Assembly: GCA_903862655.1 (NCBI GenBank)
Contig: CAIOZA010000142.1
Coordinates: 62,001 to 126,000, forward strand
Reading direction: 5' to 3'
Origin: an uncultured Ignavibacteria bacterium
GTDB taxonomy: Bacteria > Bacteroidota > Ignavibacteria > Kapaibacteriales > UBA2268
DNA length: 64,000 nucleotides
Made by a program: the position numbers and the translations under genes. How positions within the stretch are numbered: position 1 is the stretch's first letter; every line of letters begins with the position of its first letter. The notes under the pieces are model-generated. The model saw only the letters and a program-made list of their open reading frames with translations, was not told the DNA's origin and searched no databases. This document shows positions 1-64,000 of this stretch, in pieces.

Positions 1-338
1 TTGAAGCAATATCAATCTGAAATAAAAAGGCTATTGGTAAAGGATTAATCATATACACAAATGATAGAGTAGGTTCAATCTTCTTAGGAGAACGAACCAA
101 ATTGTTCAGTCATTATGTAACGAAAAAAATCATAGTCATTCTGTTTGAGCTGAAAGTGCTGTTGATAATTATTATAAATACTAAATACAACTTAACAAAA
201 AATTTGGAGAAAATAAATGAAAAGTATAAGCGAATTCATGTCCATTTTCTAAATCAGTAAAATTTTACGTAAATACTAAACGTTATATAAAATTAACTCA
301 ATAGTTTAGTCACTATAAAAAAAATAGAAATAATTATT

Positions 339-713
339 ATGAGAATATCTGCACTAACTCCCATGCTTTGGACTATTGAGCTTAATGAAACAATTGAATT
401 CTATGTGAAATTACTGGGATTTTCATGTATTGAATATAATGAAGAATGGGGTTGGGCTGCTATTACCAAAGATGATATAGGTTTAATGATAGCTAAGCCA
501 AATGCAAATACTAATTTCATAAAACCTTTCTTTACTGGATCATTTTATTTTAACGTTGAAGATGTTAATGAGTTATGGCTTGTATTAAAAGATAAGGTAC
601 AAATTTGCTACAATCTTGATGATTTTGAATATGGTATGAGAGATTTTGCCATTTATGACAATAACGGCTATATCCTCCAATTCGGTCAAAGTTCTACTGT
701 TGATAGTGATTAA
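339..713 (+). CDS. VOC (glyoxalase/bleomycin-resistance) family protein
   Basis: 124 aa ORF with VOC-like pattern (PMLWTIELNETIEFYVKLLGF...YDNNGYILQFGQ); 2 nt before the next ORF. Confidence 0.75.
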   Translation: MRISALTPMLWTIELNETIEFYVKLLGFSCIEYNEEWGWAAITKDDIGLMIAKPNANTNFIKPFFTGSFYFNVEDVNELWLVLKDKVQICYNLDDFEYGMRDFAIYDNNGYILQFGQSSTVDSD

Positions 714-715
714 AT

Positions 716-1258
716 ATGAAAAAATTCAGAATTTTTTATAATTCACCGATAGGAAATCTAGAAATTGTATTTACTGATAATGGGTTAGAGAATATCATTT
801 TTGTACACATGATGACCGATTTGAGATCTTGTTGTCCTGGCTTGAATAGCTTTACAACTATTGCCTCAAATGCAATTGATAAAAACCTAGATAAATATCC
901 TGAAAGTGTTAAAGAATGTATTATTCAGTTAGATGAGTACTTTAATGGATCAAGAAAGGAATTTCAAATTAAATTAAATCCCAAAGGTACAGAATTCCAG
1001 CATAAGATATGGGATATAGTATCTAAGGTGTCCTATGGAAAAACAAGTACATATCTTGATGTAGCAATTGAATTCGGTGATTCAAAGTCTGTAAGGGCTG
1101 TAGGAAATGCTAATGGAAAGAATCCAATACCGATCATAATTCCTTGTCATAGAATAATTGGCACAAAAGGAAATCTAACTGGGTATTCTGGTGGTTTACT
1201 GCGCAAACAATGGCTTCTAGCGCATGAATCAAAACATGAAGCAAATCTTTTCATGTAG
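716..1258 (+). CDS. ogt: Methylated-DNA--[protein]-cysteine S-methyltransferase
   Basis: Active-site motif IIIPCHRIIGTKGNLTGYSGGLLRKQWLLAHE and GTEFQHKIWDIVSKVSYGKTSTY typical of MGMT/Ogt. Confidence 0.9.
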   Translation: MKKFRIFYNSPIGNLEIVFTDNGLENIIFVHMMTDLRSCCPGLNSFTTIASNAIDKNLDKYPESVKECIIQLDEYFNGSRKEFQIKLNPKGTEFQHKIWDIVSKVSYGKTSTYLDVAIEFGDSKSVRAVGNANGKNPIPIIIPCHRIIGTKGNLTGYSGGLLRKQWLLAHESKHEANLFM

Positions 1259-1293
1259 CGTTTTTTGCTTTGTAGTCCCACTAGTAATCAAAT

Positions 1294-3576
1294 TTGTCTG
1301 AATGTATATTTATGGCAAAAGATTTGATATGTCTAAACGTGTTTTTATATTTAATTAATACAGGATATTATTTGTTTTCAGACGATTTATATAATGATGG
1401 ACATTATCTTGGTCAAAACCTAACTTCTGATCTGGAAAAGCTATTATCGAACTGCCGAAAAAATTTCCAGGGTGTATTCGATGAAGATATGGTGCGAAAA
1501 GCATTTCTATGGTGTACAAACACTCATAAAAACCAAGTACGTAAGTCTGGAGACCCATACTATACCCACCCATTAAACGTAGCTCAGATAATTGCAAAGG
1601 AAATGCCTTTAGATGATATCTCAGTAGCAGCAGCTTTATTGCATGAAATTACTCGTCATGGCGGTCCATATACATTAAGAGATCTTCATTCTGAATTTGG
1701 ATCTACAGTAGCCGAAATAGTGGATGGTGTTCAAAAAATTCATCATGTTGAAACATACAATATTGAAGAACTCGATAATTATCGCAGGCTTCTATTGTCA
1801 TTATTCAAGGATGTAAGAATAATATTGATCAAACTTGCCGATCGACTACATAACATGAGAACTCTGGATTATCTTGATCCGGAAAGACAGAGAAAGATGA
1901 GTAACGAAACACTAGAAATTTATTCTCCCTTTGCTCATCGGTTCGGTCTTGGAAATATAAAATGGGAACTTGAAGACTTAGCTTTCAAACATCTAAATTA
2001 TGATGCCTATAGACGTATCAGAGAAGCTATTCAGCTTACGCGCATGGAACGTGAGGAGTATATTAACAAGTTTATTCTTCCAGTTAAAGAAAAGCTCAAT
2101 AATGACCCTATGATACTAGCATTAAAAACAACGTTTGAAATTAAGGGTAGACCAAAGCATATTTATTCGATTTATAATAAAACAATTTTACGAGAAAAGG
2201 CACTGGATGAGATCTATGACCTTTTTGCTATAAGAATCATCCTCGACACAGATTATGATCATATATGTTTTTTGGTTTTTGGTATAATCTCCGAGTTGTA
2301 TCAGATGGTTCCTGGAACATTCAAGAATTATATATCAAGCCCCAAAAAAAATGGCTATCAGTCTATACATGCAGCCTTTTTTGGTAGTGATGGTAAACCT
2401 GTCGAAGTTCAGATTCGAACCCGTTCAATGCATCTTGTATCTGAAAAGGGTGTAGCCGCGCATTTCAAATATAAACCAGGATTTTTACCTGCTGGCTCAG
2501 TAATCCAAGATGACAATATTGAAGAATGGCTAGATCAGGTCAGAACTATATTTGAAACTTTAGGTGATGAGCCTCCTGAGACTCTGATAGCAAATGTAAG
2601 AAGAACATTGCTTTTTGATGAAATTTATGTTTTTACTCCTTTAAATGAACTCAGGTCTTTTCCTAAAGACTCAACTGCCCTTGACTTTGCCTTTGCTATT
2701 CATACTGATATTGGCCAGCATTGCATAGGTGCCAAAGTTAACGGAAGAATTGTGCCTCTAGATTGTAAACTACAAAGCGGGGATGTAATTGAAATTCTTA
2801 CTTCTCAGAATCAGCTTCCATCCAAAGATTGGTTACAGTTTGTTGTAACTCAGAAATCGCGAAATGCTATTCAAAAGTACTTGAAAGAAACAATGAAAGA
2901 GGATATTGCAAATGGTGGAGCCATCTTTTACGAAATCCTTAAGAAATTTAATTTAGAATTAAATGAAACTGAGACTCAAACATTACTCGATCATTTTCAT
3001 ACAAATTCAATTGATGAACTTTTCATAGCATTAAACGAAGAGTTTCTCGATTCTGAGCACCTTATATCCGTTATCAGCGATGCTTTCGTTCTTCCTAAGT
3101 TAGCACAGAATTTTACTCAGGGAATAATGCATCATGATATTGAAAAATATAAAATGGATCTTCCCCTTAAAATGGCTACTTGCTGTTATCCATTACCTGG
3201 TGATCAGATAATTGGGCAGATAGTCCCCGGAACGGAAATCATAGTACACCGAAGTATGTGCAATCGTTCGATAGAGATGATAAGCTCAAAAACATTTGCT
3301 ACTATGAGATTAAATTGGAAAAAAATTGAACGAAAAGCTTTTACTACCAAGATTGCTATAAAGGGTGCTGATGGTAATTCTATTAATCAAAGTGTGACCA
3401 ATATTGTTTTAAAGATGAAGAACGTTCAGATCCAGGGATTTAAGTTTTCTAACAATGATGATGAATTCACTGGTTATCTTACTATTAGCTTTAAAAACAT
3501 GCCTGATTACATGGATCTTTTTGAAAAATTGAAGCAGATTGATGGGATAAAAGTGGTAGATCGATATGTAGAATAA
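1294..3576 (+). CDS. RelA/SpoT (RSH) family (p)ppGpp synthetase with HD, synthetase, TGS and ACT regions; hydrolase site appears degenerate
   Basis: GRPKHIYSIYNK, GYQSIHA, EVQIRT and TGS (IYVFTPLNELRSFPKDSTALDFAFAIHTDIG) present; HD-domain catalytic HDxxED reads HEITRH. TTG start; ATG at 1312 is an alternative. Confidence 0.9.
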   Translation: MSECIFMAKDLICLNVFLYLINTGYYLFSDDLYNDGHYLGQNLTSDLEKLLSNCRKNFQGVFDEDMVRKAFLWCTNTHKNQVRKSGDPYYTHPLNVAQIIAKEMPLDDISVAAALLHEITRHGGPYTLRDLHSEFGSTVAEIVDGVQKIHHVETYNIEELDNYRRLLLSLFKDVRIILIKLADRLHNMRTLDYLDPERQRKMSNETLEIYSPFAHRFGLGNIKWELEDLAFKHLNYDAYRRIREAIQLTRMEREEYINKFILPVKEKLNNDPMILALKTTFEIKGRPKHIYSIYNKTILREKALDEIYDLFAIRIILDTDYDHICFLVFGIISELYQMVPGTFKNYISSPKKNGYQSIHAAFFGSDGKPVEVQIRTRSMHLVSEKGVAAHFKYKPGFLPAGSVIQDDNIEEWLDQVRTIFETLGDEPPETLIANVRRTLLFDEIYVFTPLNELRSFPKDSTALDFAFAIHTDIGQHCIGAKVNGRIVPLDCKLQSGDVIEILTSQNQLPSKDWLQFVVTQKSRNAIQKYLKETMKEDIANGGAIFYEILKKFNLELNETETQTLLDHFHTNSIDELFIALNEEFLDSEHLISVISDAFVLPKLAQNFTQGIMHHDIEKYKMDLPLKMATCCYPLPGDQIIGQIVPGTEIIVHRSMCNRSIEMISSKTFATMRLNWKKIERKAFTTKIAIKGADGNSINQSVTNIVLKMKNVQIQGFKFSNNDDEFTGYLTISFKNMPDYMDLFEKLKQIDGIKVVDRYVE

Positions 3577-3650
3577 TATTTTGATTGTCTCTGAAGGAAA
3601 AAATGTTTATTTTTGAAGAATAGTTTATTAAAACATTATAGAAAAAAGCT

Positions 3651-4151
3651 GTGAGTTTAGAAATCATTTTGTTTATAGTGCTTGGTGTAATGGGTATAGC
3701 AAGCGGATTTGTAACAATTACATCCAAGAATCCAGTCGTTTCCGCAATGGCTCTGGTCTTCCATTTCTTTATGTTAGCAGGGCTTTATCTAAATATGCAT
3801 GCACAATTTATGGCAGTACTCCAGGTGCTAGTATATGCAGGTGCAATTATGGTTCTTGTTATATTTGTTATCATGCTTCTAAATCTTGGTGATGAGGAAA
3901 AACTTAAGGAAAAATTCAGTATTAGAACTTTTGTTGCTGTCCTTTTTGGAATAGTTCTGTTAATTCAGTTCGTAATAATTTTTCTAGCTTCATCAGGTAG
4001 CAATGTTTTAAAAGAATCCAATATAGGATCAGTTGAAATGATTGGTAATGAACTTTTTACTAATTATCTGTTCCCATTTGAAGCAATTTCATTATTACTT
4101 TTAGCTGCTATTATCGGATCGGTTATCCTTGCCAAAAGGAAAGTAGATTAA
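3651..4151 (+). CDS. nuoJ: NADH-quinone oxidoreductase subunit J
   Basis: Hydrophobic 166 aa protein with NuoJ core (NPVVSAMALVFHFFMLAGLYLNMHAQFMAVLQVLVYAGAIMVLVIFVIMLLNL); GTG start; followed by nuoK. Confidence 0.92.
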   Translation: MSLEIILFIVLGVMGIASGFVTITSKNPVVSAMALVFHFFMLAGLYLNMHAQFMAVLQVLVYAGAIMVLVIFVIMLLNLGDEEKLKEKFSIRTFVAVLFGIVLLIQFVIIFLASSGSNVLKESNIGSVEMIGNELFTNYLFPFEAISLLLLAAIIGSVILAKRKVD

Positions 4152-4184
4152 AATTATTTAGAAAACCATTAAAAGATATTTTAT

Positions 4185-4496
4185 ATGCAAGAATCAGTTC
4201 CATTAAATTATTATTTAATACTATCGGCAATCTTTTTTGTTATGGGAGCCGTGGGTGTCCTAACACGTAGAAATGCCATCATCATCTTCATGTCGATCGA
4301 GATGATGCTCAATGCTGTAAATCTAACATTTGTATCCTTTTCCTCATATAATTCTGATCCTGCAGGTCAGATGTTTGTCTTTTTCGTAATGGCTGTTGCC
4401 GCAGCAGAAGCAGCTATTGGATTAGCAATTGTATTGGCTCTTTATCGAAATCAACAGACAGTTTATGTTGACAAAGTTAATTTGATGAAGTGGTAA
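4185..4496 (+). CDS. nuoK: NADH-quinone oxidoreductase subunit K
   Basis: 103 aa; [26 protein letters not shown]...[18 protein letters not shown] typical of NuoK. Confidence 0.93.
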
Positions 4497-4582
4497 AAAT
4501 CAAAAAAGCTAAATAAATTTTAATCAGATTGTTTTTGGCATTAACTAACCGAAAATTTCAAATCTTTTAAGTACTTAGATTA

Positions 4583-4623
4583 TTAAAGAAAAAAGCCGTT
4601 TGCTCAACGGCTTTTTTCTTTAA
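4583..4623. terminator. Bidirectional intrinsic terminator between convergent genes
   Basis: Perfect 18-bp inverted repeat TTAAAGAAAAAAGCCGTT-tgctc-AACGGCTTTTTTCTTTAA between nuoK and the NlpC/P60 gene. Confidence 0.85.
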
Positions 4624-4649
4624 TAATTACATGATTTGATTATCAAATT

Positions 4650-5483
4650 TTATCTTAAAGCCTTGTCATTTTCACCTATTGAAATTCTCTTTGCTCCAAT
4701 GAATCGTTTGTCATAATAAGTGCTTTCTAGCGAAGATACAGTTACTCCATATCTTGAACTGGCATGAGCAAACAGATTGTCGCCAAGATAAATTCCAACG
4801 TGAGAAACAAATACTTGTCTTCTTGTATTGAAGAAAATAAGGTCTCCAAACTGGAGGTCGGCTCTTTTTATGGGTTTACCAACGGTATATTGTTCATGTG
4901 CTGTGCGTGGAAGATGGATTCCGGATGTTTCCTTGAACATTGTAAGGACGAAAGCTGAACAATCAATAGCTCTGTCAGACGTGCCACCAAAATGATATGG
5001 AGTGCCTAACCAATTTGTTATGTTATCAAATAATCCCTTTTTATCAACTCCGCCATCAGTTGTGTTGCCTTGTTCTGTTATACCTTCAATATAGGCTAGA
5101 TAAATATCTTTGACACGGTCGACATCAATCACAACATCATCTTCAAGTGCTAACTCGTTTAAGTCTTCGCCTTCATCATATACAGCTTCCTGAGTGATAA
5201 CACCGTTGGATGCAATGTCTCCACCACCATAAGCATATTTATTTAATTCATCTGAATTTTCAATAGTAGCTAAAGCCATATTTCGGTTTTTCTGAACATC
5301 ATAATGACGAGATACATTTTTTGATTTCTTTGATTTTTTTGAACTTTTCTTAATTGTTTTGGAATGTGAGGATTTCTTACCTGAGGCGGATACTAGATCT
5401 GAAGGACTAATAAAAATTAATCCTGGAACAATAATCATAATTGTCACTAATATTCGAAGTCTTTTGGTAAATATATTCTGCAT
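4650..5483 (-). CDS. Secreted NlpC/P60 family cell-wall peptidase
   Basis: Signal-like N-terminus, Lys/Ser-rich linker, C-terminal GTPYHFGGTSDRAIDCSAFV...GDLIFFNTRR..VSHVGIYLGDNLFAHAS (Cys/His NlpC/P60 motifs). Confidence 0.9.
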   Translation of the reverse strand: MQNIFTKRLRILVTIMIIVPGLIFISPSDLVSASGKKSSHSKTIKKSSKKSKKSKNVSRHYDVQKNRNMALATIENSDELNKYAYGGGDIASNGVITQEAVYDEGEDLNELALEDDVVIDVDRVKDIYLAYIEGITEQGNTTDGGVDKKGLFDNITNWLGTPYHFGGTSDRAIDCSAFVLTMFKETSGIHLPRTAHEQYTVGKPIKRADLQFGDLIFFNTRRQVFVSHVGIYLGDNLFAHASSRYGVTVSSLESTYYDKRFIGAKRISIGENDKALR

Positions 5484-6292
5484 TCTTGTCTCCCTTGTTT
5501 AACACACTTTTCTCGAGTGTAACGGTCTACCCGCATGTAGTAAAATTGATACCAGAAATTTAAGTGTGATGATGAGTCTGATTTGTTCGTTTCCTTTTTT
5601 TACTGTAGTTTAATTTTAAGTCAAATAACCAAAATCTAAACTGTAACTTTCATCATCTAAAAACATTATTATTACTATTGTCATTTTTTACAAAGGCAAG
5701 AAACAAAATTCTGATTGAGTAAAAAAACTTTTTATCAATTATGAACATATTTTAATAATCAATTCATATTCATATTCAATTCATAAACTATTATATTCCA
5801 AACGGGATTATTCCAATAGCTATAACACCAGTCAAATAAAAGCTGTACGACGTATGACCATGCAAAATTAAATTCATTTTCTAAATTTTAGGTATAACCA
5901 AGAATATAGTAGTTCATTTTGAATTCATACTAATTCATTTTTCTAAGGAGGAAGGTGTGTAATATTTTGTACACTTTTTAGACAGGTAATTCTTGAATTT
6001 TAAAATTGGCAGATTTTTCTGCTTTGAAATCCTGAATATTTTTACAGCTTTGAGCTGTAAATGTATTTATTGATTAAAAAATAAAATAAATTATAGAAAA
6101 TAGAGTCAAATCAACACTTAGGATATTATTGATAAATCTAGCTATGTCATCAAGTTTGATGATGAAATCCGAAATTATAATAATTTTTTTTTCATTTCAG
6201 AAAATTAAGCACATTTATTGATATATCTTTTTGAAGTCCTATTCTAGGCAAATTTAAAAAGTTTTTATTAAATTATTTTTTAGGATAATCTA

Positions 6293-8185
6293 ATGCGCAA
6301 ATGGAGAATTGAAGATTCAATCGAGCTTTATAGTATTAATGGATGGGGACAGGAATATTTTTCAATTAATGAAAAAGGTAATGCTGTTGTTACTCCAACG
6401 AAAAACAAGGAAGTAAAAATTGATTTAAAAGAGTTAATTGATGAGCTAGGTATTCGTGACGTATCTACGCCGGTTTTGCTTAGATTTCCTGATATTCTTG
6501 ATGATAGAATAGAAACCATAAACAGTTGTTTTAAGAGAGCTTCTGAAGAATATAAATTCAATGGAAATTATTATAATATTTATCCAATCAAAGTCAATCA
6601 AATGAGGCCTGTCGTTGAAGAAATTATGCGATACGGTAAAAAATTTAATATCGGATTAGAGGCTGGTTCTAAGCCTGAACTTCATGCAGTACTCGCGATT
6701 ACATCCAATCCTGAAGCTCTGATTGTTTGCAATGGGTATAAGGATGAGGATTATATTGAATTAGCATTATTGGCACAGAAAATGGGAAAAAAGATATTCC
6801 TTGTCGCTGAAAAACTTAATGAATTAAAACTGATAATCAAAATTGCAAAACGCTTAAAGTTAAGGCCAAATATTGGAATCCGCATCAAATTATCAACTTC
6901 TGGTAGTGGTAAGTGGGAAGATTCAGGTGGTGATCAAAGTAAATTTGGATTGAATGCCAGCGAGCTTTTGGAGGCAATTGAGATTACTGAAAATGCAAAA
7001 ATGATGGATTGCGTCAAGCTGATTCATTTTCATCTTGGTAGCCAAATTACTAAAATCAGAAAAATTAAAAATGCATTACGTGAATGTTCCCAATTCTATG
7101 CTCAAATCAAGAAAATGGGATGTGATGTTCAGTTTGTCGATATTGGAGGCGGTTTGGGTGTTGACTATGATGGAAGCAGAACATTTAGTCCCAGCAGTAT
7201 AAACTATACTATTCAAGAGTATGCTAATGATGCTGTTTATATGCTCAAAGAAGCCTGTGACAAACATAATCTTCCACATCCAAATATTATATCCGAAAGC
7301 GGCAGATCATTGACAGCTCATCATTCTATCCTTGTATTTGATATTCTTGAAACAACAACTACTCCAAAATGGGATTATGATCAAGTTGTCGGTGAGGATG
7401 ATAATGAAATCGTAAAAGAACTATTTTCTTTGCTGGATAAACTATCACCAACAAATATGATGGAATCGTGGCATGACTCTCAACAGATCAGAGAGGATGC
7501 GTTGGATTTATTCAGTTTGGGGATGATTGATTTAAAAACAAGAGCACTGGCAGAAAGATTATTCTGGTCTATAGCAGATGAAGTACTAGGATATAGTATT
7601 GAGCTAAAACATCAGCCTGAGGAATTTCGTAATCTTGCCAGAATGTTAGCAGATAAATACTTTTGCAATTTCTCACTCTTTCAGTCATTGCCTGATTCAT
7701 GGGCGATAGATCAGATTTTTCCTATCATGCCTCTTCACAGGTTAGATGATCGTCCGATAAGAGTAGCAACTCTTCATGACATTACTTGTGATTCTGATGG
7801 AAAAATTGATAATTTCATTGGTGTAAGAAATTTTGCTCAATATCTTCCGGTGCATGATTTTAAACAGTCAGAGCCATATTATCTTGGAGTTTTTCTAGTG
7901 GGTGCTTATCAGGAAATTCTTGGTGATTTGCATAATCTTTTTGGTGATACAAATGCTGTTCATATTGTAGTCAAAGATGATGAATATGAAATCAAGCAGA
8001 TTATCGATGGAGAAACTATAGCTGAAGTACTGGATTATGTTCAGTTCGATGCAAAGAAACTTGTAAGGACAATGGAAACATGGGTTACAGCAGCCGTAAA
8101 AGCGGGAAAGATATCACCTGAAGAAGGCAAAGAGTTCTTATCGAATTACAGATCGGGTCTTTATGGATATACTTATCTTGAATAA
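6293..8185 (+). CDS. speA: Biosynthetic arginine decarboxylase
   Basis: 630 aa PLP fold III enzyme: YPIKVNQMRPVVEEI, GLEAGSKPELHAVLA, FVDIGGGLGVDYDGSRT, ISESGRSLTAHHSILVF, ATLHDITCDSDGKID. Confidence 0.95.
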   Translation: MRKWRIEDSIELYSINGWGQEYFSINEKGNAVVTPTKNKEVKIDLKELIDELGIRDVSTPVLLRFPDILDDRIETINSCFKRASEEYKFNGNYYNIYPIKVNQMRPVVEEIMRYGKKFNIGLEAGSKPELHAVLAITSNPEALIVCNGYKDEDYIELALLAQKMGKKIFLVAEKLNELKLIIKIAKRLKLRPNIGIRIKLSTSGSGKWEDSGGDQSKFGLNASELLEAIEITENAKMMDCVKLIHFHLGSQITKIRKIKNALRECSQFYAQIKKMGCDVQFVDIGGGLGVDYDGSRTFSPSSINYTIQEYANDAVYMLKEACDKHNLPHPNIISESGRSLTAHHSILVFDILETTTTPKWDYDQVVGEDDNEIVKELFSLLDKLSPTNMMESWHDSQQIREDALDLFSLGMIDLKTRALAERLFWSIADEVLGYSIELKHQPEEFRNLARMLADKYFCNFSLFQSLPDSWAIDQIFPIMPLHRLDDRPIRVATLHDITCDSDGKIDNFIGVRNFAQYLPVHDFKQSEPYYLGVFLVGAYQEILGDLHNLFGDTNAVHIVVKDDEYEIKQIIDGETIAEVLDYVQFDAKKLVRTMETWVTAAVKAGKISPEEGKEFLSNYRSGLYGYTYLE

Positions 8186-8206
8186 TGCACTGTAAAATAG
8201 TTATCA

Positions 8207-8240
8207 AAAAGGCTCTGAATTATTAAACTCAGAGCCTTTT
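8207..8240. terminator. Intrinsic terminator hairpin between convergent genes
   Basis: AAAAGGCTCTGA ... TCAGAGCCTTTT 12-bp inverted repeat. Confidence 0.8.
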
Positions 8241-8257
8241 CAATTTTAGACCTTAAC

Positions 8258-11200
8258 TTACTTTTTAATGAATTTCCTGGTTATATCATATTGTCCATTG
8301 CTTATTCTTACAAAATATGCACCAGCAGATAGATAGGATGAATTTATATTATATGAATAATCCAAAGTTGAATTGATTCTTTCGCTTAGGATTTCAGTGC
8401 CATTCAAATCAAACACTTGCATGCTAGATTGACCAAGTTCGAAATTAATTTTGATTGTTACATCCTTCTCGGTTGGATTAGGGAAGATTGAAACAAAATA
8501 GTCAAAATCCTGATCCGGGATAAAAGTTATATCACCAAGATTAAATGAGTATGAAATGCCCTTTCCAAAGTCAGGATTGAATGCTTTAAGGGGTTTTGAC
8601 TTAGGATCCAGGATTCTGATAAATCCTGATCCTTGCTCAGTATAAGCCCAATAAGAAAGTCCCATATTGTTGGCATCTAATAACTGAAGAGTATAACAGC
8701 CTTTGGGGAGTTTAAGAGTATCAAGATAATTGGTTTCTGGACTTAAGTCGGTCTTTGAAAAAACAACTTTATCATTGATATCTAAAACCTGATATGTGTA
8801 ATCAGAAGGACGTCGGTTAGTTTGATAATTTAAAATAATAGTTTCAGGGTATAGGTCAGGTAAATTGAAAAATGTCCAGAACTTATTTGTTTCGGGATTA
8901 TCATCCATTTTGGAATCTTCCAACCAAGCTTCCAATTCGAATTTTTTGTTTGCATCACCTATCCAGAAACTACTTCCGGGTATGGGTAGACTAATTGTTG
9001 ATTTTTCCTGCGAAAGTAGTTCACCATTCCAATTATAAATAAATTCCTGTCCACCTGATACTTTGTACTTGAACTTTATTGAATTGACCGTTTCTTTACC
9101 ATTATTTCTGATTTCAACCATAGGATTAGAACAGATAGGTTTTTTTCTGGAATAATATGGCTCTTTATTGGGTGTAATCACCTGATTGATCTCGATATCT
9201 TTATTGAATTTTAAGTCAGAATATTCAATTAGATCCATTGAAACTATATAATTTCCACTGCCCATACCTTGATTATTTGCCGGAACTTTTGAAATATCAT
9301 AATCGAGTTTTACAGAGTTACCAGAAATATTTTTAGTTATTTCAATTTCATGATCGCGCACTAAATCTCCAGGACACCAGCCTTCTCTCGAACCGGGCCA
9401 TGTGCCACCCTGAGGATAAACAGGATTAAGAGCACATTCATCATTGAGGAAAATATGCCAGGTCGATACAGTATTATCATTGACTAAAAAAGAGTGAGTG
9501 TTGTCTTTCCATTCGCAGCAGTGCGGATAGTTCCCATCATTACTTTGATGGCCATGACCTGTTAGCCTTGTTTTAACTTTAAATTGCTTTGCATTTTCAA
9601 AAAGCGGAACATTTACTGCTGAGAGCCTAATATTATCTGATAAATCTTTATATGAATATGAAGCAAACCCTCCCCATATTCTATTAATATTCAGAACGTC
9701 CCTTGGCGTGGTTCCTTTGATGAATAGGAATTTCAAATCTATCAATTCCTGCTGATTGCCAGCAGAAAGATCTACGTTTCCTTGTAGTAGGGGAGCATAG
9801 TCAGTAACATCATAAGTCCATGTAAAACCTGTTGGACCAAGATCCAAGTTAATACCATAAGGTGTAATAAATCTTCCAATTTCATATTGATCAGTTAATT
9901 CAAATGGGGGATTGTAGAATTTCAATTTGTAGTTTTTAAGGTTATTTTCAGGCGTTACTAAAGTTGAATCGATAATCTTTCCATCAGAATCGAATTTGTA
10001 CGTATAACCTGATTGCCAAACATATTGAACATTATCAGTAACTACTCCATTGCCCTGAACTTTATAGGTAATAATTGAAATTGGGGGGTTTGTGATATCA
10101 TAATTTATTACTGTTGAATCAAGTTGGGATGTATAAGTACCCCTCAAAAATTGGAGAGTTGGCACATTGGGCGAATCATTCACATTTAAGGAAACATTCT
10201 CAGGTAACATAGATACCCATTGGGGACATCCATAGAGTTTTGCCGGGTATTTACCTGTTAGCGATTCATCAGTTAATTCCGTTGATTTATCTAGATCCAT
10301 ACTATAATTAGCTACAAGATTATTATAATTTGGATGTGAAGAATTAATCTTCTGATCGAACCAGTTTGTAATTGTAGTTGCCTCTAAAGCTTCATTCCAC
10401 ACACGAATCTCATTTAACGCTCCTTTCATCGAAGAATTAGAACTAGAAACATCTGTCAAATTAAAAGCTTCAATGGTTTTGATTGTATTTGCTGGAATAT
10501 TGTCTGTATAAGTTAGTCCCCGTAGTTCGCCATTAACATATAATCTTATTCTATCTGAATTCTTTGCTTGGCTTCCGTCATAAACAAAAGCAATATGAGT
10601 CCACTCGTTTAAAACAATTGCTGAACCTGCATTAGCATAGGTGTTATTTCCATTGCGAATAATACAGTAAATCTGTCCAACTTTATCGCCTAACTCAATA
10701 TGAGTTGAATTCGTACCAAAAACTCTGTTCCAGTTTTCCCATTGATCAACTCTAACCCAGCCTTCTAATGTAAATTTCTGTGCATTAGCTAATTCTGAAA
10801 TTTTACCACATTCAACGTAATCATTGATACCATCGAATTGTAAAAAATTATCGGTAGTGTTTGTAATAAATGCTTTTGCAGAAGGTCTTCCCATCAAAAT
10901 TGGTGCTGTCCCTGATTTAAGTTCGAAACTAATGTCTATCATAATATTAGACATTCCAGTCCAATTAAAAGATTTGATAAGGTTAAAGTCGTTCCATCCG
11001 GAGTTTAGATTTCTTGTTTCTTCTTGATAAATAGTTACTAAAGAAGAATTAATAAAACTGAGTAGGGTGCCAACTGGTGCATTTCTAATTTTAATTGTAA
11101 AATTCTTAAGTGTGCCTCCAGCATCTTTTGCAAAAATTTTAATTCTGTCTATATTCCCTTTTGTGAAACCAAATGCCTTTAGTTCCTTTGAACTAATAAC

Positions 11201-11692
11201 AAATTGTGTTCGGTATAAGGGTGATCCGGTTGTCAATTCTGAAGAGTCAGCACCGATATTGAATGTTTCTTCATTAACCGAACTGCTGATTATCCTTGAA
11301 TAATATTTTTTCTGATAAGTTGATTTTGTTGGTTTTGAAGTAAATTGAATTGAATCAGGAGCTTCCCATCCTAATTTGAAATAAGGTGCTTCGTTCATGG
11401 TTGAATCGAACTTGCCTGTGTGTTTGTACACAACATGGTACGTAAGGTAATCCCATTCACCGCATGAATAGTTGTCTTGAGTAGTTCTTGGGTCACATTT
11501 TAGAGTATTTAGCATTAAAATCTTTCTAAATTGTCCGGGATTATCGGGGAATTTGTATGTTCCTCTTCTGCCAGTAATAGAATCGAATGAAAGGGTTTGT
11601 ACAACAATTGTATCTTGTGCAAACAGAAAATCCGGTAATAAAACACAAATAACAGCTAGAAAGAATTTTAGCTTTACTGATTTAGTCATCAT
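8258..11692 (-). CDS. Secreted PNGase F-like (peptide-N-glycosidase) protein with inserted LamG/concanavalin-like domain and T9SS C-terminal sorting domain
   Basis: N-terminal LKCDPRTTQDNYSCGEWDYLTYHVV; YEIGRFITPYG; GHGHQSNDGNYPHCCEWKDNTH; NPVYPQGGTWPGSREGWCPGD (all PNGase F-like blocks); LamG region FLQFDGINDYVECG...FTLEGWVRV...; C-term SIFPNPTEKDVTIKI...AGAYFVRISNGQYDITRKFIKK. Confidence 0.8.
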   Translation of the reverse strand: MMTKSVKLKFFLAVICVLLPDFLFAQDTIVVQTLSFDSITGRRGTYKFPDNPGQFRKILMLNTLKCDPRTTQDNYSCGEWDYLTYHVVYKHTGKFDSTMNEAPYFKLGWEAPDSIQFTSKPTKSTYQKKYYSRIISSSVNEETFNIGADSSELTTGSPLYRTQFVISSKELKAFGFTKGNIDRIKIFAKDAGGTLKNFTIKIRNAPVGTLLSFINSSLVTIYQEETRNLNSGWNDFNLIKSFNWTGMSNIMIDISFELKSGTAPILMGRPSAKAFITNTTDNFLQFDGINDYVECGKISELANAQKFTLEGWVRVDQWENWNRVFGTNSTHIELGDKVGQIYCIIRNGNNTYANAGSAIVLNEWTHIAFVYDGSQAKNSDRIRLYVNGELRGLTYTDNIPANTIKTIEAFNLTDVSSSNSSMKGALNEIRVWNEALEATTITNWFDQKINSSHPNYNNLVANYSMDLDKSTELTDESLTGKYPAKLYGCPQWVSMLPENVSLNVNDSPNVPTLQFLRGTYTSQLDSTVINYDITNPPISIITYKVQGNGVVTDNVQYVWQSGYTYKFDSDGKIIDSTLVTPENNLKNYKLKFYNPPFELTDQYEIGRFITPYGINLDLGPTGFTWTYDVTDYAPLLQGNVDLSAGNQQELIDLKFLFIKGTTPRDVLNINRIWGGFASYSYKDLSDNIRLSAVNVPLFENAKQFKVKTRLTGHGHQSNDGNYPHCCEWKDNTHSFLVNDNTVSTWHIFLNDECALNPVYPQGGTWPGSREGWCPGDLVRDHEIEITKNISGNSVKLDYDISKVPANNQGMGSGNYIVSMDLIEYSDLKFNKDIEINQVITPNKEPYYSRKKPICSNPMVEIRNNGKETVNSIKFKYKVSGGQEFIYNWNGELLSQEKSTISLPIPGSSFWIGDANKKFELEAWLEDSKMDDNPETNKFWTFFNLPDLYPETIILNYQTNRRPSDYTYQVLDINDKVVFSKTDLSPETNYLDTLKLPKGCYTLQLLDANNMGLSYWAYTEQGSGFIRILDPKSKPLKAFNPDFGKGISYSFNLGDITFIPDQDFDYFVSIFPNPTEKDVTIKINFELGQSSMQVFDLNGTEILSERINSTLDYSYNINSSYLSAGAYFVRISNGQYDITRKFIKK

Positions 11693-11784
11693 ATTAAATC
11701 CATATTGTAATTTAAAATAATATATTAAACAAAATTAATAATTCCGGACTAAATTTTTATTAAATATTATTATTTAAGTCAAAA

Positions 11785-11809
11785 AAAAGACCGCTTTTAG
11801 CGGTCTTTT
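11785..11809 (-). terminator. Intrinsic terminator downstream of the 11839-12540 gene
   Basis: AAAAGACCGC-tttta-GCGGTCTTTT hairpin with flanking A/T tracts. Confidence 0.75.
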
Positions 11810-11838
11810 GAAAATTCACAATAAATCTTCTGAATAAT

Positions 11839-12540
11839 TTACAGTGTTTCACATGGTAATTTTTGCTTTGCAACCCATGCATCAAATTTTTCAATTTGTT
11901 TAGGATCTGTTAATGTTGCTCTAATTTCTATATAAAGATTTTTGAGGCAATTACAGAGAGCAGTTTTATCAATTGTAGCATCTAAATCAGTTTTCAATTG
12001 TTTGTTGATAGCGTCAAGTTCAGTTTTTGCAGCTGCTCTAGTCATTGTACCAGCTTTAACTGCAGCAATAATCGGTTCTCTTGCGGCTTTAGCTGCATCA
12101 ACTGCTGCTTTTCTTGCAGCAGCACCTGCATCCATAACACCTTTTACGCAGTCATGGTATGTGGGCATTAAATCACCGATTGTTGTCATTTGTTCTCTTG
12201 TTAATCTAAGATCCCAAAGTAACATACGAAGCTTAAAGCCTGGACCCATTCTGTCTTTCATTCCGCCCATTCCGCCTTTATCGTCTGGACGTCCATCCCC
12301 TGGTTTGCATCCATCAATGAATTGCTGAGGATAAACCTGAAGGTCATTAGACAAATCGCCATAAACTGTAAATTCATTTGCATCAAATGCATTCATAGTT
12401 GCATCTGAAACAATTTGGTTACCGTTCATCATCTGCATATTTTGAGCAGGATTAACGGAGTCGTTTTTGCAGGAATAAACTCCAATTACCATTGCAATTG
12501 TAAAAATTGCAAAGAGGCTGGAAAATAATACTTTTTTCAT
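11839..12540 (-). CDS. Putative lipoprotein with LTxxQ-like helical region
   Basis: MKKVLFSSLFAIFTIAMVIGVYSCKND lipoprotein signal; LRLTREQMTTIGDL followed by Ala-rich helix. Confidence 0.55.
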   Translation of the reverse strand: MKKVLFSSLFAIFTIAMVIGVYSCKNDSVNPAQNMQMMNGNQIVSDATMNAFDANEFTVYGDLSNDLQVYPQQFIDGCKPGDGRPDDKGGMGGMKDRMGPGFKLRMLLWDLRLTREQMTTIGDLMPTYHDCVKGVMDAGAAARKAAVDAAKAAREPIIAAVKAGTMTRAAAKTELDAINKQLKTDLDATIDKTALCNCLKNLYIEIRATLTDPKQIEKFDAWVAKQKLPCETL

Positions 12541-12794
12541 AGAGACCTCAAGAATAATTAAAAAATAAAAAAAATCATGTCATTGTGTTCTGTATGCAAT
12601 TACACAAGTTAAATTCATTTGTTAGAAGAATTTTCCGAAAATTATGATTAAAATTTCAAAGATTAAATTCTAACTAGCTAGCATTCAGTTTTCAAATGTA
12701 TAGACAAAATAATTTTACTTTGGTTTAATTTTACTAGTAATATTTTTTAAATTTCTTTATTTTGAGAAAATATTTTAAGTGATAATAGAAAAAT

Positions 12795-13886
12795 ATGGAT
12801 GCAAAAAGGAAATATAAGATACTGATTATAGAAGATGATTCAATTGTTTTAGCAAATCTGGGCTATATTTTTGAGTTGGAAGATTATAATGTTGTAAAGG
12901 CTGTAAATGGCATTGATGGCTTAGATAAAGCCACAACTGAACAACCTGATTTAATCGTTTGCGACATCTCAATGCCAGGAATGGATGGGTATCAGGTATT
13001 AGAAAAATTAAAAAGCAATCCAGAAACATTTAGTATACCATTTATTTTTCTTACTGCAAGGGTTGATAAAGCAGATCAAAGGCTTGGTATGCAGATGGGA
13101 GCCGATGATTATATCACTAAACCATTCGAGGCGGATGATATTTTAAATGCAATACAATCAAGACTACAAAAATATGAAAATCAACGAAAAACTTATGAAT
13201 CAAGAATAGACAGCATTAAAAATGTTGTATCTACTACTCTTCCTCATGAGCTTAGGTCACCACTTAATTCAATTCTTGGTTTTACACAAATCATGAAATC
13301 TAACTTCAGAGAACTGACTGAAGACGACATCATGATTATGTTGAATAATATTGAGAATGCAGGTAAGAGGATCTTGAGACTTATTGTTAACTATCTCTTC
13401 TTCAATAGACTAATGCATCAACCGGATACTTTTGTTATAAAGGATCAGGGCGTGTTGTCAACTTCCATGTATATTAATACTAAATCTATGGAGATAGCAA
13501 AAAACTATATGCGTGAATCTGATTTAAAGCTGGATGTTGAAAACGCCTCGGTAAGATTGCCTGATGAATGCTTTCTTAAATTGGTTGAAGAAATTACTGA
13601 CAATGCTTTTAAATTCTCTCAACCTGGTTCTGAAATCAATGTAACCGGAAAGAAAATTGATAACCTATATTACTTGACCGTGGCTAATTTTGGAGTGGAA
13701 TTTACCTCGGAACAATTCAGTCAGATTTCTGCTTTTGTTCAATTCGACAGAATAAAGTATGAACAACAGGGATCGGGTATGGGACTTGCCATTGTTCAAA
13801 AAATTCTCAACTTATTTGCTGGAAAGCTGGAGATGTATTCGTCTCAGGATAGCAAGACGGTGGTTGTTGCTGTCATTCCAATGTAA
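12795..13886 (+). CDS. Receiver domain-histidine kinase hybrid
   Basis: Receiver: ILIIEDDSIVLANLGYIF...DLIVCDISMPGMDGYQVL...YITKPFEADD; kinase: TTLPHELRSPLNSILGFTQ, EEITDNAFKFSQPG, GSGMGLAIVQKI. Confidence 0.9.
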   Translation: MDAKRKYKILIIEDDSIVLANLGYIFELEDYNVVKAVNGIDGLDKATTEQPDLIVCDISMPGMDGYQVLEKLKSNPETFSIPFIFLTARVDKADQRLGMQMGADDYITKPFEADDILNAIQSRLQKYENQRKTYESRIDSIKNVVSTTLPHELRSPLNSILGFTQIMKSNFRELTEDDIMIMLNNIENAGKRILRLIVNYLFFNRLMHQPDTFVIKDQGVLSTSMYINTKSMEIAKNYMRESDLKLDVENASVRLPDECFLKLVEEITDNAFKFSQPGSEINVTGKKIDNLYYLTVANFGVEFTSEQFSQISAFVQFDRIKYEQQGSGMGLAIVQKILNLFAGKLEMYSSQDSKTVVVAVIPM

Positions 13887-13902
13887 GTAAATTTCACTAC
13901 AT

Positions 13903-16371
13903 TTAATTTTTCAATAAATCTTTTGTTTTTTTTGTGTAATTTTTATTTATAGAATCAGAGTTCAATATATCTTTGATTATTTCTTTATATTTATTTTGTT
14001 GATAAAAATACAACAAAGCCTCTTTGGCAGCATTACTAACCTTGAAGTTCCAATAGCAGAAAGCATCAATAATATTAATTCCTACTTCCTTATCAAAATA
14101 GTTCAGTCTTTTTAAAGCAGTAATTGAATTGATTCTGGTTTCAAATTCATAACTAGGGGATGTATATTTTTTCAATTCATCAATATACTCCTTCTTACCT
14201 GAACCAATAGCTATTTCTAGCCATTTCATTCTTACGTTCTTACCTCGCCATCCTTCTTCTTTTCCGACTATATCTAGATACAAATCGATATCTTTTGGAT
14301 AGGATATGGTTAGGTTTTGAAGCGCATATTCAATATTTGCAAAGGAAGTATCCTTGAGAAGCTTTTCGTAATCACGTCTTATTTCTATGTTAATATCAGT
14401 TACATTGTCAACAACAGCTCTTCTTACCAAGGCATCAGAATCATAAATTGCAGCTTTAATATTTCTCAACGATGTTGAATTATCATCTTTTGAAATTTGG
14501 TTTAAAATTTCGCTTTTAGTTAGATGAAACTTTTCATTTTTATATAAACTGTTCAGTAAATTCCGCTTCTTTTCAATTGGAATACTTCTAAGCTCAACAA
14601 GAGCATCATACCTGTCAATCATATCCGGAGATTTAGTGGCTTGTGCCGCTAACTCAGCATATTCTCGGGTGAATGTCAATTTTTTCAAAACTTTATTAGC
14701 CGGATCAAATAAAACAAAATCAATATTCTTTCTTTGAGGATTGGGAATGTTGATTATATTAAGCTTATCATTAATCCATACGCGAGCTGTATCAAACGAG
14801 CCATCCCGATAGTATACAAAAATTTCAATTGGCATTTTGAATAATCCAACTAACTCATCAGTTTGGTGAATCTGTTCAACTGTTACTTGGGTATTTCTTA
14901 ATAAGTTTTCTTCATCTTCTGATTTATATGAAACTTTGTAATGAGGTTCACCACCACGATATATCCATTCCTCGAAAAACCAATCAAGATTCATCCCTGT
15001 TGTGGTGTAAATAGAACGCAATAGATCTGGAGTTTCTGCATAATTATGTTGAAATTTATTTAAATAGCTCTTAATCGATAAATTGAAATAATTATCCCCT
15101 AAAACATATCGAAGCATATCTAGCACCAGCGATCCTTTCTGGTAAATTCTATTTGTACCGGCTCTGCTTGACGCAAGTGGATAGTTATTTGTTTTTGCTT
15201 CGCTAAATGCTTTATCCATCTCGAGTCTTCGGTCGTTCTGATAGTATTCTATCCCAAAAATACTTTTTTCAAATTGTTTTGCGTAATAAGTAGCGAAACT
15301 CTCAGTCAACCAGACATCTTTTGGGGTGAGATGAGAAATACAGTTTCCGAACCATTGATGAGCCAGTTCGTGAGCATTAACGTTAATATAATTTCTCTGC
15401 CAATATGCCCTTCGGTTGATTACCATGTAATCTCCAAAGATAGTAGATGTTGTTGTCTCCATTGCTCCAAAGAGATAATCGTGAACAGGTGCTTGTCTGT
15501 AAAGTTCGTATGGATAATTGAAACCTAATTCTTTTTCGAAAAAGTCGACCATTTCAGCTGAGTACTGGTACGTATCATCAAACCTGTCAGCTTGGTCAGG
15601 ATATATCCAGAGTTCTACAGGTAAACCGGATTTTGTAGTTTTAGTTTTGAATTCGTAGTCACCAATAACCAATGCTGTCGAAAAGAAAGGATGGTTCTTA
15701 TTCATTCGATAATGCCATGTCTTCGTTCCATTAGAGCTATCTTTCACTTCAATCCGAACACCATTTGAAAAAACTTTATATTTTGAGTCAAAATTGACAT
15801 ACATATCAACAGTCAATCTGTCATCAATAAAAGGGAGCCAATTATGTGGGCGGTGAGCCCAAATCTGCTTCCTTTTGATATTTAATGGATCATTCCAGCC
15901 AACAAAATATATTGGACCTTCTTCAGGAGAAGCTTCATAATTGAAGATAATATGATATTCTTTATTATGCTCCAGCTTTGTTTTTGGGTAGATGATGACA
16001 TCACGATCGGTAGTCCTGTATGTGATATCGACATTGGGAATGGATATAGAAAAGAATTTAAAAGAAGGAGCATAGAAAACTATAGAATCAGTTTGAAATC
16101 TTTTTGTCAGAACTGTAAAATCGGTTTGAGCTATGATTTTATTCCTTTTAGGCTCGATTGATATATTGGCATCGAGATGAATCAACTTTACAATTAATTC
16201 AACAGGTTCATTAGCTGTTTCATTGAAGTAAGATTTGCTAAGTTGCTGTGCGAATGTGATAAGGCTGCTTAGCAAAATAATTATTATTAATATTTTCAGT
16301 TTTCTCATCTTAAATGCCAAGTTTTTATTGGTTAGAATTTTAATTTTGTTATTAAAGCTTGAAATGTGCAA
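13903..16371 (-). CDS. M1 family metallopeptidase (aminopeptidase N-like)
   Basis: GAMETTTST and HELAHQWFGNCISHLTPKDVWLTESFATYY (HExxH-x18-E); C-terminal HEAT-like segment. Confidence 0.93.
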   Translation of the reverse strand: MHISSFNNKIKILTNKNLAFKMRKLKILIIIILLSSLITFAQQLSKSYFNETANEPVELIVKLIHLDANISIEPKRNKIIAQTDFTVLTKRFQTDSIVFYAPSFKFFSISIPNVDITYRTTDRDVIIYPKTKLEHNKEYHIIFNYEASPEEGPIYFVGWNDPLNIKRKQIWAHRPHNWLPFIDDRLTVDMYVNFDSKYKVFSNGVRIEVKDSSNGTKTWHYRMNKNHPFFSTALVIGDYEFKTKTTKSGLPVELWIYPDQADRFDDTYQYSAEMVDFFEKELGFNYPYELYRQAPVHDYLFGAMETTTSTIFGDYMVINRRAYWQRNYINVNAHELAHQWFGNCISHLTPKDVWLTESFATYYAKQFEKSIFGIEYYQNDRRLEMDKAFSEAKTNNYPLASSRAGTNRIYQKGSLVLDMLRYVLGDNYFNLSIKSYLNKFQHNYAETPDLLRSIYTTTGMNLDWFFEEWIYRGGEPHYKVSYKSEDEENLLRNTQVTVEQIHQTDELVGLFKMPIEIFVYYRDGSFDTARVWINDKLNIINIPNPQRKNIDFVLFDPANKVLKKLTFTREYAELAAQATKSPDMIDRYDALVELRSIPIEKKRNLLNSLYKNEKFHLTKSEILNQISKDDNSTSLRNIKAAIYDSDALVRRAVVDNVTDINIEIRRDYEKLLKDTSFANIEYALQNLTISYPKDIDLYLDIVGKEEGWRGKNVRMKWLEIAIGSGKKEYIDELKKYTSPSYEFETRINSITALKRLNYFDKEVGINIIDAFCYWNFKVSNAAKEALLYFYQQNKYKEIIKDILNSDSINKNYTKKTKDLLKN

Positions 16372-16442
16372 TTAGTTAAACAACAAATTAAGATAAATAT
16401 ATATTTTTTTAGCTGAAAATTAAAAATTTATTCAAATTTCCT

Positions 16443-16450
16443 TATATTTG
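16443..16450 (+). promoter_or_regulatory. Possible Bacteroidota-type -7 element (TAnnTTTG) upstream of etfB
   Basis: TATATTTG 38 nt upstream of the etfB ATG; no -33 element verified. Confidence 0.3.
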
Positions 16451-16487
16451 CAAACTTATAGATTTTAGAATTTTTGGAGTAACTTTA

Positions 16488-17234
16488 ATGAATATTTTAG
16501 TTTGTATTTCACGAGTACCTGATACTGCCTCGAGAGTCATTGTTGGGTCTGATGGGAAAACTATTGACCCTCAAGGCATTAAGTATATAGTAAACCCTTA
16601 TGATGAAATTGCTTTGGAAGAAGGACTTCGTCTTCGCGAGAAAAACGGTGGTACAGTTACTGCATTAACTGTTGGTGGAGAAAGTTCAAAGGAACAATTA
16701 CGTACTGCATTAGCTATGGGTGTAGATTCAGCAGTTATTGTCAAAACTGATTCGAGTTTTGATTCCTTTTTTGTTGCAAATAATATCTCAGAATACGCAA
16801 AATCAATTAATCCTGATATCATTTTATTAGGAAAGCAGAGTGTCGATTTTGATTCTTTGCAGGTACCATCAATACTTGGAGAATTATTGGGACTTCCTTC
16901 AGTGTCAGTTGTTACAAAACTGGCAATTGAAGGTAATACTGTTACTGCTGAACGGGAAATCGAAGGAGGTAAAGAGGTTGTTGAAACTTCATTGCCTTGT
17001 ATTATAAGTGCTCAAAAAGGTTTAAATGATCCAAGGTATCCTAAATTACCAGATATTATGAAAGCTAAATCTAAACCAATTGAAGAAAAGGATGCTGTTA
17101 ACTCAGATGAAAGAGTTACAGTAATGGGGATTGAAATTCCATTAAAGAAAAGAGCTGGAATTATTCTGGGTGGTGAAGATAAGGATATCGATGAAGTTGT
17201 TCGTTTACTTCACGAAGAATCCAAAGTTATTTAA
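16488..17234 (+). CDS. etfB: Electron transfer flavoprotein subunit beta
   Basis: MNILVCISRVPDTASRVIV...YIVNPYDEIALEEGLRLRE...; immediately upstream of etfA. Confidence 0.93.
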   Translation: MNILVCISRVPDTASRVIVGSDGKTIDPQGIKYIVNPYDEIALEEGLRLREKNGGTVTALTVGGESSKEQLRTALAMGVDSAVIVKTDSSFDSFFVANNISEYAKSINPDIILLGKQSVDFDSLQVPSILGELLGLPSVSVVTKLAIEGNTVTAEREIEGGKEVVETSLPCIISAQKGLNDPRYPKLPDIMKAKSKPIEEKDAVNSDERVTVMGIEIPLKKRAGIILGGEDKDIDEVVRLLHEESKVI

Positions 17235-17266
17235 TTATTATTTGACAACAAGAAAGTGAAATCAAT

Positions 17267-18223
17267 ATGAATAAAATATTAGTATATCTTGAAGGCAATA
17301 AAGTAGAACTGAAGCGTGCATCCTACGAAATCGTTTCTGCCGCCCGTACTTTTGGACTACCTGTAATCGGATTAATAATAAATGTTGTTGAATCTCAAGT
17401 TCAGATTGCAGCAGAATATGGATTGAAAGAATGTATCATTGCTAACTCTCCAACTCTTAATAATTATTCCTCAACTGCTTATGCCTCTATTATTGCCGAA
17501 ACAGCCAAATCAAATGGATGCGACGTGATTTTATTCGCCGGTAATGCAGCAGGATTGGAGCTTGCCCCGAGAGTATCTGCGAAACTCGATGCAGGTTATA
17601 TATCAGATTGTGTGAAGCTTGAAGTCGCAAATGGGAACTTCATTGCCAAAAAACCTGTTTATGGCGGAAAAGCTCAGATCATTGCTAAAATTAATACTGA
17701 AAATAAAGTCTTTTCACTGAGACCCAATGTTTTCACAGCTACAACAGAACCTGCAAGTCTAAGTATCACTACAGTAACATCTTCAATAGGTGAAGCCGAT
17801 GCAACTTCAAAAGTTATTAATCTTGCCAAGAATGAAGGCAAGCTTGATGTCCTTGAAGCTGATGTCGTTGTGTCCGCCGGCCGTGGAATAAAGGGACCAG
17901 AAAACTATATTCTTATAGAAAATCTTGCAGAAGTCTTTGGTGGAGCAGTTGGTGCTTCCCGAGCAGTTGTCGATGCAGGATGGCGACCACACGGGGAGCA
18001 AGTGGGGCAAACAGGTAAAACAGTTTCTCCGACTTTATATATTGCAGCTGGTATATCCGGTGCTGTACAGCATATGGCTGGTATGTCCACATCAAAAGTT
18101 ATTCTTGCAATTAACAAAGATAAAGATGCACCAATATTCAAAGTATGTGATTATGGACTAGTTGGTGATCTTTTTGAAGTAATACCTAAGCTTACCGAGA
18201 AAATTAAAGCTATCAAAGGTTAA
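17267..18223 (+). CDS. etfA: Electron transfer flavoprotein subunit alpha
   Basis: C-terminal FAD-domain VVSAGRGIKGPENYILIENLAEVFGGAVGASRAVVDAGWRPHGEQVGQTGKTVSPTLYIAAGISGAVQHMAGM. Confidence 0.95.
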   Translation: MNKILVYLEGNKVELKRASYEIVSAARTFGLPVIGLIINVVESQVQIAAEYGLKECIIANSPTLNNYSSTAYASIIAETAKSNGCDVILFAGNAAGLELAPRVSAKLDAGYISDCVKLEVANGNFIAKKPVYGGKAQIIAKINTENKVFSLRPNVFTATTEPASLSITTVTSSIGEADATSKVINLAKNEGKLDVLEADVVVSAGRGIKGPENYILIENLAEVFGGAVGASRAVVDAGWRPHGEQVGQTGKTVSPTLYIAAGISGAVQHMAGMSTSKVILAINKDKDAPIFKVCDYGLVGDLFEVIPKLTEKIKAIKG

Positions 18224-18240
18224 AATAAATCTGTCCCTAT

Positions 18241-18278
18241 CCCAATTTGTTATAGCTAGCAAATTGGGATTTTTTTTA
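18241..18278 (+). terminator. Intrinsic terminator after etfBA
   Basis: CCCAATTTG-ttatagctag-CAAATTGGG followed by T-tract. Confidence 0.85.
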
Positions 18279-18402
18279 TTTACGTCCGATTTATCTTTTG
18301 ATTTCTGATTTAATATTTGTAGTTTTAAATTACTGCAATAATCGTTATACTTATACAGTCAATAACATAGTAAAAGAACCGAAATAGAATTGAGCAAAAT
18401 AA

Positions 18403-19002
18403 ATGGAAAAAATTCAATTAGTAGTTTTAGGATTAACAGCTAGTCCCGCAAGTAATAATGCTTATGCCCTTATATTAAAAGAACTTGAAGGCAATAAAAG
18501 GCTCCCAATAATAATCGGTGCTTTCGAAGCTCAAGCCATAGCTCTTGAAATGGAAGGAGTTGTTCCACCTAGACCAATGACACACGACCTTATCAAATCC
18601 TTGATAGAATCATTCAATTCATCAATTACTGAAGTTTTTATCAGTGAATTGAGAGATGGAACTTATTATGCTAAATTGATTTTCGAAGATATAGGTCTTG
18701 AGTTGGATGCCCGTCCAAGCGATGCAATTGCTATAGCTGTGAGATGTAATTCTCCAATCTATGTGAATGCTGATGTTCTTGCTGAAGCAGGTATAGTAAC
18801 ACAAGCTGATGAAGCTGATTCTGACGAAATAGATGGTGATAATGATTTGAATTTTGCCCAGCCCGAAAAGAAAAAATCAAATAAACCGTTAACAAAGACC
18901 GATCAAATCCAGAAAGATTTAGACAAAGCCATAATTGACGAAGATTATGAGAAAGCTGCGACATTACGTGATGAATTGAAAAAACTTCTTGAATCATCGT
19001 AA
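18403..19002 (+). CDS. Bifunctional nuclease (DUF151) family protein with C-terminal UvrB/UvrC-like motif
   Basis: LPIIIGAFEAQAIALEMEGVVPPRPMTHDLI...RPSDAIAIAVRCNSPIYV; C-term LDKAIIDEDYEKAATLRDELKKLLE. Confidence 0.9.
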   Translation: MEKIQLVVLGLTASPASNNAYALILKELEGNKRLPIIIGAFEAQAIALEMEGVVPPRPMTHDLIKSLIESFNSSITEVFISELRDGTYYAKLIFEDIGLELDARPSDAIAIAVRCNSPIYVNADVLAEAGIVTQADEADSDEIDGDNDLNFAQPEKKKSNKPLTKTDQIQKDLDKAIIDEDYEKAATLRDELKKLLESS

Positions 19003-19089
19003 ATAAATTCAAACAAATATAGATAATCCAGAAATTAATTTTTTTTATAAGTTTTAATTCTTAATTTTGTAATCCTTTTTTAAGGCGTT

Positions 19090-19163
19090 GCCGGAGTAGC
19101 TCAGTCGGTTAGAGCAATGGAATCATAATCCATGTGTCGGGGGTTCAAATCCCTCCTCCGGTA
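19090..19163 (+). tRNA. tRNA with CAT anticodon (probably tRNA-Met elongator; tRNA-Ile2 not excluded)
   Basis: GCCGGAG acceptor pairing with CTCCGGT, D-arm AGCTCAGTCGGTTAGAGC, anticodon loop ATCATAA, T-arm GGGGGTTCAAATCCCTC; CCA not encoded. Confidence 0.93.
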
Positions 19164-19194
19164 CTAAGAGCATAACAAGTCTGCCTAGTATACC

Positions 19195-19231
19195 AAACGG
19201 GATATGAAATTTTTCATATCCCGTTTTTTTA
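19195..19231 (+). terminator. Intrinsic terminator after tRNA
   Basis: AAACGGGATATGAAA-tt-TTTCATATCCCGTTT followed by T-tract. Confidence 0.85.
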
Positions 19232-19305
19232 CCAAACATTAACAAAAATTGCACGATTACAAATAAAAAAATCCCGCCGAAACGAGATTTTATTGAGTTT
19301 AATTC

Positions 19306-20601
19306 TTATTTCGCCAGTTTTATCCATTTTATAAGATCGCTAAGCTTTGGCTTCTTGCCATACATTAGTATTCCTACTCTGTATATTTTAGATGTTGCCC
19401 ATAGAGCCCCAAAGAATGTACCGATCAGCAGTACAACCGATAGAGCAATCTGCCAGAGAGGCACATTGGTAGCTGCAACTCTGACTATCATCAGAATAGG
19501 AGTAAAGAAAGGAATCAGCGATAGAATCACTGCAAGCGGACCATCTGGATTTGCCATAATTGCCGGCATGAACATCATAGGTAAAATTATGGGTAACATA
19601 ACAGGTGTCTGAAGCTGCGCGGCATCAGATTCCTGATCCACAGCTGAGCCAACTGCGGCGAATAAAGTCGAATAAATGAAATATCCTGCTATGAAATAGA
19701 AAATGAATCCAAGTATCAGACTTATAGGAATGCGAGGTATGTCAATCGGTAGCTGTGGCACTTGTGCCATTTGCATGCCTCCTGCGAGCACTTCGGGTTT
19801 GGGCATGAAGATCATTATTATCGGACCTGCAGAAGCAAGGAGTATGCCTCCAACGACCAACCAGAAGGTTACCTGAGTCATTCCAACCAATCCGATCCCG
19901 ATAACTTTGCCCATCATTATTTCGAAAGGTCGGGCAGATGATGCGATTACTTCGATTATTCTGTTTGCTTTCTCTTCAATTACGCTTCGCATAACTAATG
20001 AACCGTACAGCATCATCATAATATAAATGAAAAATCCTAGAATATAACCTATTCCGGCGTAAGCTTCTGTGTAGTCCTTTTCGGTTCCTTTTGCTGTGAT
20101 TTTTTTTGTGCCGATATCAACACTGACGTCAATCATATTGATAACGGAAGTATCGGTGCCATTCTGTATCAGTCTTTCTTTACGGATAATATTATTCAGG
20201 TGTTTTTCCATCAGAGTAATAAAACCGATGCCACCTCCACCTCGCGTATAAACCGTTACTTTTGCAGATTGCAGGAAATCATCGGGGATAATAAGATATC
20301 CATCAATCTTTTCGTTTAGAACCTGCTCTTGAAGCTCATCCTCAGATTTTGAGGTCGGTAATTCAAATCTATCCTTATCTCTTAGAATGATCTTTTGATC
20401 GAGTTTCAGATTGGTTCTATCGAGAACGGCAATCTTCTTCTCCGTCGAATTTTGAGTTAAAACACTGGATGCAACAGATATTCCGAGGAAGGCCAGAATA
20501 ATAAGAGGACCAAGAATTGTGCTTATGATAAATCCTTTGGACTTAACTTTGGTCAGGTATTCATGACGGATTATGGTCATTATTTTTGAATTATTTGCCA
20601 C
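19306..20601 (-). CDS. ABC transporter permease (NatB/ABC-2 type)
   Basis: MTIIRHEYLTKVKSKGFIISTILGPL...; YGSLVMRSVIEEKANRIIEVIASSARPFEIMMGKVIGIG; overlaps ATPase gene by 11 nt. Confidence 0.9.
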   Translation of the reverse strand: MANNSKIMTIIRHEYLTKVKSKGFIISTILGPLIILAFLGISVASSVLTQNSTEKKIAVLDRTNLKLDQKIILRDKDRFELPTSKSEDELQEQVLNEKIDGYLIIPDDFLQSAKVTVYTRGGGGIGFITLMEKHLNNIIRKERLIQNGTDTSVINMIDVSVDIGTKKITAKGTEKDYTEAYAGIGYILGFFIYIMMMLYGSLVMRSVIEEKANRIIEVIASSARPFEIMMGKVIGIGLVGMTQVTFWLVVGGILLASAGPIIMIFMPKPEVLAGGMQMAQVPQLPIDIPRIPISLILGFIFYFIAGYFIYSTLFAAVGSAVDQESDAAQLQTPVMLPIILPMMFMPAIMANPDGPLAVILSLIPFFTPILMIVRVAATNVPLWQIALSVVLLIGTFFGALWATSKIYRVGILMYGKKPKLSDLIKWIKLAK

Positions 20602-21508
20602 TAGTGACCTCCTGTTTTGAAACTACATCAATAAAAATCTCATGAAGGCTTGGTGCACTAACCTCGAGCTTATCTATCTGAACCTTATTCATAACTTTTA
20701 GCATTATATCATTTAGTGATATCTTTGTACTGTCATATCTAAATTCAACTCTGTTCTGCGTTTTGTTAATAATCTTTAGGTCACCTATATCAGAGATAAA
20801 AGAATCATCACCTTCGAACTCCAGAAGAATTGTGTCACGCCCATATCCGGACTTTATATCACGAATCGAGCCATCAAGAACTTTCTTGCCTTTATTCACA
20901 AGGCATATGTCATCGCATAGTTGTTCGGCTTGTTCCATAATATGTGTCGATAGAATAATCGTTGTTCCTTTCGATTTCAGGTCAAGAATAATACTCTTTA
21001 ATAAATCAGCATTGATAGGATCGAATCCTGAGAAAGGTTCATCAAGAATCAATAGCTTTGGATTATGAAGAATGGTTGTAATGAACTGAACTTTTTGCTG
21101 CATTCCTTTTGATAGCTCTTCGATTTTCTTGTTCTCCCAGTCGGAAGCATCAAGGTTTTTCAACCAGAATCTGGCATTGGTTTGAGCCTCGCTTCTTGAG
21201 AGACCTTTAAGCTGACCGAAATAAATAATCTGTTCTAGAACCTTAATCTTCTTGTATAATCCGCGTTCTTCGGGAAGGTATCCCATTTGATTCTGATGAG
21301 AGAGTTGTTGTGGCTCTCCAAATAAAAATATCTTTCCTTCATCTGGGAAAAGAATATTATTAATCATACGGATCATAGTTGTCTTACCGGCACCATTAGG
21401 TCCGATCAAACCAAAAATGGAGCCCTGATCGACATCGAAGCTGATGTTATTCGAGGCAGCATAGTCCCCGAATCGTTTAACTACATTTTGCACCTGAATT
21501 ATTTTCAT
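20591..21508 (-). CDS. ABC transporter ATP-binding protein
   Basis: Walker A GPNGAGKTT, signature LSKGMQQKVQF, Walker B LLILDEPFSGFDP. Confidence 0.95.
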   Translation of the reverse strand: MKIIQVQNVVKRFGDYAASNNISFDVDQGSIFGLIGPNGAGKTTMIRMINNILFPDEGKIFLFGEPQQLSHQNQMGYLPEERGLYKKIKVLEQIIYFGQLKGLSRSEAQTNARFWLKNLDASDWENKKIEELSKGMQQKVQFITTILHNPKLLILDEPFSGFDPINADLLKSIILDLKSKGTTIILSTHIMEQAEQLCDDICLVNKGKKVLDGSIRDIKSGYGRDTILLEFEGDDSFISDIGDLKIINKTQNRVEFRYDSTKISLNDIMLKVMNKVQIDKLEVSAPSLHEIFIDVVSKQEVTSGK

Positions 21509-21596
21509 ATTAACCTTTGTAACTTAGAGATTGTTAGTCTAACGAATAATCATAAAAAAAGTTTCGAAATATTATCTAAAGTGTATTTTATGCATT

Positions 21597-22349
21597 TCAT
21601 TTTTTAAAGTTTTTGAGATAGTTCTTTGTATATTCTGTTAAAACAAGTTTCCCACTCACTAGAGCCTTTTCTTTTAATAAATCTTCCCAATTTTCTGTTC
21701 CATCCCAAAATAACTTCTTTAACTCGTGCATAGCATCAATACTTGATGATCTAAATTTTTCTGCAAGGTTACTTATTTCAGCATCCATTTCTTCAGCTGA
21801 TGGACAGACTCTATTGAAAAGTCCTTTTTCCTTGGCCCACTGAGCAGTGTACCATTCGGTATCGATAGTCATCTGGGAGAAAGCCGATACACCTATTTTT
21901 CTGACTATGGATGGTGCAATCACAAATGGCCCAATTCCAACATTGAATTCGCTAAGCCTGATTGTTACAGAATCAACTGCAAAAGTATAGTCACAAGCTG
22001 CAACAAGACCAATTCCACCACCAATAACCTTACTATGAATCCTGCCAATCACAAACTTTGGACATTTGCGGATAGCATTTATAACATTTGCAAAACCACT
22101 GAAGAATTTTGTTCCATCATCAAAATTATTTATTTCAATCAGTTCATCAAATGAAGCACCAGCACAAAAAGAACTTTTTCCAGTACTCTGGAGTATTAAA
22201 GCTTTTATTTCTTCATTCTTACCAGCTTCTTCTATAGCATTTGCAAGATCCGAAAGTAAACAACTTGGCATAGAATTGCCTTTTGGATGGTAGAAAATAA
22301 TTCTACTGATATTGTTCTCGATAGTCTGAGTAACTGAGCCATTCTCCAT
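21597..22349 (-). CDS. Enoyl-CoA hydratase/isomerase family protein
   Basis: Crotonase pattern: ALILQSTGKSSFCAGASFDEL, VIGRIHSKVIGGGIGLVAACDYTFA. Confidence 0.88.
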   Translation of the reverse strand: MENGSVTQTIENNISRIIFYHPKGNSMPSCLLSDLANAIEEAGKNEEIKALILQSTGKSSFCAGASFDELIEINNFDDGTKFFSGFANVINAIRKCPKFVIGRIHSKVIGGGIGLVAACDYTFAVDSVTIRLSEFNVGIGPFVIAPSIVRKIGVSAFSQMTIDTEWYTAQWAKEKGLFNRVCPSAEEMDAEISNLAEKFRSSSIDAMHELKKLFWDGTENWEDLLKEKALVSGKLVLTEYTKNYLKNFKK

Positions 22350-22526
22350 AAAAATTATAAAATAAAATTAATAAAAAACGAATAAATTAAGTGTAAATTA
22401 ATGTTAATTAAACAAAATCTTATAAATTGTATTAATAAAAATCAAAAATACTATAAAAATCAAATATTTTACAGTATTTTTGTATCTTGTAATTAAAATG
22501 AATTATAAAAATATTGTTAAGGCACA

Positions 22527-23549
22527 ATGGCATTCAATCTTTTTTCAAATGATGTTGCAATTGACTTAGGAACTGCAAATACTTTAATCTGGATGAAAGG
22601 GAAAGGGATAGTTCTGAATGAACCATCCATAGTAGCTTTCGACAGAACAAATAAAAATATAATCGCCATTGGCAAAGAAGCTCAGGCGATGGTCGGTAAA
22701 ACTCACAGAGATATTAAAATCATCAGACCACTAAGAGATGGAGTAATCGCTGATTTTGACTGTGCTGAAGGTATGCTCCGTAATTTAATCCGAAAAATTT
22801 CTCCAAGCTGGCAGCCAGCTCGCAGAATTGTAGTATGTGTCCCGTCAGGAATTACTGAGGTAGAAAAGAGAGCCGTACGGGATAGTTGTGAGCATGCTGG
22901 TGCCAAAGAAGTTCATCTTATTGCGGAACCGATGGCAGGGGCTATAGGAATTGGTCTTAATGTGCAGGAACCAATCGGAAATATGATTGTTGACATTGGC
23001 GGTGGAACTACCGAGATTGCTGTAATTGCGCTATCGGGTATTGTTACTGATGAGTCGATAAGAATAGCCGGTGATGAGATGACAGAGGCGATTGTCCAGT
23101 ATTTTAAGCGTCATCATAATATTCTCATTGGTGATAGAACTGCTGAAACAATCAAATGTGAAGTAGGATCTGCCGTTCCTCTTGAAGAAGAAATCGTTAT
23201 TGAGGTTAAGGGCAGAGATCTTGTTTCCGGAATTCCAAGAATGATTCAGGTAAGTTCAGCAGATATCAGAGATGCTTTAAGCGAAGCAGTAGGACAGATT
23301 GTGGATGCAGTATTGAATCTGCTCGAAAGAACACCACCAGAATTGTCTGCTGATATTTTTGACAGAGGAATTATGCTTACCGGAGGTGGAGCACTTCTTA
23401 AAGGGCTGGATGAACGGTTACGCAGAGAAACATCATTACCTGTCCATGTTGCTGATGATCCACTTACTGCTGTAGTCAGAGGAACTGGAAGAGTATTGGA
23501 GAATCTGAATGAATATTCTTCAGTATTAATAAAAAGTACAAGATATTAA
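22527..23549 (+). CDS. mreB: Rod shape-determining protein MreB
   Basis: DVAIDLGTANTLIWMKGKGIVLNEPSIVA, VVCVPSGITEVEKRAV, MIVDIGGGTTEIAVIALSGIV. Confidence 0.97.
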   Translation: MAFNLFSNDVAIDLGTANTLIWMKGKGIVLNEPSIVAFDRTNKNIIAIGKEAQAMVGKTHRDIKIIRPLRDGVIADFDCAEGMLRNLIRKISPSWQPARRIVVCVPSGITEVEKRAVRDSCEHAGAKEVHLIAEPMAGAIGIGLNVQEPIGNMIVDIGGGTTEIAVIALSGIVTDESIRIAGDEMTEAIVQYFKRHHNILIGDRTAETIKCEVGSAVPLEEEIVIEVKGRDLVSGIPRMIQVSSADIRDALSEAVGQIVDAVLNLLERTPPELSADIFDRGIMLTGGGALLKGLDERLRRETSLPVHVADDPLTAVVRGTGRVLENLNEYSSVLIKSTRY

Positions 23550-23618
23550 ATTATTTTTATAGAGGATGATGCAGCATAACGATTCCTCAATTTACACATC
23601 AATGAATTAAGGCTTTCG

Positions 23619-24536
23619 ATGCAGGGCTTAATTGATTTTGTCATAAAGTTCAAAAATTACATATCTTTTGTCGCGCTGGTAGTTATCAGTCTTTCTTTGA
23701 TTTCTATGGGTAGTATCAATAAGATAGGTGGGTTCAGAACTATAGTAATTGGATCAATGGGTTGGTTCCAGGAGATTTTTGCCTGGGTACCCAATCCAAC
23801 CGCTGTTAAAAACGAGAACAAAGCTCTTCGTGAACTAAATTTGCAATTATCCACTGAAGTTACTAGAATGCGTGAAGCTGTTGTTGAAAATAGATCGCTC
23901 CGTGGCATGCTTTTCTATGCACAGAAACCTGAATATCCATTTGAAACAGTCGAGATAGTCGGTAGAACTACTCTCCAAATGCGTGACTACATGATGATCA
24001 ATAAAGGGAAGAACAGCGGACTTCTCGAAGGAATGCCTGTTCGTACTGACGCCGGTTTAGTTGGAATTCTAATTGGAGCCAGCAATAACTATGGTCTTCT
24101 TGAAGTAATTCTAAATAGAGACATTAAAATTTCAGCAAAGTGCCAAAGGAGTCAATATTCCGGATTGATAGTCTGGGAGGGAGGTGAATTCCTTTTAATG
24201 AAGAATGTGCCGAAGTCTTATGATATTAAAACTGGAGATATTATTGTTACTTCCAATTACAGTCAGAAATATCCAGAAAATATTCCTATTGGCGAAGTAA
24301 TTGTTTCCCGGGAAGAAAAGGGAGAATTATTTCTAAAAATTGTGGTTAAGCCATTAGTAAATTTTGCTACAATTGAACAGGCGTTTGTTTTAAAGCATCT
24401 GCCAAATCCTGAGAAAAGTTTGCTAATAACCGAGATTGATGATAAACTTAAATTAAGAAAACTTGAAGCAAAGAAAACAGATAAAATTTATTTCGAAAAG
24501 AAGAAGAAAACTCAAACCGAAAATAAGAAACAATGA
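23619..24536 (+). CDS. mreC: Rod shape-determining protein MreC
   Basis: Position between mreB and mreD; N-term TM, coiled coil, MINKGKNSGLLEGMPVRTDAGLVGILIGASNNYGLLEVILNRDIKISAKCQRS. Confidence 0.93.
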   Translation: MQGLIDFVIKFKNYISFVALVVISLSLISMGSINKIGGFRTIVIGSMGWFQEIFAWVPNPTAVKNENKALRELNLQLSTEVTRMREAVVENRSLRGMLFYAQKPEYPFETVEIVGRTTLQMRDYMMINKGKNSGLLEGMPVRTDAGLVGILIGASNNYGLLEVILNRDIKISAKCQRSQYSGLIVWEGGEFLLMKNVPKSYDIKTGDIIVTSNYSQKYPENIPIGEVIVSREEKGELFLKIVVKPLVNFATIEQAFVLKHLPNPEKSLLITEIDDKLKLRKLEAKKTDKIYFEKKKKTQTENKKQ

Positions 24537-25060
24537 TGAATTTATTGCAGGACACACAGTTAAAGCGTAATGAGGTTAGAAGGTATATAACCTATGCAAT
24601 TCTATCCGTTGTTCTTATTATTGTGAATCTCACAGTTCTTGATTTTGTTGCAATAGGAAATATTACTCCTGATCTGCTACTTATTCTCTGCGTTTGGATA
24701 TCCATTCAAGAAGGACAATTTATAGGTGTATTCGCAGCTTTCATTATTGGACTGACACTTGATATAGTCTCAATAGATGTGATTGGCACTAATGCTCTTA
24801 CAAAAATACTCGTAGCATTTGTAGCTGGATTCTTCTATAGAGAAGGTGAAGCTTTTAAAACAATCGGTAGTTATAAATTTCTTCTGATTGTTTTCGGAAC
24901 TGCAGTCCTTCACAATCTGCTTTATAATTTTTTCTACCTCAAAGTCAGTGATGCTTCATTTGTTACGTTTTTCATGAAGTATGGAATTGCTACTGCACTT
25001 TATACAACCGTGTTAGGTATTTTCCCTATGTTGAGTAAAATCCCACGTAAGGGTTATTAA
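24533..25060 (+). CDS. mreD: Rod shape-determining protein MreD
   Basis: Hydrophobic 175 aa, overlaps mreC by 4 nt; GNITPDLLLILCVWISIQEGQFIGVFAAFIIGLTLDIVS. Confidence 0.88.
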   Translation: MMNLLQDTQLKRNEVRRYITYAILSVVLIIVNLTVLDFVAIGNITPDLLLILCVWISIQEGQFIGVFAAFIIGLTLDIVSIDVIGTNALTKILVAFVAGFFYREGEAFKTIGSYKFLLIVFGTAVLHNLLYNFFYLKVSDASFVTFFMKYGIATALYTTVLGIFPMLSKIPRKGY

Positions 25061-25400
25061 TACTATCTAATTCTTCAATTCAACTTTATAAAATATAAGC
25101 CGTCTTGTTTATGTTATGTTTGGGATTTAAATAGACAATTAATATTGTTTCCAGTGTTATTTACATGTCAAATCAAATTAACCCAAATTGTCCATTAATC
25201 CACTTTTTCCAATCATGTGGAATAGAGTATTTTTTGTGTCATACTGTGAAAACGAGAATTTATAACTTAAATAATATAAGAAGATTCCTGTATTAGCAGG
25301 TACGACAAACCGGATATTGTATTGCCTCAATTTTGATAGCTTCTAATAAATAATTTAGTATAAATATGTCTCCATATTGAAGTCCTTAAAAGTCTGAATA

Positions 25401-25437
25401 AAAAAAAAGCTGATGATTTGTTCATCAGCTTTTTTTT
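25401..25437. terminator. Bidirectional intrinsic terminator
   Basis: AAAAAAAAGCTGATGA-tttgt-TCATCAGCTTTTTTT between convergent mreD and S41 peptidase genes. Confidence 0.85.
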
Positions 25438-25454
25438 AATTGAGGAAAAATATA

Positions 25455-27167
25455 CTATTTTATTTTTGCGATTTTTTGTGCTTCAGGAAAAAGTTCAGAA
25501 GCTTTAAGTACTTGCTTGTCCATCGAATAAAAGACCTGCATGAACTTGCTGCGATTCCAGATTGATTGTGCAATATATGCTTTTATGTATGTTTTGAAGA
25601 AATCCTCATCAATCTTATAAGCTTTATCATCCCAAGTGATACCCTTAGTAATGGCAAGTTCTTTAAATTCTTTCATTGCATTGTCATTAAGGGAATAATT
25701 CTTCATAAAATCAGAATAGTTATGCTGATATTTTGCTCTTAAATCTTTCCCCTTACCTGAGAAGTACAGATTGGTAAACTCGAAAAACAGATTTTTCTTT
25801 CGAAGTTCTGCACCAAATCTTGTGATCGTGTCCTGGTCAACGATATAATCAGGAGTAACTCCGCCACCACCAAAAACAGTTCTACCATTTCTTGTTTTGT
25901 AGAGAGGAAGTGAAGATAAGTCAATTTTGTCGGCTTCTTTTTTAGTAGTGTCATTAATTCTCTTTACCTGATCTGTGATTTTAGTATAGGCATCGTAGAT
26001 ATAAGATCCTTCTTCCAGATTGAGTCTACCTTCAAGATGGCGGTACTTATCTTTGTCGTGGTAGGGTCTCTGAATACATCTACCGGATGGTGTGAAGTAC
26101 TTTGCAATAGTTAATCTGAATACAGAGCCATCTCCAACTTCGTAAGGGCGTTGGACTAAACCTTTACCGAATGAAGTTTCTCCCACAATCAAGCCTCTAT
26201 CAAGATCCTGAATTGCACCCGACACAATTTCACTTGCAGAAGCAGAACCGGCATTCACGAGCACAATAAGAGGTAATTTTGAGAATTCATAACCACCACG
26301 AGATATATATACTTCATCGAATGTTGCTTTTCTGCCTTTTGTATAAACGATAGTATCGCCTGCTTTACTGAATTCATCAGCCATCATGTAAGCCTGATTT
26401 AGCAGACCGCCAGGATTATTACGAAGGTCGAGTATAAGACGTTTCATACCTAATGACTTGAGGACGTTGAGTGAGTCCATCATCTCATCGTGAGTGGTCT
26501 GTGCGAACCTATTAACAGTTATAATTCCAATGTCAGTTCCTTCAATCATGAAAGAAGCATCAACAGTATTTAATGGAATTTTATCTCTTTCAATATCGAA
26601 TGGGATTAGATTCTTTTCGCCGGATCTCATTACATCAATTTTAACGAAAGTACCTTTCAAACCCCTTAGTTTTTTTGGGACTTCGTTTCTGTCCATTCCA
26701 ACCGCATTAATTCCATCTATTTTGATGATTTTGTCACCAGATAATACACCAAGCTTCTCACTTGGACCACCTGGAATTGGTGATACTATAACAATAGTAT
26801 CATTTAATACATCAAATTGGACGCCAATGCCATCGAAACTCCCTTTAAAATCTTCATCTACTTTTTTCTGTTCTTCGGCTGAGATATAAACTGAGTGAAC
26901 ATCAAGCTCACCAAGCATGCCCTTAATCGCGGCTTCAACCATTTTTTGTGTATCAACTTCCTCAACATAATTCTTACTGGCAGTATTAAGAACCAATTCT
27001 AATTTGCGTACCTGATTATATATGTTGTCACTAGATATCAGTGGTTGTATGTATACACCAATTAATATACCTACAACGATAATAGTCCCGAATAAAAATA
27101 CTTTTCGCATAATGCTCCAAAAATTTACATTTTGTGATCTGAATAACTTATCTACGTTTAATTTCAA
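25455..27167 (-). CDS. S41 family C-terminal processing peptidase with PDZ domain
   Basis: PDZ GIGVQFDVLNDTIVIVSPIPGGPSEKLGVLSGDKIIKIDG; catalytic region LILDLRNNPGGLLNQAYMMADEF, VLVNAGSASASEIVSGAIQDLDRGLIVGETSFGKGLVQ. Confidence 0.95.
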   Translation of the reverse strand: MKLNVDKLFRSQNVNFWSIMRKVFLFGTIIVVGILIGVYIQPLISSDNIYNQVRKLELVLNTASKNYVEEVDTQKMVEAAIKGMLGELDVHSVYISAEEQKKVDEDFKGSFDGIGVQFDVLNDTIVIVSPIPGGPSEKLGVLSGDKIIKIDGINAVGMDRNEVPKKLRGLKGTFVKIDVMRSGEKNLIPFDIERDKIPLNTVDASFMIEGTDIGIITVNRFAQTTHDEMMDSLNVLKSLGMKRLILDLRNNPGGLLNQAYMMADEFSKAGDTIVYTKGRKATFDEVYISRGGYEFSKLPLIVLVNAGSASASEIVSGAIQDLDRGLIVGETSFGKGLVQRPYEVGDGSVFRLTIAKYFTPSGRCIQRPYHDKDKYRHLEGRLNLEEGSYIYDAYTKITDQVKRINDTTKKEADKIDLSSLPLYKTRNGRTVFGGGGVTPDYIVDQDTITRFGAELRKKNLFFEFTNLYFSGKGKDLRAKYQHNYSDFMKNYSLNDNAMKEFKELAITKGITWDDKAYKIDEDFFKTYIKAYIAQSIWNRSKFMQVFYSMDKQVLKASELFPEAQKIAKIK

Positions 27168-27281
27168 AGTTGGTTTCCCGAAATCTCACTTTAATTAATA
27201 TTATTGACGCAATGCATAGTCAATAATTATTACAAAATTAACAAATTTTCATAATAATATGTCAGTAGTTGTAACTAGATA

Positions 27282-30275
27282 TTACTTAATTATCTGAAAT
27301 TGCTTGGTGAATATTCCCTGATTGGTCGAAAGTACTATAATATATGATCCCTGAATTAATGAAGAAACATCGATGTCGATCTTATAAATACCTGCTTTCA
27401 GAATTGAGTGATATGCATCTAATCCTAGTTGACCGTAAGGATTAAATATTTTTATAGCAGTTAGTGATTCTTCTGATAACCCGATATTCACAGATGCAAG
27501 TAGATTGACAGGATTTGGATACACATTATCAAGGAAGAAAGACTGCGGAGCTTTCTTTGTGGTCAGAAGCATTTCAATATCACAGGCTGAATTGCCATCA
27601 CGAAGTAGTTCTGTAGCTAAGCCGGATAATTTTATTTTTGAAGAAATGCATTTAAATGATAATAACAGTGAATCTTCAATAACTTTTTTTGTAACAGTTG
27701 TTGGTTTGAAACAAACTGATATATACTTTATATCTCCGGGATTAAGAATTAATGGAAGTTGATGTTGTGGAATAGAAAATTCAATGTTACGTGCTAACGC
27801 AATATTATCAAAAGTTATAGTTCTGATTCCATAATTCTCAATCCGGAATGAATCACACACAAAATGCCCAATAGGTGTTCTTGAGAAATCTATCAGATTG
27901 TCATTTTTATCTCCACCAGTTGATATTGATAGCGTGTAACCGGGTATAGTATCCCGGAATGTGACTATATTTTTCATTGAGTCGATAGCTGTGATAGAAA
28001 TTAGGGCATCCTTTGTTGGATCGGTAACATCCAAAACATAGGTGAAAACTTTGGCTGAACTTGTTACATTAGTAAGTGTGCAATTCTCTGTTTGTTCGGT
28101 AGTTATATTCAGTAAACCTGAGTCAATGTTTGCAGAATCTGTGATTGATATAGAATTAACTGTGTCACATGGACCCTTGATAAATGTTATGCTAGGACTT
28201 TTCCTGTCAGAAACAGATGTCAGATTTAGAATTACCATATTGGCATTAGAACAACCATCAAAAACAAATAGTGTATCTGTAATAGTTGTATCTGAATTTA
28301 AGGTTATGCAAATATCAATATCGGTCTTGTTCCCCGGGGTCATAGTAAAAAAAGTATTTATACTACGGGAGAAATTCAAAATGTTCTTGAATTCTGGCGG
28401 ACTTAATTTATGACTGAATTTACCATAGTTTATAAGTTTCAATTTAAAACAATAAGCTCCCCCAGAACGGATTGTATCTGTTAGATAATATGGTAGTTCC
28501 TGATTTTGAGTCTGATACTGACCAATGGTAAACCCAGGTATATCAAAGCTTTTATTGGATTTAATGCCAGATGAGTCAGATGCTTTTATCAAAAACCGAC
28601 CATCTTTACGAACGTCAGTTAAAGTAGCATTAAATGCAACAGATTCAACCAATGGAGTGAAATTAGGAATAGAAATATCAGTATTAATTATAGAATCAGC
28701 AACAACACTCAGAATCCGCAAATCCTTGTCAGATGACCTTTCAACAAGACCCTTAACTGAATAGCATGAATCCACTGATGTAATTTTGGGTGGTTTATAA
28801 TTAATCGGTATGAACGTCATACCTCCAAGATAGCCATAAGAATTTGCTTCACCATAGCCATAAACATAAACACCCATTGTGCTATTAGCAGAAACCAGGT
28901 GAGTACCATCGGTAACACTTAAATTAGCATAAGAATAACCTGAATTTTGAATCGGTTTAAATCTATTGGGTGCCACAGTTGAATTATCAAGTTTAACAGA
29001 ATAGATTGAAGTATCCGCTACTATGATTGTAATATATTGAGCAGTATAGATCTTATTTCTGCTCTCCCACGCCTGAGCATTAATAATTCTGCAGGTTTTA
29101 ATAAACTGTTCCTTTGGTGGAATAAGCAACATAAAAGGATCGCCAATTGGATAAGGAGTGCGACTGCCTTCTCCAGATGATTTTTTAAATTGAAATACAG
29201 AAATTGGTTTATTGGCTTTAATGATACTAGGTGTCAAACCAACAGGAGATTCATATAATCCACTTTTATTTAATATTACAATATTCCCATTAATCGAAAC
29301 CTCGGTAGTATCGTAAGCTGCTAGAATTCTGAATAAATCATCGCCTGTGGTTGTGATGGATACAGGTTGAATAAAGGGGACAATAAATGCATTTTTACCC
29401 CAATATTTGAAAGGTTGCATCTGCTCAACCAGACAGTCTCTTGATGCTCCATTCTGAGCTAATGAATAGGGTAAACTTGCACGTTGCTGGCCACCAAATA
29501 AAGCTATTGGCTTATCTGCATTAATCTCAGATCCTGTAAGATCAGGATTGTAAATATCGTTGTCAATTTTTGACTGAACAAGATAACAATCACCTTGGTT
29601 CAAGGTGATTTGAAAAGGTGCTATTTTATTCATGTAGGTTTCAACTGCAGGAGTAATTGTTATATTTGTATTATCTTCAACTGCCACAATTACAAATTGT
29701 GAAGGGGTTCTAGCTCCAGCATCTGTATCTGCATTATAGGACATAACCAGATAATCCATACTTAGAACTTTTGTCGGAAACACATTAAATGCGTCGCTGG
29801 TGTATTGAGCCTGATTGTGTGCGTAAACAGTAATATCATCATTACTTGTTATATGAAAAGATTGAGGAGCAATCTTCTCAGTTTGGTGCTGACTCCAAGA
29901 TGGGTCATCCGGTACTAGAAAACCAACAAGCTCATAAGAATCATCTCTTAATTTGAAAGTAAATATCTGTCTTGGATCATTAATAACAAAATTCTGAGTA
30001 AAGGGAGTGCCATTCATGTTCCTGTACTGAATTACACCAGATGTCGGGACAGTAGAAGTGATAAATATAAAAATTGAATCCGTATTTGCATTAAAGCCGC
30101 TAGCATTCGAATGAAAGTTTGGCATAAAAGTCAGCCAAAAATCTTTTCCTTGAGTCGAAAATTCTTCATCCTGAGCAAACAATGAACTCGATAGGATTAA
30201 AAGAATTGTAAATATTGAAACTTTCAAATTTCTCAAGACCGAAAATTTCTCTATTTTGTTTAGGAATGTTTTCAT
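27282..30275 (-). CDS. Secreted IgGFc-binding-domain-like protein with T9SS C-terminal sorting domain
   Basis: N-term FSTQGKDFWLTFMPN..., ITLNQGDCYLVQSKIDNDIYNPDLTGSEINADKPIALFGGQQRASLP; C-term VYPNPVNLLASVNIGLSEESLTAIKIFNPYGQ...GSYIIVLSTNQGIFTKQFQIIK. Confidence 0.75.
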   Translation of the reverse strand: MKTFLNKIEKFSVLRNLKVSIFTILLILSSSLFAQDEEFSTQGKDFWLTFMPNFHSNASGFNANTDSIFIFITSTVPTSGVIQYRNMNGTPFTQNFVINDPRQIFTFKLRDDSYELVGFLVPDDPSWSQHQTEKIAPQSFHITSNDDITVYAHNQAQYTSDAFNVFPTKVLSMDYLVMSYNADTDAGARTPSQFVIVAVEDNTNITITPAVETYMNKIAPFQITLNQGDCYLVQSKIDNDIYNPDLTGSEINADKPIALFGGQQRASLPYSLAQNGASRDCLVEQMQPFKYWGKNAFIVPFIQPVSITTTGDDLFRILAAYDTTEVSINGNIVILNKSGLYESPVGLTPSIIKANKPISVFQFKKSSGEGSRTPYPIGDPFMLLIPPKEQFIKTCRIINAQAWESRNKIYTAQYITIIVADTSIYSVKLDNSTVAPNRFKPIQNSGYSYANLSVTDGTHLVSANSTMGVYVYGYGEANSYGYLGGMTFIPINYKPPKITSVDSCYSVKGLVERSSDKDLRILSVVADSIINTDISIPNFTPLVESVAFNATLTDVRKDGRFLIKASDSSGIKSNKSFDIPGFTIGQYQTQNQELPYYLTDTIRSGGAYCFKLKLINYGKFSHKLSPPEFKNILNFSRSINTFFTMTPGNKTDIDICITLNSDTTITDTLFVFDGCSNANMVILNLTSVSDRKSPSITFIKGPCDTVNSISITDSANIDSGLLNITTEQTENCTLTNVTSSAKVFTYVLDVTDPTKDALISITAIDSMKNIVTFRDTIPGYTLSISTGGDKNDNLIDFSRTPIGHFVCDSFRIENYGIRTITFDNIALARNIEFSIPQHQLPLILNPGDIKYISVCFKPTTVTKKVIEDSLLLSFKCISSKIKLSGLATELLRDGNSACDIEMLLTTKKAPQSFFLDNVYPNPVNLLASVNIGLSEESLTAIKIFNPYGQLGLDAYHSILKAGIYKIDIDVSSLIQGSYIIVLSTNQGIFTKQFQIIK

Positions 30276-30374
30276 TTAATAGTTTTTTATTATTTTTGAC
30301 AACTTAATAAGACAATTATTTTATAAAAGGTCTAATCTTTAAAAGTATCTACACATAACTCTCAATTTAGTTAT

Positions 30375-30920
30375 ATGAAAAAATTAATTCACTCAGAAAT
30401 TTTACAGGAGAGGCTTACAAATAAAGAAGCTAAATCAGTCGATAGAAAACCTGTGTATGTTATGATGTCGAATATTCGAAGTCTATATAATGTTGGCTCT
30501 ATGTTCAGGACTTGTGATGCTGCTTTAGTGAGTGAACTGATTCTTTGCGGTTTTACTCCACATCCACCAAGAATGGAAATCGAAAAAACAGCTCTGGGTG
30601 CGGTTGACACTGTGCCGTGGAAGTATTTTAACAGTGATATAGATGCTGTAAAATATTTGAAACAAAAGAATATTAGGGTGATTGCTTTAGAAATCACTGA
30701 TAAAAAGAGAAGTTATTCGTCATTAGAAATTGAGGATTATCCACTCTGCCTTGTTTTGGGAAATGAACTAACCGGCATTGATCAGGAACTTCTTGCTCTT
30801 TGTGATGATGCTATAGAGATTGAGATGCATGGTGTTAAGCATTCTCTCAACGTGAGTGTGGCTGGTGGTATTGCCATATTCGAAGCAATTAGAAAATGGA
30901 AAGAAATTTCAAATTATTAA
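30375..30920 (+). CDS. TrmH/SpoU family RNA methyltransferase
   Basis: SNIRSLYNVGSMFRTCDA, LVLGNELTGIDQELL, IEIEMHGVKHSLNVSVAGGIAIFEAIRKW (SPOUT motifs). Confidence 0.93.
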   Translation: MKKLIHSEILQERLTNKEAKSVDRKPVYVMMSNIRSLYNVGSMFRTCDAALVSELILCGFTPHPPRMEIEKTALGAVDTVPWKYFNSDIDAVKYLKQKNIRVIALEITDKKRSYSSLEIEDYPLCLVLGNELTGIDQELLALCDDAIEIEMHGVKHSLNVSVAGGIAIFEAIRKWKEISNY

Positions 30921-30929
30921 TAGGATATT

Positions 30930-31712
30930 ATGAATATTAACATAGCAGTTCCCAATAATCCTGTATTCAGTAAATTATACTCGAATGCTGAATTTATAAA
31001 TAATTTCAATAAAATTTCGATTTTTGAAGTAAACGAATCAGAAATATTTAATCTTTTATATGGGGAGAGAGTCGATATTGCTTTGATGACACCTCTTTCC
31101 TATGCTCAGGGTATAAAAAGCTCTGATTTTAGGATAATACCCGGACCTGCTTTTTCTTTAGAAGGTTTTGGTGGATTAGCTTCGATATTCTTCCAGAAAG
31201 GATTGCAATCTATTGAAAGTTCAGTCAGCCCGACTCCGGATGATTATTTGATACAAATGGGCAGAATACTACTGTCGGAAAAATTTGATATCATCGTCAA
31301 TCTACAAAATAAAAAAAGTAGTATTGATGATTTGTTAAAAGATTTCCATAGCGTCATTGCTTGGAATGATACTGAACCGAAGAATGATTTATTGGATATT
31401 ACAGAAGAATGGTACGATAGTTTTGAAGTACCAATGCCATTGTGCTTCTGGGTATGCAAAGCTGATTCTCAACTTGAGGGGATGGAAGAAATAGTAAAAA
31501 ATTTAGCTGTTCCAGGGTTGCCAACCGAAGAAGAAATTAATTTCGATGATGGTGAGGCTCATCATCACGAAGAATTCGGACCAAGAACAGGAAAATTAAT
31601 CTGGACCTGGAGTAATGAATATGAAGAGATTCTAGAGCAGACATTACAACTTCTCTATTTTCATCAATTAGTCGAAGATATAGCTGCAGTAAAAATATTA
31701 CACCGAGACTGA
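30930..31712 (+). CDS. Periplasmic-binding-fold protein, MqnA/MqnD-like (possible menaquinone futalosine pathway enzyme)
   Basis: GERVDIALMTPLSYAQGIKSSDFRIIPG...EGFGGLASIFFQKGLQSIE; divergent, family call by pattern only. Confidence 0.5.
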   Translation: MNINIAVPNNPVFSKLYSNAEFINNFNKISIFEVNESEIFNLLYGERVDIALMTPLSYAQGIKSSDFRIIPGPAFSLEGFGGLASIFFQKGLQSIESSVSPTPDDYLIQMGRILLSEKFDIIVNLQNKKSSIDDLLKDFHSVIAWNDTEPKNDLLDITEEWYDSFEVPMPLCFWVCKADSQLEGMEEIVKNLAVPGLPTEEEINFDDGEAHHHEEFGPRTGKLIWTWSNEYEEILEQTLQLLYFHQLVEDIAAVKILHRD

Positions 31713-32915
31713 ATCAAAACTATTTAAAATCGAATTTATATCAACTTGCCCGAGTTTTTTATTTAGATATTTAGATTTGATATTATCCAAAGCTGAGGCA
31801 AGATCTTCAGCCTTTATGCCAAGTTTCAATGATGACCATGCCTCAAGATATGCAGACAACTGGTCGGCAGCTCTAATCAATTGACCATCGATCGGGTTAT
31901 ATTTATCATCGTTGTATTTCTCATTCATATCATCGGTTGATTCCGCTCTACAGATGATCCCATCTTCATTCAGGTATTTATCATCAAATTCATCTCTAGT
32001 AAAGTATTTTATTTCGTCACGCCATGATGACTCAATAAGTGGAAGAATTTCTTTATCTGCTAAATCTGCTTCTATATCTTGAATTAAATTTTTGAATTCT
32101 TCCGATGACATTTTGACTGGAGAGATTATATCTCGTGTTACTGCTTCCGGCAAGTCGTGGAACAATCCACCAAAAAAATTGTTGTACATTCTCTTTGACC
32201 CAGCATTATTGTCTCTTGCGAAGAAATATGAAATACAAGCAACAAATAATGAATGGCCCAAAACTGATGTTTTAGGTAATCTTGGAGTCTGCGACCATCT
32301 CGTTTGGAATCTCAACTGGCCACAAAGATCAATAAAATCTGACACAGGTCTGCGAGTTATTAGTTTTCTCATGCCTACCAAATCGAGTTTTGAATCTATC
32401 ATCCCAAGCAAATCCAATTCAATTTGGTTGATCTGATAACCTTCAGGATTTGCCTGTTTAATGATCTTTAGAAACTCCCAATAGCTGGAATAAATATGTG
32501 ATGCTTCGAGAATTCTTAGGCTGAAAGGATCCAGAGATGTTTCATCGTTTAGGAAGGAATGAAATTCCTGTTTGATAGTTTCATCTTCAAATTTTGATTC
32601 AATACTTTGGTAAACCCATTCATTTAATTTATGAAATGTGTCTTTGTAATCAATTTTCAGTTTATAAAATATTGGGGATTTGATGTCGGAAATAATTATT
32701 CTTCTTAACAACTCGAATATACCACCTTTGATAATATCATCCCAGTTTACATAATTACCATTTTGTTCTTCGTATTTTCCAAGAATATATGCAATGAACA
32801 TTTTGTGAGCATGCTTATCCATTTCAATTAATTCAACGGTTCTTATCTTATCGTTCCAACGCTGAACAGTAAATCCTTTGAATAATTCCTTTACGATGTT
32901 AATATTAGTAATCAT
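31698..32915 (-). CDS. HD domain-containing phosphohydrolase
   Basis: DKHAHKMFIAYILGKYEE; HSLFVACISYFFARDNNA...NNFFGGLFHDLPEAVTRDI (H...HD). Confidence 0.82.
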   Translation of the reverse strand: MITNINIVKELFKGFTVQRWNDKIRTVELIEMDKHAHKMFIAYILGKYEEQNGNYVNWDDIIKGGIFELLRRIIISDIKSPIFYKLKIDYKDTFHKLNEWVYQSIESKFEDETIKQEFHSFLNDETSLDPFSLRILEASHIYSSYWEFLKIIKQANPEGYQINQIELDLLGMIDSKLDLVGMRKLITRRPVSDFIDLCGQLRFQTRWSQTPRLPKTSVLGHSLFVACISYFFARDNNAGSKRMYNNFFGGLFHDLPEAVTRDIISPVKMSSEEFKNLIQDIEADLADKEILPLIESSWRDEIKYFTRDEFDDKYLNEDGIICRAESTDDMNEKYNDDKYNPIDGQLIRAADQLSAYLEAWSSLKLGIKAEDLASALDNIKSKYLNKKLGQVDINSILNSFDSVSV

Positions 32916-32927
32916 AATATTCCAGAA

Positions 32928-34253
32928 TTAAATAAATAAAAGTTGAACTAAAATATAGATTGGAAGTAAGATAATCAAAGAAAACTTAATAATATATTCA
33001 AAAAAGTGAGGCATATCAACTCCGTTGTGTTCTGCCATAGCTTTTATCATGAAGTTCGGACCATTGCCAATGTAAGTCATTGAACCAAAGAATACGGAAC
33101 CTAAGCTTATTGCTTTCAAAAATGATTCAGGGATTCCGGCTACTAGATTTCCAGTAAATAATGCCGGATTGGCTTCGACCATTCCCTTGGCAAGGGAGTG
33201 CATTGTTACGGCTGTAGGTGTATTGTCCAAAAAACTGCTGAGAAATCCAGAAATATAATAGAAAAATGTTGGAGAATTTTTCGCTAAACTTGCAGCGTTG
33301 GATTCAAGGTAAAGTATACAAGGTATCATTGTAATGAAAATCCCAAGGAAAAGATAAGCAACTTCTTCGATAGGATGCCAGCCAAAATTATTCGATTTTC
33401 TTATTTTCTTTGAAGTAAATTTTAAAGAAGAAACAATCATCAATACAATAATAACATCACGAATAATAGATAAAATTTTTGCATCGATATTGAAATTCTG
33501 TGGTGTAAGGATAACCACTGCCAGAATCACAATTCCAAGCCATAAGAAGTTCGATTTACCTTCAACTTTAAAGTTCATTGCCTTGAAATTTGGATGATGG
33601 AGTTCTGATTCTTCTTTTCGGAAATAATATCGATCAATAAAAAAGAAGATTGTAATTAGAAGGCCATTAACAAAAAGCCAAATAGGAAATAATTTCAAAA
33701 ACCAAAAGAATGGTGCTCCTCTAAGGAATAACATAAATAATGGGGGGTCGCCGACTGGAGTTAATAATCCGCCTGTATTGGCAACAATTGCGATTAAAAA
33801 AAGAAATGTATGTGTTTTGTATTTCCTGTGCTTTAATATTTTTATCAAAGGGTGGACAATTAACATTGCCGCTCCTGTTGTTCCCAAAAAAGAAGCAAGA
33901 ACGGCACCTAAAACCAGGAATATAGTATTAGTTTCAGGGCGTGATGTGATATTGCTATCTAAGTGAATTCCACCAGAAATTACAAATAATGAACCTATTA
34001 ATATTATAAAAGGAAAATAATCAAAAAGTAATGTATCAAACATAACATGAGTGTACCCGGTTAGAATTGCCCATAAAATAACCGGTAAGGATAATACCAC
34101 TGAAACTAATAATTTATTAATGTTCTTGTGCCAGAAAAATTCAAGTACTAGTGGGAAGATAGCTATGGTAGCTAACATAAGTACAAAAGGCAATGTGAAT
34201 ATCAGATTAATATGGTTAATCATTTGACTTTTAAATGTTTCTAAAAAAAACAA
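32928..34253 (-). CDS. Sodium:proton antiporter, NhaD/CitT-like ion transporter superfamily
   Basis: GAVLASFLGTTGAAMLIVHPLI, ANTGGLLTPVGDPPLFMLFLRG, SGFLSSFLDNTPTAVTMH, SVFFGSMTYIGNGPNFMIKAMAE. Confidence 0.85.
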   Translation of the reverse strand: MFFLETFKSQMINHINLIFTLPFVLMLATIAIFPLVLEFFWHKNINKLLVSVVLSLPVILWAILTGYTHVMFDTLLFDYFPFIILIGSLFVISGGIHLDSNITSRPETNTIFLVLGAVLASFLGTTGAAMLIVHPLIKILKHRKYKTHTFLFLIAIVANTGGLLTPVGDPPLFMLFLRGAPFFWFLKLFPIWLFVNGLLITIFFFIDRYYFRKEESELHHPNFKAMNFKVEGKSNFLWLGIVILAVVILTPQNFNIDAKILSIIRDVIIVLMIVSSLKFTSKKIRKSNNFGWHPIEEVAYLFLGIFITMIPCILYLESNAASLAKNSPTFFYYISGFLSSFLDNTPTAVTMHSLAKGMVEANPALFTGNLVAGIPESFLKAISLGSVFFGSMTYIGNGPNFMIKAMAEHNGVDMPHFFEYIIKFSLIILLPIYILVQLLFI

Positions 34254-34452
34254 AATAATGATTTTATTTCAATTTTAATTACTCGGAACAACAATTCAAT
34301 GATTAGAATATAAATATTAGACATGACTAATTTTCACAAAATATAATTTTTTTGATACGTTTTATAACAAATAATTGATTATTAAGACAATCTGACTGAT
34401 TTTAACTTTACTAATTATGATATTCACAATCATCATATACTAAGGATTAATT

Positions 34453-34911
34453 ATGACAAAATCGTATATACTCTTTGCTGTTGTATTTACTTCAATTTTT
34501 GTGTTACTATCATCGTGTGCATGTACTAAAAAAGAAAACCAAATGATTCCTAATGATTTTCATCTAAGATTCGGTGCAGGAGGAGGATTTACCGGGATTT
34601 GGTCCGGTTATTTCATAAATCAGGATGGAAATGTGCTAAAGTGGGAAGGAAAAATGGGTAATGAGAAATTTCAAGATTTCGGAAATCTTTCGAATGAAGC
34701 TATGGGTTATATCCTGAAAGAAATAAAAAGCAAAAACATTATGATGATTAACATGCAAAACACTGGAAATATGACTATGTCAATTAATATTACATTAGAT
34801 AGCCTTGAAAACAATATTCTCTTTACTGCGGATTCATCAAACGATACTTCAAAAGTACTTCAAAAATTCTATCAAAATCTGGATAGTACAATTAAATCAA
34901 TAAAAAAATAA
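34453..34911 (+). CDS. Hypothetical lipoprotein
   Basis: MTKSYILFAVVFTSIFVLLSSCACTKK lipobox; no family recognised. Confidence 0.6.
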   Translation: MTKSYILFAVVFTSIFVLLSSCACTKKENQMIPNDFHLRFGAGGGFTGIWSGYFINQDGNVLKWEGKMGNEKFQDFGNLSNEAMGYILKEIKSKNIMMINMQNTGNMTMSINITLDSLENNILFTADSSNDTSKVLQKFYQNLDSTIKSIKK

Positions 34912-34937
34912 TTATTAAATTTAATTATGAGGATGTT

Positions 34938-37900
34938 ATGAAATTGTCTACTAATAATTTACTTTTGACAAGGCTTTCGATACTGATTCTTGTGCTTGCG
35001 ATTTTCAATGCGAATAGCTTTGCTATTTCTAAAAAGATACACAATGTTGATAAGCAACAATCGATTTCAATCAGCCCAGAAAATTTGAATTCTATGGCTA
35101 TTAAGTTAAGTAAATTCCAAACAGTCGCCAAATCGAATCAAATTTTAAATTCACCCGATTTGCCACTTAATTCAGCAATGAATTCTAATCAACCAGAAGC
35201 ATTTTTAGGCGATCTTTATATTGAGGCTAAAGATAATTTACCATTCTTTATGAGCGGAGAAACTCTTGAGAAAAATTCTTCGCTTCTTATGAAACAAAAT
35301 AGTTCAAATAAAATGTTGAACTCAAATGGTATTGCTATCTCTTACATTCAGGAAAAGAAGGAATTATTTAAACTTATAGATCCACTGAACGAATTGAAAA
35401 TCAAAGAAACCGTTAAGGATAAGGATGGAAATTATCATGTGAGGTTAAGTCAATCATATAAAGGTATACCAATATGGAGCAAGGATATAACAGTGCATTA
35501 TGATAAAGATAAAATATACTTAATTAACGGCAGGTATATCCCGACTCCCCAGAATGTAGATATTAATAATTTCAAAATATCTTATGAAGTTGCTCTTAAG
35601 TCCGTTCGGGATGATATTAAGCCTATAACTTCATCAAATCTGAATTCTAACCTATTCCCAAATTATACCGGACCGACAGCAAAAAAATATATCTGGTGTG
35701 ATGAAACAAATCATCCATATTTAGCTTGGTTCGTTGAAATAAGACCTAACATTGTTGATGACTGGTATTACTTTATAGATGCAATTACAGGAAATATTCT
35801 TGAAAAATATAACAATACAAAACAAGATGGCCCTGCCACAGCTAATGCTAAAGATTATCTAAATCAAACCGTTGTTGTTAATTCATATTTAAGTAATGGT
35901 GCATATTACATGATTGATGCTTCCAGGCCTATGTTCAATGGTAACATCAGCGATCCTAAAGGTGTGATAATTACTTATGATAACAAGAACACTGATCTAA
36001 CAAATAATTCAAATCCTGGACCTGTATCTTCAAGTAATAATCAATGGAGCGATCCTGTTTCAGTTTCTGCACATGCAAATATGGGAAAGTCTTATCAGTA
36101 CTATAAAGACATTCACTCACGTAACTCAATTGATAATGCTGGAATGACAATATATGCAATAATTCATGTAACTGATGGTAATCAGTCATTTGCCAATGCA
36201 TTCTGGAATGGACAATTTTTGGTGTTTGGTGATGGTGGTTCTTATTTCAAACCTTTAGCCGGGGCACTTGATGTCGTTGGGCATGAATTGACACATGGCA
36301 TTGTCACTTACAGCGGAGAGCTCGAGTATAAAAATCAATCAGGAGCCTTGAATGAAGCTATTGCGGATTGGGGTGGTGTGATGGTTGATAAAAAAAACTG
36401 GCTTGTCGGCGAAGATGCAAATCTGAATGGATCGATAATTAAACACAGAGATATGTCGAATCCACATAATGGAGAACAGCAAGGACAACAAAACTGGCAA
36501 CCTGCAAAAATGAGTGAATTTCAGACTATGCCCATTACTTCTGATAATGGTGGTGTTCATATGAATAGCGGCATTATTAACAAAGCTACTTATTTAATCG
36601 GAACAGCTATTGGTAAGGATAAATTGGAGAAGATATATTACAATACATTATTCAAGAGATACCTGAGCACACAGGCACAGTTTATTGATATGCGCCTTGC
36701 AACTGTCAAATCTGCAACTGATCTTTATGGTGCAAGTTCGACTGAAGTAAATGCTGTTAAAAAATCTTTTGATGATGTAGAAATATTTGATAAATCTGGT
36801 ACAAAACAAGATCCGGAAAGCCCTTCAAATCCAGGTGAACAATGGGTTGCAATTGTTGCTGCTCCACAGGATCAAAGTGACCATAGCCTCTATGTTGCAA
36901 AGGCAAAAATTTTAAACAATACAACTGATATTAAACATTTAACCGGAACACAGGTTTATTCAGGTTCAGGCAAAGCAATTACAATTCCAGATGATGGATC
37001 GCTTATCCTTTTCGTCGATGCTAACAACTTCATTCGTGGAATTTATCCAAATGGAACTAGTGAGACAGTCATAAGTCAAACTGGTGAGTGGAATTCAATT
37101 TCCATATCACCGGATGGCAAAAAGCTTGCTGCAACTTCTAATCTTAAGGAGCCTAAAATATATTTATTTGATTTAGTAGCTGGAACAAGCAAAACAATAG
37201 ATTTATATGTACCTAGCTCTCAGACAACTGCTGATATAAAGCCTCAATACCCTGATGCAATAGATTTTAACTTATCGGGAAATCTTCTTATTTATGATGT
37301 TGCTAACCGTGCTATGAATACTGATGGTACTTCCTATAGTTATTGGGAGATGAATCTTTATGATCTTACGAGCAATATCATCAGCAGAGTTCTTCCTACT
37401 CTCGGAGAAGGAATTAATATTGGCAATCCTTCCTTTGCAAAAAATAATAAGTATGTTTTTACTTATGAGATGGACGATGTCGTCAACAATATGCATTATA
37501 TCAGAGGGCACAATTTGTTTTCTGGAGAAGACGATGTAATTGACTCATGGAATTATAGTACAGATAACTGGGGAGCACCTTGCTATTCTGTTGATGATAA
37601 ATATGCAGTTTACCAATACTATGATCCCAATGTTTTAAATTATTATATCTATAATGTAACTCTATCTACAAATAAATTAAAAGGTATTTCCAGAACGCAA
37701 TACTTAGTCTATGCCAGACAGCCAAGACCATTCGCTATTGGTAAGCGACCAGTCGGTGTTGATGAATCAGAAAATTCAAACTTTAAAAGCATTTCAGCAT
37801 ATCCCAATCCGACCAACGATTTGGTAAAGATCAATTTTGAAATAGTTAGATCTTCAAATGTAAGTTTGAAAATTATAAATTTATTTGGATCGGTTGTCAA

Positions 37901-38042
37901 AACATTAATTAATAATAATTACATGATTGAAGGAAATCATAGTGTTGACTTATCAACTAAAGAATTAGCATCTGGTGCGTATTTAATCATTATGAAAACA
38001 AACCAGCTGGTTGAAACAATGAGATTAATGGTAGTAAATTAA
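34938..38042 (+). CDS. Secreted M4 (thermolysin-like) metallopeptidase with C-terminal beta-propeller-like region and T9SS sorting domain
   Basis: FTP/PepSY-like propeptide, DVVGHELTHGIVTYSGELEYKNQSGALNEAIADWGGVMVD (HExxH + E), GGVHMNSGIINKATYL; repeated SPDGKKLA-type TolB/WD-like segments; C-term SISAYPNPTNDLVKINFEI...GAYLIIMKTNQLVETMRLMVVN. Confidence 0.92.
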   Translation: MKLSTNNLLLTRLSILILVLAIFNANSFAISKKIHNVDKQQSISISPENLNSMAIKLSKFQTVAKSNQILNSPDLPLNSAMNSNQPEAFLGDLYIEAKDNLPFFMSGETLEKNSSLLMKQNSSNKMLNSNGIAISYIQEKKELFKLIDPLNELKIKETVKDKDGNYHVRLSQSYKGIPIWSKDITVHYDKDKIYLINGRYIPTPQNVDINNFKISYEVALKSVRDDIKPITSSNLNSNLFPNYTGPTAKKYIWCDETNHPYLAWFVEIRPNIVDDWYYFIDAITGNILEKYNNTKQDGPATANAKDYLNQTVVVNSYLSNGAYYMIDASRPMFNGNISDPKGVIITYDNKNTDLTNNSNPGPVSSSNNQWSDPVSVSAHANMGKSYQYYKDIHSRNSIDNAGMTIYAIIHVTDGNQSFANAFWNGQFLVFGDGGSYFKPLAGALDVVGHELTHGIVTYSGELEYKNQSGALNEAIADWGGVMVDKKNWLVGEDANLNGSIIKHRDMSNPHNGEQQGQQNWQPAKMSEFQTMPITSDNGGVHMNSGIINKATYLIGTAIGKDKLEKIYYNTLFKRYLSTQAQFIDMRLATVKSATDLYGASSTEVNAVKKSFDDVEIFDKSGTKQDPESPSNPGEQWVAIVAAPQDQSDHSLYVAKAKILNNTTDIKHLTGTQVYSGSGKAITIPDDGSLILFVDANNFIRGIYPNGTSETVISQTGEWNSISISPDGKKLAATSNLKEPKIYLFDLVAGTSKTIDLYVPSSQTTADIKPQYPDAIDFNLSGNLLIYDVANRAMNTDGTSYSYWEMNLYDLTSNIISRVLPTLGEGINIGNPSFAKNNKYVFTYEMDDVVNNMHYIRGHNLFSGEDDVIDSWNYSTDNWGAPCYSVDDKYAVYQYYDPNVLNYYIYNVTLSTNKLKGISRTQYLVYARQPRPFAIGKRPVGVDESENSNFKSISAYPNPTNDLVKINFEIVRSSNVSLKIINLFGSVVKTLINNNYMIEGNHSVDLSTKELASGAYLIIMKTNQLVETMRLMVVN

Positions 38043-38070
38043 AAACAATTAATCCATCATTCAAAAAGGT

Positions 38071-38150
38071 CTGCCCAGAATATTGTAGTGAACCCCAAAA
38101 GTTTTTGTCTAACTTTTGGGGTTCACTACACCCCGGGCAGCTTTTTTTTA
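38071..38150 (+). terminator. Nested two-tier hairpin/terminator after the M4 peptidase gene
   Basis: Inner perfect 19-bp stem GTAGTGAACCCCAAAAGTT-tttgtct-AACTTTTGGGGTTCACTAC (38085-38129); outer CTGCCC/GGGCAG; then T-tract. Confidence 0.75.
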
Positions 38151-38155
38151 TTCTA

Positions 38156-38243
38156 GTCCGACTGGCACGGCTGGCAAAACCGCTATTTCATTTCTTCCGT
38201 TTGGCAGATCCACAAAATCTAAGATCCAGAAGTATTTAGAGGT
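38156..38243 (+). pseudogene. 3' remnant of IS200-like (Y1/HUH) transposase, copy 1
   Basis: Near-identical to the 3' part of copy 3 (CCGACTGGCACGGCTGGCA.AAC...GGCAGATCCACAAAA...), encoding DWHGWQNRYFISSV then frameshifted. Confidence 0.8.
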
Positions 38244-38431
38244 GCCGTAATTTTGAAAAAAAAATGAATTGCAGTTTGTACTTTTGACCAAATAGAATGA
38301 ATATCCAAGTATAACAAATAATTTAAATATTTGCTTTTAGTTTCGTAATTTAGGGTATACTAAATTTAGATATCTTACTGTAAAGTAGAATTTAATCTTT
38401 TCCATTCTTTATTTTATAGGAATTTTATACT

Positions 38432-41400
38432 ATGAAATTTATACTCAAAATAATATTGCTCTTTTGCTTGACAATCGGAACATTGCCACTTTATGCAGTT
38501 GACATCAACTGGGATGGTGGTGGAGACGGTACTTCCTGGTCGGACAAGAAAAACTGGGATTTGAAAGCAGTACCAGGTCTGGGTGATCATGTAATCATAT
38601 CACTTGCCGGAAGCTTTACCATTCGTCTTACTGCTAATGTTTCAATTAAAGGTCTCACTCTGGGCGGAGCAAGTGGTAGCCAAACTCTCGATGCGAACGG
38701 CTTTTTATTAGCCCTTGGAATTGATTCAAGTTCTGTTCTCTCTAATGGCATTCTACTTATTGGTGGAGCGACGAGATCTGACTACAATGTCCTAACAATT
38801 GACGGGCCTCTTGGATTATATGGAAGAATCGATTGGGGTAATGGCTCTATTTACTCTACAACATATTATTTACCACCAGCAGGCAAAATAATCACAATTG
38901 CACCTGGTGGCATCATGCAGTGGTTAGGTTCAGATGACAGAGTTATAAGCTGTACTTTTGAAAACAAAGGTACTCTTCGATGGGAATCAGGTAATACTTT
39001 CTATTATCAGGGCTATGATGTTTCTTCTAGTGGATCATTTGAAATAGAGCCTACCTCAAAAGTAAAAATGAGCGCAAGGGGTATTAATAGTCAAGGACCC
39101 TGGATCTTTAAAAATACGGGAACAATAACAAAAAAAGGTAAAGATACAGTTGAATTTGAAATAGATCTTAGAACTATTGGGGGATCAGTAGACGTTCAGC
39201 AGGGAACTGTAATTCAAATAGTTTCATCTAGATGGGAGAATGCCAAAATATCTGTAGCTGATTCAGCTAAGCTTCATTTAGGTATATTTTCAAATAATAA
39301 TCTGGTAAAGCATACAATATCCGGATCTATTTCGGGAGAAGTGAATGGCACATTTCTCATATCAGGAAATAACAGTAGTGGAAGCTATATCACATTAATT
39401 GCAGATACAATTAAAGAGAATATTATTGATATTGCCGGTACAGGATTACAAATCGGCAGCTATACTCAATTAGCTGATAATTCAGGTACACCGCCTTACG
39501 GTGCACTTGTTAATCGTGGTCTTATGCGGATAGTCGGCGATCAGAATCACTTAATTTCAGGAACATTTATTAACGAAGATACTCTTAAATGGGAATCTGG
39601 GAAGATTACTTACTATACAACAGGTGCATTCACTAACAAAGGTTTGTTCTTAATGGCACCAGACACAGATAATGTTTTTATAGCAGGAGGAATTAATGGT
39701 AATCGACCAGGTCCATTTTTTAATAATGGAACTGTAAGAAAACAAGGGAAATCGATTGTTACATCTTCTGTTGATTTCTTTTCTATAGGTGCAAATGTTG
39801 AAGTATTGGAAGGCGTACTCCACCAAACAAACCTCAGTCGATGGGAGAATTCAAGTGTGTTTATCGATTCTGGTGCAACTTTGCAATTGGGTAGTGATGC
39901 TGTCTATACTAAACATATCATTGCCGGTACTATATCAGGTCAACCTAAAGGATATTTTATTGTTTCAGGTTGGGGACAAAGCAATTTACTCTCTGATACA
40001 GCAATGGCTGGTGAACTTAAGATTGGCGGAACAGGGATACAATTAGGATATGCAAGATTAGGCGGAAATGATTTTACACCTCCTTATCAAGCTCCGACTA
40101 ATAGGGGTTTAATGAAATTTGTAGGCACGCAGGAAGTTAGAATTCAAGGAGATTTTATCAATGAAGATACAATAATATGGATGTCAGGTACTTTAAATTA
40201 CAGTAATTTTGCTAAATTTGAAAACAATGGGTATTTTGAAATGAGTACCTCCAATGACGAAAATTTTACTTCAATCTACGAACCTAAACTACCACTTTTT
40301 AATAAAGGAATTATTCGAAAATTAGGAACAAGTAAGATAACAACAAATGTTAATTGGCAAAATAGCGGACAAATAGCTATTGTAAATGGTTCTATCATAT
40401 TTCAGAACCCAGGGAGACTTGATACTGACTCAATGGGAGTAATCTCAGGATCCGGTTTATTGGATATTTATGATGTTCAAGGATATTCATATATACCAGG
40501 ATCACAATTAATTCATGATGGCATAACTGCTCCGGGACCTGGCAGCCTTGGTGCAGGATTAGGTACTTTAACCATTCGTGGGGATCTCCCTCTTAAGAGA
40601 ATGGAGTTTGAAATTGGTGGAGCAGATTCTGCATCCTATGATCAGCTCATCCTTTTAAATAGTGCTCCTGCTCTTGACACAACCAAAGCTTATGTTGATC
40701 TGATTAACGGATTTCAACCTATTCTTGGAGATTATTTTGATGTAGTTCATGGTGCTGTTACCGGAAAACTCCAGGAATTGATTACTAAGCCAGGAGTTGA
40801 TCTAATAGATACTTATCCTCCGAATCTTGTCCGCTTATTATTGAAAGGTCCAGCCTATAACGATTTGACTGTGCGAATCGGTTCCGGCTCAGCTTATGCC
40901 GGCGAAAAAGTAAAACTACCAATTATTCTGAATGATCCAACTTCCGCTGTAGCTCAGGGGATATCGAGTATTACTGTTCAATTTACTTATAATGCTACTT
41001 TATTAGAACCAATTGTTCCAACAATTGGAGGTGCAATAGTTGTTGATCTAAGAAGTACCAATGTTACTTTTGCTGTTCCTTCAGCCACAGACACCATTCT
41101 TGGCTATGTAAATTTTCGTGCGGGTCTGGGTGATGCCTCTTCAACTCAGCTGCATATTGATACTTCATATAGTAATTTACCTATAACGAAAATCAAGAAT
41201 ATTGATGGCGTTTTCAACTTGCTCGGAGTTTGCAATGAAGGAGGAAAAAGGTTATTAAATCCTTCCGGTTCTCTGAATTTAAGTCTTCAGCAAAATCCGA
41301 TAAATGGAAATTCTCTTTCAATTTTGCTTCATACTGTAGAGAAGGGACATACTCAAATATTTTTATCGGATATTCTGGGTAATTTAATACGAGTATTCTT

Positions 41401-41530
41401 TGATGAAGAAATAATGCCCGGAGATAAGGCAATGGACTTTAATCTTGAAGGTATTTCAAATGGAACATATTTTCTAACATTAAAATCACCAACAAGACAA
41501 CTCTCAAGAACAATGGAGGTTCTAAGATGA
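38432..41530 (+). CDS. Large secreted repeat protein with cohesin-like module and T9SS-type C-terminal domain
   Basis: Signal peptide; internal repeats (GTFINEDTLKWESGKITYYTTGAFTNKGLF / GDFINEDTIIWMSGTLNYSNFAKFENNGYF; SRWENAKISVADSAKLHLG / SRWENSSVFIDSGATLQLG); VRIGSGSAYAGEKVKLPIILN...ISSITVQFTYNATLLEP; C-term GNLIRVFFDEEIMPGDKAMDFNLEGISNGTYFLTLKS. Confidence 0.75.
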   Translation: MKFILKIILLFCLTIGTLPLYAVDINWDGGGDGTSWSDKKNWDLKAVPGLGDHVIISLAGSFTIRLTANVSIKGLTLGGASGSQTLDANGFLLALGIDSSSVLSNGILLIGGATRSDYNVLTIDGPLGLYGRIDWGNGSIYSTTYYLPPAGKIITIAPGGIMQWLGSDDRVISCTFENKGTLRWESGNTFYYQGYDVSSSGSFEIEPTSKVKMSARGINSQGPWIFKNTGTITKKGKDTVEFEIDLRTIGGSVDVQQGTVIQIVSSRWENAKISVADSAKLHLGIFSNNNLVKHTISGSISGEVNGTFLISGNNSSGSYITLIADTIKENIIDIAGTGLQIGSYTQLADNSGTPPYGALVNRGLMRIVGDQNHLISGTFINEDTLKWESGKITYYTTGAFTNKGLFLMAPDTDNVFIAGGINGNRPGPFFNNGTVRKQGKSIVTSSVDFFSIGANVEVLEGVLHQTNLSRWENSSVFIDSGATLQLGSDAVYTKHIIAGTISGQPKGYFIVSGWGQSNLLSDTAMAGELKIGGTGIQLGYARLGGNDFTPPYQAPTNRGLMKFVGTQEVRIQGDFINEDTIIWMSGTLNYSNFAKFENNGYFEMSTSNDENFTSIYEPKLPLFNKGIIRKLGTSKITTNVNWQNSGQIAIVNGSIIFQNPGRLDTDSMGVISGSGLLDIYDVQGYSYIPGSQLIHDGITAPGPGSLGAGLGTLTIRGDLPLKRMEFEIGGADSASYDQLILLNSAPALDTTKAYVDLINGFQPILGDYFDVVHGAVTGKLQELITKPGVDLIDTYPPNLVRLLLKGPAYNDLTVRIGSGSAYAGEKVKLPIILNDPTSAVAQGISSITVQFTYNATLLEPIVPTIGGAIVVDLRSTNVTFAVPSATDTILGYVNFRAGLGDASSTQLHIDTSYSNLPITKIKNIDGVFNLLGVCNEGGKRLLNPSGSLNLSLQQNPINGNSLSILLHTVEKGHTQIFLSDILGNLIRVFFDEEIMPGDKAMDFNLEGISNGTYFLTLKSPTRQLSRTMEVLR

Positions 41531-43644
41531 AAAAGATCATTATATATTTCATATTAACCTTTTCATGTGTTGCATCGATGCATGGTCAGGATAGTTTGTA
41601 TGACCGTTATGGGCTATATTTTGGATATGTTGTCAATCTTCACTCGACTAATTTTACTGCATTGCCTGAAATACCCAATTGCTGTCCTAATTTTTCGAGT
41701 GGTATTGGTAGTGGTATTTCTATTGGAGCATTATATGAAAAGCCAATAGGAAAAAATTACTTTGGTGGTATTAGATTTGGATATATGGGTCATAGCGCAA
41801 AACTAAAAGCAATTGAAAGTACAAATATAATTGTTAATGGTGTTAGTCAGAATGGAGAATTTGCTCATACAATAGATGCAACTCTTAGTAAAATTAGTAT
41901 CGAACCTCGTTTTGGAATTTGGTTATTTGATAAATTCAATGCTACCATCGGATTCAGTATAGGATATTTGCTTTCTAAACGATATTCACAAGAGGAAGTA
42001 ACATCAATTGGTTCATTTCTTGATTCGAATGGGATTGATTCGAAAAGTGCATTACGAAATGCCAGTTCAGGTGAGTTGAAGGATGCATCAACAATGCTTT
42101 ATAATCTGGTTTTATCGGTCGGTTATGAATTACCATTAAATGCCAGAGGGACAACCTCTCTAGTTCCTGAAATATCCTACTCATTAGCCCTCAACAATGT
42201 TGTGAATGGTTTATCATGGAAGGCGAATGCTCTTACAATTGGTGTCGCATTAAAATTTTCAACAAAGCCATCGCCATTAAAGCCTATTGTATATGACACA
42301 GTTTGGGTTCGCGATACAACAATCAAGTATATAGCTGGTCTAACTAATCCAAGAATATTCTTAAATGGAAAAACCTTTAATAGTATTCAGAAGGATGGAG
42401 ATGTCATCAACAAGATCACAACCGTTACAGAAAACTATGTTAAGGAAGAAGCTGATCCGCATTCAATACAGGCAAATGTTATGGCTTCAGGGCTCGACGA
42501 AGAAGGTAATGAAAGTCCGGTAGTATCCATGAAAATAGAAGAATTCATGGAAGATCAGTCCCATACACTTTTACCTTTTATTTTCTTTGAAAATTCACAA
42601 TCTAATATTCCTAAGAGATATGAAGTTTTAACTCAAGACCAAACAACGAATTATGCTTTGAAGTCATTCAGCCGTCAAAATGATTTAGATGTTAATCATC
42701 GTTTATTGAACATTATCGGAAGAAGGATGAAAGAAAATAAGAACTCCAAACTAACTCTAATCGGTTGTAATTCTGATTATGGAGCTGAGAAAGGAAATCT
42801 GTCTCTCTCAAGTAATCGAGCTCAATCGATACGTGACTATCTGATTTCAGTCTGGGGTATTAGGGAAAATCGTTTTACAATTGAAAAACGTAATCTCCCG
42901 GAAATTCCTTCTAATGTCAAGTCTGAAGATGGTCAAGCTGAGAATAGAAGAGTAGAATTAAAGTCGGAAGATCCTTCATTGATTGATTTATTTACTGTAA
43001 GTGATACAACAAGACATGCTACACCACCACAAATAAGATTGAAAAATACATTTAATTCTGCAAGTCCACTTAAATCATGGACAATATCAATTAGCCAAAA
43101 CGGATCAGTTATCAAGTCATATAGCGGCGATGGTACTCCGCCACAAAGTATTGACTGGGATTTAATGAATGATCAGAAAAATATGCCTAAATTTAATTCA
43201 CCGATGGAGATTAATCTTTCAATTAAAAATGAGCTGGGTGATGAAAGTAACTCAACAACTGTGCTTCCAACAGAGATACTCACATTACGTCAGAAAATGC
43301 AAGAAAAATCTGCCAATTTGAAGATAAATAAATATAATCTGGTTCTGTTCAATATTGGAAAATCAGATATCACAGAGGCACATCAAAAGACAATTGCAAT
43401 GATCAAATCAAATTTAAAAACAAATGCACAAGTTCAGATTGAAGGCTATGCCGATCGATCAGGTAATTCTAATTCAAATGTGAAGCTGGCAAAAGAAAGA
43501 GCAAATTCAACAGCAAAAGCTCTTGGCAGAAGTGATGCACGCGTTATTGGAATTGGGGATAAACGATTATTATATCCCAATGATACACCGGAGGGGAGAT
43601 TCCTTTGTCGCACTGTACAAATAGTGGTTCAAACGCCAGAATAA
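41527..43644 (+). CDS. Outer-membrane beta-barrel protein with two OmpA-like peptidoglycan-binding domains
   Basis: N-term barrel-like region; OmpA-like 1: KLTLIGCNSDYGAEKGNLSLSSNRAQSIRDYL...QAENRRVEL; OmpA-like 2: NAQVQIEGYADRSGNSNSNVKLAKERANSTAKAL...RFLCRTVQIVV; ATGA overlap with the upstream ORF. Confidence 0.85.
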   Translation: MKKIIIYFILTFSCVASMHGQDSLYDRYGLYFGYVVNLHSTNFTALPEIPNCCPNFSSGIGSGISIGALYEKPIGKNYFGGIRFGYMGHSAKLKAIESTNIIVNGVSQNGEFAHTIDATLSKISIEPRFGIWLFDKFNATIGFSIGYLLSKRYSQEEVTSIGSFLDSNGIDSKSALRNASSGELKDASTMLYNLVLSVGYELPLNARGTTSLVPEISYSLALNNVVNGLSWKANALTIGVALKFSTKPSPLKPIVYDTVWVRDTTIKYIAGLTNPRIFLNGKTFNSIQKDGDVINKITTVTENYVKEEADPHSIQANVMASGLDEEGNESPVVSMKIEEFMEDQSHTLLPFIFFENSQSNIPKRYEVLTQDQTTNYALKSFSRQNDLDVNHRLLNIIGRRMKENKNSKLTLIGCNSDYGAEKGNLSLSSNRAQSIRDYLISVWGIRENRFTIEKRNLPEIPSNVKSEDGQAENRRVELKSEDPSLIDLFTVSDTTRHATPPQIRLKNTFNSASPLKSWTISISQNGSVIKSYSGDGTPPQSIDWDLMNDQKNMPKFNSPMEINLSIKNELGDESNSTTVLPTEILTLRQKMQEKSANLKINKYNLVLFNIGKSDITEAHQKTIAMIKSNLKTNAQVQIEGYADRSGNSNSNVKLAKERANSTAKALGRSDARVIGIGDKRLLYPNDTPEGRFLCRTVQIVVQTPE

Positions 43645-43735
43645 TAGTAATTATTTTGACAAAAGTTGATTAAATTCAGAATATAGTTTTAGTCACAAAA
43701 TATCGTCCAGACTTTAAATTCAACAACATAATATT

Positions 43736-43759
43736 GGGAGGTGGCAGTTGCCTCCTCCC
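43736..43759. repeat. Hairpin abutting transposase remnant copy 2
   Basis: GGGAGGTGGC-agtt-GCCTCCTCCC, 10-bp stem with one mismatch. Confidence 0.6.
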
Positions 43760-43761
43760 GA

Positions 43762-43986
43762 GCTGTTTTTGAGCATATCGTCATCTCCACAAATCATGTC
43801 CATCTCCTTTTGCAGATCGACACAAAGCGTCCCGTCTGCAAAACCGTCGAGATCATTAAATCCGTCTCGTCAAAGTAATTCAAAAACCTCTCCGGATCCG
43901 CTAGGTACGGCTGGCAGAACGCTACTTCATTTCCTCATTCGGAGTAGCACCAAAACGAAAATTAAGAAATATATAGAGGGACAGGA
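43762..43986 (+). pseudogene. IS200-like (Y1/HUH) transposase remnant, copy 2
   Basis: Encodes EHIVISTNHVHLLLQIDTKRPVCKTVEIIKSVSSK* (in-frame stop) then frameshifted WQN...KKYIEGQ; nucleotide-similar to copy 3. ORF-track 43748-43999 is mostly an alternative frame. Confidence 0.88.
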
Positions 43987-44116
43987 ATGTAATAATTAAC
44001 ATATCCTGGATATTGAAACTGCACTTTTGTATTTGCTTTTATCAAAATCAAAATTTATAAATAAACATAATTTTGGAGCAATACGAATTAATTATGGTGA
44101 AGTCCAATCTTTTTCT

Positions 44117-44635
44117 TTAACTAACTTGATCTAACAACCTCTTAAACCTAATCCTGTTATACCTTTGTGCAAAGATGCAAGGTAAATTGGCAACAAAAGC
44201 ATAAATAATCATTATGATACCTGCCCACCAGTAATTCCAGATAAAAAAAACAGGGGAGAGAAGAATAACAATCCAATGTACAGCTTCGGCGCGGCATACT
44301 TCGAGTATAAACTGATAGATGTAATCAGCATTAGTTGTAGTCAATCTCTTTTTACGAAATCCCTTTTTGAACAACGCAGAGCCATCAGGAAGTATCTCTT
44401 TCCATGTTTTAATTTTGAAATAAATTTCGTAAAAATCCCCTTCATTTTCCCATTTTCTTTTGCGAAATAGCCAGTAATTCGGGTTAATAAATTTAGCAGG
44501 GAGCATTGTCCCAATATATGCAACGGAAATGTGAATGAAGAACCATAGCACAAAATCAATAATTACAATCCATATTTGGGATAAAGTGATTAACATATCT
44601 TTTTCATGATGAAACTTCTCTTGATTTCCATTCAA
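44117..44635 (-). CDS. crtO: CrtO-like glycosyl-4,4'-diaponeurosporenoate acyltransferase family protein
   Basis: NYWLFRKRKWENEGDFYEIYFKIKTWKEILPDGSALFKKGFRKKRL...FILEVCRAEAVHWIVILLSPVFFIWNYWWAGIIMIIYAFVANLPCIFAQRYNRIRFKRLL; more likely start at internal Met (44596), removing overlap with the upstream gene. Confidence 0.8.
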   Translation of the reverse strand: MNGNQEKFHHEKDMLITLSQIWIVIIDFVLWFFIHISVAYIGTMLPAKFINPNYWLFRKRKWENEGDFYEIYFKIKTWKEILPDGSALFKKGFRKKRLTTTNADYIYQFILEVCRAEAVHWIVILLSPVFFIWNYWWAGIIMIIYAFVANLPCIFAQRYNRIRFKRLLDQVS

Positions 44636-45698
44636 TTTTTTTATTTAACAATTTGAATATTAGTGAACGGGTGAAGACAACTGAGAAGAAAAATAAATGC
44701 ACTGGAAAGAGAAATGAAGTTAACCTTCGGAATGAACCAATTCTGCTCTGCATCCAGAAAATCTGAACTGTGAACTGACCATACAATGCAGGCCAAACAT
44801 AACTAGGACTGTTTCCAAATAATGATAACACAAAAAATATAGTAATAATGAAACCACTAGAAATCCATATGATTATATTTAAGAGAGTTAGGATCGGAAT
44901 TTGACCGGCACCGCTGGCAAATGCTTTCGACCAACCATTAATGAGATTTATCAATCCGTCCGGATACATTCTAAATGATAGACTACCAAATCCGCCGAAG
45001 CACTTGAGGCATATATCTGCATCTAGAAATTTCTCAGCCATGAACATATTCTCCAGAATCCGATTCCGGACAGATTCATGTCCATTAATTCTATAGTAAT
45101 TTTCACGATTGACAATAAGTGACTGACCGAATAAGCCTGAAGGTGTGAAAGCATTCATTGATCCGTTCATGATAATATTAAATATTGCCGAAAGTTCTTC
45201 ATAAAGTTTTACTATTTTGTGATAAGGAGCAACGGACATAACGATATTCATTTCTTGACTTGACTCTAGATATGTATCGACAATCATTTTCAATCCATCT
45301 TTTTCGACTTCTGTATCAGAATCAAGAAAAATCAAAAGATCAGACGTAGAAGCATTAGCACCCTGCCAGCAAGCCCATGGCTTACCGAGCCAACCGTCGG
45401 GCAACTGTTGGGAATCGATTACTTTGGCTCCCTTCTCAATACTTATATCTTTAGTCTTATCCTTAGAGAAATCATTAACAACAATTATTTCAGCTGGATG
45501 AAATTCCTGTCTATTTATTGAGTCCAGCAGTTTTCCGATATTAGTTTCTTCATTACGTGCAGGAATGATGATAGCAATTTTAGGATATTCAACAATTTCA
45601 GGATTGAGTTTGCAAACAGGAATTCTAAACAAAAAATAATAGCCGCTCAGATAGAACAGACAGGTAATAATGATAAGCGAATATGATAAAATCTCCAA
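44604..45698 (-). CDS. crtQ: Family 2 glycosyltransferase, CrtQ-like
   Basis: IAIIIPARNEETNIGKLLDSI...EIIVVNDFSKDKTKDI...LPDGWLGKPWACWQGANASTSDLLIFLDSDTEVEKDGL; located in carotenoid cluster. Confidence 0.78.
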   Translation of the reverse strand: MEILSYSLIIITCLFYLSGYYFLFRIPVCKLNPEIVEYPKIAIIIPARNEETNIGKLLDSINRQEFHPAEIIVVNDFSKDKTKDISIEKGAKVIDSQQLPDGWLGKPWACWQGANASTSDLLIFLDSDTEVEKDGLKMIVDTYLESSQEMNIVMSVAPYHKIVKLYEELSAIFNIIMNGSMNAFTPSGLFGQSLIVNRENYYRINGHESVRNRILENMFMAEKFLDADICLKCFGGFGSLSFRMYPDGLINLINGWSKAFASGAGQIPILTLLNIIIWISSGFIITIFFVLSLFGNSPSYVWPALYGQFTVQIFWMQSRIGSFRRLTSFLFPVHLFFFSVVFTRSLIFKLLNKKIEWKSREVSS

Positions 45699-45700
45699 AT

Positions 45701-47200
45701 TTATTCCTTTTCATCAGCAAGAATTGATTTACAGACATTCTGTCCACATAACAGAACCATAGGCATTCCACCACCAGGATTGACAGATCCTCCGGTAAAA
45801 TAGAGATTTTTATATTTCTTGCTCTTTTTAGGGAGTTTAAATCCGAAATTTTTCATCATATCTGAAACTACACCATAAATCGAACCACCATTTGAATTAT
45901 ACATACGTTCTATATCGATTGGAGTAAGAATGTGTTCATAAACTATATGCTTGCGTAGATCGGTCAAACCCATTCTTTCGAGCTTATCAATAACGACTTC
46001 CTTCAATCGATAGTAATCTTCCTGTGTATATCTATTCTTTTCATTAATATATGGAATATGAGGCAATACTTTAAGTCCTGAACAACCTTCAGGAGCAACT
46101 GTCGGATCTGATTTAGAAGCGTCAACAAGATAAATTGTCGGATCAGGAGGAAGTTTTTTTTGTTTAAAAACTATGTCGAAATGGTGCTTCTGATCACCTG
46201 AAAATAAGAAATTATGATGAGCTAACTGAGGATACTGAATATCCAAACCAAGATCAAGGACTAAACCCGAACAGGCAGGTTCAAATCTTCTAAACTTTTT
46301 TAGGAATGATTCATCTTCGTTAAGAAGATTTTTGTAAGCAGGAATTCCTTCCATATTGGAAACAATGATATCTGCTCTGTGTATTTCATTTTTGGCTTCA
46401 ATAGCCGTGACTCTGTCCTTCTCCTTAATAATTCGTCTTACTTCACTATCGAAATTTATTTTTATACCTAGTTCATCCATGTACTTTTTGAAACCAATAG
46501 CAATGTTGTACATACCACCTGGAACGTACCACAGATCATATTTGAACTGAATAGTTGGCATCAGATTCATGAATCCGGGAGCATCATAAGCTGAAGAACC
46601 AACGTATTTGATAAAATAGTCCATTATATCTATCAGATATGGATTTTTTAAATACTTTACAGCACTTTTATGCATAGTTTTGAAAAGATCTATATTGAAC
46701 ACTGCTGATAAATCATAATACTTCATGAAATCACGTGTACTGTCTAATCCATTATCGAAATAGCCTTTTGCTAGAATGTCGTATTGTTGTTCGGAGTAAT
46801 CCAGGAATTTACGGAATTCATTGAAAGTATTTGTGCCATATTTGTCTAACTGATTCTTCATCAGATTCATATCAGGATCGAGATCGACGATGGTTCCATC
46901 TTCGAAGAAGTTACGCCAATGAGGACGAACTGTCTGCATCTGGAAATAATCATCCATATTTCTACCAGAAGCTTCGAAGAGGCTTCTGAAATACTGGGGA
47001 AGGGTTAATATTGATGGACCGAGGTCGAACACATATCCTTGCTCATTAATAGTATTCAATTTGCCGCCAATTTTCTCGTTTTTCTCAAACACCTCAACAT
47101 CATATCCATTAATCTTCAACATAATAGCTGCAGATATACCGCCTAAACCAGCACCAATAACAATAACCTTTTTGCTCTTTCTTTTAGAATCATTACTCAT
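45701..47200 (-). CDS. FAD-dependent carotenoid desaturase/oxidase (CrtI/CrtN/CrtP family), copy A
   Basis: KVIVIGAGLGGISAAIMLKINGYDVEVFEKNEKIGGKLNTINEQGYVFDLGPSILTLP; C-term NLYFTGGSVNPGGGMPMVLLCGQNV. Confidence 0.88.
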   Translation of the reverse strand: MSNDSKRKSKKVIVIGAGLGGISAAIMLKINGYDVEVFEKNEKIGGKLNTINEQGYVFDLGPSILTLPQYFRSLFEASGRNMDDYFQMQTVRPHWRNFFEDGTIVDLDPDMNLMKNQLDKYGTNTFNEFRKFLDYSEQQYDILAKGYFDNGLDSTRDFMKYYDLSAVFNIDLFKTMHKSAVKYLKNPYLIDIMDYFIKYVGSSAYDAPGFMNLMPTIQFKYDLWYVPGGMYNIAIGFKKYMDELGIKINFDSEVRRIIKEKDRVTAIEAKNEIHRADIIVSNMEGIPAYKNLLNEDESFLKKFRRFEPACSGLVLDLGLDIQYPQLAHHNFLFSGDQKHHFDIVFKQKKLPPDPTIYLVDASKSDPTVAPEGCSGLKVLPHIPYINEKNRYTQEDYYRLKEVVIDKLERMGLTDLRKHIVYEHILTPIDIERMYNSNGGSIYGVVSDMMKNFGFKLPKKSKKYKNLYFTGGSVNPGGGMPMVLLCGQNVCKSILADEKE

Positions 47201-47225
47201 GATGTTTCTCCGATTTTATAATCTT

Positions 47226-48599
47226 TTAATTTAAAATCTTTAGTGCTTTTTTCAATAGATTCAGAGTCGTTTTATAAGGAGGATAAGCAAATTTCTGATC
47301 AAAAAGAAAACTCTTCTTCATCACAGATTTTTTTTGGCTAAAAGTATCGAAACTGGCTTTTCCATGATAGTTTCCCATACCACTGGCACCAACACCTCCG
47401 AATGGTAATTCATGGGACATGATCGTATGAATAGTACCATTGATACAAACAGAACCAGAGATAGATTGATTGATTACTTTTTCCTGCTGCAACTTATCAT
47501 CAGAAAAAAAGTAAATGCAAAGTGGTTTCGATTTCTTAGAACAGTTGAATAAAACGTCGTCTAAGTTATCATAAAATATAACAGGTAGGAGAGGACCGAA
47601 TACTTCTTCCTGTATTATCTTTGAGTTCCAGTCAATATCTGTTATAACTGTTGGTGAAATATATAAATTTTCCTTATCCTTGATTCCACCTGAAATAATT
47701 TTTCCTTCAACCATCAGTGCTGATATTCTATCAAAATGTTTTGTATTTATTATATGGGAGAAATTATCACGATCAGGATAGAACTCATCAATTGTCGATT
47801 TTAGTATTGGAAGAAAACTGTCTTTCAAATCTTTGTGAAGAACCAAATAATCGGGCGCAACGCATGTCTGACCTGCATTGAAAAATTTCCCCCAAACAAT
47901 TCTTCTGGCTGAAACTTCTAAATTAACTTCTTTGTCAACAATACATGGATTTTTGCCGCCAAGCTCTAGTGTTACAGGTAGTAAAAAAATTGAAGCAGAT
48001 TTCATTATTTTTTTACCAACATTAGTACTGCCTGTAAAAAAAATGTAATCAATTTTATCATTAATTAATGATTGAGTTACTTCAGCGTCACCTTCGACTA
48101 CAGCAAAATACTCTTCATGGAAATTATCTTTAATCATTGAATAAATAAGATGAGAAGTATTAACAGCAATTTCTGATGGCTTAGCAATAACACAATTCCC
48201 TGCAGCTAAGGCTCCAACAATTGGAGTAAATAATAATCCAAATGGATAATTCCATGGACTAATAACAAGTACAGTTCCATAGGGAATATGATGGATGAAA
48301 CTGCTCCCAGGCTGATTAATGAGTGCAGTCTTTACTCTCTGAGGTTTACTCCACTTTTTGAGTTGCTTTATCGCAATCTGGATTTCTTTAAGAACATAAC
48401 CGATCTCACTGGTATATGCTTCCGTTGTACTTTTATTGAGATCTTTCTTCAAGGCATCAAGTATTTTGCTCTCGTTTGATTCAATCATCTTGTACAAATT
48501 AGTAAGAACATCCAATCTGAATGAGATATTTCTGGTTTTTCCTGATTCGAAAAAGCCTTTTTGCTTCTGCAACAATATGTCTGATTCTATCTGATGCAT
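47226..48599 (-). CDS. Aldehyde dehydrogenase family protein (AldH-like, in carotenoid cluster)
   Basis: ISPWNYPFGLLFTPIVGALAAGNCVIAKPSEIA, FFTGSTNVGKKIMKSA, TLELGGKNPCIV, FFNAGQTCVAPDYLVL. Confidence 0.92.
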   Translation of the reverse strand: MHQIESDILLQKQKGFFESGKTRNISFRLDVLTNLYKMIESNESKILDALKKDLNKSTTEAYTSEIGYVLKEIQIAIKQLKKWSKPQRVKTALINQPGSSFIHHIPYGTVLVISPWNYPFGLLFTPIVGALAAGNCVIAKPSEIAVNTSHLIYSMIKDNFHEEYFAVVEGDAEVTQSLINDKIDYIFFTGSTNVGKKIMKSASIFLLPVTLELGGKNPCIVDKEVNLEVSARRIVWGKFFNAGQTCVAPDYLVLHKDLKDSFLPILKSTIDEFYPDRDNFSHIINTKHFDRISALMVEGKIISGGIKDKENLYISPTVITDIDWNSKIIQEEVFGPLLPVIFYDNLDDVLFNCSKKSKPLCIYFFSDDKLQQEKVINQSISGSVCINGTIHTIMSHELPFGGVGASGMGNYHGKASFDTFSQKKSVMKKSFLFDQKFAYPPYKTTLNLLKKALKILN

Positions 48600-48600
48600 T

Positions 48601-50103
48601 TTATAAACTATTTAGGCTTAATCCTTCTTTTTTGAGTATTAGTTCGGAAGATATTCTCCCTGATTCAAAAATTGTTGGTAATCCGCTCCCTGGATGTGTA
48701 CCACCACCAACTAAATAGCAATTACTAAACTCTTCAAATTCATTATGAGGTCTGAAATATAGTAATTGTCCCATATTGTGACCTAAATTGAAGGTTGCAC
48801 CATCATATACATCCATTTTATTCAACCAGTCATCAGGTGTAATAATTCTTATTTCTTCAATGTGTGCTCTTATATCTTTCATTTCTGTTTTTGTTTCTAA
48901 CAAATCCAAAAGTTTTTCTTTAAATATTTCTTTATTCTCATCCCAATTTATTCCACCACTGGTATTGCCAATGGGAACCAATACGTAAACAGCAGATTTT
49001 CCATGAGGAGCAAGAGAATCATCTATCACACTGGGATTGTGAACATAGAAAGAAGGATCTTCAGGAATAATGGTATTGCTCACAATTTCAGTTACATTAT
49101 GCTTATAATCTCCTGCAAAGAAGATATTATGATGGTTTAGATTTTCGTATACTTTATCTAACCCTAGATAAAGCATAAATGTAGAGCATGAATATTTCAT
49201 CCCGGATAGCTTTTTGTTAGTATATTTCTTTCTGTCTTTGGAATCAACAAGGTTCTTCATAGCATGAGCAAAGTCAGCATTAATTACAACATAGTCAGCT
49301 CTTTCTTCAGAGCCATCATCGAGAATAACTCCTTTGCAGACATCATCTTCGATAATGAGCTTTTTTACTCCCTTAGAAAGATGGATTTTTCCGCCAAATT
49401 CTTGTACTACCTTTGCCATTGCCTTCGAAAGCTCATTCAAGCCACCATGAATATGAAACACTCCTCCGCCATGTTCAATAAATGAAAGAATACTGAACAA
49501 ACCTGGGGCTTCCCAGGGTGACATACCAATGTATTTAGCCTGGAAAGTGAAACAGATTTTCAGGACATCGTCGCTGAAGTATTTGCCTAAGACATCGAAC
49601 AAACTCAGATGTCCATCGAGATATGGCAAAGCTTTTAGAAGCCTTGTAGATATATAATCAGTAATTTTTCCATAAGGAACCTCGAGACAAGGAATGAGCC
49701 TGTCATATTTCTTTTTTTCTCTTTCGATGTATTTATCATACCCATCCGAACTTCCAGGGAAAACTCTTTCAATTTCTGCTATCATTTTTTCTTTATTTGT
49801 AGAAGGTATAAAAGTTCTATCATGGAAAACCAGCCTGTACATTGGTTCTAGTTCAATGATTTCAACATATTCATTTAGATCTTTGTTACATAATTTAAAG
49901 AGACGTTCCAGAACATCCTTCATAAGAAAAAAAGTGGGACCTATATCAAACTTATAATCACCAGCTTGAATAAATCCATTCCTACCCCCAACAATATCCT
50001 TTTTTTCGTAAATATTAACATCGAATCCCTTTTGAGAAAGAATCATTCCTGATGACAGTCCACCCGGACCGGCACCAACAATTATAACCTTCTTACCTTT
50101 CAT
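48601..50103 (-). CDS. FAD-dependent carotenoid desaturase/oxidase (CrtI/CrtN/CrtP family), copy B
   Basis: KVIIVGAGPGGLSSGMILSQKGFDVNIYEKKDIVGGRNGFIQAGDYKFDIGPTFFLM; C-term CYLVGGGTHPGSGLPTIFESGRISSELI. Confidence 0.88.
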   Translation of the reverse strand: MKGKKVIIVGAGPGGLSSGMILSQKGFDVNIYEKKDIVGGRNGFIQAGDYKFDIGPTFFLMKDVLERLFKLCNKDLNEYVEIIELEPMYRLVFHDRTFIPSTNKEKMIAEIERVFPGSSDGYDKYIEREKKKYDRLIPCLEVPYGKITDYISTRLLKALPYLDGHLSLFDVLGKYFSDDVLKICFTFQAKYIGMSPWEAPGLFSILSFIEHGGGVFHIHGGLNELSKAMAKVVQEFGGKIHLSKGVKKLIIEDDVCKGVILDDGSEERADYVVINADFAHAMKNLVDSKDRKKYTNKKLSGMKYSCSTFMLYLGLDKVYENLNHHNIFFAGDYKHNVTEIVSNTIIPEDPSFYVHNPSVIDDSLAPHGKSAVYVLVPIGNTSGGINWDENKEIFKEKLLDLLETKTEMKDIRAHIEEIRIITPDDWLNKMDVYDGATFNLGHNMGQLLYFRPHNEFEEFSNCYLVGGGTHPGSGLPTIFESGRISSELILKKEGLSLNSL

Positions 50104-50123
50104 GATTTCCCTTAAATTAATTA

Positions 50124-50606
50124 TTAATTAACCATATTTATTATTATGGAAAGTTGTTCCTTATTCAAAGTAATTTTTGCTTTATCAAAACTTGGTGGCC
50201 CCATAAAACCTTTAGCATCATTAGATGATCCCAAGCCTTCATTAGGAATGCCTATTAAGTTAGAGTTCACTTTCCCATTATTGTCCTCATCATGATGAAC
50301 ACTGATTGCATAATCACCATAGGGCAGATTCTCGAATGTGAATGATACTTTATTGTCTTTGATAGGCATAATGAATTTTCCATAGGCTTTATCTTTTTCT
50401 TTTGGGAAGGCTGATTTATCTTTAGAAGAAAATATCAATAGCCTTGCTTTGCCATTATTGTTCTCAAATCCATTTACCTGAACAATTATCTTACCAACCT
50501 GTGGTTGTGAATAGATTAATCCAGTACAAACAAATAATACAGTTAATACGGAAATTAAGAATAATCCAAGACTAATTGGAATCGTTGAGATTTTTCTGAT
50601 TATCAT
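50124..50606 (-). CDS. DUF2141 domain-containing exported protein
   Basis: VNGFENNNGKARLLIFSSKDKSAFPKEKDKAYGKFIMPIKDNKVSFTFENLPYGDYAISVHHDEDNNGKVNSNLIGIPNEGLGSSNDA. Confidence 0.82.
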   Translation of the reverse strand: MIIRKISTIPISLGLFLISVLTVLFVCTGLIYSQPQVGKIIVQVNGFENNNGKARLLIFSSKDKSAFPKEKDKAYGKFIMPIKDNKVSFTFENLPYGDYAISVHHDEDNNGKVNSNLIGIPNEGLGSSNDAKGFMGPPSFDKAKITLNKEQLSIIINMVN

Positions 50607-50688
50607 TAATTCATTTCCTCATTGTTAATATTTTGAATTAGAAATTAGCATTGTAAATCAAATAAATGTAAAAGATGATAACGAGTGT

Positions 50689-51255
50689 ATGATCTTCACC
50701 CAATTCTGAACACAGAACGAAAAGAGATCATTTGTTATTAAAAAATTGATTTTCATACTCCACCGGAGTTAAATAACCTAAACTTGAATGTAATCTTTGT
50801 CTGTTTAAAAAAACTTCAATATAATCAAATAATGCTAATTCTGATTCCGATCTTGGCGAAAAATTTCTGTGATACACAAATTCCTTTTTCAATGAATGAA
50901 AAAATGTCTCCGTACTGCATAGTCTGAGTGGTGTTCATCAATAAATTTATATTTATCTTCTATGCTTTCGAAAATATGCCGAGTGCTTTTTTTTTAAAAT
51001 ATCAGGTTCCTCTCGTAAAACCAGATTTTCCCTTGTTAGCTTTGAGATTTCCTCTTCTGCAGGTGTTTGGTGTCCCTTGCCAGCTCAGCTACCTTCTTTT
51101 CTTTATTAACTGTTAGCTTCGCTGTATGAATTTTGAAGTTTTTGTCGAATATTCGTTTATTTCGCCTATCCCTTTTGATCTCCTTTCATTTCTAAATATT
51201 ATATTTAACAATTTTTCCTCTCTCTTCCTACTGTCTTATATCGGGTGAAGATCAT
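50689..51255 (-). mobile_element. Degraded, internally deleted IS3-family insertion sequence with both terminal inverted repeats
   Basis: Left end ATGATCTTCACCC (50689-50701), right end GGGTGAAGATCAT (51243-51255); minus strand encodes OrfA fragments (KRIFDKNFKIHTAKLTVNKEKKVAELARDT; EEISKLTRENLVLREEPDILKKKALGIFSKA), OrfB start (YKFIDEHHSDYAV) and OrfB end (STETFFHSLKKEFVYHRNFSPRSESELALFDYIEVFLNRQRLHSSLGYLTPVEYENQFFNNK*, stop at 50728). Confidence 0.9.
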
Positions 51256-51390
51256 GACATTGAAGATATGTTAATTGAATTGAAATATGGTAACTGCTCT
51301 TTTTGTGAATAACTCAATTTGTTAATTTAAAAAAAAATACACATGAATTCAAATTTGTTTTGGAGAAGAATAAAAAATTGATTAATTTAA

Positions 51391-51408
51391 TTGTGAAAAA
51401 AATAACAA
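51391..51408. promoter_or_regulatory. Candidate Rex operator
   Basis: TTGTGAAAAAAATAACAA matches 16/18 of the Rex consensus TTGTGAAWWWWTTCACAA; 35 nt upstream of rex ATG. Confidence 0.65.
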
Positions 51409-51443
51409 CTTTAATGAAATATTTTTTTGATTTGTGATTTATA

Positions 51444-52073
51444 ATGAAAACGGCCTCTGAAAAAGTAGTACATCGTCTTATTCTTTACAAAAAATTACTG
51501 AAGAATTTCCAGTCAAAAAGTGTCAGAAATATTTTTTCCCATAATTTAGCAGAACATGCCTCACTAAACCCTGCACAAATCCGAAGAGATCTCATGCTTG
51601 TTGGATATGACGGTTCAACGGTATCAGGTTATAATGTTAATGACCTCCTTTTTTGCATTGAGAAATTCCTTTATCCTAATGAGATACAAAACGTTGCCTT
51701 GATAGGTCTCGGAAACCTTGGTAAATCAATTCTGGATTATTGCTATGGGCGGCATCCCATAATAGCTATCAATGCTATTTTCGAAAAAGATCCTAATAAA
51801 ATTAATCGTATAATATGTGGAACAAGATGCTATCATATCGACGATCTTGAAATCATAGTTAAAAAGAATAGCATTAAAATTGCAATAATAGCAATTTCAT
51901 CCTCAGTTACAGAAACTATTGCTAAAAGACTGATTGAATGTGGTGTTAAATCAATTATTAATTATTCAAATGCATGTCTCAGTTTTCCGGCAGAAATTTA
52001 TGTTGAAAATAGAGATATGATGTTTGCTGTAGAAAAGGCAGCATTTTTTTCAAAAAAAGAAAAGGAAATTTAG
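51444..52073 (+). CDS. rex: Redox-sensing transcriptional repressor Rex
   Basis: N-term winged-helix region LNPAQIRRDLMLVGYDGSTVSGYNVNDLL; Rossmann NVALIGLGNLGKSILDY; IINYSNACLSFPAEIYVENRDM. Confidence 0.93.
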   Translation: MKTASEKVVHRLILYKKLLKNFQSKSVRNIFSHNLAEHASLNPAQIRRDLMLVGYDGSTVSGYNVNDLLFCIEKFLYPNEIQNVALIGLGNLGKSILDYCYGRHPIIAINAIFEKDPNKINRIICGTRCYHIDDLEIIVKKNSIKIAIIAISSSVTETIAKRLIECGVKSIINYSNACLSFPAEIYVENRDMMFAVEKAAFFSKKEKEI

Positions 52074-52074
52074 A

Positions 52075-52545
52075 ATGATAAGTAATGAAAAAATTCTAAA
52101 CAAATATCCTGACCCGAGAAGAGAAAACCTGATTCCACTTTTACAGGAAATTCAGGAATTACATGGTTACGTTTCAAGAGAAACAATTATTGAAATCGGA
52201 AGTCATTTACCGTTACCTGCCAGTAAAATTTATGGTGTAGCTACTTTCTACAATCAGTTTAGATTTAATCCACCCGGAAAGTATCATATTCAGATATGCA
52301 GAGGTACGGCATGTCATGTTAAGGGATCTTCGAATGTACTTGATATGCTTCAGAGGGAATTGAAGATTAAAGCAGGAGAAACTACGCGTGATGGCATGTT
52401 CAGCATAGAAGTTGTAGCGTGTCTGGGTGCTTGCGGACTAGCTCCGGTAATTAGTGTGAATGGTGAGTTTCATGCAGATGTAAGTAGTAAAAAACTTCAA
52501 CTAATTCTAAAGCAATTACGGGCAAAGGATAAAGGAAATGGCTGA
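52075..52545 (+). CDS. hydC: NADH-dependent [FeFe]-hydrogenase gamma subunit (NuoE-like, 2Fe-2S)
   Basis: KIYGVATFYNQFRFNPPGKYHIQICRGTACHVKGS...VACLGACGLAPVISVNGEFH. Confidence 0.9.
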   Translation: MISNEKILNKYPDPRRENLIPLLQEIQELHGYVSRETIIEIGSHLPLPASKIYGVATFYNQFRFNPPGKYHIQICRGTACHVKGSSNVLDMLQRELKIKAGETTRDGMFSIEVVACLGACGLAPVISVNGEFHADVSSKKLQLILKQLRAKDKGNG

Positions 52546-54526
52546 TTTAAAAAATTTAAAGTGTTGTAATGAATGCTGGCACAATAAGGATAATCCATGT
52601 TTTCATTTTATAGATTGTATAACTGGAAAGCCGGTTTGCCATAATGATGTTGATTGTGAATTTGAACAATCCAAGAAAATGTCCCAATTAAAAAATGAAA
52701 ATTCAGAAATCATAATAATTTTTGTTGGTTCAGGAACTTGTGGATTAGGAGCGGGAGCTGGCAAAACTATAAAAGCTATTAGTAAATATATAAATGAGAA
52801 TGATGTAGATGCCAGGATTGTTGAAGTTGGATGTATCGGAATATGCACTGAAGAGCCATTAGTAGATATTCAGATGCCGGGTAAATCAAGAATTTCTTTC
52901 AAAAAGATAACTGAAGAAAAAGTAAACCTGCTTTTGGATTCTGTTTTTGGAGGAGATATTCCTATTGAGCATGTATTAGGGCAATATAATTCAAGATTGT
53001 CAATTGACGGGATACCTTTACTTAGTGAGCTCTCATTTTTCATGCATCAGACTAGATGGGTCCTGGAAAACATAGGTATAATAAATCCTGTGAATATAAA
53101 TGAATACATTGCGAATAATGGATTTATGGGTCTGTCAAAGACACTTCAAAACTATACTCCAATTGAAATTTGTAATCAGATTCTTGATAGTGGCTTGCGG
53201 GGCAGAGGTGGAGGCGGTTTCCTTACCGGCAAGAAGTGGCACATGGCACAATCTTCATCAGCAGAGCAGAAATATTTAATTTGCAATGCAGACGAAGGAG
53301 ATCCAGGTGCCTTTATGGATAGAGCATTGATTGAAGGTGATCCTTATAAACTGATTGAAGGTATAGCCATTGCTGCTTATGCCATAGGTGCATCAAAAGC
53401 ATATGTTTATCTGAGAGCAGAATATCCTCTAGCAATTAAAAATTTGAAAATTGCAATTTCCAAAGCAATTGAATATGGTTTACTTGGTTCGAATATCCTT
53501 GATAGTGGTTTTAATCTTGATATTGTGATAAAAATGGGTGCAGGTGCTTTTGTCTGTGGTGAAGAAACTGCTTTGATAAACAGCATCGAGGGTAAACGGG
53601 GTATGCCTAAGCCCAGACCTCCATTTCCGGCAGTGAAAGGATTATTTGGCAAACCTACAATTATCAATAATGTAGAAACACTTGCTAATGTACCCAAAAT
53701 CATTCTTAATGGAGCAAAATGGTTTAATTCTATAGGTACTGAGACAAGCAAAGGTACAAAGGTATTTGCCTTATCAGGAAATATAAATATAACCGGGCTT
53801 GTAGAAGTATCTATGGGAACAAGTATTGATGATATTGTTTATACCATAGGTGGAGGTATTCCAAATAATAAATCACTCAAAGCAGTTCAGATCGGTGGAC
53901 CATCCGGTGGATGTATTCACACATCAATATTAGATATCGAAGTTGATTATGAATCACTAAAAACAGTCGGGGCAATGATGGGGTCAGGTGGTTTAGTGGT
54001 AATGGATGAAGACACCTGTATGGTTGATATAGCAAAGTTTTTCATGGATTTTATCCAGAGAGAAAGCTGTGGAAAGTGTATCCCTTGTAGAGAAGGCACT
54101 AGAAGAATGCTTGAAATATTGGAGAAAATCTCCAGTAAACCAAGTAAGGGGAAATCTATATCTCAACTAGAAAGATTTCACTCAATATTACATCTCAAGA
54201 GTTTAGCTGAAGTGATACAAGACACTAGTCTCTGTGGTTTAGGAAAGTCTGCACCAAACCCAGTTTTGAGCACTCTTCGTTGGTTTAGCGATGAATACGA
54301 TGTTCATGTCTATGAAAAGAGATGTCCTGCAAAGAAATGCAAGGATCTGCTTGTTTATCAAATTGACAATACTAAATGCAATGGTTGTACAATTTGCTCG
54401 AAGAATTGTCCTTCAGATGCAATTTTAGGAGAATTAAAGCACCATCATTATATCAATCAGGATAAGTGTATTGGATGTAGTGCTTGTTTGGATGTATGTA
54501 AACCCAAAGCCATTTTTGTAAATTGA
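52538..54526 (+). CDS. hydB: NADH-dependent [FeFe]-hydrogenase beta subunit (NuoF-like, with C-terminal 2x[4Fe-4S])
   Basis: GLRGRGGGGFLTGKKWHMA, CNADEGDPGAFMDRALIEGDPYKLIEG, ESCGKCIPCREGTRRM, C-term CNGCTICSKNCPSDAI...CIGCSACLDVCKPKAI; overlaps hydC by 8 nt. Confidence 0.93.
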   Translation: MADLKNLKCCNECWHNKDNPCFHFIDCITGKPVCHNDVDCEFEQSKKMSQLKNENSEIIIIFVGSGTCGLGAGAGKTIKAISKYINENDVDARIVEVGCIGICTEEPLVDIQMPGKSRISFKKITEEKVNLLLDSVFGGDIPIEHVLGQYNSRLSIDGIPLLSELSFFMHQTRWVLENIGIINPVNINEYIANNGFMGLSKTLQNYTPIEICNQILDSGLRGRGGGGFLTGKKWHMAQSSSAEQKYLICNADEGDPGAFMDRALIEGDPYKLIEGIAIAAYAIGASKAYVYLRAEYPLAIKNLKIAISKAIEYGLLGSNILDSGFNLDIVIKMGAGAFVCGEETALINSIEGKRGMPKPRPPFPAVKGLFGKPTIINNVETLANVPKIILNGAKWFNSIGTETSKGTKVFALSGNINITGLVEVSMGTSIDDIVYTIGGGIPNNKSLKAVQIGGPSGGCIHTSILDIEVDYESLKTVGAMMGSGGLVVMDEDTCMVDIAKFFMDFIQRESCGKCIPCREGTRRMLEILEKISSKPSKGKSISQLERFHSILHLKSLAEVIQDTSLCGLGKSAPNPVLSTLRWFSDEYDVHVYEKRCPAKKCKDLLVYQIDNTKCNGCTICSKNCPSDAILGELKHHHYINQDKCIGCSACLDVCKPKAIFVN

Positions 54527-54542
54527 TGATGGAGAATTAAAA

Positions 54543-56264
54543 GTGTTTAATATAGAAGTTAATAGTAATTTAATTGAAGCAAAACCAGGAGAGTATATAC
54601 TATCAACTCTGAAAAGGGCTGGGATTAAAGTTCCAACTTTGTGCCATCTGGAAGGATTAATTCCGTCAGGTGCATGCAGAATGTGTGTTGTTGAAGTAGA
54701 GGGGATGCATGATTTGATACCCAGTTGTGCTTTCCCGGTTTCTGATGGAATGAAAATCAAAACACACTCAGCCAGAGTGGTTAAAGCTAGAAAAACCATT
54801 GTAGAATTATTACTTTCAAATCATCCTGATGACTGTCTTTATTGTGTTAGAAATGAGGACTGCGAACTGCAGAAACTTGCAAAACAACATGGAGTAATTG
54901 AACGTACTTTTGCCGGAGAAAAAAATAAGTATTTTCTGGATATGTCAAGTCCTTCGATTGTTCGTGATCCTTCAAAGTGTATTTTATGTGGTAGATGCGT
55001 CAGGGTTTGTGAGGAAACACAGGGAGTATCGGCAATTGATTTTATTGGCAGAGGCTCTAAGACAAGAATAGGAACAGCTTTTGATGAAGGACTGAATATT
55101 TCGAGCTGTATCAACTGTGGTCAATGCATTATGGTATGTCCAACTGCTGCCTTACGGGGGCAGAGATACATAGAAGAAGTCCAGGAAGCCCTAAGAGATC
55201 CTAAAAAACATGTTGTAATTCAGCATGCTCCGGCTGTGTCAGTCACACTAGGTGAGACTTTAAACTGTAAAAATGGTGCTGATGTTAGTGGTATAATGAC
55301 TTCAGCTCTCAGGACACTAGGATTTGACAGAGTTTTCGAAACATCCTTTTCAGCAGATCTAACAATAATGGAAGAAGCATCAGAGCTGGTTCAAAGAATA
55401 AAAACTGGTGGAACATTGCCTATGTTCACCAGCTGTTCCCCAGGATGGGTGAAATTCCTGGAACAATTCTATCCTGAATTTATACCAAATCTATCTACCT
55501 GCAAGAGTCCACAAATGATGCTGGGAGCTGTAATCAAGAGTTATTATGCAGAAATTGAAGGGATTGACCCTGATGATATTTATAATGTATCTGTAATGCC
55601 TTGTGTTGCCAAAAAGTTTGAAGCAGGACGACAAGAGCTCTCAAATAATGGGAAGCCGGACATAGATGCAGTTTTAACAACTCGCGAACTTGCAATGATG
55701 ATCGAAACAAGTGGAATTGAAGCCAATTCTTTATCTCCAAGCATAGCCGATAACCCATTCGGCGAAAGAAGTACAGCCGGTAAATTATTCGGTGTAAGTG
55801 GTGGTGTCATGGAAGCAGCTATTAGAACTGCAAATTTCCTCCTCACAGGTTATGAACTTGAGCAATCACAGATTCTGGAAATACGTGGACTTGATGGAAT
55901 AAAAGAAACTATAGTTCAGTTAGGGGATCTTACCTTAGGTGTAGCAGTTGTCAGTGGATTAAATAATGCCAGAAAAATACTGGAGCAAATTAAAAAAGGT
56001 AGAAATGATCTGCATTTCATTGAAGTAATGTCTTGCCCCGGTGGATGTATAGCAGGTGGTGGACAACCAATAAAAACTGATATTGAGCTAATCAAATCGA
56101 GAATGAAATCCCTGTATTATATTGATAAAAGTGAGCCTGTTCGAGCATCACATGATAATCCTTATATTAAAAAATTATATGATGAATATCTTGAACATCC
56201 TTTGAGCCATAAAAGTCACAAATTATTGCATACTAGTTATTCTGAACGTGAAGTGCTGATTTAA
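54543..56264 (+). CDS. hydA: NADH-dependent [FeFe]-hydrogenase catalytic subunit
   Basis: 2Fe-2S CHLEGLIPSGACRMCVVEVEG; HPDDCLYCVRNEDC; CILCGRCVRVC...CINCGQCIMVCP; H-cluster motifs TSCSPGW, MPCVAKKFEAGR, FGVSGGVMEAAIRT, EVMSCPGGCIAGGGQP; GTG start. Confidence 0.95.
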   Translation: MFNIEVNSNLIEAKPGEYILSTLKRAGIKVPTLCHLEGLIPSGACRMCVVEVEGMHDLIPSCAFPVSDGMKIKTHSARVVKARKTIVELLLSNHPDDCLYCVRNEDCELQKLAKQHGVIERTFAGEKNKYFLDMSSPSIVRDPSKCILCGRCVRVCEETQGVSAIDFIGRGSKTRIGTAFDEGLNISSCINCGQCIMVCPTAALRGQRYIEEVQEALRDPKKHVVIQHAPAVSVTLGETLNCKNGADVSGIMTSALRTLGFDRVFETSFSADLTIMEEASELVQRIKTGGTLPMFTSCSPGWVKFLEQFYPEFIPNLSTCKSPQMMLGAVIKSYYAEIEGIDPDDIYNVSVMPCVAKKFEAGRQELSNNGKPDIDAVLTTRELAMMIETSGIEANSLSPSIADNPFGERSTAGKLFGVSGGVMEAAIRTANFLLTGYELEQSQILEIRGLDGIKETIVQLGDLTLGVAVVSGLNNARKILEQIKKGRNDLHFIEVMSCPGGCIAGGGQPIKTDIELIKSRMKSLYYIDKSEPVRASHDNPYIKKLYDEYLEHPLSHKSHKLLHTSYSEREVLI

Positions 56265-56275
56265 CAATAATTGAA

Positions 56276-58291
56276 ATGAGTAAAATGTATAATAAATCAA
56301 CAAATCTGTTAATTACCACAATCAAAGAAAGATGCAGGGTGTGTTATACCTGTGTCAGGGAATGTCCGGCTAAGGCTATAAGAATTTCTGGAGGTCAGGC
56401 TGAAGTTGTACCCGGCAGATGTATTGGATGTGGAAATTGTGTGAGAGTATGCAGTCAGGATGCTAAACAATACCTTAATTCAAGGAATGAAGTATTAGAA
56501 TTGCTGAAAACTGAATCCATGGTAGTAGCCTGCATCGCACCAAGTTTCCCAGCTGATTTTTATGATATTACACCGGAAAAAATGGTGGGAATGTTGAAAG
56601 TAATAGGTTTCGATCATGTTTATGAAGTTGCTTTTGGAGCTGATTTAGTTGCCAGAGAGATGAACAACTTTCTAGATTCTTCTAATGGGAAAAGACTCAT
56701 TTCCACTACTTGTCCAGCAGTTTTTGAGTATGTGAAGTGCTATCATCCAAATTTAACAGAGAATCTGGCTACGGTAGTTTCTCCAATGATAGCAATGTCA
56801 CGTGTAATTAAAGAAATAAATGGTAGGGATGTTAAGATTGTCTTTATCGGACCTTGCATTGCAAAGAAAGCAGAAGCATCTGATTTGGAAGTTTTCGGCG
56901 AGATCGATGAAGTTCTTACCTTTAAAGAATTGAAGCAGATATTTGAAGAATTACAGATTGTTTCCAAAGATGTTCCATCCTTTCCATTTGATGGACCAAT
57001 TGGAGGCAAGGGTGCTCTATTTCCTTTGAGTAGAGGAATGATGCAATCTGTTGAAGTATTTGAAGATCTTATGAAAGGTGATATTGTTTCTGCAGACGGT
57101 AGGTACGAATTTATTGATGCAATCAAGGAATTTGAAAGTGGTGATTTAAATACAAAATTACTTGAACTTCTTTGTTGTAATGGTTGCATAATGGGTCCAG
57201 GAATGGTTACTGATGAACCTGTCTTCAGAAGACGCTCAAGGATAAGCAAATATGTAAGAAATAGAATGAATGAGATTGATCGGAGTGAATTTAATGGCAA
57301 TATCGAAAAGTTTTCTAAACTGAATTTATCGAGAACATTTATTCCAAATGATCAAAGAACTTCATTACCAGATCCAGAGGAAATAAAAAGCGTTCTCATC
57401 AGAATGGGCAAAGTTACATTAATGGATGAGCTAAATTGCGGTGCCTGCGGATACGAATCCTGCAGAGAGCACGCAATTGCAATTATCGAAGGTTTGGCAG
57501 AAGATGAAATGTGTCTCCCATTTAGCATTGAAAGACTACATAAAAGTGTTAAACAGTTGGAAGTTTCTAACGAACAGCTTGCAAAAACAAGAGAGGCATT
57601 GAATCAATCAGAGAAACTCGCATCAATGGGCCAACTTGCTGCAGGTATTGCTCATGAGCTTAACAATCCTTTGGGTGTTGTTCTAATGTATGCAAATCTG
57701 GTTCTTGAAGATATTGACAGGCAATCAACAGCATTTGACGATCTGAATATCATTGCACAAGAAGCCGAGAGATGTAAAAAAATAGTATCAGATTTACTAA
57801 ATTTCGCAAGAAAAAACAAAGTAGTATTTCAACCTGTTAATATTTGTGACATGGTTGATCAGTGTCTAAAGGTTACTCAAGTTCCTACAAATATTTCAGT
57901 AGAAATAGTACATGAATATAAAAATCTAACGGCAGACATTGACAGGGATCAGATATTACAAATAATGAATAATCTTATTACTAATGCAATTAATTCTATG
58001 GCAAAGGGTGGCAAACTTATTGTGGTTACAAGGAAGAACAATATGAACATCGAAATAATTATTAAGGATTCAGGGGTTGGAATTCCTGATCAAATTATTG
58101 ATAAAATATTTCAACCATTTTTCACCACTAAGCAGATTGGAAAAGGTACAGGATTAGGACTAGCTGTTACTTATGGGATTATCAAGATGCATAAGGGTAC
58201 GATAAAAGTTAAATCAAATGCTGATCCGGGGAAAGGACAAACCGGTACGACTTTTACAGTTATTCTTCCTGTAGAAAACTCTACAAATTAG
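56276..58291 (+). CDS. Sensory [FeFe]-hydrogenase-like protein fused to a histidine kinase
   Basis: CRVCYTCVRECPAKAI...CIGCGNCVRVC; H-cluster-like TTCPAVFEYV, GPCIAKKAEA, CCNGCIMGPGM; FeS domain CGACGYESCREHAIAIIEGLAEDEMC; kinase SEKLASMGQLAAGIAHELNNPLG, NNLITNAINSM, GKGTGLGLAVTYGI. Confidence 0.92.
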   Translation: MSKMYNKSTNLLITTIKERCRVCYTCVRECPAKAIRISGGQAEVVPGRCIGCGNCVRVCSQDAKQYLNSRNEVLELLKTESMVVACIAPSFPADFYDITPEKMVGMLKVIGFDHVYEVAFGADLVAREMNNFLDSSNGKRLISTTCPAVFEYVKCYHPNLTENLATVVSPMIAMSRVIKEINGRDVKIVFIGPCIAKKAEASDLEVFGEIDEVLTFKELKQIFEELQIVSKDVPSFPFDGPIGGKGALFPLSRGMMQSVEVFEDLMKGDIVSADGRYEFIDAIKEFESGDLNTKLLELLCCNGCIMGPGMVTDEPVFRRRSRISKYVRNRMNEIDRSEFNGNIEKFSKLNLSRTFIPNDQRTSLPDPEEIKSVLIRMGKVTLMDELNCGACGYESCREHAIAIIEGLAEDEMCLPFSIERLHKSVKQLEVSNEQLAKTREALNQSEKLASMGQLAAGIAHELNNPLGVVLMYANLVLEDIDRQSTAFDDLNIIAQEAERCKKIVSDLLNFARKNKVVFQPVNICDMVDQCLKVTQVPTNISVEIVHEYKNLTADIDRDQILQIMNNLITNAINSMAKGGKLIVVTRKNNMNIEIIIKDSGVGIPDQIIDKIFQPFFTTKQIGKGTGLGLAVTYGIIKMHKGTIKVKSNADPGKGQTGTTFTVILPVENSTN

Positions 58292-58346
58292 TATTAGTTT
58301 GAATATAGATTCTTAATATGTAAACATTAAAAGAGAGAGTATTGAA

Positions 58347-58736
58347 GTGAATAAAAAAATATTATTAGTAGATGATGATATTGATTTCCTAAATCAAATT
58401 GAAATTCATCTTAAGAATTCAGGTTTTGATGTTGCTGTTTCGGAAAGCGAGAAAGATGCAGAAAAACTACTGCCTATTTTCAATCCCGATCTGGTGATAA
58501 CAGATCTTATGATTGATAATTTCGACGCTGGATTTTTGCTGGCATACAAAGTAAAGAAATTCAATCCTCAGATTCCTGTTATTATTGTTACCGGAGTCAC
58601 GCATGAGCTTGGTTTTAAGTTCTATGCCGGTACACAAGAAGAGCGTCAATGGATCAAAGCAGATGCAATTTTAAATAAACCAATTAGATATGAACAGTTA
58701 TTAAAAGAAATTTATACACATTTACATTTAGATTAG
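58347..58736 (+). CDS. Single-domain response regulator (receiver only)
   Basis: KKILLVDDDIDFLNQIEIHL...PDLVITDLMIDNFDAGFLLAYKVK...VIIVTGVTHELG...ILNKPIRYEQL; 129 aa. Confidence 0.9.
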   Translation: MNKKILLVDDDIDFLNQIEIHLKNSGFDVAVSESEKDAEKLLPIFNPDLVITDLMIDNFDAGFLLAYKVKKFNPQIPVIIVTGVTHELGFKFYAGTQEERQWIKADAILNKPIRYEQLLKEIYTHLHLD

Positions 58737-58739
58737 AAT

Positions 58740-59858
58740 ATGTTGACTTTAAAAGTATTAATTGTTGATGATGAACCTGGAATGAGGCAAAGCATTCAGC
58801 GTGCATTAGTAAATTATAAAATGAAGTTGCAGGACATCGAGGAAGAAATTAGATTTGAAATGTCTGTTGCTGAAAATGGTGAACAGGCACTAACTCAAAT
58901 TGCTGAATTCAAACCTGACATTCTGCTTTTAGATTATAAACTTCCGGATATGACCGGGCTTGATGTGCTGGAACAATTTGACAATAAAGATGAGCAGATT
59001 CTCACCATTATGGTTACGGCTTATGCATCTCTTGATACGGCTGTCAGTGCTATAAAATCAGGTGCTTTTGATTTTCTAGCTAAACCATTCACACCAAACG
59101 AATTAAGATCAACAATAAGTAAGGCAGCACGTAATCTGATACATTCAAGAGAAATAAAAAAGCTTCAAGCTGAAAAACGTCAGGTACGTTTTCAATTTAT
59201 TTCTGTGCTTGGTCATGAATTGAAGTCTCCATTGGGTGCAGTTGAAGGTTATCTAAACATGATAAAGGAAAGAACCATTGGAATTGAGCTTGAAAAATAT
59301 GATAATATGGTTGATAGATGTCTAATCAGGACAGATCAAATGCGAAAATTAATCGGAGATCTGCTTGAGATGACAAAAATTGAGTCAGGTCAACGTCAAC
59401 GTGACCTTCAAGAAATCAATTTATCTGAACTCGTAAAAACGTCAATCGAGTCTATACAACCTGATGCTGATCGAAGGAATATAACAATTAGCTTAGTTAT
59501 GGACTCACATCTGAACATCATTGCTGACAAATCTGAAATTGAGATTATTTTAAACAACCTATTCTCCAACGCAGTCAAGTATAATAGGGATAACGGAAAT
59601 GTAGATATTTCAATTAAGAGCTTTGATCATGAATTACAAATTATTGTCAGTGATACAGGGATAGGTTTATCTGAAGATGATATTCATGCCTTATTCAGGG
59701 ACTTTGTCAGGATAAAAAATCAAAAGACTAAAGATATTCTAGGAAGTGGATTGGGGCTTTCTACAGTGAAGAAAATTGCTAATCTTTATAATGGAGATAT
59801 TATTGTGAAAAGTACACCTGATATAGGAAGTATATTTACTGTAAAATTAATTAAATAA
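58740..59858 (+). CDS. Receiver domain-histidine kinase hybrid
   Basis: VLIVDDEPGMRQSIQRAL...PDILLLDYKLPDMTGLDVL...FLAKPFTPNEL; ISVLGHELKSPLGAVEGYL; NNLFSNAVKYNRDNGNV; GSGLGLSTVKKIA. Confidence 0.93.
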   Translation: MLTLKVLIVDDEPGMRQSIQRALVNYKMKLQDIEEEIRFEMSVAENGEQALTQIAEFKPDILLLDYKLPDMTGLDVLEQFDNKDEQILTIMVTAYASLDTAVSAIKSGAFDFLAKPFTPNELRSTISKAARNLIHSREIKKLQAEKRQVRFQFISVLGHELKSPLGAVEGYLNMIKERTIGIELEKYDNMVDRCLIRTDQMRKLIGDLLEMTKIESGQRQRDLQEINLSELVKTSIESIQPDADRRNITISLVMDSHLNIIADKSEIEIILNNLFSNAVKYNRDNGNVDISIKSFDHELQIIVSDTGIGLSEDDIHALFRDFVRIKNQKTKDILGSGLGLSTVKKIANLYNGDIIVKSTPDIGSIFTVKLIK

Positions 59859-60059
59859 ATTTATTTAATTAATTTAAAGTGACATTTCTTCTCATGAAAT
59901 CATTGAAAATATCAAGCATTATGAAAAATATTTTCTAATAGGTTATAAGCTTATAAATATACAATAGCTATATGATAATCTATCGCATAAAGATATAAGA
60001 ATAGAGAATCGTCTTTTGTGAATCTACTGCGTAATTCAGGTTTATAGGCCATTTCCATT

Positions 60060-60083
60060 GTTCCCAAGCTCCAGCTAGGGAAC
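60060..60083. repeat. Hairpin upstream of transposase remnant copy 3
   Basis: GTTCCCAAGCT-cc-AGCTAGGGAAC, 11-bp stem with one mismatch. Confidence 0.6.
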
Positions 60084-60092
60084 CTATTATAT

Positions 60093-60371
60093 TTGAGGTA
60101 CTTTACAAACTTTATACTTTTAACATCATGCCAACCACTTGTTTCTGCCGTTCTCGAACAAATCGGCATCTCCACCAATCACGTCCATCTCCTTTTGCAG
60201 ATCGACACAAAACGTCCAATCTGCAAAACCGTCGAGATCATCAAATCCCTCTCATCAAAGAAATTCAAAAAGCTCTCCGGCTCCGACTGGCACGGCTGGC
60301 AGAACGGCTGCTTCATTTCATCTGTAGGCAGATCCACAAAAACAAAGATCAAGAAGTGTTTGGAGGAGTAG
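60093..60371 (+). pseudogene. IS200-like (Y1/HUH) transposase remnant, copy 3 (5'-truncated; frame still open)
   Basis: VLEQIGISTNHVHLLLQIDTKRPICKTVEIIKSLSSKKFKKLSGSDWHGWQNGCFISSVGRSTKTKIKKCLEE*: HVH HUH motif retained, expected catalytic Tyr (KKY) replaced by Cys; N-terminal part missing. Confidence 0.85.
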
Positions 60372-60526
60372 TAAAATATCTTTTACATACTTGTCTTGGT
60401 TTACAATAACATTCCTTCAATATTATATATAATTATTCTTTAAGTTTATTCAATATTTGACGATAAGCATAATTCCCTTTAGCTCAGATTTTTATTTAGA
60501 TATCCATTCTTTTTGAGGTTCGTTTT

Positions 60527-63500
60527 ATGAATAGTGACAATATTACAAAAGAAGAGCTTCTGCAGGAATTGCAGGAGCTTAAAGTAGAGAATGAATCCCT
60601 GAAAATTAAATCTCAAAATTTTATCATAGAACCCAATCAAATTGAAGAATCTTTAAATATTAGTGATGAAAGATACAGAACTATCCTTCAAACTGCAATG
60701 GATGGCTTTTGGCTTACAGATTCTCAATTAAATTTCCTTGACGTTAATGAAACGTATTGCCGGATGAGTGGCTATAGCAGAGAAGAATTATTAAAAATGA
60801 AAGTCTCTGATGTAGAGGCTATTGAAACTCCGGAAGTTACAGCCGTTCGGGCAAAAAGAATATTTGAACTTGGAGAAGACCGCTTTAAATCCCAGCATTA
60901 TCGAAAAGATGGGACTAAATTTGATGTTGAAGTCAGCATTCAATTCAGAAATATTGATAAAGGATGCTTCATAGCATTTATTCAGGATATCACAGAGCAC
61001 AAAAAAGCAGAAATCAGTTTAAGAGAAAATCATCGCTTTCTTGGAAATCTTATTTCCAACCTACCTGGTATGGTATACCGATGTAAAAATAATATTGATT
61101 GGTCGATGCAATTTGTTGGCGAAGGATGTTTAGCGCTTCTCGGATATAAACCAGAACAATTGATTCAATCGGGAGAAATTGAATTTGGAGACTTGATACA
61201 TCAAAACGACAGGAAAATGGTTTGGGATACTGTTCAGTCAGGAATTCAGGCAAAGCAGCCGTTCCAAATGGAATATCGCATTATCGATTCAAGTGGAGCA
61301 GAAAAGTGGGTTTGGGAACAAGGCTATGGGGTTTACAGCAATGCTGGTGATTTAGAATTTTTAGAGGGTTTCATTTCTGATATTAGTGAACGTAAAAAAG
61401 CAGAGAATGAACTCATAGAATCCGAAATAATGATTTCTTCGATAATAAACAGCACACCGGATTATATTTGGTCGGTAAATATTCAGGATTTTAGATTATT
61501 GACGTTCAATACAGGAATGCAGAATTATTTCACTACCAATTTGGGGGTTGTTTTAAAACCCGGGATGACTCCTGGCGATGTTTTTGCAAATCGAAAATTA
61601 GGCGATATGTGGAATGATATATACAGAATTGTAATTAGCAAAGGTTACCATTCTTTTGAATATACTACTTCAACAGGCAAGAGCATCATTCATTATTCTT
61701 TGAATCTTTTAAAGCATGGTGATACCGTTTTTGGAATTTCAGCATTTGGTAGAGATATTACAGAGCAAAAAGTTGCTGAAAAAGCAATACAGGAATCACA
61801 TCGATTGCTGAAAAGCACTTTCGACAGCCTGCGCGATGCTGTTTTCATCATTGATTTTAAAACAACAGCAATTATAGACTTTAACATTGCTGCAACCGAA
61901 ATATTTGGCTACAGCCAAGAAGAAATGATAGGCAACTCAACGGAGTTTCTTCATATCAATAAGGACGCACTTGCTGAATTTCGCAAACATCTGTCTGCCG
62001 GAATTGCAGAAAAAGGATATTTATTTCTCCCAGAGTTCAACATGAAGCGTAAAGATGGCACAGTCTTTCCGACCGAACATGCCGTAACACCAAACATAGA
62101 CGAAAATGGCGTGCACATCGGCTGGGTGAGTGTAGTGCGCGACATCACTGTCCGCAAGGAGGCTGATGACAAACTGCGGGAGAGCTTGCTTACTCTGGAT
62201 CATGTTGAACAGTTAACTCATATTGGTCATTGGACTGTTAATATCATTGATGGCTCCTTTTATCATTCTGATGAAACCAAGAGGATATTTGGTTATGAAC
62301 CGTCGGAATATACATTATCTGTTGAAGAAGCTATCATCGCCTATCATCCTGATGATCGCGGTGATGTAATCAGATATTTCAATAGAGCTATCGAAACAGG
62401 TGAAGGGTATGAATTTGATTTGCGGGTTATTCAGCCGGGTGGAAATATAAGATATGTGCATTCCAAGGGATATGCTGAGAAGAATGAAGTTGGAAAAGTC
62501 ATTAGGGTTTACGGAGTGTTTCAGGATATCACTGAGCGTAAAATTGCAGAACAAGCTATTATAGAAAGCAATGATTACAATCGTCAGTTATTTAGTTCAT
62601 CGCAAATTGGGTTAGCGCTGGCAAAAATGACGGGTGAATTAGTTGATATCAATCAGGCTTATGCAGATATAATTGGATATTCCATTGAAGAATCTTTACA
62701 ATTAAGCTATTGGGATATCACCCCTGAAAAATATGCAGTAAAAGAGCAAGAACAATTAAAAAGCTTGTATGAGAACGGTTTTTACGGACCTTATGAAAAA
62801 GAATACATCCATAAAAACGGAACGCTCGTTCCTGTGGTTTTATCAGGGAATATTATTGAACGCAACGGCGAAAAATTCATTTGGTCGAGTGTTGAAAATA
62901 TTACCGAACGCAAGAACGCAGAACAAGCACTTAAAGAAAATGAAGAAAAATACAGAACTCTTTTTGAAACATCAAATGATGCCATTATGCTGTATGATAA
63001 CATTGGTTGGGTTGAATGCAACACTAGGGCGTTGACAATGTTTGGTTGCTCCCGTGAGCAGTTCATTGGTTCAAATCCAATCAACTTCTCACCCCCCAAA
63101 CAAGCCGATGGCCAGTCTTCGGCAGAATTAGCTATCGTAAGGATAAATATTGCTTTCGAAGGAAAACCTCAATTCTTTGAATGGGAGCATTGCAAGGCTG
63201 ATGGAACGCTTTTTACTACAGAGGTCAGTCTAAATCGGTTAGAATTGGAAGGCAAACCTTATATGCAGGCAATTGTGCGAGATATTACCAAACGTAAGGA
63301 AATGGAAAATGCCCTGCAGACAAGTGAATTAGAATTCAGAACTCTTTTTGAAAAAGCTAGCGAAGGTATTATTTATCTGAAACCCGATATTGAAATTGTT
63401 GAAATAAATGAAGCGTTTGCAAAATTGCACGGCTACACAGTCGAAGAAATGCGAAACATTAAATTGCAGGAACTTGATGTGGAAGATTTATCAAATGTTA

Positions 63501-64000
63501 ATCCTGAAAGAACGAAACGTTTGGCAAACGGTGAAAATATCAGTTTTGAAGTGAAGCATTATCATAAGAACGGTTCTATTATTGACCTTCATGTATCAGC
63601 GTGTTTGGTAAAATTTAATAACGAAAACACATTTGTTGCTTTCCATCATGTTATTACAGAACGCAAATTTGCTGAAAGAGCATTAAACTCATTAGCAACT
63701 AATTTTGCAGGTCTATCAGGTAAGGCATTTTTTGAAGCCATATCGAAACACATTGCCACAGAAATGGGAATAGACTATGTATATGTAGGAGAATTAACTG
63801 ATACTAAAGCTTCAGTTAATGTGCTAGGTGGTTTTGCTTTAGGTGAGGCAATGGGTGAAATGCTTTACAGTCTGTCAGACACCCCTTGCAGCGATGTGAT
63901 AAAAAATGACACCTGCCTATATCCCACAGGAATACAACAACAATACCCGAAAGACTATTTATTGCAACAAATGGGAATAGATAGCTATTTTGGAACTCGA
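60527..64000 (+). CDS. Multi-PAS domain sensor protein (about eight PAS units then GAF-like start), truncated by window end
   Basis: Continuous open frame from ATG 60527 to 64000 (1158 codons, no stop); repeated PAS-to-PAS linkers QDITEHKKAE, SDISERKKAE, RDITEQKVAE, RDITVRKEAD, QDITERKIAE, ENITERKNAE, RDITKRKEME, HVITERKFAE; absent from the ORF track because no stop lies in the window. Confidence 0.9.
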   Translation, partial: MNSDNITKEELLQELQELKVENESLKIKSQNFIIEPNQIEESLNISDERYRTILQTAMDGFWLTDSQLNFLDVNETYCRMSGYSREELLKMKVSDVEAIETPEVTAVRAKRIFELGEDRFKSQHYRKDGTKFDVEVSIQFRNIDKGCFIAFIQDITEHKKAEISLRENHRFLGNLISNLPGMVYRCKNNIDWSMQFVGEGCLALLGYKPEQLIQSGEIEFGDLIHQNDRKMVWDTVQSGIQAKQPFQMEYRIIDSSGAEKWVWEQGYGVYSNAGDLEFLEGFISDISERKKAENELIESEIMISSIINSTPDYIWSVNIQDFRLLTFNTGMQNYFTTNLGVVLKPGMTPGDVFANRKLGDMWNDIYRIVISKGYHSFEYTTSTGKSIIHYSLNLLKHGDTVFGISAFGRDITEQKVAEKAIQESHRLLKSTFDSLRDAVFIIDFKTTAIIDFNIAATEIFGYSQEEMIGNSTEFLHINKDALAEFRKHLSAGIAEKGYLFLPEFNMKRKDGTVFPTEHAVTPNIDENGVHIGWVSVVRDITVRKEADDKLRESLLTLDHVEQLTHIGHWTVNIIDGSFYHSDETKRIFGYEPSEYTLSVEEAIIAYHPDDRGDVIRYFNRAIETGEGYEFDLRVIQPGGNIRYVHSKGYAEKNEVGKVIRVYGVFQDITERKIAEQAIIESNDYNRQLFSSSQIGLALAKMTGELVDINQAYADIIGYSIEESLQLSYWDITPEKYAVKEQEQLKSLYENGFYGPYEKEYIHKNGTLVPVVLSGNIIERNGEKFIWSSVENITERKNAEQALKENEEKYRTLFETSNDAIMLYDNIGWVECNTRALTMFGCSREQFIGSNPINFSPPKQADGQSSAELAIVRINIAFEGKPQFFEWEHCKADGTLFTTEVSLNRLELEGKPYMQAIVRDITKRKEMENALQTSELEFRTLFEKASEGIIYLKPDIEIVEINEAFAKLHGYTVEEMRNIKLQELDVEDLSNVNPERTKRLANGENISFEVKHYHKNGSIIDLHVSACLVKFNNENTFVAFHHVITERKFAERALNSLATNFAGLSGKAFFEAISKHIATEMGIDYVYVGELTDTKASVNVLGGFALGEAMGEMLYSLSDTPCSDVIKNDTCLYPTGIQQQYPKDYLLQQMGIDSYFGTR

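Follow-up and report, generated by a model that had tools for sequence, protein, structure and literature searches.

A putative H2-sensing histidine kinase with an H-cluster domain, encoded beside an NADH-linked [FeFe] hydrogenase in an Ignavibacteria genome

The window, that is the whole stretch of 64,000 nucleotides of DNA analysed here, harbours a same-strand run of genes headed by the redox repressor gene rex (51444..52073; NF003995 match above cut-off), all features described below being on the forward (+) strand. It is followed by the genes of a NuoE-like subunit, HydC/BfuC (52075..52545, profile matches), a NuoF-like subunit, HydB/BfuB (52538..54526, Pfam), and a group A [FeFe] hydrogenase of the NADH-linked trimeric type, HydA (54543..56264), which matches NF040763 (NADH-dependent group A6) with 825 bits, above cut-off. 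The fifth gene (56276..58291) encodes an H-cluster sensor histidine kinase. Next come a single-domain response regulator (58347..58736), whose phospho-acceptor D53 is invariant in 83 of 83 aligned sequences, and a REC-HisKA-HATPase kinase of LvrB-like architecture (58740..59858), in which D65 and H159 are invariant (59/59 aligned). The host genome (4.07 Mb, 148 contigs) encodes three H-cluster-type proteins as well as HydE, HydG and HydF, the latter on other contigs, so that the cell is predicted to be able to make the H-cluster. HydA and a second hydA product of this genome (L147 8626-10506, contig C132) both display TSCSPGW in L1, where a serine takes the place of the [4Fe-4S]H ligand C300; this form, reported for Melainabacteria (PMC3787301), occurs in 45 of 105 matching HydA-like ORFs of the relatives' loci, overlapping loci included.

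A weak candidate Rex operator, TTGTGAAAAAAATAACAA (51391..51408), lies 35 bp before the rex start. Such a motif is expected about twice per window and was found near the first gene in only 2 of 40 relatives, and it was rejected as a conserved control element. Further upstream, a 12-bp perfect inverted pair (tgatcttcaccc at 50690 and gggtgaagatca at 51243) flanks an apparent decayed insertion sequence (50690-51254). On the other side of the operon, two overlapping short frames resembling a broken small transposase (60093-60409) sit between the REC-kinase gene and a multi-PAS sensor gene, which starts at 60527 and continues beyond the end of the window. Three proteins of the window have Por secretion tails, which point to a host of the Bacteroidota type.

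The sensor gene is an open reading frame with an ATG start encoding 671 aa, and the direct fusion of an H-domain to a kinase, proposed in a first-pass annotation of the letters alone, proved real, the Pfam domains and the motifs quoted there (STTCPAVFE, aa 143-151; GPCIAKK, 192-198; CCNGCIMGPGM, 300-310; CGACGYESC, 388-396) being all recovered in order. The two N-terminal [4Fe-4S] motifs correspond to a ferredoxin domain (56315..56470; Fer4-type Pfam matches, aa 16-63) with the invariant cysteines C20, C23, C26, C30 and C49, C52, C55, C59. The H-domain (Fe_hyd_lg_C, 56519..57205; E 5e-50, aa 82-308) precedes a C-terminal [4Fe-4S] domain (PF04060, 57428..57520; E 6e-9, aa 385-415), the Cx2Cx4Cx16C pattern of which is formed by C388, C391, C396 and C413. 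A coiled-coil signalling helix (57515..57652), with 46 residues between C413 and H460, leads into HisKA/DHp (57626..57814; E 2e-14, aa 451-513) and HATPase_c (57941..58276; E 8e-24, aa 556-667). As expected of a HisKA-type kinase, the phospho-acceptor H460 (codon 57653-57655) and intact N, G1, F and G2 boxes are present (N566/N570, DxGxG 598-602, GxGTGLGL 622-629). These boxes and all candidate cluster cysteines are invariant or nearly so in alignments of 87-104 relatives, which agrees with the earlier prediction of signalling by phosphorylation; a kinase domain lacking ATP-binding residues would have spoken against it. A chance motif match is ruled out by the approximately 100 relatives. The AlphaFold (AF2) model has a mean pLDDT of 87.5, mostly above 90 in the H-domain; among solved structures, [FeFe] hydrogenases (E 2e-22) and the ZraS kinase resemble it most.

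With its Fe_hyd_lg_C fold and four H-cluster cysteines (146, 194, 301 and 304), all conserved in the 87-104 sequences, the protein falls within the [FeFe]-hydrogenase superfamily. About 100 relatives also keep A88, P89, K197 and E200, the first three of which match A230, P231 and K358 of CpI (CpI numbering), and the residues that correspond to the CN/CO pocket, together with the bridging cysteine C304, are invariant or nearly so. In L1 (STTCPAV, 56702..56722), C146 is the ligand and T145 occupies the proton-transfer position C299, which is variable in the kinase family (T/A/S/P/D/N). L2 (FIGPCIAKK, 56843..56869) keeps the ligand C194 and K197 and has G192 at the M353 position, where all members of the family have G. 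In L3 (ELLCCNGCIMGPG, 57164..57202), L299 stands at the M497 position, as does a leucine in all members but one. Changes at these three positions are marks of sensory types in TmHydS (PMC10055695) and TamHydS (PMC8163306), and the loss of C299 and the M353 to G and M497 to L replacements are thus as expected of such types (PMC8163306, PMC10055695).

The L3 block had been described as an altered CxxGC with its cysteines kept. It is indeed altered, but the alignments point to C301/C304 (CxGC, i.e. CxxGC minus one residue), rather than C300/C304, as the most likely pair of ligands. Two residues separate the L3 cysteines in 66 of 66 aligned kinase-clade members, against three in group A, group B, PAS-type, MCP-type and group D-like proteins, whose L3 has the form CxxGC (CxxAC or CxxSC in the D-like ones). 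CCNGC of the window protein can be read both ways, the FCEGC of a subclade cannot, and the second of the adjacent cysteines is the invariant one. No report of this contraction was found in the literature searched; PMC11406978 mentions that standard signatures miss motifs in group C1, with nothing further on L3. The short L3 provides a simple sequence mark for the kinase-fused clade and, as the loop is one residue short, cofactor insertion should not be assumed.

In a tree of 74 rows based on the ferredoxin and H-domains, the kinase clade holds together (96/78) and has the PAS-type sensory proteins as its sister group, with supports of 97/97 for the two together and 98/91 for the PAS clade itself. 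Beside this pair lie the MCP type, linked to chemotaxis, and a form built as PAS-HK-REC-Hpt. Group A stands apart (100/99), and constraining the window protein into it is rejected (p-AU 0.0086). The L1 TSCCPxW, L2 MPCxxK and L3 ExMxCxxGC motifs of group A are absent, and the TIGR02512 score is 101 bits for a cut-off of 406, so that a catalytic group A identity was discarded. Moreover, the protein combines an H-domain, a C-terminal Cx2Cx4Cx16C FeS domain, a signalling domain and replacements of C299 and both methionines, and is therefore, by its features and the published descriptions, of the HydDB group C kind. It is very improbable that it is a catalytic hydrogenase that merely carries a kinase: TmHydS and TamHydS, likewise devoid of C299, do slowly turn over H2 (PMC8163306, PMC10055695), but the group A placement is rejected, proton-path positions are lost and the protein has no electron-output subunit of its own. 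The position outside group A and the loss of C299 with the cluster cysteines retained rather favour a sensor, as had been anticipated. Within the clade, the window protein groups with a Kapaibacterium sequence (99/94) and not with the FCEGC forms of the other same-class genomes, which suggests horizontal transfer.

The annotation implied that such a direct fusion is rare, whereas it is widespread and earlier papers describe it (PMC5037454, PMC11406978). Scanning GTDB genomes with a sequence pattern gathered 76 relatives, and about 100 proteins with the H-domain/kinase architecture are now identified in at least 12 named phyla, among which Planctomycetota, Bacteroidota, Acidobacteriota, Elusimicrobiota, Myxococcota, Krumholzibacteriota, Latescibacterota, Ignavibacteriota, Fermentibacterota, Hydrogenedentota, Bdellovibrionota and Spirochaetota. 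In a sample of 396 genomes from the phylum of the window, 38 matched and, besides the window's own genome, 25 of those 38 encode the long kinase-bearing form (E 1e-101 or better). Pfam retrieved Fe_hyd_lg_C, FeS, HisKA and HATPase_c domains in 66 of 66 full-length members and a PAS domain in none (0/66), either between the FeS domain and the kinase, in line with the earlier reading, or elsewhere after the C-terminal FeS domain as in the TmHydS type. Other H-cluster sensors share the same front end with different outputs: MCP chemotaxis domains (L154-L157) or PAS-HisKA-HATPase-REC-REC-Hpt in a protein of 1348 aa (L158 3422-7468). One sensor gene (L139 2580-3855, G062:C11) is split into two overlapping frames, perhaps by a frameshift or an assembly error.

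The operon organization is largely shared by the relatives, counting only loci with room to show the neighbour. Immediately upstream of the sensor gene, 55 of 68 loci have a group A hydA, at least two of the misses (L013, L059) being caused solely by ORF-start choice; nuoE and nuoF are near in 35 of 44 and rex in 23 of 44. Of 59 loci, 55 carry the REC-kinase downstream and 49 have a single receiver close by. We found no description of this conserved REC-kinase and of the taxonomic breadth of the family in the literature searched. The tight linkage to the NuoE-NuoF-HydA genes would fit a protein that reads electron flux through, or contact with, the neighbouring HydABC complex instead of free H2; we regard this as quite unlikely, since its own near-complete H-domain would be superfluous and the neighbouring hydA is missing at L016, L030, L043, L046, L062 and L077.

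In relatives, the operon often runs on into the maturase genes hydE, hydG and hydF, at least one of which occurs in the same locus in 30 of the 43 relatives with 6.5 kb downstream. This fits an H-cluster in the sensor, though the catalytic hydrogenase next door depends on these maturases too. Among these maturase genes, 11 of 43 loci (including L012, L022, L023, L024, L036, L040, L048, L054, L081 and L083) also contain an aspartate ammonia-lyase gene, whose product might supply ammonia for the azadithiolate bridge. The maturases bear as well on the idea of a general redox sensor, whose H-domain would lack the [2Fe] subcluster and whose FeS clusters would inform the kinase of the cell's ferredoxin/NADH redox state. 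The departure of L1 and L3 from group A, with L3 one residue short, and the presence of Rex, another redox sensor, at the head of the operon are in its favour; the conservation of C304, of the other H-cluster cysteines and of the CN/CO pocket residues, and the location of maturase genes at the same locus, make it unlikely, if less so than the reading of the HydABC complex.

The linker between the FeS domain and the kinase is constrained. Between C413 and H460 there are either 46 residues (71 sequences) or 39 (29 sequences), with no other value; the two lengths are one heptad apart, and leucines recur at seven-residue intervals. When the linker is left out of the tree building, at least three switches between 39 and 46 are needed, of which starred branches force two. 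Most of the other variable spacings in the sensor differ by 1-3 residues and none follows a heptad rule, which indicates that the restriction is local to the linker. The coiled coil noted at first pass is also borne out by the AlphaFold model, in which 414-479 is a single continuous helix, of low confidence (pLDDT about 54) around 441-460. The existence of only two linker lengths, one heptad apart, suggests a rigid coiled-coil coupling and, together with the modelled helix, supports the view that the FeS domain passes its signal on to the kinase mechanically. Linker lengths that follow heptads have precedents in kinases under REC control (PMC13269768) and in photoreceptor kinases (PMC11164954); for the kinase-fused clade, no report of a two-spacing rule was found in the literature searched. 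The one-heptad rule offers a precise and testable statement on how the signal passes from the FeS domain to the kinase.

Altogether, we consider it probable (about 0.7) that the protein is a cytoplasmic sensor kinase for H2, or for an H2-linked redox signal, devoted to the NADH-linked [FeFe] hydrogenase encoded next to it. Its H-domain would bind a matured but catalytically poor H-cluster, the state of which would be altered by reaction with H2. The C-terminal FeS domain would then pass the change on, serving as a structural joint and not necessarily through its own redox change. In TamHydS, a related group D protein, the C-terminal cluster is not reduced by H2 (PMC13104023), which makes a simple electron wire to the kinase doubtful. 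Beyond the FeS domain, the straight coiled coil, which is the start of the DHp helix, would switch the kinase/phosphatase balance at H460, in whichever sign the response takes, and the phosphate would go to the receiver (58347) and/or to the REC domain of the REC-kinase (58740). The REC-kinase may relay it to an unlinked output adjusting the expression or activity of the hydrogenase. Such a relay is the simplest reading. Searches near the module revealed no conserved DNA-binding output gene and no conserved sigma-54 regulator (one match at -8 kb in a GAFTGA-type scan). More speculatively, and with somewhat less than even confidence, the shortened CxGC L3 could create a distinct, sensing-tuned cofactor environment whose state is sent mechanically through the heptad-locked FeS-to-DHp coiled coil, the whole forming a PAS-free, single-chain H2-sensing kinase module spread across many phyla. 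The literature searched contains no experiment in which a kinase-fused member binds H2 or becomes phosphorylated in response to it, and a review calls the H2-sensing role of group C [FeFe] hydrogenases putative (PMC8924675). Sensor and kinase being in one soluble chain, H2-dependent autophosphorylation should be directly measurable.

On the published description, the protein and its gene order match BfuT and the sub-type V cluster, and the kind is thus already known. BfuT is a group C3 protein with a histidine kinase domain encoded beside bfuA in sub-type V bifurcating-hydrogenase clusters, which occur with BfuT in Hydrogenedentota, Calditrichota and Bacteroidota (PMC11406978). The window locus likewise has a group C H-domain joined to a histidine kinase next to bfuA in C-B-A-T order, according to the text of PMC11406978, an order also seen among the relatives in the Hydrogenedentota locus L056, and the sister relation of the kinase clade to the PAS type beside A-type hydrogenases is as described there for C3. 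The comparison is by description, and PMC11406978, which names WP_006928132.1 as a HydDB C3 hit, contains no linker, L3 or REC-kinase analysis. HydDB names its group C1 'histidine kinase-linked (putative)' [FeFe] hydrogenase and predicts H2 sensing via a histidine kinase (PMC5037454), but the kinase-bearing operon type is placed in C3 and the best HydDB C1 match has no HATPase domain (PMC11406978). TmHydS of group C shares the two N-terminal clusters, the H-domain, the C-terminal FeS domain and the changes of C299 and both methionines, but ends in a PAS domain instead of a kinase and has S at the M497 position (PMC10055695). TamHydS of group D has the C-terminal Cx2Cx4Cx16C cluster, lacks the proton-path cysteine and has Leu at the M497 position (PMC8163306, PMC13104023); it bears no output domain, and the group D-like proteins of the present set keep the normal L3 spacing. 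In the regulatory [NiFe] hydrogenase/HoxJ system (HydDB group 2b), a hydrogenase-derived H2 sensor also drives a histidine kinase, with an unrelated metal site and a PAS-containing kinase on a separate subunit (see also PMC8163306). Finally, the 58740 protein shares the REC-DHp-CA order of LvrB, whose REC domain is phosphorylated by an upstream kinase that thereby activates it, and whose class has strongly heptad-preferring linkers (PMC13269768); the difference is that the input to the 58740 protein would be the H-cluster kinase.
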